Below, in pieces: positions 1-64,000 of a DNA stretch of 64,000 bases. This DNA is from Magnolia sinica (lineage: Eukaryota > Streptophyta > Magnoliopsida > Magnoliales > Magnoliaceae). The stretch is from the NCBI RefSeq assembly GCF_029962835.1, contig NC_080590.1:56790001-56854000 (forward strand), given 5' to 3'. The notes below the pieces were generated by a model that did not search any database, had not been told where the DNA came from, and saw nothing but the letters and a program-made list of their open reading frames with translations. The position numbers were made by a program, and so were the translations under genes. The stretch's first letter is position 1. Every line of letters starts with the position of its first letter.

Positions 1-1384
1 TGCATCTAATGATTGAGCAACAATGCAGACAACTAGCAAAATTTGGAGTATTTTACCATAACTCGCAAAAACATATCATGGTAATTCTTATGCAGACAAC
101 TAATATAGCTGAAAGACATTGAAAATGCTTCAGATTTAAAGAAACGATTTCCTCACATTTGAAGCACTTGAAGCGAGAAAAAAAAAACATTAAAATTAAC
201 AACTTGCTTGGGAGCAGGAAATAGCAATACCTGTAATATTACAATGATGACTTCCCAAAGTTTTAGTTATCGTCTATAAGCTTTGTAGTCACATGAGAAC
301 AAGTTTGACAAAATATAAGATAAACTTAGCTTGAGCTCTTTTTGGAATTGATGTAATTGTGGATACCATCAAACATTATTCATACTACTGACCTCTACCC
401 TGAAAGAAACAAGTCTAATGAAAGATGGATTCTTCATCATCATCTACATGGGCAGGGGATACAGAGTTGTTGAACCTGAACAGAACATAATAAAGTATAA
501 ATGAAAATCAGTAAAAGAACAGATGCATGCAATGCCAAGCATCTACACTGTAAGCAACTATGGCACTCCTTATCCAGTAAATAAAATAACAACATGAAAC
601 ATTCCTTGTTAAGCCATTTCATCAAACAGTTAGCATGCATGAAATATAGGAGGAATTTTTTATTTTTATTTTTTTCCTTACAAGAAGAAAAAGAAAAGGA
701 AAGAGGAACAATCCACCACAACCAAATCTACCCATACCCTACTCATCTTCGAGCCTGCTGAGATTCAACAGCAAATCACCATCACCACATCTTCATCTAG
801 CTGCCACAACTCTGCGGCACACAACTGCCGAGCCCATCAAAACCTCTGCTTCCACCCTCTCCATTTGGCATCACCATCACCATCACCACAACTCCACCGG
901 CTGCCATTACAGATCCATAAAAAACCCATCAAATCCTATAAAATAAAAAAGGAGAAGAAGAAAAAGCATACTGTCTATGTAGGATTAGGGCATCGAACTG
1001 GGTGCTCACTTGGCAACCATCCTCGTTGAAATCCTCATATCTGATCCACTCGTTGAACTCAGAGGGTTAGAGCTACTCACTAATGCTGTTTAGGACATGC
1101 AGAAAAATAGAGAGAGAGAGAGAGGTTGGGAAACAGAGAGGGGAATGGGGCCAAGAGACAGAGATCGAGAGAGGGCGAGGGAAAGGGATAGGCTGAGTGC
1201 GAGAGAGAGAGAGGGTGAGGGAGCGTGGGAGATGGAGAGAGGGCGGGGGAAAGGGAGAGGCTGAGTGCGAGAAAGAGAGAGGGTTTGGGTTTTGGGAGAT
1301 GCCCGCGTGGGATTTCTTTAGGAGAAAGGGCGCGCACGGGACGATTAGCGCGGACGGTTTGGGTTTTGGGGGTGACAGACGGCA

Positions 1385-1705
1385 CCTTCAGTGCTTACTT
1401 TTAGCACTCGTGGGGCCCACCGTAATGTATGTTAGTTATCCACTCCGTCCATTCATTTTAACAGATCATTTTAACAATTGATTCAAAAAAGGATGCATAT
1501 CGAAGCTGTAAACGTACCACATAACATATTAATGATAAATATTTATTTTTAATTATTTCTTATGGTGTGGTCCACTTAGACCTTCAATCTACCTAGTTTT
1601 TAGGCTCATCCACTGAAATTATATATAAGAATTGATGGGTGGCTTAGATAAAACACATACATTCCAACGGGCCTCATGGAGCCCTTTAAGCACCATCTAT
1701 CTCTA
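1385..1705. repeat. Foldback MITE inside CACTA-1
   Basis: The left arm contains GTGGGGCCCACCGTAATGTA and the right arm contains its diverged complement (GATAAAACACATACATTCC followed by GGGCCTCATGG). The outer ends carry AGTGCTTA and TTAAGCACC. The same element is at the same place in CACTA-2 (48,611-48,930), so it was present in their common ancestor. Confidence 0.7.
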
Positions 1706-1734
1706 ATAAGATCATGGTGGGGATGTGGTTTTAG

Positions 1735-1849
1735 CTACAGATTAAATAGGTTTTAGCTACGGATTAAATCTGTCACATATTAGCTACGGTTTATATCCGT
1801 AGCCAAAAGCTTTCAAAGTCCGTAGCCTTTACTCGATTTTTTGGTAGTG
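1735..1849. repeat. CACTA-1 terminal and subterminal repeats
   Basis: TAGCTACGGATTAAAT and the reversed form CCGTAGCC recur within about 110 bases before the GGTAGTG terminus. In En/Spm elements such arrays bind the element's own DNA-binding protein. The three bases after the end are TTT. Confidence 0.8.
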
Positions 1850-2298
1850 TTTCAAAAGAAAAGAGAGTCGCAAAAGGTTGAGAAGTGGGTTTTCTCAAAT
1901 AAGATTTTACCCAAGAAAAACCCCAAATCTCAACGAAATTTGAAAATAGATAAATTCAAGAGTCAAATAGAAGAAATCCAGACACAAATCTACAAGAAAA
2001 ATGAAAATGGAGTACTAACCTTGAAGATTTTGAAGAATGGGTTCGACTGGTCGTGCATCGGCTCGAAGGAGAGAGAAGAAGAAATGAAGAAGATGAACCA
2101 TTTTCCCAAATTATAAGATATTCACGCCATTCATGACTGGTCGTGGATGTACACGACCGGTCGTAGCATGACTGTCATGTAGATTCATGGTTGGTCGAGT
2201 ACCGGCCAGAAAAACTGATTTCCATCATTATATTCAAAATTTTGAAAATAAATCAAACAATTATATATACTATGATACAAATAGGCATAAATAATCAC
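1850..2298 (-). other. 3' non-coding part of Copia-1
   Basis: This lies downstream of the polymerase frame. It contains palindromic words of the CGACTGGTCG type (2,046-2,060, 2,136-2,165, 2,190-2,200) like those in the U3 of the 5' LTR, so it may hold a piece of diverged 3' LTR. No long alignment with 7,122-8,942 is evident by eye. It ends at the CACTA-1 terminus. Confidence 0.5.
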
Positions 2299-2830
2299 TT
2301 TAAAATGCACATGCCAAGATCAAATTTCATTTTGTTAAACCTGTTTTTGTCAAGTGGTTTAGTGAAAATGTCAACACGTTGATTTTTGGTAGGGATATAT
2401 TCCAAAGATATAACCTTTTCTTCTACTAATTCTCAACTATAATGAAATCTAATGTCAATGTGCTTAGTACGAAAATGCTGAATTAGATTTTTTGAAATAT
2501 TTATGGCACTAGAATTATCACAATATAATAACATAGAATCCTGTTTAATTCCATAGTCACTTAGCATACATTTCATCCAAACAAGCTGCGTACACGCATT
2601 ACCAGTTGCGATATATTCAACTTCAGCTGTTGAAAGTAATATAGAACTTTGTTTCTTGCTAAACCAAGAAACTAAACAATTTCCAATATAGAAGCAACCA
2701 CCACTGGTTGATTTTCTATAATCAAGATTACCAGCCCAGTCAGCATCTGAGTACCCAACTAATTGAACACTAGTCTCATGTGAATACCAGAGACCGAGAT
2801 TAACAGTACTTGCGACATATCGCATAATCC
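2299..2830 (-). pseudogene. Copia-1 RNase H domain
   Basis: RNase H degrades the RNA strand of the RNA-DNA hybrid during reverse transcription. The frame shows YSDADWAG, KSTSGGCFYIG, LSTAEVEYIA, YCDNSSAINISKN and TKHIDIR, the classic Copia series with its acidic residues present. A stop follows RFHYS at about 2,433. The same frame then resumes with VDIFTKPLDKNRFNKM and DLGMCIL and ends near 2,299, so the natural C-terminus is present behind one premature stop. Confidence 0.92.
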
Positions 2831-3800
2831 GCTTAACAGCAATTAAGTGCGACTCTTTAGGATCAGACTAATATCTAGCGCAAATACCAACACTTAGAGA
2901 GATATCAGGTCTACTAGCAGTTAAATACAGTAAACTACCAATCATACTACGATATAATTTCGAATCCACATTTTTACCTTTAGAATCTTTTGAGAGTTTC
3001 AAAGTTATACTCATACGAGTATCAAATTTCTTACCATTCTTAAATCCAAATCTCTTAATCAAATTCATAGTATATTTAGATTGAGAAATAAACATTCCAT
3101 CAGGTTTTTGCTTTACTTGCAACCCAAGGAAATAATTTAATTCCCCAACCATGCTCATTTCAAACTGAGATTTCATCAAATCTGCAAACTCAATAGTCAT
3201 GTCAGTACAGGTAGATCCATAAATGATATCATCAACATAAATTTGTACTATTAAAATGTGATCATCATGTTTTTTGATAAACAGAGTCTTATTAACACAT
3301 CCCATTTGAAAATTTTGGCTTAATAGAAACTTTGTTTGTTTCTCGTACCATGCCCTAGGAGCTTGTTTTAAACCGTAAAGTGCCTTTTTAAGGCGATACA
3401 CATGATTAGCATTTTTGGAGTCTTCAAAACCCATCGGTTGTTCAACATAGACTTACTCATGCAGATCGCCATTTAAAAAAGCACTTTTCACATCCATTTG
3501 GTAAATCTTAAACTTTCTAAAACATCCAATGGATATAAAAAGTCTAATTGATTCAAGACGTGCTACTGGTGCGAAGGTTTCATCAAAATCAATGCCTTCA
3601 ATTTGAGTGTAATCTTGTACCACTAGTCTAGCCTTATTTTTAATTATATTGCCAAGCTCATCAGACTTATTCTTGAAAATCCATTTGGTTCCAATGATGT
3701 GTTTATCTTTAGGTCTAAGTACGAGATACTAAACATCATTTCTCATAAATTGGTTAAGTTCTTCTTGCATCGCAACAATCCACTTTTCATCAGCAAGAGC
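2831..3800 (-). pseudogene. Copia-1 reverse transcriptase domain
   Basis: The frame holds YRLKKALYGLKQAPRAWY, the catalytic IYVDDIIYGST and FLGLQVKQKPDG, then SKLYRSMIGSLLYLTASRPDI. The N-terminal start of the domain (WIVAMQEELNQFMRN) lies near 3,730-3,800 in another frame, so at least one shift separates it from the catalytic part. The YVDD box itself is intact. A stop after GICARY (2,868) separates it from RNase H. Confidence 0.93.
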
Positions 3801-3949
3801 TTCTTTTACATTAGATGGTTCTATCTGGGATGTAAAACATATGAAGTTACATATATCCTCAAGTTGTCTATGGGTACAAACACCAGTGAGAGGGTTTCCA
3901 AGAATCTGTGTGGTTGGATGATCTTTAACAATCCTTAGTTCAGAATCAG

Positions 3950-4899
3950 TCTGATTAGATGAAGTATCGGATTTATCAATTACTAGTACTTCATCATTAT
4001 CTGAACTTGAGACCGGTGTATTTAAGTGATCATCAATGACTACATTGATAGACTCTTGAATCACAATGGTCCTTTTGTTCAGAACCCTATAAGCTCGACT
4101 GTTTAAAGAGTATCCTAAAAAGATCTCTTCATCACTCTTCGTATCAAACTTTCCCAGATATTCACGATCTCGTAAAATACAGCACTTGCTGCAAAAAACT
4201 CAAAAATATTTGACAGTAGGCTTTTTATCGAACCACAATTTGTAAGTCGTTTTATTATTACCTTTACTAGTGTAAACCCGGTTAATGATATAGCAAGCTG
4301 TATTAACTGCTTCAGCCCAAAGATTCTTAGAGAGCTTCATACTGTTCAACATGACATTAGCTATTTCATGAAGCACTCTATTTTTCCTTTCAACTATTCC
4401 ATTTTATTGTGGAGTTTTTGGCGCTGAGAATTCATGTAATATTCCCTGGTCGCTACAGAACTTCTCAAAACCGCTATTCTCAAATTCAGATCCATGATCA
4501 CTACGAATCTTACTGACTTGAGAACCTTTTTCAGTTTGAATCCTTTTAAGAACCTTTTTCACTTCTTCAAAGGTTTCTGATTTGTCCTTTAAGAAGACAA
4601 CCCATGTATATCTGGTAAAGTCATCTACTATTACTAAGATATATCTTTTTCCACCTCGACTTTCCATCCTGGTAAGTCCTACAAGATCCATATGGAGAAG
4701 CTCGAGTGGTATTGGAATTCACCTTTTTGTGTGAGTTCCTTATTTGTTTGCCAATCTGGCATTCACCACATATTTTATCTAACTTTTGTAGTTTGGGTAG
4801 ACCTCTTATAAGTTCTCGTTTGCTCAATCTATAAAGATTTTGGTAGTGTACATGTCCAAGACGTTTGTGCCACAAATCAGTCTTGTCTGTATGGACCAT
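3950..4899 (-). pseudogene. Copia-1 integrase with pre-integrase zinc finger
   Basis: The pre-integrase finger appears as LWHKRLGHVHYQNL followed by ICGECQIGKQ (H-H-C-C), at about 4,740-4,880. The catalytic core follows with MDLVGLTRMES, YILVIVDDFTRYTWVVFLK and IRSDHGSEFEN, which carry the acidic residues of the D-D-E triad. Beyond 4,400 the sequence continues as WAEAVNTACYIINR and DEEIFLGYS, normal for Copia integrases. A frameshift near 4,690 and several stops break it. Confidence 0.9.
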
Positions 4900-5185
4900 G
4901 TAACACGATTGATTAGATGAGCTGGATTCACTAATAATATAGCAGTTTTTAGACGTTCTACGTCCATTTAGTATACTGAACCCTTGTTGTTTAGAATCTC
5001 ACAGCTTTGATTAGAAAACCGAACACTATGGTTATTATCACAAATTTGTGATATGCTTAGAAGATTATGTTTCAGTCCTTCAACATACAAAACATTTTTA
5101 AACAAAGGAAGGTTATAGAGTTGAACTGTACCTTAGCCTATAATCTTGCAATTGCTTCCATCACTAAAAGTAACTGGCCCATTAG

Positions 5186-5563
5186 TCATATTTTAAGATC
5201 GGTGAATAAGGCCTTGTCGCCTGTCATATGCCTGAAGCATCCACTATCTATGTACCACTTTGAATGGCTTGTTGCTTTGAAAGTGGTGTGGGCAACCAAG
5301 CAGGCAACTTTAGGAACCCATTTCAGAACTGTTTTGGGTTTAGGAGTATAGTTGGTCCTCTTCTGACTGTTGTTATAAGAATGACCTACTGAGTTAGATT
5401 TTAAGAGCTCCTTGAGTAAATCCACTATCTTTTCAGCTAGTGGGTTTCTGTTCTTATTTTTGAAGTTGACAGAGCTGCCTCTAGGTTTTTGAAAAGCTTT
5501 TGTATTTTTAGAAAAACCTTGACTAGTATTTTTCCCTTTTGAGTTAGAGGACTCTCCTTTCAC
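5186..5563 (-). pseudogene. Copia-1 protease region
   Basis: The frame ends with WYIDSGCFRHMTGDKALFTD. DSG is the active-site triad of retroviral-type aspartic proteases, and its position before the pre-integrase finger fits Copia polyproteins. The upstream part is lysine- and asparagine-rich gag linker. The protease processes the gag-pol polyprotein. Confidence 0.85.
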
Positions 5564-5988
5564 AAATTTAGGAGAAGTTTACTTTTGTTTAGGAGGAACA
5601 TTTTTATCATAGCCCAACCCGGATCTGTCACCACATTTTCTAAATCCAGATAAAAGTTTTTCTAACTTTGGATCTCCTTAGGCATACCTCCATGTATCCT
5701 TTAAACTCAGAAGAGAAGATACTTCATTTTTAAGTTTCTCATTTTCAGATTTCAGATTTTCAATCAGGGAGGTTTTGAATTCTAAATCACATTTTGATTT
5801 TTCAAAACAATCTGAAATTTATTATTTTTCTAAAATAAGAGATTTAAAACATTATTTGAGTTTAAAAAACTTTTCTTTTTAAAGTTTAAGTTTGATAGCA
5901 ATTTTACAACTTTCCTTGTATAGAGCATTGTAAGCATCTTGAAGATCATCTTCATTTTCATAATCACTATTCTGATTTTCTTCGCTAG

Positions 5989-6230
5989 TTAAATCATCAT
6001 GATCTGAAAAGCGAATTTGGCTAGAGTCATAAGGGCTTTAACTTCATTGCCCGACTCGGTTTCAGAATCTTCTGATTCAGAAGAAGCTTCAAAATCAGAT
6101 GATTCATCCCAAGTAGCCAACATACCCTTCTTTTTGGGTTTATCCTTTTTAGGACACTTGTTTGCTAAATGCCCATATTCTTGGCAGTTGTACCATTGAC
6201 TATCTTTCAAAGACTTCCAAGTTTTAGATT
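5989..6230 (-). pseudogene. Copia-1 gag zinc knuckle, first Cys lost
   Basis: The nucleocapsid knuckle should read C-x2-C-x4-H-x4-C. Here it reads WYNCQEYGHLANKC, so the first cysteine is tryptophan while the other ligands remain. An acidic serine-rich stretch follows (DESSDFEASSESEDSE), as in SIRE-type gag proteins. Confidence 0.85.
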
Positions 6231-7037
6231 GGGTTTTAATCTTTTCTTATCATTTGATTTTTGAAAATCAACCCTCTTTTTACTCTTGAAAATCTTATAA
6301 AACTTTTTCGTTAAAAGAGTCATATCATCTTCAGAATTAGAGTTTTCTTTAGAAGATTTAAGAGTGATAGATTTACTTTTAGGAGCTTTAAAGTTTAACT
6401 CATAGGTTTGTAAAGAACTAATTAGTTCCTCTACCCTCATATTGTCCCTATCACGAAGTTCCTAGATCGCGGTTACCTTAGAGTTGAATCGTTCAGGAAG
6501 TAAGCGTAGTATCTTTGCACACACTTTACTTTCTGGGATTTTATCGCCAAGACCCCACATTGAGTTTACAATGTCATTTAATCTAGTGTAAAAGTTCATA
6601 AACATTTCATTTTCCTCTATATGAATTTCTTCAAATTTGTTTATGAGGAGTTGGACTTTAGATTTTTTGACAATTGTAGTACCCTCATGTGTCATTTCTA
6701 ATATATCCCGGGCTTGCTTTACAGTATCACAGGATATGATTCTTTTGAACTCATCCGGTGATAGTGCGCAAGTAATTGCATTTAGTGCTTTTGCATTGGC
6801 ACTACTCTTATTTTTTTGAAGGGTGGTCCATGAGAAATATTGTGTTACTCTCATTGATTTTGAACCATCAATACTAGTCACTTCAGTGGTAGATGGGTTC
6901 CATTCAGTCACTGTGGCTTGCCACACACTCTCATCCATTGATTTGAGGAAGATCCTCATCCTAGCTTTCCAATAGGCATAGTTGGAGCCATCAAAGGGTG
7001 GAGGCCTAGTGACTGATAGGCTATCAAAATTTGACAT
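6207..7037 (-). pseudogene. Copia-1 gag (capsid) frame
   Basis: The start MSNFDSLSVTRPPPFDG (7,037) is followed by YWKARMRIFLKS, then LSPDEFKRIISCDT and RLNDIVNSMWGLGDKI, the UBN2-type gag fold of plant Copia elements. It is open for 191 codons to 6,462, then resumes in another frame as MRVEELISSLQTYELNFKAP. The start lies 71 bases past the primer binding site, which supports this ATG. The homologous gag of Copia-2 is at 50,382. Confidence 0.9.
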
Positions 7038-7107
7038 CTTATATATAGCTTAGATCGTTAACTCAAGAATTAAATTCAAATAAAAAGCAATAAGAGCGAG
7101 CCATTAG

Positions 7108-7119
7108 GCTCTGATACCA
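7108..7119 (-). other. Copia-1 primer binding site
   Basis: The plus strand reads GCTCTGATACCA; the minus strand therefore reads TGGTATCAGAGC, complementary to the 3' end of initiator methionine tRNA. It lies two bases from the LTR, as in Copia-2 (50,308). Confidence 0.92.
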
Positions 7120-8208
7120 CTTAAAATGGCATAGCTATATGTCCTAGAGGGGAGGGGGGGTGAATAGGACGATGCCAAAATAAAATAAATACAGTGGAAT
7201 AGAAAAAGATAGATAGCCAAATAAACTAAATCAAATCATAATGTTGAAATAAAAACAACCTCACTAAACAAGTATTGAGAGGTTGATACGAATTCAGTTC
7301 TAAGGACAACCTTACACCACAAAAATCAAAGGTTTATGGCAGGACAACCTTATTTCTAGAACGTCTTTTGTATCAAAAACTCAAACCGGAGAGGAATAAA
7401 TAAATAGCAAGGAATTGAAATAAATTGCAAGAATTTAAAACAAAATTATTACAGCATTCCCACTGTGCTTGAAATGTGAATTTTACAACATTCACATCCA
7501 CATAAACATTCCACAAATCTGAATGAAAAGAGATATAAAACTTAAGCAAGCATTCAAACCATAAGATAAAGAGTTATAGTGGTTCGCCTGTGTGTACACC
7601 AACTGTTCAACAACAGCCACACAGCGCTACCCATCTCCTAATATCCTCACACAAGGGATATCAGCGTTCACTATCAAAGATAGGTTTTCCAGGTTCACCT
7701 AAAACCTTCATAATTGTATTTTTCTCTGTGGGCTTACACAATTAAAAAAACCCTCTTCTGAGTTTTCCTGGCTCTCCTCAGATAACCAATACAATGAGAT
7801 TTTTCTGGCAAATCCCAAAAGAAAAACCAAATGAAAGTAAATTACATAAACATAAAATACTTGACTTTCTCCTTCGTTATAGCAGCCCAGAAGAACCAAG
7901 TCGGAGTAGAGATTTGAATCTTAAAGTTCAATGTCCAATACTCTCTTTGTAATGGTTCTAAGTTCTAACAGATTTTAAATTAAACCAATTGGGCGTAGCT
8001 TTATTTGATTTTGATTTCAAGAAGACGGAATACAGCAATTTCACTTTTCAAATAAGATTGGAATACATGAACAAAATCAAATAAGGAAAGCTAAAGAAAT
8101 AGAATATTAAATATGCACACTTAGCTTAAAATGGAGCATAGACTTATCTCTCAGAAGGCCGAATTAAATTAGCTTCAATTTCATATTTTATTATGAGATT
8201 TTTGCTCT

Positions 8209-8216
8209 ATTTATAG
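8209..8216 (-). promoter_or_regulatory. TATA box of the Copia-1 LTR
   Basis: TATAAATA on the minus strand, about 15 bases downstream of the last palindromic word of the U3 array. Confidence 0.7.
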
Positions 8217-8225
8217 GTGAACAAA

Positions 8226-8625
8226 TCACATCTTCGACTGGTCTAAAGAACTCTACGACTGGTCGTAGAACCAACAGATATTTAAAAATTCGGGTGCGAT
8301 AAGATCTTGCGGTTTCATGACTGGTCGTAGGTGGTCTACGACTGGTCGTAAGTCCCCTTCGATTGGTCGTAGGTTTCACACGACTAGTCGAAGCTAGCCA
8401 ATCTTCAACGCTGTACATTGAGTCGTAGCTCAACGACAGGTCGAAGAAACAATTAACACTGTTCATACGACTAGTCGAGCAAACCCTAAGACTAGTCGAA
8501 GTCAAATAGAAAATATCTGAATTTTGCAACAACCTTACGACTGATCTAGGAAATTCTTAGATAGGTCGAAGCAGTGCTAGGACTAGTCGAACAAAGTCCA
8601 AGACTAGTCTTAGAACAGCCTAAAC
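8226..8625 (-). repeat. U3 palindrome array (CGACTGGTCG / CGACTAGTCG)
   Basis: About a dozen copies of a 10-16 base dyad lie at irregular spacing of 20-60 bases. The fullest form is CTACGACTGGTCGTAG; others are CGACTAGTCGAAG and GACTAGTCGAAC. The intervening bases are not repeated. The array ends directly before the TATA box. Confidence 0.85.
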
Positions 8626-8942
8626 TCACATATATAAAACATATGAATTATGTATCCAGAATGGCCTACTCTAAAGGTCAACCTAAGGTTAGTCATACCT
8701 CAATAGTGAAGTAAGAACATTGAAACTTAGAGACAAGAGACCTTTGAAAGTAGCAAGGCTTGAAGTCTTGATGGAGCTCAAACTTGAAAGCTTCTTGAGA
8801 TCTTGAGGTTGAACTTGAAAGCTTCTTGAGATTCTTGACTTGTGAACAGTACTTGTTAAACAAAGCTGACCTTGAGTAGAGCATTGTTTTTCACAGATGC
8901 AAGCTGCATAACAGTGTCTTTGGCACCACAAATTTGACAACA

Positions 8943-9399
8943 CAAAGGGCTATAAACTATAGCACTTATAAAATCCATGATTGCTAGGCTAGGTAGGTTG
9001 AGCTATAGGCTAGGCTAGGTAGGGTAGGCCATAGGTAATGATGGACTAGGGTGATGTCATCACCTAGGAAAATGTGTACATGCAATAGGTGGGTCCTACA
9101 ATCATGATCAACGATCCAAATATTGCATGGGCTGCAACTTTTGATCTACACGTCGGATTGACGCACGAGACACAACGTTGGAACCACGGCGATGATGCGG
9201 TCGAAAGGCATAGGTTTCAGGTCGAATCGTTTCGGGTTTATGGGGTGGAATTTAGGGATGATCGCAAATGCTACCCATGGGTCGTGGGTCACTGGAATTC
9301 GATTGGAAGGATCGCGGTACCTAACAGAATGGAATGGATACTAGGTTTTGGGTCTGACATTTGGTATAAAAAATAAACCAAATATATTGTTCAACAAAA
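8943..9399. other. Intergenic, short GGCTAGGTA repeats
   Basis: Bases 8,978-9,035 are a small array of GCTAGGCTAGGTAGG-like units. The open frame at 9,089-9,376 matches no family I know. Nothing else is recognisable. Confidence 0.4.
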
Positions 9400-9960
9400 C
9401 ATAACAAATAAAGATTTAAATCATTCACCATATTGCATAAGATGTATAGTAGTTCGACTACGTGCCTACTTCACTCCTAGCTGACCTACTATCTCCTAAA
9501 GTGTGCCGGATTTCACTATTCAGATAGTTTTAAATCAAGTTCACCATTAAACCTTCACAACCTATATAAGGTCTATGTTTTTCATCTGTCAATGGCCTAC
9601 ATAAGGTCTTACTAAGTCTTACACAAGAAGTTATGAAGTCCTACACAATGACAATAAAAACGTATTCTGTTGTAAGAGGCCTACACAAGGACTTGTCGAG
9701 TTTGGTAGTTCAAACTCTGAAGCCCAATCCCACACAAGGAATGGTTTTCGGACACTTTGCACTTAAAAATACTTTCTTGCCTAAAAGTATATGAGTCCCA
9801 TTAAGCACCTTGATGAAAATCTTCTCGAATCTTGAAGGCGCTTCAACTTCCTTGTACCGTAACCGTACGATGATCTGTTGTTGAACATATCGAGGTTTTT
9901 GGGTCAAGGGTTTGGTGCATCCTAACTTGATATTGTTGAGTCTTTATGACTAGTTAGGGA
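9400..9960 (-). repeat. Copia LTR fragment
   Basis: The phrase TAGTAGTTCGACTACGTGCC followed by GTGCCGGATTTCACTATT resembles 53,155-53,225 in the solo LTR at 52,838 (TAGTGGTTCGACTACTTGTC, then GTGTACCAGATTTCACTAAG). This marks the transcribed part of a related minus-strand LTR. Its ends are not visible. Confidence 0.55.
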
Positions 9961-10074
9961 TTCCCATTATTGAGCATTCAATGCAAGCTAGCATAAAGAT
10001 TTTTCCATAAGTGCGGTTCCTAAAGCATTAATGAATGTTGGAGTTCATTGTGATCATAAATTAGACACCTTCAA

Positions 10075-10122
10075 TCTCTCTCTCTCTCTATATATATATG
10101 TATATATATATATATATATATA
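10075..10122. repeat. (CT)n/(TA)n microsatellite
   Basis: A run of TCTCTCTC followed by about 34 bases of TA dinucleotides, directly beside the LTR end at 10,123. Confidence 0.95.
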
Positions 10123-10960
10123 TGTTCACTTGTCACCCCAAGTGCAAAGTTACGATGTAGTAATAATCTCGGTGAGACCGAGGTCGTACCCATAGGGACT
10201 TGCTTTATATGAATTTTGAAATAAAATATAACTCGAACTAGGATCTACTATTTAAAATATACATTTAAAGAGGTCAATGGTGAAATATCTATTAATGATA
10301 ATGGAAACTAGAGCGCCAATGATCCACTTGTAGTAATCTTATTGCCACTTTACTTGTTTCAATTGTTAACACGATTTGAATTGAAGTCCTATCTTATTAG
10401 TTGGATGATAGAGTGGTTAAAACATCATAGATACATCAAAACAGATTCTGAACTTTTCATAGGATTGGTTCTCTTATAAAGCATCAATGTAATGATCGCA
10501 GAAAATTCAAAGTATCTACCTTGCTTGGAGTCAATGATAGATCAAGGAATTTTATAGATAACACAATTGTAAAATAGGTAAGATAATATTAAAAGCTATC
10601 CTAAGCATCCACTGTGCTCAGAGTTGTAATGGATCAAAGTAAACTGGAAATACTTCTTCATTCAAACTAAATATGTAATCCAAATAACTTGAATCAAAGT
10701 AAAATAAGCATCAAAATAAACTACAAGCTTCACCTCTTCATTCTAGCTAAGAGATTAGCCAATCAAAGATATGATTGAACTAAAACTCTTAAGGAAAAAC
10801 ATAAAAACTAGCTAGAAAAGAAGGATTGAAGAGAATGAAGAACTCCTTGAAGTACCACAACTCCTTGTTCTACTCCTACCCTAGTTTAGGTATTCTATAT
10901 TGTTGTTCTTAGTGAGAATGTGTGAATACTCAAATAGTGGTCCCCGCATCCATCACCACC
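10123..10960 (-). repeat. LTR fragment related to the solo LTR at 57,993
   Basis: Its inner end on the minus strand reads GACCTCGGTCTCACCGAGAT, ATTATTACTACATC, then CACTTGGGGTGACAAGTGAACA. This matches the 3' end of the LTR at 57,993-59,347 (GACCTCGGTCTCACTGAGAT ... CACTTGGGGTTGTGAACA). The left boundary TG at 10,123 is clear; the right boundary is only a guess. Confidence 0.65.
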
Positions 10961-11201
10961 CAATTTCCATCAGATCCTGTTAAGAAACACCCACAATAAA
11001 ATATTTCCCAGTGATTGTTCTGAAGCTGGTTTTGCATGAATCTGCAATGACTTAGGATATAACATGTGTCGCTATCCACTAGGGCCCACTTTCTATGATA
11101 ATTGGATTACTTGGGCTTTCCATATATATTTAGGTTACCACCATATAGAAAACAAACTCTTTCCATTAAACTTTTAGCAAAGCATTTGTGTTGGATTTCA
11201 G

Positions 11202-11375
11202 ATGCAGGCCTTGGCGAAGGTGATGGCAGTGATTGTCGATTCATTGGGCCATGCATCGATCAATATGATTGCAGCCAGGAATGTGCAACCAATGGCTATG
11301 ATCCTCACAATGCTCTGTGTGCCTAACCCTGACAAACTTAGTTGTTGTTGCATTGTACGTGCATGGAAACTATAA
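11202..11375 (+). pseudogene. Defensin-like cysteine-rich peptide exon, frameshifted
   Basis: An acceptor (TTGGATTTCAG, ending at 11,201) is followed by a frame with cysteines spaced C-x5-C-x5-C-x3-C-x10-C and a GYDPHNALC stretch. This is like plant DEFL/LCR peptides, which are secreted and stabilised by disulfides. The frame stops at 11,324. The expected C-terminal part, including three consecutive cysteine codons (11,343-11,351), continues in another frame to a stop at 11,373. The shift falls in a TGTGTG run, so slippage is likely. No signal-peptide exon was found within 300 bases upstream, so the gene is probably both truncated and frameshifted. Family assignment rests on cysteine spacing only. 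Confidence 0.6.
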
Positions 11376-11869
11376 GGGAGTTGGACGGAGCTGATTCCCA
11401 TTTGTGGTTACTACGTGGGACTGAACTTGATTGGTGCATGCATGTAGATATTCTAGGTTTAGGTTTTTATCTTCTTCTTTTTTCCTATTTCTGATGTTAT
11501 TTTTCTGGCACGTGGGAGATGATCATCTCTTGAGCTTTTTAATGTTATTTTCTGGCATGCATGCAGATATTCTGCCTTTCGCATGTTTTCTTTATGATAT
11601 TTCATGTTTCCATTGCTTTGTTGTCTTTTACTAATTGCTAGTATATAGTATACCTTTCACTCTCTTATATTGCATTGGGATCATTGGGTCCTTACTTTCT
11701 TGAAGGTGGGGCTAATGTTACCTTGATCCAGACTGTTGGTTTGTTAGATTTCCATGTGGATGCGCCATGCCCCGAGACCTTTAAGACCAGAAGATCCTCC
11801 CATTTAATCTTTTGGACTTATTCCATTGAATAAGGATTATTCCTCCATTTCTCAACCATATCTATTTGT
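11376..11869. other. Downstream region, no gene seen
   Basis: T-rich sequence with a duplicated phrase (GATGTTATTTTTCTGGCA at about 11,492 and AATGTTATTTTCTGGCATGC at 11,540). It may be the 3' region of the broken defensin-like gene. Confidence 0.4.
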
Positions 11870-12103
11870 TGTTGGAATATGGAGTTTGGAAAACTATTTA
11901 GATAAAATAAAAATAAAATTAAAATGAGAAAAAAGAAAACTTATCAGTTTATAGAAGTTGAGGCATGACGTGAATCACTCAGCTTGAAATTGAATTTGCT
12001 CCCCTTAGACAACGTCCTAAGTGCAACAAGTTTCTAGAGCAATCGACCTCCAGGATACAATGATTATGACCCGATCCTAGCGTTGCACTCACTGTACATG
12101 GCC
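11870..12103 (-). repeat. LTR-like repeat, left copy
   Basis: It starts TGTTGGAATATGGAGTTTGG and aligns by eye with 16,635-16,862 over about 230 bases, up to CACTCACTGTACA. After that the two copies diverge, so this one looks truncated. Confidence 0.7.
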
Positions 12104-15100
12104 ATGGATTCATTAAGACTTTAAAAACTCATCATTCTTCATTGATGCTTGCATTGTACACCATAGAAGAAGCTCATTTATATCAGTGCAATCGTCTACC
12201 TCGTGTCTCATTGTTTACCCATTGAACCTATCTAATAGGATCTCTACTCGTATAGGTTGGGTTGCCAACACTGATAGCTCATATATTAGGCTTAGCCCCA
12301 TTTCCTTTGATGTATCATTGACTAATCTTTTAGATAGTCATTTGGTTAGAGGATTTAAAAGTTTTGACCCTTGGGCCTTTTACCTCCACCCAGCATTACT
12401 CCATTAGGCTTTCGCCTATTACGAAAATTCATCACTGCTACCTTCCATGTCTTATTCTCAGATTGACTAATAATCCTTTCAAACTAACTATAGATCATCA
12501 CCTTAATAAGCTATTGCCTCACCAACTAGCTATATAGAAACTAGCCTCTAGTTAGGCAGATTCTTCATTTTGCTCCTTAGTCAAGTCTTCGGCAGTCAGT
12601 TGCAAACTCTTTAACTATTCATATCTCAAGCCAACTATTTTTTCAATTTCAAAGAGTTAACAATTATGACTCCATCATGCAACGGATATTGAGCATCACT
12701 TTTATTATGATAGTTGTCGTATCACCAGCTATGAATACAACCAACTTTCTTAGCCCTGAATGTACTCTTACTATTCAACCAACTTCACTGGCCCACCATT
12801 CAACTAATTGGTGGTAAAGTTAATCGAACTTATTGTATTTATAGTACAAAGTACAAAAAGGCTGGATTAATCTGTAATGCATAGACATATGACAACTAAA
12901 ATGGAGTATCACCTTCATGTGATTATATTGCAACATTATCGTGTTATCACATGTTCCTTAACACATGAAAGGTTGGCCAATTTATCAGTTAGTGATTAGA
13001 ATTCAATACAATCAGTGGATATTTGACAACTGAATATGTAGGAGAAATATCCAAGTTCATTATCAAGTATCTTGATCGACGGATTGAACAATGAGCTCCA
13101 TAGGTGCATAAGTTTGGCCATTAGATACATTTGTTGATGGTAAAACAACATAATTCATTAAATGAACTTATAGTCTGATATGAATACCAATCCCAAATGT
13201 CTAAATCTAGCTCCCAATGATAATAAAATATAGCCTAAAAATCCCATTGATCTAAAAATCATCTTATGAATTAAGACCGCTAACAATATTCTTTCTAACT
13301 ATTCATTTGATGGCTACCAATTTGATCATTAAAACATGCAATCAATTTGATTCTAGACACCTTGTCTCCAAGACCTAAACTCAAACATCTTACATGTGTC
13401 ATGTAGGATATGTACATGAACTAGTAACATATATCACAAGGTCCTTGACCCCCACATTTTCAAATCTTTATAACTAGTGATGTAATGTTTGTTAGATATT
13501 TTCTGTTTAGTGAGGTATCCTAGTTTGATTTAATGCATGCCACATGTACAATTTCTAAGTGTCTATGTACCAAAGGTATTCACTTTGTGATGTTTCACAT
13601 TACAATAGGCCAACTATAAGATTCAAACAGATCAACTATCAGCCTCACATAAGATGGATTAAGGACCACAAGACACATGCAATCAATCTTAACCATTTGT
13701 TCTAGGAAGTAAAACAAACTAGTAGAATTGAAGTGTGTAGACGTATTGGTCCAAAACTTATACTAGTCCACTTGTCAAGGTGTGTACAATACTAATGTAG
13801 AATATTTTTTTAATTGTACATTACAACCTATTTAATGAGAGAACAAGGGAGATATTTTGACTCATGGCATCACAAATAATTTGGATCTAATATGTATGGG
13901 ATAGATTGATATGTGTTTATGACATAAAGATTATCCATTTCACACAGGGGTGATCACGTGATGGACATCCTTGTCTGACTTTTGGACAAAGCCTACTATT
14001 CAACCCCACTTGGTAGATGGCCAAGATCTCTCACACCACCATGCTAGCATACATACACCAAAAAGTCTTCCCAGCATGACTAGACCAGTATGATTTAATA
14101 ACAACTATATATATATATATGTGTGTGTGTGTGGGTGTTTGTGTGGGTGTGTGTGGCCTACTTTGTAAAAAAAAGACCAAAACATGTGTTGAGTGACTCC
14201 TTAGTGTGCACTCGTGCAGTGCATCATGGTGTTTTCCTAACTATTTTTAATCATCTACTTTATCAACATAATTACTCATTTCATGCATATTCGTGCGTCA
14301 AAGATAAAATCAAAACATAGAACTGAGTAAAATAATGACATGTTCTATACTAACGGAATGGACAAACCATACATTCATCCGCCGCCCATCATCAATGTCA
14401 TTAGTCATCTTCCTATAATCCACAAGATGGACGGGTAAGATTGTCAAATAGGAAATATATTGTTGACACACACATCATTGATAATGGGATATACTTAGAA
14501 CAATCTTGATTACCAAATGTTGAGTGAGCCCACCTATATAGTTGTGTCATAAGTCACTATCAAAGCATACAATATTCAGTAGGGCCCAATGGACCCATTT
14601 CAGGAGGTTGGCCCTAGAAAGAATAGGTCATAAATGGTCCCTGAAAAATGATGCCTAACATTATGCAACCGTCCACTAATCAAATGACTAGCATCATTTG
14701 TAGAGATTCAAACTTTTCTAATGACCCACTCAATATGGGATCCATATTTGGAATTGTTCCGATCATCCATACTAATGACTCAATTTGCAGACTACAAACG
14801 GACAATAAGAACCAATGGACTGGATTTCCTATAATGATCCTAAGAACAAATGAAAACCACATAATTTGGTAGTAAAACACCCAAGCTTTGTGGGTTTTAG
14901 TAGAAAACTTTCAATGGATCATACCAACCTCCATTAATTGTAAAACCTCTAATAGAATCCTGATCACCCGTTTTGATCATGCACAAGAGAGACTAGATGA
15001 CACATGTGAACCTTTGCATTTCTGATTTGGTGCCACATATGTGAACAGTTTCTCTGAGTACTTGTGTAACAAGAGTCACATGTTGCCTCGTTACTTCCTA

Positions 15101-16634
15101 ACCATTGAAGGGTATTCTCCTTATTTACTCCAGATAACAATGGTAAAAAAGATAATATGATTGACCCAAGCATCATTCTCTCATCAGTATTGGACAATAC
15201 TATCCCAGCCTAGTTTCCACAAACTAAGAATAGTAGACAACACCATTTATAACTTTTTTTTTTTTTATAACCATCAGTTTTAATTCCATTTATCAGATAA
15301 AATGGAGGATATATATGTGTATTATTTTTAGAATTGTCCATTCATTATATATCAAAAACTAGATGGACTGTCGGAGTTGATAACAAACTTTGCTACTTGT
15401 AGAATTCCAGAACACTTGTGTATGAACCATAGTGCTCTGCCAAACACTATATTAAATTGAAATTCTAACCAATTTGACAATACAACACTTCATCTCCAGG
15501 CCTCTCTCTTTCTCATGATATCATAAAAATGAGGGGCCTTTTATCATAATCTCCCCATCTCTGTCAATCGAGTTTTAAGTAATGCACAAGAATGGGAGCA
15601 AACAAACTTTCTCAGAGTATATAAAGAATGATATCGAAGTCCCATGGCCATGCTCTACTGGATTGTTTTACCCTCTCCCATCATCACCACCACCACTCGC
15701 TCATGGTGGAGCGCAAGTAGATGACTTTCTTCATTGGCCTCAATGCCACTCTCAAGGACAACAATAACAATCTGACCACATCAATAAGAATGATTCCATA
15801 TTCATAGTTGGTCCACTATATAATACTATTACGAAGAGAAAAAATAGGAGACGACTAGGTGAGGATCATAGAAGATCTCGACATTTTTGGTTTGAAGTGA
15901 GTATGAGTCCTCAGGAGGAATAGCATGAATTTCTATAAGAAGCCAGTTTCTTAATTTGACTCACTTGTTTTACACGTTGGTTCGAAGGTCAATCACTCAT
16001 CGGGTGGCAAGGATTGTCGAATTCATGTAATTCTCAAGAAGCGGCCAATGCGCAACAGAGTCCACTAAATGGATGGTCAATAATGAAATAAATAGCATAC
16101 ATTTGTCACATGGGCCTCATCATGTATTTGTCATGGCTTATAAATTAGATTATTCCAATAATTAAGAGCCACACATGTATGTCAGCGGGAACCATAGGTT
16201 ACCTTTTCCACTTATTTTAAACTTATCTTATGAGTGGACCAGTCTTGACTTTGGGCCATGGCTAATACAGAGTGGCACAACGACATAGGATGAACAACCC
16301 ATATCTCATGTACACACCACGTTACAATAGTTAGAATGGCTGGTTACATCCACTCTTGGAGAATATCACTAATTTAGGGCGTGATGCGATAATATAGAAA
16401 TGTCTCCATGATAAAGTCCAAGAATCTTCCTATTTCAATTTGCCATATATGTGAAGGCACATGTATGAGCTAATATAGAACTTGCAGCGAATGAAGACAA
16501 CTATATTCATAAATTAAACATGTGAACATTTTCATATTAAACTTAAGCATGTCTGGTCATGTTACACTCAACTATGTTATCATATTTCCAAATAGTTTCC
16601 ACACAGTAAAATTTTCGATTTCAAGCTATAAGAT
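12104..16634. other. Unassigned DNA between the two LTR-like repeats
   Basis: No gag, polymerase or host domain was recognised in any frame. It contains a (TA)n(GT)n microsatellite (14,105-14,155), a short poly-T run (15,251-15,266) and scattered GGGCCCAATGGACCCA-like words. It could be a worn non-autonomous element interior or ordinary intergenic DNA. Confidence 0.4.
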
Positions 16635-17253
16635 TGTTGGAATATGGAGTTTGGAAAACTATTTAGATAAAATAAAAATAAAATTAAAATGAGAAAATAG
16701 AAAACTTATCGGTTTGTAAAAGTCAAGGCATGATGTGAATCACTCGGCTTGAAATCAAATTTGCTTCCCTTGGACAACGTCCCAAGTGCAACAAGTTTCC
16801 AAAACAATCGACCTCTAGGATACAACGACTATGACCCGGTTCCAGCGGTGCACTCACTGTACACAGGCTCGAACTACTTGTAGTCTTAACTCGAATTAGA
16901 AAATACTTAAACCTTATTTTTAATGTAAAACAAACTTTTTATTACTTTCAGCTGAAACAGATGAGAAAAAGTCTATTTATAGACTTTGTGAATACACCCT
17001 TTAAGGGTATAGAGATACCCTTTCACAAAGGGTTGTGACTATTGGGTTTAAACCTAAGTGGTGTGACTATTAGGATTAAAAAGACATAACTTTTCAAAAC
17101 AAAATATGAAAGGATGCAACCTTTCAAACATATGTGAAAAGACACATCTGTAGGGCACATGCACACCCATGGCCATGGCCCGTCCTAATGGATATTTTGA
17201 AACACTAATTATTTAAATAAATAAATACACATTTGTTGGTCCAACCATTGGAG
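16635..17253 (-). repeat. LTR-like repeat, right copy, with TATA box
   Basis: It begins TGTTGGAATATGGAGTTTGG on the plus strand, which is the 3' end of a minus-strand LTR. A TATA box (CTATAAATAGAC on the minus strand, about 16,974-16,985) supports the orientation. The outer end near TTGTTGGTCCA is tentative. No primer binding site lies beside 16,635, so it is probably a solo LTR. Confidence 0.55.
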
Positions 17254-17944
17254 GTTGAGGATTGTGTAGACTGAGACGTTTTATCCGCATCCTTCATTCA
17301 TTGTGGGGTCCATCAGATCAATAATATGGATCTAACATGCAATGGGCTTCACTGGTAGAAATTCGAAGAATCGAAGATGGGCTAGACTCTTATGATGGTT
17401 GTCTTTTTTTCAAATGGTAATAAATCATCTCTTACACTTGTGGCACTCATGTAATGATATCTTGACCATCCACCTTAACAGGTTCACAACAAGCCATGGC
17501 CACGATTTCGAAGAACCCTCCATTTTACACCACTAGTTAAAAATTCAAAATTTGGCCAATGTAAGTTTTGGCATTATATTTATTCAACCGGATAGTTGGG
17601 TAATTCGACGGCTATGGATTTTGGCAAGTCGCCAACCTACCAAATGGGCCCAATAGATGAATTATCTGGATTTCGTATGCACGTGCACATGTAGAGAAAT
17701 TGAGTGCCTGATAGCAAACTCCTAGCTATTACAATTCACCACTCTTGGATAGTAAAAGTTACTAAACATATATAAATCATATACCATTTGCAACATCATA
17801 AGAACTCCACTCAGGAAAAAAGTTTTTTTTAAAAAAAAGATGAAAAAAAATTCCATAAACCCAAATGAGTGCCTGAAATTTCAGGAGCTCTTATTTAGGG
17901 TGAAAACATCCGAACCATTGTCCACGAAAGTCAAACTTAGTCTA
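17254..17944. other. 3' flank of the phytocyanin gene
   Basis: No coding frame is recognisable. AAATAAGAGCTCC on the minus strand, near 17,890-17,902, may serve as a polyadenylation signal for the gene upstream. The rest is AT-rich. Confidence 0.4.
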
Positions 17945-19278
17945 TCAAACCATGATCATCAACACAATGGCGGCTATGCCAACCATCAATGCCTGATATC
18001 CAGCTGCCACGATCCCGTTCGCCGAGTTAGGCGCTTCAGCCTCTGGGCGCCATTGTGGTGGGGAAGCTGGAGCTAGCGAGTCTGAGACGGTGATCGCAAG
18101 CTTCTGGCCTCCTTTCGCACAGTGATCGCTCTTTCCACAGATGTACCACTTCCTGCCGGGGGTTACAAGGGTAATTATGTCATTTCCGGTGTTGAGAGAC
18201 TCGTTGGCTGGGGGAATAATGCAGTCCTTGAAGGCAGTCCCATTAACCTTGAAGACGTCGTGAAATGCGGCATCATATTTAAAAACTGCAATTAAACAAA
18301 TTTGGATATTATGAAGAGAGATTAGACATTGCTGTGAGACCCAATAATTAATGCTTTTGTTCAAGTCAACAGATGTTCGGTGGGACCCACGTGATCCCTC
18401 CTCTGTTAGGCCCATGGGTGGATGGATGGGCCTGTTTGAAGGAAATGGGAAAATGAAATTGGAAAATACATGGACTCATCATCTTCATGAATTTGCATTG
18501 GATTTAAATTTCACAAATCCCAGAGTTTAGTGTGTTTGGAAATCAAGTTACAAATGCATGGTCTTGGAAGTATTTGTTACAATGTCAGATAATTTATTAC
18601 AATAAAAAAAGCTTTCTTGCTTTATAGATTACTAAAAAAGTCTTTAATTGGATTTTCCCGAAATCTACCAAATGCATGAATCGAGAGGTATGGTTTCTGT
18701 AAGTCCAAAGAATCTTCCCAAATAATCCTAAAAGAAAAGGAAGAGAGATATGAAATCGAACAATCCCAACCATCTGATCAATGGACTTCTTTTCATCCTA
18801 CCAGCCATGGAAAATTAGATTTCTAACCACTCATTTAAAGTCCAACATTCTGAACCGTTAGATGGCAGCAGCATTGTCAACCCAAGGTGGACCTGCCAGA
18901 TGAACAATCTGGACTGCTAAAAAGGTGGGCCACACCTGCACAAAATACTGGCCTAGTTCGAGTTGTATTGAATTTTCCTTGATTGTAAAATTACTGAAAT
19001 AGTGGACACAAAAGAGAAAAGTTAGAACCAGCCTAAGGAGACTAACTCTTTCATTTGTTTTCATTTCTGCTTAGTTAGATCTGGCATCGAGTCGAGTCGG
19101 ACCAAGTTAGGGCTGACTTGATTCAGTTTTCAAATAGGCCTTACGCGAACTCAATCCGACTTGGTATCGAGTCCTGCATGCATGACCCTGATCCGAGTTT
19201 GGGTCTGGCGTGGACTGATCCGGACAATTTCGACCCAGTCAGAAATACTGAGTGAGGTCGAGTTAGCACCCAATCGGG

Positions 19279-19317
<39 letters not shown>

Positions 19318-19361
19318 GGTGGGTGGCTGCCTGCCAGGCTTGGGAGATGAGAAGGATGAGG

Positions 19362-19410
<49 letters not shown>

Positions 19411-19451
19411 GGATTGGGTCGGATGTGGCAGGTAGGGTTAGATATAGTTTT

Positions 19452-19489
<38 letters not shown>

Positions 19490-20247
19490 AACCTGAACCC
19501 AAGTCGAGTCATGTTTCAGATCGAGTCGAGTCTGATAAGATCAAGTTTTGGGTCGAGTTATTAGGTAACTCAAACTCAACTCGGTTTGAGTTTAGATTGG
19601 GCTAAGCGTAATCAGTTCGGACCGACTCTCCCATTCAAGTTAGGGTTAAGTCGGGTTTGAACAAGTCGGACTAGTTGAGTCACCCGAGTCATGTCGTATC
19701 GTGCCCAGTTTTATGCTTAGTTCACTGGTGTGATAGTCATAATAGATGTCCGAGAGTTTTCAGATGAGGTGATGATGACCAGCCTCCTGCACATGTCCCA
19801 AATGTGTTCGACGTGCACCGGATCTGAACCATCTAGATGAAGCAATATGACATGACCATTCCTCCAGCTAAAAATCAGGCTCGCCGGATGTTCAGATCGC
19901 CCACAGCAATGGACTGAATTAGAATTTTCAGTTCAAACTGGGACAGGCAATCACACCTCATGTAGTGGACAAAAATGAAGCAGAATAATTTTCTCGTGGC
20001 ATCCAAACAAGCCCAATCATGGCTACCAAAAAAATTAAGTAAATAAATAAACAAATAATGAGCGTGGGTGCACTAATTTACCAAGGTTATCTCCGACCGT
20101 GAAATCCTTGCCCGCAGCCCAGGTTTGATAATCGAAGTTGGGGGTCCACCCCTTATCATCGCCGACCACATATTCTGTGGCCAAAGCGACTGATGGAAGG
20201 ATAACAACCATAACCGCAAGGACAACATACATTTGTTTAGAAGCCAT
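17945..20247 (-). CDS. Phytocyanin (stellacyanin-like blue copper protein), two exons
   Basis: Exon 1 is 20,082-20,247 and exon 2 is 17,945-18,285, joined across a 1,796-base intron with GT (20,081-20,080) and AG ends; the frame is kept and gives 168 residues. Residues 1-23 form a signal peptide ending ALA, before TEYVVGDDKGW. The plastocyanin-like domain has copper ligands His64, Cys105 and His110 with Gln116 as likely axial ligand, and Cys77 and Cys111 for the disulfide. Asn70 (NGT) and Asn83 (NES) are N-glycosylation sites. A Pro/Ala/Ser-rich linker (127-141) and a hydrophobic tail (147-168) suggest a GPI anchor at the plasma membrane. These are extracellular electron-transfer or cell-wall proteins. 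The spacing from His110 to Gln116 is one residue longer than I recall for the family. This is the only intact gene in the window. Confidence 0.92.
19080..19700. repeat. Intron microsatellites and GAGTCGAGTC-rich stretch
   Basis: Within the phytocyanin intron lie (GA)n at 19,280-19,313, (GA)n at 19,365-19,406 and (GT)n at about 19,453-19,487, embedded in a region rich in CGAGTCGAGTCGG and its complement. The open frames here are low-complexity artefacts. Confidence 0.9.
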
Positions 20248-20348
20248 TAGAGCTAATCAATATAATTATGATACTTAAACCTCTCTTAGCTCCAATGATC
20301 TTCTAATTGCCCAGTTCAGATGGTTATTGGATGGATCCCAAGGGGTTA

Positions 20349-20355
20349 ATTTATA
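20349..20355 (-). promoter_or_regulatory. TATA box of the phytocyanin gene
   Basis: CTCTATAAATTAACC on the minus strand, about 100 bases upstream of the ATG at 20,247, leaving room for a 5' leader of roughly 70 bases. Confidence 0.65.
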
Positions 20356-21184
20356 GAGGTTTCTATGGAATATGACATACAAAATTCGATTAACAGATAT
20401 GCACCATTGGTTTTTGTGGCCGGCTAAGGGCGGCATGGCCCATATGGCGCGTACACAAGCGTTAACAAGATCGCATTGGATAGTCCGTGTTATGAAAGAT
20501 TATTAAAAATAGGGAGGGCGCAACCGTTAATAAAACGCATTCGAGAACAACTTTTTCGTGACCATGTCAATGTATACTGATATGTGACGCATGTGCCTAC
20601 CAGGCACACGCTTGGAACATCAGAGTCGCTCATCAGGTCGGCACTACCATGACCATGCCTTGGCCCGAATATTATTTTGGCAATGTCATCGTGTAGGCTA
20701 CACGTACAAGATTATGGATGGTTACTAAAAAAAGTTGGATGGCCTATAATCAAGACAGTGTGGCCCACCTGATGAGTGGATATTTTCTTCTGAGACATTG
20801 CATGTCCTTGGTGTTCCCCATCTAGTGAGTGGATTGGAACCTGCACGTGTGCTTCTCTTTCATCTCTTGACGTGTGTGTTTATTTCTCGTCGTTATAACG
20901 TTACGCTCTATATTGCACCACGTGGATTTACCTTGTTTCCGTTCCGCCGAAATGAGGGGAGGGCGGATCGTATGAGGTGAAGGCAAAAGGGGATTGGGGT
21001 GCCATCATTTACGTCATCGTCTACAATGTCAGGTGAAGTCTCCTCAGAATAAATGAAAATACACGCGTGTTTTTAATTTTAAAAATATATATTTTTTTGC
21101 CCATCATGATATATGTATTAGCACACAGAGTCAATATATATTTTCCGACCACCTAAAAATGAGGCAGATCCAATGCTACTCACA
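20356..21184. other. Upstream region of the phytocyanin gene
   Basis: Probably promoter-proximal and intergenic sequence. It contains several ACGTG/CACGTG-type words (for example GCACGTG near 20,843 and CCACGTGG near 20,919). No gene is seen. Confidence 0.35.
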
Positions 21185-21676
21185 GAGTCAATACCGAGGT
21201 GGCTACTGACAATGCTGTGTAGGGCCCACATAGTGTATGTGTGTTTTATCCAAGCAGTCCATCTAATTTCCAGATCATTATAAAGCATTATACGAAAAAT
21301 ATGGGATATTAAAATCTCCAGTGGACCACACCACAAGAAAACAGTGGAGATTAAACGCCCACCGTTAAATAATTCCTAGGGTTCGCCGTAATATTTATTT
21401 GTCAACTAAACTGTTGATTAGGTCAAGCACACCTAGATGAAGAGAAAACAGCAACATAAGCTGAATTTAAAACTTTCGTAGCACTTAAGAAGTTTTTAAT
21501 GGTTAGTGTTCAATCATCACTCCTTCCTTTATTCTGGTCCACATGAGATTTGGATGTGCCTCATTTTGGGGTTCATGCAATAAAATAGTCTGAAAAAAAT
21601 AGGTGAATGGCGTGGATAAAACTCATACATCATGAGGGCCACGGAGCACTGTCGGTAGCCACCTCGCTACTCACGG
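21185..21676. repeat. Foldback MITE with long inverted arms
   Basis: The left arm (CGAGGTGGCTACTGACAATG ... TGTTTTATCCAAGCAGTCCA) and the complement of the right arm (CGAGGTGGCTACCGACAGTG ... GTTTTATCCACGCCATTC) align over about 75 bases; spacer about 340 bases. No coding capacity. The arm contains the GGGCCCAC-TGTATGTGTGTTTTATCC word found all over the window, so this is probably the parent structure of that dispersed motif. Confidence 0.8.
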
Positions 21677-22389
21677 TGTCAGTACACAATATGCGTTCCG
21701 GAGAGGACCACACCTCATGAAGCAATGACTGTAGGGCTAGTATTGAAACCTTCGTGGGGCACACCGGTTGCTTTATGTTCGATCTGACTTATTCATAAGG
21801 TCGCACATACTGGATGACGGGGAAACACAAATATGAGCTTGATCGAATCCAATTCTTGATTGTTGCCCGTGGTATGATTTGCTTGAGCTTTGATTATACC
21901 TATTTTAGGGCTAATGTCTTTAAAGAATTGAAAAAGAAAATAAAAACGAATCAATGGTGTGAATTTAAGGAGTACATCAGGTGAGAACCTAAATCCACCG
22001 GGTGGGTGTAAGTGCTAAGATGTTGAGCACACATAAGTTGTCGAATTTCGTAAAAACAAAATCACCTCAAAGTAAATCTTCTATGATCGGTCTTTGTTTA
22101 AGAGAAGATCAAGCTCAAGATCTGTCTTTGTTCAAGAGAAGATCAAGTTCAAGATCGATCTATGTTCAAGAAAAAATCAAGCTCAAGATTGGTGAGCTGA
22201 TATTTAAGATGAAGTCCGAGACACAATTAGAGTACAAATTCAAGACGAAGTCTGATACAAAGTTCAAGCCAAAGAAAATCAAATATTTGATATATCTCAG
22301 GTGATATAAAACCCTAGAAAGACCTTAGGACTAGGTACTTTCAAAATTGTTTAATTATGTGTGTTTTCACTTGTTTTGCCTGGAATTCA

Positions 22390-22735
22390 GCTAGTTTAAC
22401 TTTTGATTCGACCAGCTTAAGCTTCCTCGGCCAGTCCAACTTCAAGCTTGAATTGAATAATAACTTTTGTTGTAAATTCGGCTAGCCTGAGTTTTGGTTC
22501 GGTTAGCTCGAGAAAGTTCGGGCCAAATTCAACAACTTCAACTTTTGAAATTCGGGGGAATTCGACTAGCCGAAGGTCAAATTCGGCTAGCTGAATTGTG
22601 CTATTCGGTCAGCCAAAATAGACCTCGAGCTAGCCGCATTTTGGATAATTCTTATCCCGCGCAATCCGAAATCTGTTGAACAGAATTTGCTGAACTTATG
22701 CTACTCGAAGTCTATCTCAAGCTAGCCGATGTTCT
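22390..22735 (+). repeat. U3 palindrome array (CGGCTAGCCG type)
   Basis: Irregularly spaced words such as TTCGGCTAGCC, TCGACTAGCCGAAG, TTCGGCTAGCTGAA and GAGCTAGCCGCA surround a CTAG centre. The array stops just before the TATA box at 22,748. Confidence 0.8.
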
Positions 22736-22747
22736 AACTTCTTTACC

Positions 22748-22755
22748 TATAAATT
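22748..22755 (+). promoter_or_regulatory. TATA box of the solo LTR at 22,007
   Basis: CCTATAAATTG, about 17 bases after the last palindromic word. The Copia-2 LTR has the same box at 49,387-49,394. Confidence 0.65.
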
Positions 22756-23699
22756 GATTTCTTCTCTCATTATGAATTACACAAGTTAATTATCAAAATT
22801 CTTCTACAAGAGAGAGAGAAACTCAAGTTATTAGCAAGCTATTGGATGATATTTATAATTTATTTAAATAGTTTTTTCAATTCCCTTTAATCTCAGATCT
22901 TTTAAATTTAATCTAAGAGAGTAAACTATATTCCTCTTTGAGATCTAAGAGAATTGAATTAAGTAACTTTTGGGTTTAACAAAATTAAAATCAATAGAAC
23001 CCTAGACCCTTTCTATTTAACTGAACATGACACCATTTACATTCAGGAAAGAGGTTATTTTGCTACATCTTGTAAGGTAAAGATAAGTATACATTCTATA
23101 ACTCTTTTTAGGTTTTATTTGAGATCTCTTGTGAAAATCTTCATTAATGTTTTGTCGAGATAGCCTGGTAAAATCTTAGTTTAAGTTTTTATTATGATAG
23201 CTTGTGAAAATCACGAGGAATTGTATCGGGTTATTAAGGTGACCCTGTGAAAACATTTTCATAGTGAAAGCCAAAATTACGAGGGAAGTAATTTTGGGAG
23301 TGAAGTAAGTGTGGTTGTTTTTAAAGCACTGAACCACTATAATTCTTTATACCATGTGATAAATGCCTTATTTTTATTTGTGGTGGATTGAATGTATTTA
23401 ATTTTAGTTGTGTGGTGAATATTGTAATTCTTTAATTTACTCTTGAAAGTTTAAGGTTTTGATTTTAAAGAAATTCGTGAAATAAGATCGTCCTACCTAA
23501 AACTTTAGGTGAAGGTTGTCCTATGAATTATTTAGAATCAAAGTTTCAATACTCAAGCAATTGAGATGTTTTTATTATTTACATATTTAGAACTTATTTT
23601 GATTATTTGGCATTATCCTATTCCCCCGTCCCCCCCCCCCCTTCTAGGACATCATAAGCCCTACTTTTCAGTGGGACCCTCACTATGGGACTCACAATG

Positions 23700-24406
23700 T
23701 GACACGGGGATGAAGGTGATGAGGTCGATTACCATCTTCCTCAAGGATAACTACTCCAAATCCACGCAGCTTCTCTGGACTCCTCACAGAGATTTCTCGA
23801 ATCCATGAGGAAAAAGTAAGGAAAATAGAAAATAAATTCTATAAAATTCGTAATTTGATTAATAAATGAATAAACAAGTTTACACCCCTTTAATTAGGGG
23901 TACTAAGCCATGGAAGAAGTTTTGAAATTAAACTACAACTAAAAATCTTACAATTAGCAACTTACTATAAATAGAAAATAGATGGTCATGATTCTTACTA
24001 GTGTGCATGGTTTTTGACCAAAAATAGTAAGTATCCTATTCGACCGACGCATGATGTTCTCCTAATTATTCTAAGCACATTTCATGTTGGGCGCACCCCT
24101 AAAGCCTAACGGATGAAGAGTTATACTCAAACTAAAACTTGCTATAAATAGTAAAATGAAATTAACATAGGATTTTGACTATTAATCTGATGGTACTTCG
24201 CAAATTCGGCACGGGCAACCCGTCATAGTAAGTTGGGTGGTTAAAGTAGCTCGTCCTACCCCAAAATCATATATGGTACGTTTGAAAGCTTATTCCGGTT
24301 TGTGAGATACGTCCGTTTTAAGTTTGACGGTACGGATCACTTTTGCTTCTGATCAGACCTTTTCTAATCCATCTTGGCCATGAAACTGTCCGTAACCCAC
24401 TCTACA
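23700..24406 (-). repeat. Gypsy-1 3' LTR
   Basis: The left end TGACACGGGGATGAAGG and the right end CTCTACA match the other LTR. On the minus strand it begins TGTAGAG, preceded by a purine-rich tract (AAAGTAAAGGAGAC, about 24,408-24,425) that fits a polypurine tract. Confidence 0.85.
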
Positions 24407-24479
24407 TTAGTCTCCTTTACTTTAAAAGAACTTGTCCTACTTTGGTTCATGATACTCGGTCAGGTACGCGACATTGAAA

Positions 24480-25560
24480 GTTCGTAAGATTGTCATGTCA
24501 TTCGGAATATCAACAATGTAGGCGTTATCATTGATCTTTCGGATGATTGGCACCGGTCCAATTTTCTTATTCTTCAATTTTTTGTACATCCCAGTAGGAA
24601 ATCTCTATTTGCGTAGATGGACCATAATGTGGTCGCCCATCTTGAACACTTTTTGTCACCCATACTTGTTCGCTTGCTTCTTGTACTTCTCGTTCGACGC
24701 ATGTACCTTAGTTTACACCTACGCATGAATGCTTATGATCATGTCTACCATATTTTCTGCTGCAATGCTCATGCCTAGGAAGTTGGGCAGAGGGACCAAG
24801 TCAAATGTGTGGCGAGGCACTCGACCGTAAATAATTTGGTATGGGGACTTTCCTATCGAGCGATTCACCATATTGTTGAATGCATACTCCATTTGAGACA
24901 AGGCTAAATCCCACTGCTTCAGTTTTTCGTTTAAAATTTATCGAATGAGGTTTCCCAACGTGCAATTCATAACTTCAATTTGCCCATCAGTCTGTGGGTG
25001 GTAGGTGTTGTTGAACTGAAGTCGTGTATTGAATTTCACAAAGTCCTTTAAAAGTGGCTAATGAACTTCGTATCACGATCAGAAGTAATGGTCATGGGAA
25101 CCCTATGTAACCACATGACCTTTCTGAAGAATAAATTCGCCATGTGTGTTGCATCGAGAGTCTTCTTACATGGGATAAAGTCCTCCATCTTGGAGAAACG
25201 ATCTACCACCATGAACACAAATCCATTCTGTGTTGTGTTCATGAGAGACCAAGCACGAAGTCTATAGATAAATCCTCCTAAGGGCCGTCAGGCATAAGTA
25301 ACGAGGTATAGAGTCCCGTATTCTGAGATTGCCCCTTGAAGTTCTGACAAATATGACAACATTGTACTGTTTTTCCCACATTATGTACCAATTATAACCA
25401 GCAATACCACTCTTCCACAAAATCTCGCGTCTTATCTCACCCAAGGTGTCCACCACCTCCATGTAGCTTTTGAATAATTTGTTCCCTCTAAGTACTTTGT
25501 GGGATTTATAATCGGTTCCCTTTGAAGAGGAAACTGTCTTGTATATGTAGGTCATTGAGT
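24480..25560 (-). pseudogene. Gypsy-1 integrase
   Basis: Fragments in several frames read [34 protein letters not shown] (catalytic Asp region), MEYAFNNMVNRSIGKSPYQI and a C-terminal GDHIMVHLRK ... LKNKKIGPVPIIRKI. This order is the normal chromovirus integrase. The acidic residues near SDRD remain, but the frame is broken many times. Confidence 0.88.
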
Positions 25561-25580
25561 TAACCTTCTTGGCACTTCAT

Positions 25581-26215
25581 CTAAGAATATTTGAAGTCCT
25601 CGTCCTTAGCATACAACTCCTTGAGACAGTCGAAGCCAACCACCCCATTGCTCATTGTAACAAGTAGTAATGTATGATGGCTAAGTGCATTAGCCACCTT
25701 GTTCTGCTGCCCTAACTTGTACTTTAGAGTGAACATGAATTTATGTAAAAACGTGACCCATCTAGCATACACATGATTCACATTAATCTAACTATTAATA
25801 AACTTTAATGCTTGATGGTCAGTGTACAGAACAAACCTATTTGAATCAGATAATTCCGCCAATGTCGTAGTGCCTGAACAACTGTGTATAGTTCAAGCTC
25901 ATACGTTGATCAATTCTTTTGGGCTTTACTGAGCTTCTCATTGTAGAAAGCTACCAGCCTGCCTTCTTGTGATAATACTCCTCCAATTCCAACATACGAA
26001 GCATCATAATCAACCTCAAACAACTTGTTGAAATTATGAAGAACCAAGACTGGTGTTGTGGACAACCTATACTTAATCTCATAAAAGCTCTTGCTAGTCT
26101 CATCAGTCCACTGAAACGGTCCATTTTTCATGCAATGTGTAATAGGTGAGACTATCGTGATAAAATTCCGCACAAATCGATGATAGAAGGTCGTCAACCC
26201 GTGGATACTCCTCAC
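25581..26215 (-). pseudogene. Gypsy-1 RNase H region
   Basis: The frame [14 protein letters not shown] followed by [14 protein letters not shown] and [20 protein letters not shown] is the junction of reverse transcriptase thumb and RNase H. It continues as KYKLGQQNKVANALSH (25,581-25,781). The D-A-S motif of the RNase H active site is present. Confidence 0.9.
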
Positions 26216-26960
26216 TTTATGAAAATTTCTCGAGATCGGACATTCTCTAATGGCTCACACATTTTCATCGTTCACATGAATGCCCATGGACGTTACCACA
26301 AATCTCTTGAACAACAGGCTATCCCTTAAAAAACTACACTTCTTCAAGTTGAGGTACAACTTGTTAACTTGTAGGACCTGCAACACCTACCTGAGATGTT
26401 CCCTATGATCTGTCTCATCCTGGATATATATCAGGATGTCATTAAAATATACCACCACAAATCGGTTAGTGAACAATTTTAACACTTGATTTATTAGACG
26501 CATAAAAATGCTTGGTGCATTCGATAGACCGAAGGGCATGACCAGCTACTCATACAACCCTTCCTTGGTCTTGAATGTCGTTTTCCACTCATCACCGAGT
26601 CGGATACAAAGTTGATAGTATCCGCTCCTCATATCTAGCTTAAAGAACACCTTGGCCTCATTTAGCATATCGAGCATGTCGTCCAACCGCAGTATTGGAA
26701 ATCGTTATTTGATAGTAATTTTATTGATTGTCCGGCTATCGACACACATGCGCCAGCTCCCTTTTTTGAGCACTACTAAGGCTGGTACAGTACATGGGCT
26801 CATGCTCTCTCTCAAAAGACCCTTACGGATCAATTCTTTCACCTACCCCTGAAGTATCTCACACTCATTTGAACTCATCCAATAGTGAGGGCGGTTGGGC
26901 AGGCTAGCACCAAGGACGAGGTCTATGTGATGTTGGATGTCCCTTATAAGGGGCAATCCA
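26216..26960 (-). pseudogene. Gypsy-1 reverse transcriptase, YFND box
   Basis: Near 26,420-26,465 the minus strand encodes [20 protein letters not shown]. The expected box is YFDD, so the first catalytic aspartate has become asparagine, a G-to-A change. The domain continues with [14 protein letters not shown] sequence in broken frames. Confidence 0.85.
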
Positions 26961-26977
26961 TTGGGTAAATCTTTAGG

Positions 26978-27762
26978 CTAGACTTCTTTGAATTCATTTA
27001 ACAATAGCCTTAAACTTAGAGGAATGTTTGAGGGCTCCAATTCCTTGCTCTTCACCACTATGGCGTATACCTCGTTGATTTCCTTGGATTCTTTCATGAA
27101 ATCCCTAATGGTTAAGAGAGAATTTCCCTTCACTTTAGAAGATTTAGGTGGTTCTCTGGTGCCATAGGGGCAAGGATTATCTTTTGATAATCCATGACGA
27201 AGATGTAAACATTGTCTCATCCTCAGTGGGTCGCATTACGGTTTAACTGTCATGGTCGACCGAGTAACATATGCCATGCTTCTATGTTGACCACGTCACA
27301 AAGTATTTGATCCTTATAAGTTTTACCTATTGAAAATGAGAAAATGCATTGCTCAGTTACTTTAGTCTCATTCGCCTTTTTTTTATCTAGCTAATTGAGT
27401 ATTGGGAAGAATGTTTTGTTGTTGGTATCTGCAACTTGTCCACCATCACTTTTGAGACGACGTTCTCGTTACTGCCACTATCTATGATTACATCACAGAC
27501 CTAGCTATTGACGGTACACCGCGTACGAAATATATTGTGTCACTACGAATGTAATTCCTTCTGTGGGGTGTACAGTAACCGTTTCACAACTAGAGAATCA
27601 CCATGACCCTCGCCTGTCCATTCATCGCCATCTACTCCTTTGTCAGTGGCTTGTTCACTTTCATCAAAGTTAGGGTCTTCTTCTACAACCTCACCTTAAG
27701 TGCCCCCCCTTCATTTTTAGTCAAGTGTGTTGTGGGACATTGATGACATGTGTTTGATAAGT
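26978..27762 (-). pseudogene. Gypsy-1 protease and linker
   Basis: The linker GNSLLTIRDFMKESKEINEV precedes the reverse transcriptase. Upstream, about 27,420-27,490, lies CDVIIDSGS, the aspartic protease active site, followed in broken frames by CDVVNIEAWHMLLGRP with a premature stop. The acidic EEDPNFDESEQATD stretch (about 27,660) is the usual segment between zinc knuckle and protease. Confidence 0.82.
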
Positions 27763-28499
27763 TGTAAGGCCCGTATCCTAGTCCGTACCATTTCATGGAC
27801 TTCCGCGATCCTCCCTGTCACGACCTGTTTGCACATGACTATAAGTTGCATCACATATATCTGAGTCGGCTCGACTCGAGACTTGTACCCTTGCGACCAC
27901 GCCGTCGCCGTAGTCCTAATGCCGTGTCTCGTGCACCGATGCGATACCCAGGCCAGGAGATATGGGCCCGCATTTATTTCGAGGAAAACACCGCACATTT
28001 GCAAAACTTAAGGGAATCTCTACCAAATATCAAATTAATCAATTGATGTACAAGTTAAGTACATATCCCATCACATCCATCCCTCTCTCACCCAAAGTCA
28101 ACACAACCCACACCACTCATCACTCACATCCATCACTCACCCATCCCTTTCATCCCATCACCCTCTCTCTCCCTCTCATTCTCTTCACCATTTTTTACCT
28201 TCTCCATTAGCAACCAAAAGAGCCTTTGGACGTCCAAGCTTAGAGATAAAAAACCCCATCAAAATAGCCCCTTCCTTGCAAGATCCCACTCAATCCAACC
28301 CTTGGACCATCATCTCCACCATTGAAGTAGCACTTTGGGAGCATTGGAAGGCTAGGGAGGAAGAAGGATAGGTGGGTGTTTCTAGAGTAGATCTTGATTT
28401 TTTGGACAAGTGGGACCCATTTAATGTATGTGCGGTAACGTTTGGTGAGGAGCTCATAGTGGCGGAGCTCCTCCCTCACACACACGTCTCTCTCCCTTT

Positions 28500-30760
28500 C
28501 TATCTCCTTCCCATATTATGTGGCCCACTTGATGAATGTGAGGATGATCTAGACCGTCCAGCAGCAAGGATGCCTTGCTGTCAATATTGCTGGACATCTA
28601 GCTGCCATGCAGGCCTGGTTGGATGGGAACCCGAATATCAGCCTGGTCCCGGGACTGTGTGGCCCACCCTAATGGACTCCGCCTTGATATATGTGGTCTA
28701 CATCGTCTATCCAATGGAGTGCCCGACAGGCTAGATGGGCCAGATTAATGGACCGGCCTACTGTCCAGCAGCAGGCCTGGATGATGGGAGAGACATATAT
28801 ATCTTGTTCCAATTAGTGAGCCATACTCACGTGGACCCCACCCTGCTATATGTGGTCCACAACCACACTGCCCATCCAGTTTTCAGATCATTTTAGGGTG
28901 GGCCAGATGGGCCAGGACCTGCTGAATGGATACTATCTAGACCATCCAGCAGGCCTGGACACAAGTAATACACAAATACTAGCTTGATTTAGAACTCTAG
29001 TGGGCTACGCTGACGTGGACGCACCTTGATATATTTATTTTATCCTCACCATCCATATGTGGATGGTGAGATGGAAGCTAATTGGCTGGCGTACCTCACT
29101 CCAACTATATAGCTATTGATTTGATGATAACATGTTCTGTGGGTCTGATGACAAGGTATGTGTTATATACCAGACCGTCCGTCCATTTTTTTAGGTGTGG
29201 GACCCACCCCACACGTGTTGCATGTGTGGAGGTGGGGCCCACCTTGATGTATGTATTCTTTATCCACATCGTCCATATCCAGAGGGTGCCATGTGGGCTG
29301 ATCGTTGTTGTATGTGTTGGATATCCTAGCCGTCCTCTGTTTGTAGGATGTGGGACCACTACGATGCATGTGTTAAATACCCTCACCGTCCAACATCTGG
29401 ATGGTGGGACCCACCCTAATATATATGGGTTTTATCCTCACCATCTAGCTGTATGGACGGTGGGATGCACCATGATATATATGTTTTATCCTTGCCTCCC
29501 ATCTATTTTGAGGCCCACTTAGGCAGGGCCCACCTTCTGGTGACCCACGTCTAGGTGGGGCCCACCTCTCTAGTATTGATCCAGGCCGTCCATCCAGACT
29601 CGTCAGGCTGTGGGCCAAGATATGAGTCAAATCTAAATCTCAATTGGACCGCACCACAAGCAGCAGTGGGGTTAACGACCACCTTATGGAGCCTCGTTAG
29701 GCCCACTGAGATGTTGTGGGAGGCCCAGCTACCGGCCCACCTCCCCGGGTGGCCCACATTCAGTGGGACCCACCATAAGTATGCATTTTATCTAGCCGTC
29801 CATTAGTCTGACCATCCAGCAGAGCCAGTTAACTAATGGGCTGGCCGCTGGTGGGCTGATTATCCACCAGCTGCTCACCTTGCTATGTATTGTATATCCT
29901 CGTTGGTCATCTATAGGTGGGGCCCAAATTGTGACGCATGAGGCCCACTATGTGTATGTAATTTACCTAGGTTGTTCATCTATTAGACGCCCTAACTAGG
30001 CCAAGTGGTGCAGTTGGGCTGACAGCCCAGCAGTAGCCCCCTCGCTGTATATATCCTATACCGTCGCTGGCCATCAGTTGGTGGGGCCCATAGGTGATGT
30101 GTGAGGCCCACCATTCGTATGTATTATATCTAGGGCATCCAGCAAGTGACCCATCGAGTGTATATGTTGTTTACCCATGCTGTTCATCCATTGTGAGGCT
30201 CATAGTTGATGGGTGGGGCTCCCACACCTTCCTCCAGATCCTCCCGAGCCCACTCCAAGGTGTGGTTCCAGTTCAGATGTAGGAGATCCAAATAATCAGG
30301 TGGACGCCCACCAGCAGATAGATGAGCTAAGCGTTCACCGTGGGGCTCCTTTGTGTGGCCCACTAGGATGTATGTGTGATATACACATTGATCATCCACC
30401 CTCCTAGGACTGTGGGCCCCATCGACTTGTGAGGCCCACCATGATGTGTGTGTTATATGCACACTATCCACCCATTTTCTAGGCCATGGACTATATATGG
30501 GGCCCATATGATGCACATGTTTCACCCACCGTCTAGTGCATGGGACAGTGGGATCCACCATAATGTATGCATTGTATATCCAACTGGTAGGGCCGATTTT
30601 ATAGTGCAACAGGCCCACCTTGGTGTATGTATTGTAGGCACTCTGTCCACCTATTTTTTCAGACCATTGGGCTGATTTGTGAGGCTCACCTTGATGTGTA
30701 TATTGACCTTCCTACCCATTTATTTTCAGCCCCATCAAGCTCACTATGATGTATATGATG
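28500..30760 (+). repeat. Array of about 20 diverged GGGCCCACC-TGATGTATGT units
   Basis: Units of the form GTGGGGCCCACCTTGATGTA then TATTCTTTATCCACATCGTC recur at uneven spacing of about 60-180 bases (for example 29,235, 29,405, 29,540, 29,765, 30,430, 30,605). The unit equals the arm of the foldback MITE at 21,185. Open frames across this array are artefacts. Confidence 0.8.
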
Positions 30761-30779
30761 CACTCACCATCCATCCCTT

Positions 30780-31300
30780 GTGCCTAGCCCATGGGCCCTT
30801 GTGTGAGGCCCATTATGATGCATTTGTGGCCCTTGTCTGGGGCCCAATGTGATGTATTTATGGCCCATTTAATGAGGCCCAATGTGATGTATATATGTCC
30901 CATGAGATGCGACCCACTTGATATATATGAGGCCCATGTGATGTGGCCCATTGTGATATGTGAGGCCCATATGATGAGGCCTAGTGTGATGTATATGAGG
31001 CTCATTGTGATGTATGGGACCCTTGTGTAAGGCCCATTGTGATTGTATAAGGCCCATTATGATTGTATGAGGCCCATTGAAATTGTATGTGGCCCATTGT
31101 GATTGTATGAGGCCTATTAAGATTGTATGTGGCCCATTGTGATTGTGTGAGGCCCATTGAGATTGTATGTGGCCCATTGTGATTACATATGAGGCTCGAT
31201 GAGATGTATAAGGCCCATGTGATGCGGCCCACTTGATGTATGAGATCCTTGTATAAGGCCCATTGAGATTGTATGTGGCCCATCATGTTGTGTATTAGGC
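30780..31300 (+). repeat. About 20-bp tandem repeat GGCCCATTGTGATTGTATG
   Basis: Consecutive units GGCCCATTGTGATTGTATGA alternate with GTGGCCCATTGTGATTGTAT, most regular at 31,030-31,190. They appear to be a further shortened derivative of the GGGCCCACC-TGATGTATG unit to the left. Confidence 0.88.
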
Positions 31301-33175
31301 CTTTTTGTGAGGCCATGGGTCCACTATACATTAGGCTTTTTGTGGGCCACTCATTGGGAGCAATGTTGGTTAAATGTCCACATTGATGGATAATGATGGT
31401 TAAATGTCCACATTGTGACCTTCCCCTAGGTCTTGTTAGGCCCATTTACATCCTTCTCTAAGTGGGTTGACCCTAATCATTGGGCCCCATTGATATGTGC
31501 ATGACATGTCTATTCATATTGGGATAACCCATAATGTTAGGCCCCTATTGGTTGCTAGTAGGACTGTTTTAATCTTGAAGTCCATCTATGGACCCCGCCT
31601 TGAATATAAGCTGATTATCGATGCCGATTATAAGTATGTGATAGCATAACATCATGATACATGCCCATACGTATCATCTGCATGCTTAATATGAGACGTG
31701 GTTGACCATTGCATATACCATTAGGTGGATTATTATGGGACTCCTTGAGAGACAGAGTTGCCCCACCTGAGCGTACGGTACGCGCAGGTTTGATGCATGA
31801 TGGATAGTATGACTCATGCATCTCGCATTTTGTGATATGACCGCCGTACGCCCTAGCAACATCAGGGTTGTAACCTCCATAGGCATGTCGTGGATGGCCA
31901 GATCAGACACTGAAAATCTTTTTCGACATGAGGTGCCATAAATATCCCTAGGTGAAGGTTCCTAAACCCTCTTGGTACCAGAGGACACTCCAATGCCGAG
32001 ACCGAGTGGATACATGAATGCATGAGGGCTGTATACCGTCTCCTACTATGTCGTGATCGGTTGGAAAGGGGTGTGACCTTACTCGTCTGAGTGAGGGGGC
32101 AATATCTAAGTTGATTTAACCAGCTTGAGGAATGGGTCCGCTATCTACGAGCCGGGCCCAATATTGGCAGGCGGATAGTGAGGTCTCTTCCACTTACCCA
32201 GTTGTGCGCTCGGATAGGGCAGCAAGATGGCATAGAGTGTATTAGACCTCGGTAATGATCCTAGAGATGTACAGTGCTAATATGTGGATTTATTGAGCAG
32301 GAGTTGCATACTCAGCATTTGACTCATTCATTCATTCATTAACTATCCACTCGGGCTGGTGATGCACAATTAATTCTTATGTGTACCCTCGCAATGACCA
32401 GGATTTCGATTGGGGTGCTTGACCAACCTAAGATCAGGAGTTTACCATATTGAATCTGGCTATCCAAATTTTGGTATGAGACTAGTTTGATAGAGTCCCT
32501 TGTGATGGACCCCATAGCCTGCGATATGACGTAATATCATCCCAACTTTAAACTCCAGCTCGATCATTTCATTTGCACTGCATATTCCATTGTATCCTCG
32601 GTATATGATACTTGACTTGTTATGTCTCCGTATTGCATAGCTGATCTATATTGCTTCATCAATATATGATATTGGCTTATTATGTTTTTACATCGCATAG
32701 CCTGGATAAGGCTGATGGTATTTATGGACTTACCAACATTTTTTCACATTGCTCTGATATTACATACTTGACACTTAGCTTACGCACACACTTTCACCAC
32801 CCTCTAAGCTTTCTATAAGCTTATGTACGATAGATGCATGCAGGTGGCATTAGGTCATAGCAGCATTGAGCTTGGAGTGTGCAACTATCTTCTGGAGCTT
32901 TGATTTTTTATATATGTATTTTCCTTTCAGCATTGTATTCAACTCTTTATATTTTTGGATATGTGATGATGATGGTGCCTTTGTGATTTGGGTAAACTTG
33001 TGGTTATGCTTATTATGAAATAAATGTATGTTGAAAAATCCTCCTTTTAGGATCCCAGGAACGGAATCTGGCGTATGGCGCTCGATGCCGAGAATGGGGT
33101 ACTACAGAGGCTATCGACACCGGATTCGGCGATCGAGAATTCTGTGATCCCGATTTTTGAGTTTGGGGCGTGACA

Positions 33176-34183
33176 AAAGTGGCCCAATTGGCTATATCAG
33201 TAATAATTATTTGGCCTTAGCCGAACATAAGGATTTAGAATCCAACTTAGGCCCATTGTTGTGGGTATTACATGTTGAGGCCAAGATGAGCCGCTCACCG
33301 TATCATGGTTTGTGGTGGAAGGAGGTTAAGGACGTCTTCCTACTAGTTCTTTTCCTCGTGCCCGTACTGGATCCTGTGTGGGACTTGTCATGGGGGGTCG
33401 AGTTGAAGGATAAGGCCAAGTAGGAATTCTTACAAGTTACATTTCTACCCTACCTGCCAATTGAATTGCTTCATCTATGGTCCCAACTGGGTGCATTTGG
33501 ACTCAGTCCTGAATCGTCGATTGTAATCCACTTATAAATTGTGCTACCTTCTATGATTCTATTTCTGATAGATCATTTCACGTTGCCAACTATTGAAATT
33601 CTTCGGTGTAGTTTGTGATGGTTCGATTCTCCCGCTGGCAGTTTTGGTATTGCTGGAACAATTTCTTCTCGTAATCACTTAGAAAGAATCGTGATCGAAG
33701 AACACATCTCATCCGTGGCCATGATGAGATGGGCGCCTTATTATGTTGGGTACATGAGATTTGTAATTGCTCCCACCATGCAGAAGCACTATATTTTAAT
33801 TTAAATGCTACTAATTTCACATTTTTATGCTCTGGCATGTGTATGTAATCAAAATATCTTTACACTTCGGGTAGCCAATCAAGGAAATCTTCAATGTGTA
33901 ATAAACCATTAAAGCTAGGAAGTTTGACCTTACCTCGATAGTCTCTTTCAGCACGATCTAGATGATCACCTCTATGAACTGGTAGTCGGGCAAAGCCTTC
34001 ATTATGGTCCTCGTTGCTAGAGGTTGAATCATCTGGTGTAGCCCTACAATTTACCACTAGTAGTGATCTACGAAAATCGGAATTGTGACGTACAATAACC
34101 ACAGGCAGTTGAGCATCGCCTAGGGATCGGGGTGGAAGTAACGCATCCGCAAGACGGTCGAGGGTTGCCTGCAACCCTTGCAT
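33176..34183 (-). pseudogene. Gypsy-1 gag with decayed zinc knuckle
   Basis: MQGLQATLDRLADALLPP starts the frame (34,183). The gag domain shows VKLPSFNGLLHIEDFLDWL, MPEHKNVKLVAFKLKYSASA, WWEQLQ and LFQQYQNCQRENRTITNYTE, typical of Retrotrans_gag. The C-terminal end reads NPYVRLRPNNYY, a stop, then YSQLGH; the two knuckle cysteines appear as tyrosines. The 5.4-kb LTR inserted directly after this point. Confidence 0.85.
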
Positions 34184-34305
34184 AGTTAACTGACTCTCCT
34201 AGTGGAAAACTTCCATTCTTTCTAAAATATAGTGAATCCCTTTATCATCGTCAATAGGATTTTGGTTCATACCTTCACTTTTTGCCATCAGCCTAAGGGG
34301 AGTCC

Positions 34306-34319
34306 TCACTCTAATACCA
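34306..34319 (-). other. Gypsy-1 primer binding site
   Basis: The minus strand reads TGGTATTAGAGTGAG, a two-base variant of the initiator methionine tRNA complement TGGTATCAGAGC, four bases from the LTR. Confidence 0.8.
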
Positions 34320-34323
34320 ATTA

Positions 34324-35013
34324 TGCAGGGATGAATGTGATGAGTCAATCATTGTCTTCCTCAAGGATAACTACTCCAAATCCATAGAGCTTCTCTAGAC
34401 TCCTCACAAAGGCTTCTCAATCCACGAGGAAAAAACAAGGAAAATAGAAAATAAATTCTATAAAATTCATAATTTGATTAATGAATAAATAAATGAGTTT
34501 ACACCCATTTAAATAGGGATACGAAGCCATTCTAAAATTTCTAGATTCACAAGTTACTATAAATATTAAACTTACTATTTATATATGGTCATGATTCTTA
34601 CTAGTGCGCATGGTTTTTGGCCAAAAATAGTAAGTGTCCTATTTAGCTGAACAATGGTCTTCTCCTAATTATTCTAAGCACTTTCTTGTTGGGTGCAACT
34701 CCTAAAGCCCAATAGATGAAGAGTTATACTCAAACTAAAACTTACTATAAATAGTAAAAAAGAAATTAAAACAGGATTTTGACTGTCGATCTGATGCTAT
34801 TTCGTAAATTCGTCATGGGAAACCCGATGTAATAGGTTAGGTGGCTAAAGTATCTTGTCCCACCCCAAAATCATATATGGTACGTTAGATAGCTCATTCC
34901 GGTTTGCGAGATACATTCGTTTTAAGTCTGACAGTTCAAATCACTTCCACTTCCGATCGGGCCTTTTCTGATCCATCTTGGCCATGAAACTGTCTGCGAC
35001 CCCCTCTATATCA
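34324..35013 (-). repeat. Gypsy-1 5' LTR
   Basis: It runs from TGCAGGGATGAATGTGATGA to CTCTATATCA on the plus strand and aligns with 23,700-24,406. Many substitutions between the two copies show that the insertion is old. Confidence 0.87.
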
Positions 35014-35018
35014 CACTG

Positions 35019-35204
35019 AGGTTCCTTAAATCCACACCATCCAACCATTTGGAAAGATCATTTTAGACTATGATATAAAAAAATGAAGCAGATCCAAATC
35101 TTATGTGAATCATACCATAGGAAACAGTAAAATAGAATCCCCACTATTAAAAAATTTCATGGGGGCCACTGAAATGTATGGTTGATGTCTTAAATTTATA
35201 AAGA
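35019..35204. other. Remnant of a foldback MITE-like repeat
   Basis: Words such as GGAAAGATCATTTTAGACTA and GGGGGCCACTGAAATGTATG match the dispersed motif family. No gene. Confidence 0.4.
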
Positions 35205-35945
35205 ATAGGGTTTTTCGATGCCATTGACAGGCCACTCAATGTTATCGAGCAAATGTTAATGTCATCGACAAATGTCCGATGACATTAGAAAAATATAGAA
35301 AATCCATGTTTTATCGTTGGGATGTTTTTGTGTTTTGCTCAATTTCATTGAAGGTGTTCGATGTCATCAATAAATCATTGATACCATCGAAGTCCCATCG
35401 AAGGTGCCATCGAGCGTACTCGTGGAATTGCGAAAGTGTGGGATTTTTTCATATTTCAATTGTTATAATATAACGTGCTATACATATATATATCAAGTGT
35501 AATCAGGATTTTTGATAGATTAAAGGTGTTTTACGGCTTTCTAATTCATTCATAACGTTTCAAGGGCATAACTTAGCTTGTGAGGGAGATTTGAGGCTTA
35601 TTCGAATGTGTAATCTCTATCTCTTGTAATTTTCTGCTTTCATAGTGCATTATTGTTGCTTTATGCCATGCTTTTCCTACAAGGGTTTTTCCATATAAAA
35701 TTCACTTTGTTTGTGTTCAAACTTAGTTGTGCGATTGGAGTACTTTTCTTGATTTATCTTTGTGTACTTCCGTGGTTCCACAACAAGTGGTATTGGAGCT
35801 AACATTGGGAAGTAGATTGATGGCGTCTAATCGAAAGTTCAATGTATAAAAATATTCTGGGAATTTATTTTTGAACTATGGAAGGTGAAGATGAACGGTC
35901 TCCTAGTTCAACGATAATTGGATGGTGCCCTTGATCTTCTCTGAT
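35205..35945 (+). mobile_element. Copia-3: LTR end, primer site and start of gag, truncated
   Basis: An LTR of uncertain start ends CCGTGGTTCCACAACA at 35,785. Two bases later comes TGGTATTGGAGC (35,788-35,799), the methionine tRNA primer site of another Copia lineage. Gag starts at 35,821 with MASNRKFNV, a stop, KYSGN, then after a shift LWKVKMNGLLVQR and LDGALDL, as in Ivana/Ale-type gag. It breaks off near 35,945 and abuts the truncated Copia-2 LTR. A palindrome array (TCGATGTCATCGA type) lies at 35,215-35,425, before a TATA-like TATAATATAACG at about 35,465. Confidence 0.75.
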
Positions 35946-36211
35946 CTTAAGCTTGATTTTCTCATAGTTCAAGAGAAGATCAAGCTTAAGACAGATCTAT
36001 ATTCAAGAGAAGATTAAGCTCAAGATCGGCTAATGTTCAAGAAAAGATTAAGCTCAAATTTAAGATGGAGTCTGAGACTAATTTCAAGACAACAAAGAAG
36101 AAAAAATATTTGATACATCTCAGGTGGTATAAAACCCTAGAAAAACCTTAGGACTAGGTGCTTTCAAAATGTTTAAATTTTGGATTTTTATGTGTTTTTT
36201 GCCTGGGATTT

Positions 36212-36470
36212 CACTACCAGAAAAGGGGGCAAAGGCTACGGATAAAATCCGTAGCCTTAGACCTATGGCTATGGTTCCAGTCCGTAGCATGACCGTAGTC
36301 GTAGGTGCCGTAACAATAGGTCTAGAACCTATAGCTACGGATTTAATCCGTAGCTATAGGTTACAACAGCTACGGATATAATCCGTAACAATTATATCTT
36401 TAGCGATAAGTATAAACAACTACGGATATTATTTGTAGCTAAAAGTCCGTTGCAATATGCCAAATTTAAT
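36212..36470. repeat. CACTA-2 left terminal and subterminal repeats
   Basis: After CACTACCAG come GGCTACGGATAAAATCCGTA, TATGGCTATGGTTCCAGTCC, then several TAGCTACGGATTTAATCC palindromes up to about 36,470. CACTA-3 has the same layout at 59,397. Confidence 0.9.
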
Positions 36471-36859
36471 AATGGCTACAGCTATCGGATTATCGGCTAC
36501 GATCAATATCCATGGCTATTTCGCACATTAAAAAAATTATATATAATCATTTGTTCATTCAATTACCAGCTGCATAATCATTCATTCATTCATTCCATTA
36601 CAATCAATTACAATCATTTATTCATTCAATTACAATCCTTTATTCAATCAATTACAATTATAATAAATTACAATCCTTCATTCAATCAATTACAATTACA
36701 ATTATAATAATGCTAAAAGTATAAATCTTTGGCTTCATTAGAGAAATTTGCTCGACTTCACCCTAAAATTTCAATGATAAAAAATTGAAAGAGAAGATAT
36801 ATTTTGACGGTATGATATTTTTTTCACAAGTAAATAGGCCTTTTTCAGCCATCACCCAC

Positions 36860-37036
36860 CTGAAGAATCAAAAACCGATTGTTGTCCAAGTCCACTCTAT
36901 TTCCTTTCAATTTTTTAGTGACCTCTGTAAAATTACTTCCACGATCATTTATGTAGTACTTTGAAGAGTTGTCTCAAAATGCAACTTTAGTAATGACAAA
37001 GTCACTTCTTGCAACAACTTCATATATTCCATCATC
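36860..37036 (-). pseudogene. SMC4: Captured exon of SMC4 (condensin ATPase)
   Basis: A 177-base, 59-codon exon on the minus strand starts after TTTGTAG (acceptor) and ends at ATTCTTCAG before GTGGGT (donor). It encodes DDGIYEVVARSDFVITKVAF, a stop, DNSSKYYINDRGSNFTEV, then TKKLKGNRVDLDNNRFLILQ. The tail matches the Q-loop region of the SMC4 N-terminal head, a core subunit of condensin. The stop is TGA where CGA (Arg) is expected, a C-to-T change. No neighbouring SMC4 exons are seen, so this is a fragment carried by the transposon, not a gene. Confidence 0.85.
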
Positions 37037-37309
37037 CTACAAATAGTCATGGCATTCATAAATCAGAATGACCATTGGGGGAAAGAAAAATAAAGTGAAA
37101 GAAGTGCATCATGTATAGCCATTTTCTTTTTTTTTTTTCTTTTTTTTCCTTAATGAATTAATAAAAACTCAAAGACGAATGAAATTGACACAAGGAATGG
37201 TCTCATCATATGGTTTGTAGGGCCAAAATAAACGTCTGGACGATTTCCGCAAGGAGGACCATCGGTAGCCACAAGTACCCACTTCCCAAGGAATGGTCTC
37301 ACCATATAG
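37037..37309. other. Intron-like flank of the SMC4 exon
   Basis: AT-rich sequence with a poly-T tract (37,129-37,148 region), plausible as captured intron. It also holds a duplicated AAGGAATGGTCTCA phrase at about 37,194 and 37,299. Nothing coding. Confidence 0.4.
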
Positions 37310-38676
37310 TTTAGGTTATAAGTTTATGTTAATGCTGTAGGTTATAGGTTTAGGTTTAGGTTTAGGGATTTGAGAATACATTTACGTTTTAGGTTTAGGT
37401 TTAGGTTTTACGTATAGGTTAAGGTTACAGGTTTAGGTTTAGGTTATAAGTGTAGGTTATAGGTTTAGGCGTAGGTTAGGTTATTTGTTAAGGTTTAGGG
37501 AATTAAGTTTAGGTTATAGGTTATAGGTTTAGGTTATAGGTTGTAGGTTGTAGCTTAAGGTTTAGGTTTAGGTTATAGGTTTCGATTTAGGTTATAGTTT
37601 TGGGATTTGAGAATAGGTTTAGGTTAATGTTATAGGTTATAGGTTTAGGTTATAAGTTTATGTTAATAATGTAGGTTATAGGTTTAGGTTTAGGGATTTG
37701 AGAATACATTTAGGTTTTAGTTTTAGGTTTAGGTTTTAGGTTTAGGTTAAGGTTATAGGTTTAGGTTTAGGTTATAGGTTATAACTTTAGGAAATTAAGA
37801 ATAGGTTTAGGTTTAGGTTTAGGAAATCGGTTCAAGTTCGGGATCGGGTTTAGGTTTGGGTTTTCAAGTTTAGGTTTAGGTTTAGGTTAAGGAGTTGAGA
37901 TTATGATTAGGTGTAGGTTTAGGTTTAGGGATTTGAGAATACACTTAGGTTTTAGGTTTAGTTTTAGGTTTTAGGTTTAGGTTATAGGTTTATGTTTAGG
38001 TTTAGGTTAATGTTCGGTTATAGGTTATAAGTTTAGGTTATAGGTTATAGGTTATAGGTTATATGTTAAGGTTTAGGTTATAGGTTTTAGTTTAGGTTAA
38101 GGTTATAGGTTTTGGTTTAGGTTAAGGTTTAGGTTAAGGTTATAGGTTTAGGTTTAGGTTTAGGTTTAGGTTATATGTTATATGTTATAGGTTATAGCTT
38201 TTGGGAATTGAGAATAGATTAAGGTTTAGGTTTAGGAAATCAGGTTCGGGTTTGGGATTGGGTTTAAGTTTGGGTTTTCAAGTTTAGGTTTAGGTTTAGG
38301 GATTTGAGAATACATTTAGGTTATAGGTTTAGGTTATAGGTTTAGGTTTAGGTTTTAGGTTTAGATTAAGGTTTGGTTATTGGTTATAGGTTATACGTTA
38401 TAGGTTATAAGTTAAGGTTTAGGTTATAGGTTTAGGTTTAGGTTTAGGTTTTAGGTTTAGATTAAGGTTTGGTTATTGGTTATAGGTTATACGTTATAGG
38501 TTATAAGTTAAGGTTTAGGTTATAGGTTTAGGTTTAGGTTAAGGTTATAGGTTATAGGTTTAGGTTTAGGTTATAGGTTTAGGTTATAGGTTTAGGTTAG
38601 GTTTAAGTTTAGGTTTAGGTTATAGGTAATAGCTTTAGGGAATTGAGAATAGGTTAAGGTTTAGGTTTAGGAAATC

Positions 38677-38697
38677 GGGTTCGGGTTCGGGATTGGG
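38677..38697 (+). other. G-quadruplex motif in the array
   Basis: Four GGG runs separated by three-base loops (TTC, TTC, ATT). Identical patterns lie at 39,022-39,042 and 41,453-41,473 (last loop ATC); other units have degraded versions. Confidence 0.75.
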
Positions 38698-39021
38698 TTT
38701 AGGTTTGGGTTTTCAAGTTTAGGTTTAGGTTTAGGTTAGGGAGTTGAGATTAGGATTAGGTGTAGGTTTAGGTTTAGGGATTTGAGAATACATTTAGGTT
38801 TTAGGTTTATGTTTAGGTTTTAGGTTTAGGTTAAGGTTTAGGTTAATGTTAGGTTATAGGTTTTAAGTTTAAGGTATAGGTTGTAGGTTATAGGTTAAGG
38901 TTTAGGTTATAGGTTTTAGTTTAGGTTAAGGTTATAGGTTTAGGTTTAGGTTATAGGTTATATGTTATAGGTTATAGCTTTTGGGAATTGAGAATAAGTT
39001 AAGGTTTAGGTTTAGGAAATC

Positions 39022-39042
39022 GGGTTCGGGTTCGGGATTGGG
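39022..39042 (+). other. G-quadruplex motif in the array
   Basis: GGG runs at 39,022, 39,028, 39,034 and 39,040 with loops TTC, TTC and ATT. Confidence 0.75.
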
Positions 39043-41452
39043 TTTAAGCTTGGGTTTTTAAGTTTAGGTTTAGGTTTAGGTTAGGGAGTTGAGATTAGGA
39101 TTATGTGTAGGTTTAGGTTTAGGGATTTGAGAATACATTTAGGTTTTAGGTTTAGGTTATAGGTTTTGGTTTAGGTTTTAGGTTTAGGTTAAGGTTTGGT
39201 TATATGTTATAGGTTATAGGTTATAGGTTAAGGTTTAAGCTATAGGTTTACGTTTAGGTTAAGGTTATAGGTTTAGTTTTAGGTTTAGGTTATAGGTTTA
39301 TGTTATAGCTTACAGCTTTAGGGAATTGAGAGTAGGCTAAGGTTTATGTTTAGGAAATTGGGTTCGAGTTCGGGATCCAGTTTAGGTTTGGGTTTTCAAG
39401 TTTAGGTTAGGTTTAAGGTAGGGAGTTGAGAATAGGATTAGGTGTAGGTTTAGGTTTAGGGATTTGAGAATACATTTAGGTTTTAGGTTTAGGTTTAGGT
39501 ATTAGGTTTAGGTTATAGGTTTAGGTTAATGTTAGGTTATTAGTTATAAGTTTAAGTTATAGGCTATAGGTTATAGGTTAAGGTTTAGGTTATAGGTTTT
39601 GGTTTAGGTCAAGGTTATAGGTTGAGGTTTAGGTTTTTATTATAGGTTATAGCATTTGGGAATTGAGAATAGGTTAAGGTTTAGGTTTAGGAAATCGGGT
39701 TCGGGTTTGGGATTCGGTTTAAGTTTGGGTTTTCAAGTTTAGGTTTTGGTTTAGGCTAGGGAGTTGAGATTAGGATTAGGTGTAGGTTTATGTTTACGGA
39801 TTTGAGAATACATTTAGATTTTTAGTTTAGGTTATAGGTTTGGGTTAAGGTTTGGTTATAGGTGCTAAGTTTAGGTTATAGGTTATAGGTTATATGTTAA
39901 GGTTTAGGTTATAGATTTTGGTTTAGGTTAAGGTTATAGGTTTAGGTTTAGGTTTAGGTTATAGGTTTAGGTTAGGGTTAGGTTTAGGTTATAGATTATA
40001 GTTTTTGGGAATTGAGAATTGGTTAAGGTTTCGGTTTAGGAAATCGGGTTCGGAATCTGGATCGGGTTTAGGTTTGGGTTTTCAAGTTTAGGTTTAGGTT
40101 TAGGTTAGGGAGTTGAGATTATGATTAAGTGTAGGTTTAGGTTTAGGGATTTGAGAATACATTTAGATTTTGGTTTTAGGTTAAGGTTAAGGTTATAATT
40201 TTAGGTTAGGTTTAGGTTTAGGTTATTGGTTATATGTTATAGGTTATAGTTTTTGGGAATTGAGAATTGGTTAAGGTTTAGGTTTAGGAAATCGGGTTCG
40301 GTTCGGGATCGGGTTTAGGTTTGGGTTTTGAAGTTTAGGTTTAGGTTAGGGAGTTGAGAGTAAGATTAGGTGTAGGTTTAGGTTTAGGGATTTGAGAATA
40401 CATTTAGATTTAGGTTTTAGGTTTAGGTTAAGTTTATAGGTTTAGGTTTAGGTTATAGGTTATAGGTTATAAGTTATAGCTTTAGGGAATTGAGAATAGG
40501 TTAAGGTTTGGTTTAGGAAATTGTGTTCAAATTTAGGATCAGGTTTAGGTTTGGGTTTTCAAGTTTAGGTTTAGGTTTAGGTTAAGGAGTTGAGATTAGG
40601 ATTAGGTGTAGGTTTAGGTTTAAGGATTGGAGAAAACATTTAGGTTTTCGGTTTAGGTTCAGGTTTTTGGTTTAGGTTATAGGTTTAGGTTAACGTTAGG
40701 TTATAGGTTATAAGTTTAAGTTATAGGTTATAGGTTATAGGTTAAGGTTTAGGTTATAGGTTTTGGTTTAGGTTTAGGTTAAGGTTTAGGTTTAGGTTAT
40801 AGGTTATATCTTTTGGGAATTGAGAATAGGTTAAGGTTTAGGTTTAGGAAATCGAGTTTGGGTTCGGGATTGAGTTTAAATTTGGGTTTTCAATTTTAGG
40901 TTTAGGTTTAGGTTAGGGAGTTGAGATTAGGATTAGGTGTAGGTTTGGGTTTAGGGATTTGAGAATACATTTAGGTTTTCAGTTTAGGTTAAGGTTTGGT
41001 TATAGGTGATAAGTTTTGGTTATAGGTTATAGGTTATATGTTAAGGTTTAGGTTATAGGTTTTCATTTAGGTTAAGGCTATAGGTTTAGGTTTAGGTTTA
41101 GGTTATAGGTTTAGGTTAGGTTTAGGTTTAGGTTATAGGTTATATGTTATAGGTTATAGTTTTTGGGAATTGAGAATTGGTTAAGGTTTAGGTTTAGAAA
41201 ATGGGGTTCGGGTTCAGGATCGGTTTTAGGTTTGGGTTTTCAAGTTTAGGTTTAAGTTTAGGTTAGGGAGTTGAGATTCAGATTAGGTGTAGGTTTAGGT
41301 TTTGGGATTTGAGAATACATTTAGATTTAGGTTATAGGTTTAGGTTAAGGTTATAGGTTTAGGTTTAAGTTTAGGTTATAGGTTATATGTTATAGGCTAT
41401 AGTTTTTGGGAATTGAGAATTGGTTAAGGTTTAGGTTTAGGTTTAGGAAATC

Positions 41453-41473
41453 GGGTTCGGGTTCGGGATCGGG
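41453..41473 (+). other. G-quadruplex motif in the array
   Basis: GGG runs at 41,453, 41,459, 41,465 and 41,471 with loops TTC, TTC and ATC. Confidence 0.75.
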
Positions 41474-42009
41474 TTTAAGGTTTGGGTTTTCAAGTTTAGG
41501 TTTAGGTTAGGGAGTTGAGATTAGGATTAGGAGTAGGTTTAGGTTTAGGGATTTGAGAATATATTTAGATTTAGGTTTTAGGTTTAAGTTAAGGTTTTAG
41601 GTTTATGTTATAGGTTATATGGTATAGCTTTAGGGAATTGAGAATAGGTTAAGGTTTAGGTTTAAGAAATCGTGTTCAGGTTTGGGATCGGGTTTAGGTT
41701 TGGGTTTTCAAGTTTAGGTTTAGGTTTAGGTTAAGGAGTTGAGATTAGGATTAGGTGTAGATTTTGGTTTAATGATTTGAGAATACATTTAGGTTTTAGG
41801 TTTAGGTTCACGTTTATAGGTTTAGGTTAGGTTTAGGGCATGGTTTAGGTTAAGGTTATAGGTTTAGGTTAGGTTTAGGTTTAGGTTTAGGTTAAGGTTA
41901 TTGGTTTAGGTTAGGTTTTGGTTTAGGTTATAGGTTATAGCTTTAGGGAATTGAGAATAGGTTTAGGTTATAGGTTTGGGGTGTGGTTTAGGTAAAGGGT
42001 GTGGTCCGT

Positions 42010-42345
42010 GCAAATACAGATATAAACACGGCCTGCTCTAATTGGTCAGGCCCCTCCAATGCTGTCCATAGGAAATGGACAGCTTTATCATGGTCATAAC
42101 AGCGGTTCTCACCTTCTCGGGACCCCTGCTCATCCGGATAGCTCCGACGTACATCTGGGTCTCCTCCATCAATTTCAAGCAAATACAGATATAAACATGG
42201 CCTGTCCAAATGGCCAGGCCACTCCAATGTTGTTCATAGGAAATGGACAGCTTCATCATGGTCATAACCGCGGTTCCCACCTTCTAGGGACCTCCGCTCA
42301 ACATCCAAATAGCTCCGACGCACATCCGGGTCTACTCCAATTTTT
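42010..42345 (+). repeat. 169-bp tandem duplication
   Basis: GCAAATACAGATATAAACA starts both copies (42,010 and 42,179). They share GGAAATGGACAGCTT, ATCATGGTCATAAC and ATAGCTCCGACG and differ at scattered bases. The period is not a multiple of three, so the overlapping minus-strand frames are unlikely to be a repeated protein. Confidence 0.85.
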
Positions 42346-43215
42346 ATGGAATTATGCATGTGTTACTCATGAGCATGCCTAATATTGCCAATGCATGGGA
42401 TTCAGCACAAATACCTTTTCATGATTCAAAAAAGGGAACTCGAGGGTTGTCCTTACCTTCCATTGTATGCTTCCAAGGTGTAGATGGCCCTTGAAACAAA
42501 CATACATCCTGGGAATTGCTTCTTAAAACCGCAGACTGTTTTGTTGTGAAACTCGTTCATCTAACCTGAAAACCTGCCACATAATGAATAACTGTAACCA
42601 CAATGATAACTATTGTGAATGCATTATAATGAATAAATTATTATTATTATAGATAACTGTAATTACAACATAGATATCATGCACACGATATCACATAATG
42701 TATTATTTGATGAACTACACATGTGCATTCTTGGATGTAAAAGTTGAATGCCAATTTGCAACACAGAAGGGAAAAAATCCAAGTGAAAAAGAACAATCCA
42801 TCATTCCAAATTCCATCTTCTGTAAGAAGAATAGCAAGTGAACAAACACACGATACGAATTGCAAGTGTTTTTTTTTCCTATAAGAGAAAAATCAAGAAA
42901 CCCACCAATCAAAATGCAATCTTTTGACTTCTTCAAGAAGAGAATGAAGTGAACAACACCACCTACAACAAAAATGCAATATTTCCAGTTTTGCAAGAGA
43001 AAACTCAAGAAAGCAAACACAACCCACCATTCAAAAAGTGCAGTCTTGTGGATTCCAAAATGCAAGAAAACAATCACAACCCACCAATCAAAAATGCAAT
43101 CTTTTCACCCTTCTAACTAAAATCCACCAAAAAAAAAAACCAAGAAGGAAATCAGCACCCACTCCATAAAACCAAAGAAAGATGCAATCCTGAAGGAGTA
43201 TTAGAAGAGACTCAC
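42346..43215. other. CACTA-2 interior, no gene seen
   Basis: AT-rich sequence with loosely repeated phrases (CAATCACAACCCACCAATCAAAA-like text at 42,895-43,105 recurs three to four times at about 60-100 bases). No exon recognised. Confidence 0.4.
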
Positions 43216-43331
43216 CTACAAGCAATGGAATTCCTGAGTTGGGTGTTGAATTTCAGCCCTTTTTCAAGAGATTTATGGCCTGCTAGAGCTCTAATCTCAT
43301 TGCCCATCTGGCAAATCTTAGCAACAATATC
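43216..43331 (-). other. Unidentified exon-like open segment
   Basis: On the minus strand DIVAKICQMGNEIRALAGHK is followed by SLEKGLKFNTQLRNSIAC and a canonical donor TGTAG|GTGAGT. The composition looks like real coding sequence. I do not recognise the protein. It lies downstream of and in the same direction as the SnRK2 exon. Confidence 0.35.
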
Positions 43332-43515
43332 TCTTCAGCAGCAATAGGAATGACCAGCTTGCATGAATAGCAGTGAGGGTCTGTTACAATGTAGGAAAAC
43401 CTATGAAAGAACCTACATACATGACAGAGTGAAATGAATGGGAGCTACTAGTCACCTCTACCTTTTGATTGAATACACCATTTTGTGTGGCAGTAATGAC
43501 AAGCCAAGTACTAAC

Positions 43516-43620
43516 CTGTATTGTCTTGCTAAAGTTCTTGGGCTCCTCAGGGTCCTCAAAAGGGTATGCACCCACTAGCATGACATAGAGGGTTACTCCA
43601 CATGACCACACATCCGCAAT
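43516..43620 (-). pseudogene. Captured exon of a SnRK2 protein kinase
   Basis: A 105-base, 35-codon exon with acceptor TTCAG and donor GTTAGT encodes [20 protein letters not shown] and [15 protein letters not shown]. This is the C-lobe segment of plant SnRK2 kinases, which act in abscisic acid and osmotic stress signalling. The length and both borders fit my recollection of one complete exon of that family, and there is no stop. FSKTIQ instead of FRKTIQ is a likely substitution. No ATP-binding or catalytic-loop exon is nearby, so no active kinase can be made. Confidence 0.88.
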
Positions 43621-46178
43621 CTGAATTACAGTAGTAAAAACAGCTAGTAAGCAGAGTAGATTTGAAATCATGACCATAAAAATAAGAGGCAAAAATACTT
43701 TTCCTTCGAAGTTTACAAGTGTTCATCTATCAAAATCATACCAATAGGAAAATAGCGGGTGTATATAACAACGAAAATTCTTGGATTTCATGTAATGACA
43801 ACAGTCAATACCTATTACAATTTCATAAAGCATGGGAAAGAAGAATTGATATTTGCACCCACATTTTGATATGCCCAATCATTTGAAGCAGTTTATGTTC
43901 AAAATCCATGTTGTACATCCAAATACCTATTTTGGGCATGTTGAACTGGAACTGCTGGCATAAAATCTTTTGATTTGGGCAGACCACTCATGGTTCAGAG
44001 CATTTTTTGTTGTTATTTGCTGCATTGAAAAGTTAAATAAATAAATAAATGAACAAAAAACAAGAAGCATTAATCCTCAAGTACATATGAAAATGAACAA
44101 GACCCCATGCTTACAACAACAAAAATCTGTAGATAAACAAAGGACAGTTATGAGCATGGTAAGATGACCCACAACGTGTCAAATGATGAGATGATACAAC
44201 TATCAGCCAAAGATTTGCTGATAAGGGCTAAACAAATGTTACCTTCAAAGCCAGCTCTTAGACAAACATCTGAGCGAGTTCTTGCACCGAACTTTCCAGG
44301 ATTATTCAAAGACAACCATCATTACAATCAATTCAATTCAATACTAGTAAGAATGATCACCTACAACCAGTTGCATGTGAACTTCAGATGAAACCCCGTT
44401 CACGTCATGTGTATGACACATCAGGTTATGCATAAGATGAAGGCCACTTGGCATAGAAATCAGAAAAATCCACTGATCAGGAAAGACAGACATGCACGTT
44501 GAATCAGACAGTTAACAGTTCCAATTAAAAACACTCATTGTTTTCATATAGGGTGGCTTCCTGATGAGCAGGCTAACCAATTTTTTGCAGCAGGTGATTG
44601 TCATAGTGAATCCCACCTTATGCATCGCTCAGATGTCCTACACATGACACTTTGGCGTATGAGCAAGCTTGCATGTGAACTTCACATGCAACTGGTTGTT
44701 TGTGATGATTCCTCATAAAAGTGATATTGAACATCTATTTACTTCAATTGCTATTTTTTCTATTGTATTTAATTTGTTAGGAGTCTTAGACTATTTCCAA
44801 TATAAATACCTTTATAAGAAAATAGTTTTCCAGAATTGTAAAAAAATATAGCAATCTGATCACAATTCCCAGCATTCGAATTCAAATTCCAGCATCTGTA
44901 AAACTTTTTTCCAGTTACTGCCAGTCGGTGTCTGATTTATCTAGACATAAACAACCATTTAGTCAATAACAGGATTTTAATAAGCAGGGTATAACAATTT
45001 CAGGTTTCAATTTGTACAAGTGGGTCCCATGGTGAACAAGTTTAGTAAATCAATACTACGAACTTCACAAAATGACTAACAGAGTAAACAAACTTAGTAA
45101 ATCAATACTACAAACTGAACAAACTGATGGTGAACTAAGCTCAATGAATTGGATTCATTAAGCACCTCAAGAATCCAAACTGCAAACTGAACCTGAATTT
45201 AACGGAACCATGACTATGAAAACTGTGTGTGACATGACATCCCAGCCATCTTTCATATGGGCTCACCACATAGATGACTTGGTCCTAGAGTCAGGTCATT
45301 CTACTCATCGAAAGATTAATTTATCCAGCGACATCAAATTGATAAGATAATTGGAATAGTCCAATCGTAGTCAACTACTAAACAGAGGCATGTGAATGTT
45401 AGTTAATTATCATATAATTGAATGATACATGTGCCAATGCTTACATGCTAAGGCAATGCAACTGTCTCCCTTTCACCAGGAAGCACCAACAAGCATGCAT
45501 GTATTTTATCCATATGTTCACAAATTTCAACTAACTGATTTAATCCTTTCTCACTTTTCTTTTCCTTTTTTCCCAGAAGAACAAGGAAAAGATCAAAGGC
45601 AATCTCAAATAGTTGGCGGAAAGTTATGACAATGGCAATGATGGTGGCCAACAAGGAAAATGCCTGGGCCAAGAGCTTGTCTAGTGAGCTTGGGTTTTCA
45701 GCATGAACAGGTGAGGCCCATGCATCAGTGATCCAATTATACAATGCTGGGTCTCAACATGGATGGTCCATGCGCTGAAAATCCTGAATGTGCATCTGCC
45801 CATGCATATACTGCAGGTGGGCCCCACATTTTCAACTTATTGGTTGGCTCCACTATGAGCATGACTTGGGCCAAAGCTTAGGCCAGATGTGCCTGAGAGA
45901 AATGGATGATAGGACAAATATGACCAATGTTCTGCAGTCAACATATATGAAGAACGAGGGGTGAACCTCATAATTATCATGTTGAAGCTAATTTACTAGT
46001 TTATATAACATCATTTCCACTTATAATAGAAAAATAACAAAGTACATTATTTTCAAGTATTTTATTTATTCATTGATCCACAAAAGCATAGCTTATCAAT
46101 AAAAATATAGTTACCATCAAATACGTACTGAGAAATTAAGTATTGCACAAATGGTCTTTAATAGAATAGTACATGCAC
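43621..46178. other. CACTA-2 interior between captured exons
   Basis: Mostly AT-rich and intron-like. A minus-strand stretch PGKFGARTRSDVCLRAGFE near 44,245-44,305, followed by a GTAACA donor, may be another exon fragment, but I do not recognise it. A small inverted repeat element lies at 44,360-44,705. Nothing else is supported. Confidence 0.4.
44360..44705. repeat. MITE-like element with inverted CAACCAGTTGCATGTGAA ends
   Basis: CAACCAGTTGCATGTGAACTT at about 44,366 is mirrored by AAGTTCACATGCAACTGGTTG-type sequence at about 44,676-44,700. The arms are about 18-20 bases and the interior is non-coding. Confidence 0.5.
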
Positions 46179-46250
46179 CTTCTTTTGGATCCTCTTGTCT
46201 GTTGTATCAACATCAACATAATAACCTGCTTGATGAATCTAATCCCATAC
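46179..46250 (-). pseudogene. Captured exon of threonyl-tRNA synthetase
   Basis: A 72-base, 24-codon segment with acceptor TTCCACAG and donor GTGCAT encodes VWD, a stop, then IHQAGYYVDVDTTDKRIQKK. This is the anticodon-binding domain of threonyl-tRNA synthetase. Relative to the form I expect (VRDQIH), both changes, Arg to Trp and Gln to stop, are single C-to-T events. Its direction matches the other captured exons. Confidence 0.8.
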
Positions 46251-46439
46251 CTGTGGAAATGTAGGAATAACATCAAAATCCATTCAACTTCTACATCATG
46301 CAGATAGAAAGAGGTAAAACTCTTAGTTGATATTAAAGTTCTCAAAAGCATTGTGTCCTAGATCCTTGATGTTTTTTTTTTTTTTTTTTTAAAGAAATTA
46401 CTATCTCAACTCCAAGGAGCATTTTCTGGAAGGCTACTC

Positions 46440-46844
46440 AACTTATATTATTATTATTTTTTGAAAGATCTCATATTAAAGAAAAAGAAGAAGAAGAATA
46501 GAAGATGAGAAGGCCTCCATTACAAGTACAAGAAAAAAGACAAAACATGACCAAAAAGGAAGGGAGGGAAAAAAAGATCAACTTGCATAAAAGGACTCTC
46601 GGGTGGAATGGATTCAAGGAAAGAGACATCCTAAAAGTAAGGGAAGACATTGCCCGTCCTGTAGCCATGAAAAGGATTCTCCAACATAGCATGCCAATCT
46701 GCTAAGACTTGCTTGCAAAGATTCTACAACATCTTTCATTCCAGATTCACCAAAATACAATAAAAGGAAGCATCTTCCAAGACACATCTCCATGATTAAA
46801 AAAAAAAAAAGCGTTGCACGTCCATACCACATGCAATTCAGCAA
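46440..46844 (-). mobile_element. Probable LINE 3' remnant
   Basis: The minus strand reads FSCTCNGGLLIFYSSSSFSL then a stop, then AATATGAGATCTTTC and a tail of (AAT)n (about 46,448-46,462). A worn frame (ESGMKDVVESLQASLSRLAC) precedes it. A short C-terminal frame with an AAT-type tail is what 5'-truncated plant L1 elements leave. No reverse transcriptase motif is present, so the call is weak. Confidence 0.35.
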
Positions 46845-47006
46845 TCAAGTGACAAGAGAACTAAACAAAATAGAAGAGCCTTAAAAAAGGAATTTCCACA
46901 CACCTTCAGATGCCACACAATGGATATTTGTCAATTCTTCTGCCTCCCATAAAGCACATGTCAATTCTTATGCCTCCCATAATTTAAAATTTTTAATATA
47001 CACATT

Positions 47007-47048
47007 CAGTTGGGCATGCCAAAGCTCAGCGTATAGATCATCATTTCC
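47007..47048 (-). pseudogene. Probable captured ARF (auxin response factor) N-terminal fragment
   Basis: After the acceptor CTGATTTTAG the minus strand encodes GNDDLYAELWHAQL. Plant ARF proteins start with DxLYxELWHACAGPLV, and an intron commonly precedes this stretch. Similarity is lost after WHA. Only about ten residues support it. Confidence 0.45.
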
Positions 47049-47219
47049 ATCTAAAATCAGAGAATTGTAACAATTTCATACATCTATGAATCTTGTGAAA
47101 TATAAGAAGATGAAATTGGTGTTGAAAAAAGCGGCCCCTCTAAAAGAAGATCCATGATTCTTCAGACTGATCTAAATTAAGGGAACCCTCTGTGAAAGAG
47201 CATACAAAATGCCTTTCCC

Positions 47220-47660
47220 AAGGTAGAAATAACCTAAAAATATTCTAGATTAGAACACCATTGTATGAAAAAGCAAAAGATACCAATACAAACATACATA
47301 CATACATAAATGCAGGCTGGTTAAATGCATTTACTTCAATCATTCAAGGGAGAAATAACCCAAAAAATCCTACATTAGGACATCACTATATGAAAAGGAA
47401 AAAGAATACAATGCCACAACTATACATGCATACATGACACATGCATGCATGCATGCAACAAAAAGGGATTGGTTGAGTCTTTGAAGGGAGAAATGACCCA
47501 AATGTGTCCAACACCACCTAAAGTGCCAAATCCACAGATTCATGCATACATACATACATGCAAGGGATGCAAGCAAATGGATATTTTAGTTCAGTCTTTG
47601 AAGAGGAAAATAACCCAAATGTGTCCTACATTAAGACACCATTTCATGAAAAAACAACAA
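47220..47660 (+). repeat. Four diverged tandem repeats of about 115-140 bp
   Basis: AGAAATAACCCAAAAAATCC-type phrases followed by TACATTAGGACACCATT and TATGAAAAA occur at about 47,226, 47,351, 47,490 and 47,605. Between them lie CATACATACATA and GCATGCATGCATG runs. Confidence 0.75.
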
Positions 47661-47751
47661 TAAAATACAGTACCATCAGCATATATGACTGAATGTGTCA
47701 AGTAGGAAAATGGGTATTCTTGTTTATTTTTCAAAGAAATGAAAAATCCCA

Positions 47752-47759
47752 TATATATA

Positions 47760-47808
<49 letters not shown>
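47752..47808. repeat. (TA)n microsatellite
   Basis: An almost pure TA run of about 55 bases with one GTG interruption. Confidence 0.95.
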
Positions 47809-47811
<3 letters not shown>

Positions 47812-48294
47812 AAAAATGTCTAATCCCCAAGTGATCTTTTAATGTGGTAGATAAAATTCCATAAATTAAAAAAAAAAAATCATATATAAATGTAACCTTC
47901 CTTACTAAACAAACAGAAGAAAACAAAAATTCATAAAAAAGCAAACAGAACTCAAAATATAAAATAATAAAAAACCCCTTGTGACCACAAACACTAGTTT
48001 TTTTTTTAAGAGAGAGATAACTCAAAAACCAAATGGTATAGTTCATAACTAGTAATAACAAAACCCCAGTAAATGCACTAATAATAATAAAAAGGGTAAA
48101 ATGGGAAACAATGATGGGCAATCCAATATTTTCAAGCATGAAGGAAACTGAATACAACTCACACTGTCAAAGACAAAAATTCAATTAAAAGCACGAATCA
48201 TGCATTCAAGCAGCAAAATTAAATCACTAACCCACTTGTCATCATGATCTCAGCTGGAATTTTTTTAAAAAAAGGTTGAAAGTGGAGATGATAC

Positions 48295-48560
48295 CTCGTT
48301 TCTACAGTGGAGCTGGATACGTAATAGGAAAGGAGGAGGGATGGGGAAACTCCTCGTATATTGGCGGAACAACCTCTATAGTGGTTGATGCGTCAGAGAT
48401 CGACGCCGACAGGGATGGCTGGAAAAATCTAGCGGCCATCTGCGTATTCCGGCGAGAGACAGATACAGAGGGATGACTGAAAAACCCTAACGGCGACATG
48501 AGAGAGAGAGAGAGAGAGAGAGAATTTAGGTTTTGGGAGAGGGACGGGCGCGCGAGAGAG
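48295..48560 (-). other. Right-end first-exon-like region with CT-rich leader
   Basis: The minus strand has a (CT)n leader (48,500-48,525), an ATG at 48,499 and a 65-codon frame MSPLGFFSHPSVSVSRRNTQ ... ITYPAPL ending at 48,302. A donor-like GAG|GTATCA follows at 48,295. It resembles the 5' leader and first exon of a plant gene. I do not recognise the peptide. It lies upstream of and co-directional with all captured exons in CACTA-2. CACTA-1 has a CT-rich leader at the equivalent place. Confidence 0.45.
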
Positions 48561-48610
48561 ATTTGAGGAATTTGGGTTGCACGCGGGATTGTGTTTTGGG
48601 GGCGGTGATG

Positions 48611-48930
48611 AATGACACTTTTAAGTGCTTAGTTTTAGGTCATGTGGGGCCCACCGTGATGTATGTTATTTATCTAATCCGTCCATTCAATTTAAAACAT
48701 CATTTTAATGGTTGATCCAAAAAATGAGTTATATCGAAGCTGTAAGCGGACCACATAAAATATTAATAATAGAAATTTATTTATTTTTTATTTCTTATGG
48801 TGTGGTCCAATTAGACGTTCAATCTACTTACTTTTTGGGCTCATTCACTGAAATTATATATTAAAATTTATGAACGGATTAGATAAAACACATATATTCC
48901 AATGAGCCCCTTAAGCACCATCCATCTCTA
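48611..48930. repeat. Foldback MITE inside CACTA-2
   Basis: The left arm TGTGGGGCCCACCGTGATGT and the right arm (GATTAGATAAAACACATATA, TTCCAATGAGCCCC) are inverted, with TTTTAAGTGCTTA and CCTTAAGCACC outside. It is orthologous in position to 1,385-1,705. Confidence 0.72.
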
Positions 48931-48954
48931 ATAATATCCCGGTGGAAGCTAGGC

Positions 48955-49051
48955 TTTAGCTATAGATTAAGTAGTTTTTAGCTACGGATTAAATCCGTAG
49001 CATCTTAAAAACTTCTAAAGTCCGTAGCCTTTACTTGATTTTTTGGTAGTG
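48955..49051. repeat. CACTA-2 right terminal and subterminal repeats
   Basis: TAGCTATAGATTAAG, TAGCTACGGATTAAATCC and GTCCGTAGCC lead to the terminus GGTAGTG. Confidence 0.9.
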
Positions 49052-49059
49052 TTTGGCCA

Positions 49060-49370
49060 TCCTAACTTTTTGTTCAGCCAGCTCAACTTCAAGCCCGAAT
49101 CGAATAACAACTTTTGTTGTAAATTTGGCTAGCCCGAGTTTTGGTTTGGCTAGCTCGAGCTTAAAATTCGGCTAGCCCAAGAAAGTTTGGGTCAAATTTC
49201 AGTAGCTTTGACTTTTGGAATTCGGCTCTCCGAATTGTGTTGTTCGGCCAGCCAAAGTACACCTAAGGCTAGCTAAATTTTGGATAATTCTTATCTCGCG
49301 TAATCCGAAATCTGTTGAATAGAATCTGATGAACTTAGGCTAGTTGAAGCCTATCTCAGGCTAACCGAAG
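49060..49370 (+). repeat. U3 palindrome array of the Copia-2 LTR
   Basis: Words such as GGCTAGCCCGAG, TCGGCTAGCCCAAG, CGGCCAGCC and GGCTAGC recur as in the sister LTR at 22,390-22,735. The TATA box TATAAATT follows at 49,387-49,394. Confidence 0.75.
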
Positions 49371-50307
49371 TTCTAACTTCTTTGCCTATAAATTGAGTTC
49401 TCCTCTCATTCCGAACTATATAAGTTAATTATCAAAATCCTTCTACAGGAGACATAAGCTCAAGTTATTAACAAGCTATTGAACGGTATTTATAATTTAA
49501 TTTATATAGTTTTTTTCAATTCCTTTTATCTCAGATATTTCAAGTTTGGTTCTAAAGAGAGTAAACTATACTCCTCTTTTGAGATCTAAGAGAATTTATT
49601 TAAGTAGCCTTTGGGTTTAACTTAATTAAAATCAATAGAATCCTACACCCTTTCTATCTGACTGAACAAGGAACAATCTACATTTAAGAAATAAGTTATC
49701 CGGCTACAAGCTTTTGATACGTCTTTTACGATGAAGATAAGTATATCTTCTAAACTCTTTTAAGTTTTTCTGAGATAGCCTGTTAAAATCTCAGTTAAGG
49801 TTTTGTTTGAGATAGCCTGTAAAATCTCAGTTTCGGTTTGATTGTGATAACTTGTGAAAATCACAAGAATCGTATAAGGTTATTAAAGTGAACCTGAGAT
49901 AACCTTTTCATAGTGAAAGCCAAAATTACGAGGGAAGTAATTTTGGGACTGGAGTAGGTGTGGTTGTTTTTAAAGCACTGAACCGCTATAACCCTTTGTA
50001 CCATGTGGTGAATGCCTGTATTTTATTTGCGGTGGATTGATCGTATTTAATTTCAATGGAGTGGTGAATGTTTTAATATTTTAATTTATTCTTACAAGTT
50101 TGAAGTTTTAATTTTAAAGAAATTTGTGAAATAAGGTTGTCTTGCCTAAAACTTTAGGTGAAGGTTGTCCTACGAATTATTTGGAATCAACGGTTTAATA
50201 CTTAAGCAATTGAGATCTTTACTTTATTTACATATTTAATATTTATTTCAATTTTTTGGCATTGTCCTATTCACCCCTTTATGACATCTTAAGCTCTACT
50301 TTTCAAG

Positions 50308-50319
50308 TGGTATCAGAGC
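50308..50319 (+). other. Copia-2 primer binding site
   Basis: TGGTATCAGAGC, two bases after the LTR end CTACTTTTCA (50,305). It is complementary to initiator methionine tRNA. Confidence 0.95.
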
Positions 50320-50381
50320 AAGTTACTCTTCTTCTTCTTTTTTTTGAACTTACCACCTTGAGGTAGATCTAGAGCTTTAAC

Positions 50382-51480
50382 ATGTCGAATTTCGAAAACT
50401 TATCCTTACTAGGCCACCTCCCTTTGATGGCTCAAATTATTCATACTGGAAACCCAGGATGAGGATTTTCCTCAAATCCTTGATGAAAGTGTGTGGCAAT
50501 CCACTGTATCTAAATGGATCCCTCCTATAATGGAAGTAGTAGCTGGTGATGAGACCATATTAATGAAATAAATCACATTTGCTTTTTGGACCACGGTTCA
50601 AAAAGTGAAAGCAGTGCAAATGTAAAGGCCTTAAATGCTATAACTTGTGCTCTATTGCCTGATGAATTCAAAAGAATTATTTGTTGTGATACAGCTAAAC
50701 AAGCATGGGATATTCTTGAAATGACACATGAATGAACTATAATAGTTAAAAAAAATCTAAAATTCAAATCCTCACAACCAAATTTGAGGAGATGCGTATG
50801 GAAGAAAATGAGTCTTTTATGGACTTCTATATGAAATTAAATGACATAGTAAATTCCATGTGGGGTCTTGGAGATAGAATTTGTGAAAGCAAGGTTTGCG
50901 CAAAAATACTGCGATCACTTCCTGGTAGGTTTAATTCAAAGGTTACTGTTATACATGAGTTAAGGGATATAGATGTTATGAAAGTTGAGGAGTTAGTTGG
51001 TTCTCTTCAAACTTATGAGCTGAATTTCAAAGCTCCTAAAGTTAATTCCATTGCTTTTAAATCTTCTAAATCTAATCTAAAAGAAATTAATGCAAATTCT
51101 GATTTTGAAGAAAACGAAGATATATGACAATGTTAGCCAAAAAAATTTATAGAATTTTCAAAAATAAGAAAAGAACAGATTTTCAAAAACCATCTGATAA
51201 AAGAAAAGAAAAATCAAAATTTTGGAAATCTAAAACAAAGGAGAGTCAATTCTTTAACTGTTATGAATATAGGTACTTAGCTTCTAAATGTCCTGAAAAG
51301 GATAAATCTGAAAGAAAAGGCATGATAGCTACTTGGGATGAATCATCATAGTCTGACACTAACTCTGAATTTGATGAATCAGAGTAAGAAAATGCAAACG
51401 ATGTGAAAGCCTTTATGACAATAACAAGAGTCACTTCTTCAGAGAGCTGTGATATGTCTGACTATGAAACTCTATGAAGT
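50382..51480 (+). pseudogene. Copia-2 gag with broken zinc knuckle
   Basis: The start MSNFENLSLL at 50,382 shifts frame at once; in another frame PPPFDGSNYSYWKPRMRIFL follows. Later segments (50,792-51,127 and 51,124-51,351) read RLNDIVNSMWGLGD-like sequence, VEELVGSLQTYELNFKAP and a knuckle FFNCYEYRYLASKCPEK, in which the first Cys and the His are lost. It is the plus-strand homologue of the Copia-1 gag. Confidence 0.88.
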
Positions 51481-52400
51481 GACCCTGAAAATGAAGATAA
51501 TCTTCAAGATGCTTATAATGCCCTATACAAAGTGAGTTGTAAAATAGCTGTCAACTTGAAAATTCAAACTTGAAAATTCAAAAAGAAAATTATACTAAAC
51601 TAAAATTAGAACTTGAAAAAGTTTTTTTTTTTTTCTAAAAATCTCATTTTTTCGATTGTTTTGAAAAAACAAAATTAGATTTGAGTTTTAAGTCTTCTAA
51701 ATTGCAAAAACTTAAAATAGAAAATGAGAAACTAAAACTTGAAGTTTCTTCCCTTCGAAGTTCAAAGGACACTTGGAAATATGCCCTTAGTGACCAAAAA
51801 CTTGAAAAACTGTTAACCTTATCGAGGCGATGTAGTGACAAGTATGATCCGGGATATATTAAAAAAAACTCTTTGAAAACCAGGGATTCTGATCGTATCT
51901 TTGTAAGAGGAGAATCCTCGAGCTCTAAAGGAAAGACTCTAAGAGATTTTAACTATATAAGAAATGACTTCAAAAACTCAAAACCTTTTCAATTCTCTGA
52001 AATAAATAATAATGCCATTAGTTATAAACATCAAAAGAATAATAAACATCCCTTAGCTAAAAAATTGTAGACTTGCTTAAAGAGCTATTAAAATCCAACT
52101 CGGATAAGACAGGAGTATATGGAAAAAGGAGAAATCCTAACTCTCAAATACAATGAAAAATAAGAGATCCTCCTAAACCTAGAACCGTAATGAAATGGGT
52201 TCCAAAGGTTAAGTGTCTTGTTGCCCACACAACTTTCAAAGCTATTAACCATTCAAGATAGCACTTGGATAGTGGATGATCGACACACATGACATGTGAT
52301 AAGGCAATATTCTCAAACATCAACAAAGTAAATGGTGACAACTGCAAGATAATTGGTTAAGGTAATGCACAATTTCCTAACTTGCCTCTCTTTAAAAATG
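51481..52400 (+). pseudogene. Copia-2 gag C-terminus and start of protease
   Basis: A lysine-rich coiled stretch (51,681-52,070) leads to HLDSG, a stop, STHMTCDKAIFSNI (52,262-52,325), the protease active-site region with DSG intact. Homology ends near 52,400 at FPNLPLFKNV, where other sequence starts with TGTAACACCTC. Confidence 0.82.
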
Positions 52401-52837
52401 TGTAACACCTCAAACTTTTCAATACTCGAGTATTGAAAGTTATCCAATGTTACCATGAAATTTAACTTATTATGTACATGTGTACGATACCAATCCAGCT
52501 ATCCTAGCATTATATCATTCTCCAACACGAATTTGACTATTAGGAATAATCTTCATTCATAAATCATGCCATATGACAGTTGATTTTAAGATAGGATCAT
52601 CATCAACTAAAAATATTTTCACTTGTCTATCATAACCAGCTACTCAATCAAATATGCGCTGCTAGATAGAGACATCTAACCGTCCACTTTGATTTTAGAC
52701 TACCCGATCATAGTAAACTAGATACTCAATCTCTATAATCCACTTATACACACATCAAGTTGAGATTATGATCTGTTCATCTTATTCATCACCTATGAAT
52801 ATGCTTAACATGAAATTACGGTAATGACCGCCTTAGT
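52401..52837 (+). other. Possible start of another LTR
   Basis: TGTAACACCTCAAACTTTTC abruptly replaces Copia-2 and resembles the TGTAACGCCCC opening of Tekay-type LTRs. It may continue after the solo LTR, at 55,128. No end was found. Confidence 0.35.
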
Positions 52838-54046
52838 TGAAGTAGGAATATGCCAATATGTCCTAGAGGGGGTGAATAAGACTTTTATAAAATTTAACAA
52901 CAATTTAAAATCCTATCAATCTAATCCTAATAGCAAGCATAAGGATTACTCCAGAGTAACTCTACTAGCTTCCAAGCCCGGTAGAGGATCCAATCACAAA
53001 CTATTTGAGAGATGAACAATATACAAATTAGTTTATGATAGATATGACTGTGTATGTGTGAAGTGTGATCTCAAATAGTCAAATATGAAAGTATTTAAGG
53101 AAATCTCATAAGCAAATGTAAGACAATAGCAATCTCAAACATAGTCATTTTTATAGTGGTTCGACTACTTGTCAACTCCACTCTTGACAACAACACTTAA
53201 CCCTTGAGTGTACCAGATTTCACTAAGGAGGTTTCACATGGTTCACTTCAAACCCGAGGTTTTAAATCAGGTTCACCTCTAACTAGTACAACGTACACCT
53301 AAGTTAATAGTTTATGCTCCCACGAGCAAGGGTCAACACATAGCACCCGATTTTAGGCACATTGACCAAGGATCCACACAAGGAACCTCACTTGTTTATG
53401 CTCCCACAAGCAAGGGTCAACACAACGCACCCAATTTTAGGCACACTGGCCAAGGACTACTACAAGGACCTAATATTTATGCTCTCCACAGAGCAAGGGT
53501 CAACACAAAACACCCACTACATACACTCCTGCCAGAGGCCTCCTAAAGGATTTGCAAGGGGTGAGAAATACCTTAGACCCAATCCTACAAAAGAACGATC
53601 ACAAGGGTCCTCTAAACTCTATTGACTTACAAATAAGTAGAAGAGCCCTATTCAGCGCGTTGTCGAAGATCTTCCTCATTTGTTGATGAAGAATCTTCTG
53701 CTTCCTTGAACCGCAACTCAGAAGATGTACCAATGCATGATGACGGGTTGGGTCAAGGTTGTAATGGAATCATACTCTATTGAAGGTTTTTCTATAAGGG
53801 AAATAAAGTGATTCCAATCATTTATGCATTCAAGGCATCCCAGCTTAATGATTAGCCATTAAGATGGTAGCTGGAGGATCCTTGAATACAGAAGTTCATT
53901 CCCCAATCCACTCTATTGAATATCAATGATGAGGGTGGATTGGAGGATGCACTTCTATGAGAGAAAGGGCTTTGGGTATATGATTTAAGGTTAAACACTC
54001 AAAAGCACTCTCTTCTTTCTCTACTAGCAACTAAAGACAAGCTCTC

Positions 54047-54054
54047 TATATATA
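54047..54054 (-). promoter_or_regulatory. TATA box of the solo LTR at 52,838
   Basis: CCTATATATAGAGAGC on the minus strand, directly downstream of the palindrome array. Confidence 0.65.
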
Positions 54055-54084
54055 GGTAAAAGGTTCCAACGGATATAAAATGGT

Positions 54085-54900
54085 CACATTTATGACAGAT
54101 TTCGATATCATCGAGCAGGGTCGATATCATCGAGCGTATACTCTCGATTTCATCAACTGGCCGCTCGATGACAAACTCAAATGTCATACGCTTTTGAAAC
54201 ATTTTACCAACTGGTCGAGGAAATCAAAACACGCGTTGATGTCATCAGATTTCGAACTCCGATTTCATCGATACAAGGATTGATTCCTCGACATTTGAAA
54301 ATGAGAGAGATTTACCTTTGAAAATATTTCAGGTCAAAAGGAATGATCGAGGCACACTCGATATCATCGAAATTTGAATGTCAGTGATATCGGTAGTCTT
54401 GTCAATGCATCGATAAATCCAAAGGATTTTCCAGTTAAGATTGCTGGACAGTTTATGTCCATTCTCGATGCAATCCACCCAGCCCCGATATCATTGATAT
54501 TTGAATATCAATTTTATCGAGTGACCCTCAATCCAAGATAAAAACCACCTGAAAATATTGTCGGTTGACTATGTGTCCAAGACCGATATCATCGAAGGCC
54601 ATCCGATATCATCGGCATTTGAATTCCGAGGATATCGAGGAGAACTTCGATATATCGAAGATTTTATGATTTTCCTTAGAAAAACAGGGACATAATATCT
54701 CTGTTGTCGATTTTATCGAGTCAACTTCAATAGACTCGAGATTCAACTTTCGATGATATCGATACAGATATCGATACATCGATAATTCTGTCTAGAAGTA
54801 TATGCGGTTGCTGGACAACTAATGTCCTCATTCGATATTATTGAGTGAACTTCGAGGACATCGACAGCACTTATCGATTACATCGATCAATTTATTGATA
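54085..54900 (-). repeat. U3 palindrome array (TCGATATCATCGA type)
   Basis: More than 20 words such as TCGATATCATCGAG, TCGATATCATCGAAA, TCGATGATATCGATA and GATTTCATCGA, spaced irregularly over about 800 bases. The TCGA arms are themselves palindromic. Confidence 0.85.
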
Positions 54901-56715
54901 AATCGACAGAGGTAGAAAAGTTAGAGATTTTCTGAAATTTTGAAAAAGTTTTCTAATCCACAAACCCTATGATATTCTAATCAGTTTTAGGAATTTTAAT
55001 TACCTTGTGTTTTGGGACATGGGATGTGAGGCTTAGATTTACCTGTGGTGAATTCAGGGACACATTCGATTAAGGCAGATGATTGAATGATCTTCCTATA
55101 GAGCTTTTTTGTCTAGCCAACTCAACACTCACGCTAATTGACAAACCAGGACACTTTCATAACCCACCATCAGAACTATAATTTAAGAAACTTATACATG
55201 TGAATAAGACACCCGAATCTAATGATACACATGTTTTACCCCTTGATCGCTCTAAAAACCCACTTATGTTCATCTATTTACAAAACTGATTGTAGAATCA
55301 CCTAGATACATGACTAGAATACTAACCACCAGTGTTTCTATTTTCAACATGCCATTTGACCGTCTATCAGAGTTGGATCCGCCAACCGGGCCATCCAAAC
55401 AATAGAACGAACTATCAAGTACGAAGATCGTAAGGAACACACCAACACTACTAGTTAACTTCTCCTTTAAATGAATAAAAGTGACGTCTTAGACCTCTAA
55501 ACAATGTGGACCATTAGGAACACATCCTGCTCATCCTTGAGAGATCGGGGTCCGAGCTAAACCGATAGAAAGAGGATGAAAAATAAGAGATATCCGTAAA
55601 ATTTTAGGACATTCGAACGACACACCCTAATGCAATGGACATCAGAAGTCACTTGAGAAACAAATGGAAAACTTGTAACTAGCAAGTGCCAAATGCATGG
55701 CAATTAATGCATGCATGATTGAAGGATTCTTTAACAGCCAACACCACCCTATACATCGACGAATCATGTGGCCCACTCGAAGATCGGATCCACTCTAGTC
55801 TTAGGGCCATGGATGAGCACAACATGCTAAAGATGGTGAAGGGTGTGGAACTCCTGGAATATCATCACAAGTGGACCCACCCATTTTGAACAAATTAGGC
55901 ACTTTCTGCACACTATAATAGGGGGCGACAAAAATGGCACAACTATGGATTTCACCCCATCACATGGTTTCATGCGTGGGCCACCTGATCAACGGATTCA
56001 CCTTGAACTTGAGCCCACACCCTAACATGGTAGAATGAAACTAGTGGTCAGAACAGATCACACCACAACAATAGAACAGTGAACCTCACCTATCTCCGCA
56101 ATAGAATTAGAGTCCAACTCCCTCCGCAAACGGCAACGACACGAAGAAATCAGTCACACTTGTAAGGCCTTCCGCGTAGGGCGTCCGAACTAAGTAACCT
56201 AGCTCCAATCTAAGCCATCCAAGCCTTGGATAAGGGATTTTCGACCCTTCCCAAGCCAGTGAAATAGGGAAGAAACATCTGGAGAATGGCGTTCCATCAC
56301 AGGAATAAACCATAGCCTGTGGGAATTGTTGTTCCAAGAAGTTGTCTCCAACGCATAGACTGCTACTCTAGGTCTTTGATTTAACCAAAAAATCCAAGAC
56401 ATCCACACAGTGGCACGTCCAAAACCGACCTAACCCATGGAGGAAAGAAGAAGACATGTAGAGGGAGATCAGAAGCCTGCGGACAGTGATCACGCTGCTC
56501 CATTTTTCTTGGCTGCGCAACAAAGATTGCATAAGGAATTCACAAGAAGAGTCTAGAGACTCATGCACCTATAAATTCCCTCCCATCTAACTATTAGAGA
56601 CAACACAGTAATGAGAGAAAGAGAGAAAAGAAACGAGCGAGAGTGTTAGACTGAGTTAACTCGGTTGGGATTAAATGGGTTGAGTTATGGCCCATCCAAA
56701 TTCTCTCTTCCACCT

Positions 56716-56790
56716 TAAAGAAGAAGAAGAACAAGGACAAGAAGAACAAGAAGAAGAAGAAGAGGAAGAAGAAGAGAGGAAGAAAGCATG
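56716..56790. repeat. (GAA)n microsatellite
   Basis: AAGAAGAAGAACAAGG-type sequence over about 75 bases. It creates false Phe/Ser-rich frames on the minus strand. Confidence 0.93.
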
Positions 56791-57344
56791 GGTGTTGCAC
56801 ACCAAACCCTGACTCGTTGAGTCACAGGTCGAGTCTGGATCTGAGTCAAGTCTGAATTCGTCAAAGGTTAGTGGATCGTTCAAAATTTCTCCGGAATAAT
56901 TTTAGACTTTAAGATGATTTCAAAATCTTCAAACTAAGTATGTAGTCATTAAGAGATGAAAAATGTATTAAACTTAATCCTAAACTCAAATCATAGACTC
57001 AAAGATAACTTAATCTTAACTGTTCAAACCATGTGATTTAGGGTATAGTCTGATGTTAAGGTATATATGTAGACATCTAGCCTTGAGGGAGGACGATCTG
57101 ATTTAAGAGGTGAGGGATTCCTTTAAGCTTACCTTGATTTAAGTTGATATGATTTATCCCGCCTCTTACATGCTTTGCTTTCATGCTACTATGATTTTTC
57201 CTTGCAATTGTTTAATTTACCACTAACAATTATTTACCCTTTAGGAATTATGGTATGATATTAATTACGAGTGATCTTTATTATTTGATGTGGGGTGATG
57301 GATACAAGCCTTACTTGTGCCTTTACTAATTTTGTCAAGTTTGC

Positions 57345-57495
57345 CCTTACTACTCTCCTCTTTCTTGAGTTATCCATTGTTACTCTCCTCTTTTGTTGAG
57401 TTAGCCACTGCAACTATCTTATTTTATTGAGTTATCCATTGCTACTCTCCTTTTTGTTGAGTTATCCATTGCTACTCTCCTCCTCTATTATGTTA
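57345..57495 (+). repeat. About 37-bp tandem repeat
   Basis: Four to five units of TTGAGTTATCCATTGCTACT followed by CTCCTTTT or similar. Confidence 0.88.
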
Positions 57496-58284
57496 ACCTT
57501 TGTGCCAGCTACCTTTAAGGCTTGGGCATGTGTCTTGGAATTCCAAAACTCCCATGATTCAATTTATTTCTTCTTTAGTACATGTACTATGTTGGAAATC
57601 CCACTTCTAACGATCAAATAAATATTGTGGATGTAATGCAGTTCAGAAGCGACCCCCTTAGCCAACACGTAATTTCATAAATTTTGGGTAGTGGTGCATA
57701 AATTGATGTAAGTAATTGCAATATGTAGTACATCACTTCCGAGATTGGATGTTGCAAATAGTCACTCCATGAACAAATTGTGTCACATAATTCATCCAAG
57801 TCATGTGATGTGTCGCATTAGGATAACCACGTAAATCCACGTTAACGTTGGACACGCTGACAAATCTTTGTAGAATGGGATGTGGGGCGAGACGGATAAC
57901 TCTAAATCATTTTCCATGTTGTAGTGATCGCTAAGTGTGATAAACCGCATATACTTTGTTAGGCATGCATCTCATGCAGGTTACTTGCGCATTGATGATG
58001 GTCAAATATTGCATATTAGACCCCATTTATTACTTGGTTTTATGAACATGATAATGCTTAATGTCCTATTTTAATCATGTTTGTGTTGCAAGGTGAATTT
58101 AAGAACTTAAATTGAAAAGGGTACTAAAAACATGGATTTAATGCTCAAAAATCACCAAGCCAAAGGTTGGATCTTAGATGATCAAAAATAAAGAATTCAC
58201 ATGCCAAAGATCCAAGAAAACCAACTGAGGAATGAAGAGAATTGAAGACTTGAAGTGAAAAAAAGGAACCCTAAAAATTTTCCT

Positions 58285-58470
58285 GCTTCAACTAGTCTAA
58301 GCCCTCCTTCGACCAGGCTAAGGCTCCTGCTCGAATAGTCGAAGAATCCTCAACTCGAACTCCAACAACAAAATCCTCTAACTTCCCATCATCCTCAACT
58401 AGTCGAAGTAAACCCTCTACTAGTCGAAGTCAACCCTCAACCAGTCGAAGGTTTTCCTTGACTCGTCTAA
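58285..58470 (+). repeat. U3 palindrome array (ACTAGTCGAAG type)
   Basis: Words CAACTAGTCGAAG, CTACTAGTCGAAG, CAACCAGTCGAAG, CGAATAGTCGAAG and CGACCAGGCTAAGG, spaced irregularly. The word is nearly the one used in the Copia-1 LTR. Confidence 0.8.
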
Positions 58471-58557
58471 GGTTACACAGACAGCACACGGATTGCGTAA
58501 ATTTTAAGCGATTTTCAGAATTTTCCAACTCGATGTGAAAGTTGGAGTTGCAAAAAC

Positions 58558-58565
58558 TATAAATA
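58558..58565 (+). promoter_or_regulatory. TATA box of the solo LTR at 57,993
   Basis: ACTATAAATAGGA, about 90 bases after the array. Confidence 0.7.
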
Positions 58566-59396
58566 GGAGTCCTTAGGATGTTCCTAGACATCTTCTAGGG
58601 TTTGGTGAGTGAAGTAAAAGGTGGAGAAGCTATCGCCAGAGTTTTTCTTCCTTTTCCTTGGTTGTTTTTATGCTTTTCTTAAGAGATTTTAGTTCATTCA
58701 TGTCTATGGTTGGCTAAACCTCTTAGATAGGGCTAAGAGGTGAAGCTTGTAACGTGATTAGATGTTTATTTTACTTTGATTCATGTTTATGTTGAACCTT
58801 CTTTGATTTTAGTTTGATTTTAAAGGAATACTTTCAATTCTTAATGGTTTATTGTGACTCAAATTACATTAGATCTACAATAGCTTTGAGTATCTTCTTT
58901 TCCTGATTTTGAGATTGTGGGATTGGTAAATCCTATTATTAGCCATCATCTCATGGGCATGGTTTGGAGATGGAATCTCTCCCAATTATCACAATTCTCC
59001 TCCATTGAGAATTAGGTTAAGGAAAGCTTAGATTGATCTAAATTATATATCTTCCAATTGGATAGGACAAGACTCCAATTCCAATCGTGTGACTTGAATC
59101 AAGTAAGAGGGCTCCTTGATCTCTACAAGTAGATCTTTGGAAACCCTAGTTACCACCTTTGAATTTGTTTGTTTTAATCACTTTATTCACAATTACTCTC
59201 TCAATTAATTCAGATTTAGATTCACATCTTCTTCTAGTTCTAGTTCTAGTTACTTTCAGAAATATACAAGATTAGTCCCTGTGGATTCGACCTCGGTCTC
59301 ACTGAGATTATTACTGCATCACGACCCTACACTTGGGGTTGTGAACACGCATATTGATACCTCTCATAGTTGTGGAGTACAGGGCGTATTAGAACC

Positions 59397-59720
59397 CACT
59401 ACCAAAAAACTAGGAAAAGGTTATGAATAAAAACCATAGCTAAAGGCCTATGACTACGGTTAATGTCTGTAGCACGACCGTAGCCATTGGTACCGTAGCC
59501 ATAGGTCTGGAAGTTATAGCTACAGATTTAATCTGTAGCCATAAAAACAATAGGTACAGATTAAATCTGTAGCATAATTTCCATAGCTCTAAAGTATATA
59601 CAGCTACGGATTATATCTGTATCTAAAATTATAACGAGAACTATAGCAATAGGCTGAAATTAGCAACAACTACGGTTTCTAGATAAATAGCTACGGTTAA
59701 TAGCCGTAGCTAATGCTTAT
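59397..59720. repeat. CACTA-3 left terminal and subterminal repeats
   Basis: At least six copies of TAGCTACGG-like words in both orientations, several worn by C-to-T changes (CTACAGATTTAATCTGTAG). Confidence 0.88.
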
Positions 59721-59929
59721 TTTTTTTTTTAAAATAATAATAAAAATATAATAATGGCATCTCTTACCATTGTAGTACATGCCTTGATAAATCAACTCAT
59801 ATAAGCTAATCTAGATCAATACTTCATAGCTAAATCATTCATTAATTCAATCAAACACAATCAATCATTTTAATTCATTCACAAAAGTTCAATGCCAACA
59901 TAATAGTTATATGTCGATTTAAAGTTCTC

Positions 59930-60063
59930 ATTGATAGAAGATCCAATGCCTTCTCGCAGCCAAATAGCTTCTCAACAATCACAAGCGAGAACTCCATGGA
60001 TGTGCCTCTACTGGTTATCAATTTACCATCAACTAACACCGTATTCTCAGCTTCACTTTGATC
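59930..60063 (-). pseudogene. Captured fragment of a DJ-1/PfpI-family gene
   Basis: The minus strand encodes DQSEAENTVLVDGKLITSRG and TSMEFSLVIVEKLFGCEKAL. The VDGxLITSRGPGTxxEFAL-IVE motif marks the C-terminal part of plant DJ-1 domains, which have glyoxalase or redox-chaperone roles. The PG expected after SRG is missing, a six-base deletion. A stop lies just upstream of DQSEAE. After KALDL it reads LSMRT rather than the usual continuation. The direction is the same as for the exons in CACTA-2. Confidence 0.75.
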
Positions 60064-62375
60064 CTAAAGCTTACTGCACATGGCTGAAAATTAATTTGAT
60101 CATACAAACAACGTAGTCATATGAAAAAGCTATGCCCCGAAACTAAAGAACTAAATTATAGAGAAAGACGACGACGAGATGACATAAAAAAGAAAGACAA
60201 TACTCGAGAGCATACAATGATCTTCTCATTTCTAAACAAGCAAAATCTGTAACAACCAAAGACAAAATAAACATTCAACTATTCAAAAATACCAACTAAT
60301 ATAGGTATAATAATACCAATTAAATTTGCAAAAGTAGAATAGATAAACCATTTCAGCTAAACTCAGTCGTTGAATTGAGTAGAGTCATTCACATGGTCAA
60401 GTTGTCCATTAGTAAAAGTTATGGCACTTCAAAACTCCCATCTCTAGTGGGGAGAGTAATGCCTTCAACCAGGATCCACACATGTTATCCCAAACATTTT
60501 TCAATTATCTAACTTAAATATTAAATCATGAAGTCAAGCTAAGCTTATAGGCTTTTGAATTATGCTTGACAGTAATGTAATTCCAATTCCAACCCCAATC
60601 CGAGTCCGTTGATGAATATGCATAGCTTGGATTGGCTGATGCTTCCGTTACCCGTTTTAAATGACATAAATAAATAAATAAATACATGAGAAGAAGAGGA
60701 ACAACAACAAATTTAAATAAAGATAGGCCTAACACCAAAGTCATTCTTAGCCATTGGTGTCGAGTTTCAATAGAAAGAAGAAGAAAACATAAGGAAAAAA
60801 TCAACAAAGTAAGAAAGATGGTTTTAAGCAAGATAAAACTATACAAAATAGTTTCTTCATACTGTCAGTTTGTAACCGGCATTGACTTTAGTTAACTTCC
60901 AACTTGGCCTTATTGTAGATAGCTTTTCATCTGATCAGTTAAATGCAATTAATCTATGTAGGATGACTCTTAACTGGATTTCACATACACTCAAGTAGCT
61001 TGTCATTAGAAGAAACGAAATATCAACTCCACCTAGTTTTCTATATAAGAAGCCCTCTATTTCAAATAAATATGGCCATGTTAAACAAGCATGGGACATG
61101 TAGACAACTATTGAGGTAAAAATTAGTTTATCTTCTTCTTTTTTTCGTTATTATATAATTATAATATGTTTGTAATTTTTTGAAATTGTTATCTATCAAT
61201 AATACCATGTATTTGTATGTATGGATTGTGAGAAAGACACCAACAATCCTTTTGCCAAATGTTAGCTACCATGAAAAAACCCTCTTTGCAAATCTGCTAC
61301 CAAATCAAACTAAACTAAGAAACATGAAAAAAGAATTTTTATTCAATGATAATAATAATAATACATTACCCCTCTGCAACATAGTCTTTAAATGGGCCAT
61401 ATCTAACCCAAATAGCCCAGAATTGCAATGTTTTTTTAAAATAATAATAATAATAATAATTTAAGAGAAGAACTCGAGGCTAGACAAGCAACAACAAAAG
61501 GCAAGCTAAAGAAGAACAAGACAATCGCAGCCCTTCAGTTGAGGGCTTGCAAATAAGTAGTTAATAATAGAAACCGAAGAATGGTTGATGTTCATCTAAT
61601 AAAAGGTCAAAGATTGGATGGTAGGATCTTCCAATGATACTTTGGGGCATTGTTCATCAGTGGTGGGTCAATCAGATTAACAATCTGAACCATGGAAACA
61701 TGGGCCCTACTTGTGCGAATTGAAGAACAAGGATAGTGTGCATATCCCATGGTCAAGGATCATATATCCTTGTTTCGTGTACCCATGATCATAAGAGAGG
61801 TAAAATTGACATGGGTTGCTTAGCTAAGTGTCTTTTTTGTGGTCTTGCTATCTTAAAGGGTTGCAACTTAATTAGAAGTACTATAATCACATGGATGAGA
61901 AAGTGTTAGTACCACTAGCAAGTGTTATAATCTCATGGATGAGAAAGTTTTAGCACATAATTATACTCCATGTAGTAAGAAGTGGTTGTGGTTGTGGGAG
62001 TAAGAGTAGCAACAAAAGGTAAAATTAAATATGTTATGTTAAGATCCAACTGATTTAGGAATCTAGACTCTTAAAAAACAAATTTATGTAGAAGATTCAT
62101 GCAATTGACAGTTCATTCTAGCCTATGTAGAGTTTGTTTCCCATGATCTTAATAGAGCATCAATGTTGCATCTAGACCACCATTCATACAAGTAGACACA
62201 CGACAATCAAAGTTGGGTCAAATAGTCAACGGCTGTTAGATCAGCCCGTGGGGCCTAATAAGCAGTATGATCTGTTTATGGATCCACTAGTAGCATATGC
62301 AGTTAGTTTTGTTGTATATGCTGATTCATCTATGACGCCTGTGGATGTAATTAGTTGAGTAAAAGTTTACATCGT
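60064..62375. other. CACTA-3 interior, no gene identified
   Basis: AT-rich. A minus-strand segment at 60,540-60,665 (TEASANPSYAYSSTDSDWGW then NWNYITVKHNSKAYKLSLTS and a stop) looks coding-like but I do not recognise it. Short (TAA)n runs lie at 61,350-61,365 and 61,440-61,460. The phrase AATCTCATGGATGAGAAAGT is repeated at about 61,885 and 61,930. Confidence 0.4.
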
Positions 62376-62452
62376 GGGCTCATATGGATCCATAGGACCA
62401 CACATTTGGGTTGTTTAGCATAGATAGTGGTCCTATGGGTCCATATGAGCCC
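62376..62452. repeat. 26-bp inverted repeat hairpin
   Basis: GGGCTCATATGGATCCATAG plus GACCAC (62,376-62,401) is mirrored at 62,427-62,452 with one mismatch around a 25-base loop. It could be a worn MITE or give a foldback RNA. Confidence 0.75.
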
Positions 62453-63102
62453 ATAGTTATGAGGCCAATATATAGGCTTGTTCATCTATAGGCTATCTCT
62501 CTCTAAACTAGGAATAAAGACTAGGAAAACTAGTATGCAGATATAATTTGCTGTACAAGTTAAACAAAAATGAAGATTAACCTAAATTTTTGCTTGAAAA
62601 TAGGAAACTAAATATATTTTGTGGGAGTAGTAGGATCCATGTCACATAAGGAAGTACTTGTCAATTGTCAGACCACAGAGCAAACATGAGAAAGGAAGAC
62701 ATGCACATTTAAACAACAGGTTGTAGCAAAGGATGAGTGTACGCATGTCCCAGCACCAAAGATCATGTAATTCCTCTCATAATATTAACCGTAGTCCTAT
62801 GGATTGCAAATGTATTTCAAAAACCCATAAACTCGACTAGTTGTCCAGCTGGGTCAAGTCCACTCAATGAGTCAATTTAAAATATTTACATCTAAAGCAT
62901 TCACTATATGACCGTGAATGGCAATTATGAGACTACTGTGGCCGATTCCAAAGAACATAATATAGCATTTGAAAGCCGATCCTTAATTGCTGGAAGAAAG
63001 GCTAAGATGCTTATGATGATGATGATTGTAGCAATGGTGTAGAAACAGACACAAAACCTGGAAATAAGATTGAGAGCAGGGTACTTCAGTTGGGTTGGAA
63101 GA

Positions 63103-63331
63103 TCACTTAGTGGCATCTGGTGGTTCTTCAGTCTTCTTTTTTGATCCTTTGTTGACTACATCAGGCCTTGTCTTAAAGTAAGGTGCTAGTGGAGCCTCAA
63201 GGGGCAAAGCATCTTGTAACCGCCTACGATGCTTTTGATCAGCACTTGATGGATTGGCAATCTCAACATTATGGTTGTTGGAAGATATTCTCTCTGTAGT
63301 TGGTTTCCCATCTCTCGTTGGTCTCTTTGGA
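63103..63331 (-). other. Unidentified C-terminal exon
   Basis: After a pyrimidine-rich tract and TTGTTCCAG (acceptor), the minus strand is open for 75 codons: SPKRPTRDGKPTTERIS, later DQKHRRRLQDALPLEAPLAP and YFKTRPDVVNKGSKKKTEEP, ending PDATK and TGA. Charged, low in hydrophobics and without internal stops, it looks like the last exon of a real gene. I do not recognise the family. It sits between the inverted repeats, so it may be captured rather than resident. Confidence 0.5.
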
Positions 63332-63365
63332 CTGGAACAAGGCAAAACAACCATGAGCCACACAC

Positions 63366-63386
63366 AGACACACACACACACACAAA
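63366..63386. repeat. (CA)n microsatellite
   Basis: A short ACACAC run within the intron preceding the exon at 63,103-63,331. Confidence 0.9.
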
Positions 63387-64000
63387 AACTCTGTAAAACT
63401 ATCATTCTACAGGTATTTTCTTTTTCTTTTTTCTTTCCAACAACTAAAAGGTAGCTTTTGGCTGTTTCATTGCCAAACTATCATTCTAAAGGTAATTTAC
63501 ATGCTCAACTATTTCTTTTAAAGCAAAGATCACTACTCTGCATCTACCCCATCTACAAAGAAGGTGGGGCACCTTTTGGTTGTTTAATTACCTTCATGTG
63601 ATGACAAAAATGGTTTGCCACCTTTTTGATGGGCTAAAAGACAAACTATTGCTCTTTTCTTAATCAGGGCACTCAGTAATTTTAGATGATATTTTGGAAC
63701 CCAAGGGACCCATATATTGTTATCCTCAGAACTTCTAGTCCGTCACAAAGCATTAAAATCCACAAACATGCATGCCTGTAGGAGCAATGGAATAGAATCA
63801 TTGTGCAATTAACGGTCTCTAGCTAAACATTGGAGGAATGGTGGCGTCATGATGTATCAAGACCTGAATAATATCTTAATGATCTCTAGCTAAATATATT
63901 TAGTTTCTTATTTTCAAGCAAAAAATTTAGGTTAATCTTCATTTAAAAAAAAAAAAAACTTGTACATCAAATTATATCCGCATACTAGTTTTCCTAGTAT

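Follow-up and report, generated by a model that had tools for sequence, protein, structure and literature searches.

A complete Pack-CACTA element in Magnolia sinica carrying exons of SMC4, SnRK2 and threonyl-tRNA synthetase genes in a single direction

Within the window, the 64,000-nucleotide stretch of Magnolia sinica DNA analysed here, positions 36,212-49,051 form a complete 12.8-kb CACTA element whose exons lie on the minus strand. The sequence-only reading had proposed a complete Pack-CACTA with inverted ends, a TTT target duplication and co-oriented exons from three or more unrelated host genes; the tips, the duplication and three of the proposed exon identities bear this out. The terminal inverted repeats, beginning with CACTACCAGAAAA on the left (36,212-36,242, plus strand) and located at 49,021-49,051 on the right (minus strand), match over 31 nt at 81% identity. 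CACTACCA tips, as expected for the CACTA superfamily, stand at 36,212 (plus) and 49,051 (minus), and the 3-bp target site duplication reads TTT at both 36,209-36,211 and 49,052-49,054. The 13-mer CACTACCAGAAAA occurs at 468+427 places in the genome compared with 30+23 for a reversed-pattern control. Repeats of GCTACGGAT, counted in both orientations in the left subterminal region (36,212-36,530, plus strand), cluster at both element ends like the subterminal repeats of CACTA (En/Spm) elements, with 27 window matches at up to one mismatch against 4.9 expected. The element sits inside a repeat, and a related empty site is found at approximately 22,387 in the same window within a copy of that flanking repeat.

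No transposase family appeared among Pfam matches to E 0.05 when 91 stop-free pieces, each 40 aa or longer, were scanned on both strands outside the satellite, a scan in which a transposase in shorter pieces could be missed. Within that scope the element has no transposase of its own, and through SMC4, SnRK2 and threonyl-tRNA synthetase (ThrRS) it carries host gene pieces that include coding sequence, as is characteristic of Pack-CACTA. Pfam matches to OST-HTH, Ion_trans and DUF1158 (0.017-0.021, 91 members) and to DUF2701, DUF7390 and DUF6558 (0.11-0.98) were taken as chance.

Three exons are identified, each on the minus strand, in phase 0-0 and with AG before and GT after. The SMC4 exon (36,860-37,036; 177 bp, 59 codons) matches SMC4 in the PDB with E 3.7e-13 and contains one in-frame TGA. 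The SnRK2 exon (43,516-43,620; 105 bp, 35 codons) is open and matches SAPK10 in the PDB with E 1.3e-18; two bacterial kinase models among the profile matches were taken as general kinase similarity. For the ThrRS exon (46,179-46,250; 72 bp, 24 codons) the PDB gave no relevant match, only one unrelated row at E 1.6, and a large protein database was therefore used, in which all 17 of 17 matches are ThrRS by name or Pfam domains (best E 1.2e-5) and all those with an organism name are from plants. This exon has an in-frame TAG at codon 4, so that two of the three identified exons of the element carry in-frame stops, which the sequence-only reading passes over. A probable ARF piece at 47,007-47,048 did not survive scrutiny, as none of ten PDB rows to E 10 is an ARF, no Pfam or NCBIfam match was obtained, and AA rather than GT follows it. 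The additional exon of unstated identity suggested at 43,216-43,331 (minus strand) retains its 5' splice site, TAG|GTGAGT, and is a putative exon without a protein relative in PDB, Pfam, NCBIfam or protein searches; its segment also occurs on C12. Two Tako8 chains matched to it had a whole-chain E of 1.4e-20 that is the sum of eight weak one-motif repeats, none of which passes singly, and both chains were dropped together with four weaker rows.

Capture at the DNA level, as proposed from the intron flanks, is confirmed for ThrRS by a donor gene. Twenty matches spanning residue 1 to 726 define a ThrRS gene on C13, and the 1,012-base window stretch 45,950-46,961 (minus strand) matches it across intron and exon at C13:16057781-16058799. 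In each of the 14 other copies examined, the captured segment has the same two ends to within 8 bases. A second candidate donor, C14:13920973, was rejected; with a single exon and 70-71% identity it is another old ThrRS copy, which resembles the donor stretch at 70% over part of its length and lacks the two shared segment ends. For SMC4 and SnRK2, exons with intron flanks point to the same route. The suggested search for donor loci succeeded for ThrRS, and the SMC4 donor gene was not located among the 40 scored of 779 candidates. The SMC4 module, which comprises exon and intron flanks (36,729-37,290, minus strand), is a genome repeat. With 40 of the 779 candidates scored, it is present in the window and at 39 or more other places, those 39 showing 89-94% identity across 568 or more of 612 bases. 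This amplified exon would be a caution for gene annotation of this genome.

The remainder of the element is modular. A TTTAGG-like satellite array (37,309-41,993), for which one period of 230 bp was found and which is common to members on C1, C4 and C6, occupies 4.7 kb or about one third of the element and goes unmentioned in the sequence-only reading. It is followed by module alpha (41,990-42,769), which contains a 168-bp tandem pair and has pieces in the C6 element at 89-93%, and by module beta (42,765-43,486, minus strand), which is 92% identical to C12:16280647-16281398 and, among 40 scored of 859 candidates, has no further match apart from the copies on C4 and C9. The SnRK2 module (43,484-43,878, minus strand) has 95% identity to the C6 element, which in turn goes on matching its own relatives over 3.4 kb, the following SnRK2 exon included. 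Assignment of the SnRK2 loci on C6, C14 and C4 to a different repeat family was rejected for the C6 locus, which belongs to the same CACTA family. Next come module delta (43,876-45,520) and module epsilon (45,146-47,870), which contains the ThrRS capture and starts at 45,146 in 12 of 14 other copies examined, while the C4 and C9 composites extend further left. The right end with its leader-like stretch (48,586-49,051, minus strand) is common to element A (1356-1849), the C9 copy and the C6 element (from 48,632), and because these have the same end, the idea that a host 5' end was captured as the leader was given up.

The element is a mosaic, with a left half that matches an element on C6 and a right half, carrying ThrRS, that resembles other family members. 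On C6, a second complete CACTA element of 12,530 bp, with an AGT/AGT duplication and a TOR exon, has in common with the window element the left end, SMC4, satellite, alpha, SnRK2 and right end. The C10 member has a CACTA left end followed by delta and the ThrRS segment, without SMC4, satellite or SnRK2, and resembles the C6 element in the left end only; no right tip was seen in the stretch examined. The composite of the two halves is present on C18 (window), on C4, where satellite through SnRK2 to ThrRS recurs without SMC4, and on C9, where in the right part of the copy examined the putative exon, SnRK2, ThrRS and right end recur together. The C9 copy is colinear with 45,942-49,052 as far as the tip (90.7% identity), and exact TGGTAGTG is absent from it although the copy ends at the right place.

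Our results make it very probable that this is a complete non-autonomous Pack-CACTA in which host genes were captured as DNA and two halves were joined, the whole then moving as a unit. Family members copied pieces of host genes, as the donor gene shows for ThrRS and as the intron-flanked exons suggest for SMC4 and SnRK2. A further segment matches a C12 locus, from which it was presumably copied. Comparison with the C6 and C10 members shows that a left half (SMC4, satellite, SnRK2) was joined by recombination to a right half (ThrRS) at a 3-nt overlap around 43,876-43,878. The composite afterwards moved as a single unit, as its occurrences in the window, on C9 and, lacking SMC4, on C4 indicate, presumably through transposase from other elements. 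The exons now seem to be drifting with splice borders still present, and could join transcripts started either at the element's right end or within a host gene. The exons occur in other members too and were not all captured by this copy; recombination assembled the set that it now carries.

An origin of the exons in several separately inserted, nested elements would account for the modularity, for the presence of several modules apart from each other elsewhere, and for an inverted repeat at 48,646-48,910 that resembles an old nested MITE. Yet no internal CACTACCA tip is found within the element, SMC4 and SnRK2 are united in the C6 element, which has an AGT duplication of its own, and the series leading from the putative exon via SnRK2 and ThrRS to the right tip is found again on C9, as is satellite-SnRK2-ThrRS on C4. 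Separate insertions in differing orientations, which the sequence-only reading had itself raised as an alternative, are therefore very unlikely. Acquisition via reverse-transcribed mRNA, for which there is precedent in the transcribed sequence captured by other plant elements according to a review (PMC13317346), is scarcely credible given that approximately 920-940 of the compared ThrRS positions are intron matching the donor gene and that the SMC4, SnRK2 and putative exon segments extend beyond the AG/GT borders in other copies.

Selection on the exons, with the element acting either as a domesticated chimeric gene or as regulator of the donor genes, might be suspected from their co-orientation behind a common leader-like right end and from the preservation of splice borders, with AG in 15/15 and GT in 14/15 ThrRS copies and AG in 16/17 and GT in 17/17 SMC4 copies, as well as from the 9 of 15 ThrRS exon copies that are open. 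Chance alone, however, would probably keep most AG/GT borders at such divergence. ThrRS copies differ from the donor about alike in exon (44/1077 positions) and intron (702/13989), with 35 nonsynonymous changes against 1 synonymous (12 gap-free copies, repeats of shared changes included). Between SMC4 copies, exon and flank divergence is 6.1% and 5.5%, nonsynonymous changes (81 versus 22 synonymous) make up 79% compared with 72% expected without selection, and 9 of 17 copies are disabled. The SMC4 and ThrRS copies thus show no sign of coding constraint, selection is very unlikely, and the host exons look like neutral passengers of the Pack-CACTA.

A single spliced chimeric transcript from the element is possible. 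In this copy, in-frame stops prevent the ThrRS and SMC4 exons from being read through into a fusion protein, and a chimeric protein from it is unlikely. TOR and DJ-1 pieces are seen in other family members. All five identified family genes (SMC4, SnRK2, ThrRS, TOR and DJ-1) point inward from the right end (two-sided sign test 0.0625). A bolder idea, which we consider unlikely, is that host exons are acquired or retained by the family only when they lie in sense behind its own CT-rich right-end leader, each member being a mobile promoter with an exon trap, and that SMC4 has in this way been spread to at least 40 and perhaps hundreds of places as a ready-made spliceable exon. A literature search on directional capture gave nothing useful. 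If upheld by a full survey, a single capture direction in five genes would require explanation, the candidates being a coupling of capture with transcription and selection that acts on splicing out of host genes.

Gene capture by CACTA elements is already known and its steps are seldom visible. Here one donor gene, the parental types and the composite stand side by side in a single genome, so that the hybrid formation proposed for Pack-CACTA can be tested directly. The kind of element is itself known as Pack-CACTA, of which soybean Tgm-Express1 is an example, a CACTA element with five unrelated host gene fragments that were shown in 2007 to be spliced into chimeric transcripts (PMC1947982); the idea of a chimeric transcript is therefore not new. 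Both elements have CACTA ends and exon-plus-intron fragments of unrelated genes with GT/AG kept, but Tgm-Express1 is 5.7 kb, lies in an intron of an expressed gene and has RT-PCR evidence, whereas the window element is 12.8 kb, lies in a repeat and includes a large satellite array. Chenopodium CACTA elements likewise contain captured gene fragments and satellite arrays; the search for them relied on tips together with a putatively functional ORF 1 (PMC8978399), whereas no transposase domain was found here. Pack-TYPE elements, including Pack-CACTA, are described as non-autonomous and TIR-bounded with gene pieces from several loci (PMC8903248), and hybrids form from neighbours in the model of Catoni et al. 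2019, as relayed in two later papers (PMC8903248, PMC13317346). The window element is similarly non-autonomous and TIR-bounded, and its two halves fit such hybrid formation. In contrast to the Pack-TYPE elements described there (PMC8903248), two parent kinds and their composite can be distinguished here within a single genome, where a host exon segment also occurs at 40 or more places.

The CACTA transposon at 36,212-49,051 is one mobile unit, assembled from two kinds of parent and moved later, in which a threonyl-tRNA synthetase (ThrRS) segment was captured at the DNA level. It starts with CACTACCAGAAAA and closes with an imperfect inverted copy of the same (31 nt, 81%), is flanked left and right by TTT, and carries GCTACGGAT repeats in both orientations clustered at either end; the window holds 27 matches with at most one mismatch, against 4.9 expected. 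Across the 1.84-Gb genome the 13-mer tip was counted 468+427 times, compared with 30+23 for a reversed-pattern control. Within the window, the left flank (35,967-36,210) matches 22,130-22,387 at 77% and the right flank (49,074-50,310) matches 22,427-23,674 at 80%. The two flanks are parts of one repeat and, as both match within 22,130-23,674, the position near 22,387 is a related empty site. The host repeat sits among what we take to be Ty1/copia-like reading frames.

Two further family members lie partly in the window. Element A has its right end at 1,849, the rest being beyond the window edge, and matches the 12.8-kb element over 48,586-48,908 (1,356-1,673, 82%) and 48,911-49,051 (1,686-1,849, 73%). 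Element C has its left tip at 59,397 and its remainder outside. The right end of element A (1,356-1,849) holds a long CT-rich leader-like stretch, and a MITE-like segment at 48,646-48,910, with 110-nt arms that are 71% complementary, recurs at the right end of element A and of a copy on contig C9. A 4.7-kb TTTAGG-like satellite at 37,309-41,993, whose longer unit measures about 230-350 bp, resembles telomere repeat variants and likewise occurs in members on C1, C4 and C6. Elsewhere in the window, 17,945-18,415 on the minus strand is an open frame resembling a phytocyanin exon.

Protein searches bore out three of the minus-strand exons proposed in the sequence-only reading, each with AG before and GT after, a length that is a multiple of three and phase 0 at both ends. 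The SMC4 exon (36,860-37,036, 59 codons with one in-frame TGA) matches SMC4 in the PDB at E 3.7e-13, and the SnRK2 exon (43,516-43,620, 35 codons, open) matches SAPK10 there at E 1.3e-18. The ThrRS exon (46,179-46,250, 24 codons with an in-frame TAG) has no relevant PDB match; in a set of 5.8 billion proteins the 17 returned are all identified as threonyl-tRNA synthetase by their names or Pfam domains, with a best E of 1.2e-5, and every one that bears an organism name is from a plant. The putative minus-strand exon at 43,216-43,331 shows a GTGAGT 5' splice site, and the protein searches gave no relative for it; the probable ARF piece at 47,007-47,048 was not supported. No transposase came up when 91 stop-free pieces of 40 aa or more from outside the satellite (51 plus, 40 minus) were scanned against Pfam; at E up to 0.05 there were four matching families with one member each, and kinase (1.6e-5) was the only match beyond chance for 91 scans. 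The scan is weak for single exons, as the SMC4 piece went unreported yet the whole exon alone scored 0.018, and plus-strand captures may therefore be present. The stretch 45,511-45,784 also matches a C2 cluster (25.58-25.77 Mb) and two places on C8 at 83-96%, and is possibly a further captured gene or repeat.

The ThrRS donor lies on the minus strand at C13:16,053,496-16,115,295, where 20 matches, at 63-100% identity to Magnolia sinica, begin at residue 1 of a Magnolia ThrRS and reach residue 726. The DNA-level capture that had been deduced from intron flanks holds for this gene, since 45,950-46,961 matches C13:16,057,781-16,058,799 across the exon and the intron sequence on both sides of it at 91.9%, gaps counted. 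All 14 further copies examined (L010-L023, out of 42 matches) have a donor match that starts at donor base 574-582 and stops at 1,600; these shared ends make a single capture, later multiplied, the most likely history. A C14 copy matches part of the donor stretch at 70% and has different ends. Across 15 copies including that in the window, substitutions from the donor number 44 in 1,077 exon positions and 702 in 13,989 intron positions. The exon is open in 9 of the 15, with AG kept in 15 and GT in 14, and in the 12 gap-free copies 35 of its changes are nonsynonymous against 1 synonymous, a count that includes recurrences of shared changes.

The SMC4 segment (36,700-37,311) was found at 40 places including the window, the 39 others being 89-94% identical over 568 or more of its 612 bases, together with one 59-base piece. 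These come from 40 scored candidates among 779 at first look; a total of hundreds is a guess because the other 739 are unscored, and the SMC4 gene itself is absent among the scored 40. In 17 copies (the window, 14 other loci returned by the segment search, the C6 element and the SMC4-bearing C1 element L008), pairs of copies differ on average by 6.1% within the exon and 5.5% within the flanks, and differences from the majority number 34, 37 and 32 at codon positions 1, 2 and 3. Exon changes are 81 nonsynonymous to 22 synonymous, a nonsynonymous share of 79% where 72% would be expected in the absence of selection with transitions weighted, and 9 of the 17 copies are disabled. Neither the SMC4 nor the ThrRS copies carry a sign of coding constraint, and the SMC4 exon segment at its 40 places is likely to give rise to false gene models. 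Among 15 left ends compared, that of L008 is nearest to the window's (90.4%, next best 84.1%).

Two relatives account for the mosaic. Element X, a complete CACTA of 12,530 bp (C6:54,342,743-54,355,272) bearing the same tips and flanked by an AGT/AGT duplication, shares the left end with SMC4 (36,212-37,305, 86%), the satellite, 41,990-42,769 in pieces (89-93%), the SnRK2 module (43,484-43,878, 95%) and the right end (48,632-49,051, 76%), and has no match to 43,879-48,631 at E 1e-6. X and its C4 and C14 relatives are similar across 3.4 kb around SnRK2, and in the C4 relative the following SnRK2 exon is also visible, interrupted by a stop. A C10 element, in whose retrieved stretch no right tip turned up, has the left end, its only part matching X, followed by 43,876-45,520 and then 45,511-47,972 with ThrRS. 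The window element is thus made up of a left half of the X kind and a right half of the C10 kind, which overlap by 3 nt (43,876-43,878) where they meet. Among 40 scored of 859 candidates, the segment 42,765-43,486, which sits between 41,990-42,769 and the SnRK2 module with joint overlaps of 5 and 3 nt, has counterparts outside the window only in the two composites, on C4 and C9, and at C12:16,280,647 (92%). The C4 composite lacks SMC4 and matches 38,769-47,365 at 89%; the C9 composite, compared without its left part, matches 42,703-45,842 at 93% and 45,942-49,052 at 90.7% and has a mutated right tip. The short overlaps fit either template switching or end joining, a choice left to inference, and PMC8903248 and PMC13317346 describe for Pack-CACTA hybrids a proposed route through neighbouring insertions and complementary terminal deletions.

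That the captured exons share one direction, as first read, agrees with SMC4, SnRK2 and ThrRS all being on the minus strand, inward from the right end. A TOR exon in X (C6:54,345,370-54,345,492, L038 positions 264-386; PDB mTOR, E 2.6e-5) and a DJ-1 exon in the left part of element C (59,878-60,063, minus; PDB DJ-1, E 6.8e-4) also read inward, the direction of element C being taken from its left end as its right end is beyond the window. The DJ-1/PfpI-like assignment is weak but consistent (PF01965 in Pfam at 0.016, which falls short of the curated cut-off). Five of five genes gives a two-sided sign test of 0.0625, and the exon at 43,216-43,331, oriented from splice borders alone, would raise the count to six. 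Ascertainment bias is possible because the TOR and DJ-1 exons were spotted by eye in translations. Searches of open-licence papers turned up, among those listed, no account of CACTA elements capturing genes in one direction. Transposase would come in trans, and transcription of the captured exons would start at the right-end leader or at host genes. A fusion protein read through the ThrRS and SMC4 exons of the window copy is unlikely, as both carry stops.

According to PMC1947982, Tgm-Express1 is a CACTA element with five unrelated gene pieces, from whose locus 12 different transcripts were cloned; the element described here similarly carries several unrelated gene pieces. Satellite arrays within CACTA elements, as here, are likewise reported in PMC8978399. 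Gene-piece capture and inner satellites are therefore already known in CACTA elements, to which the window element adds another example.
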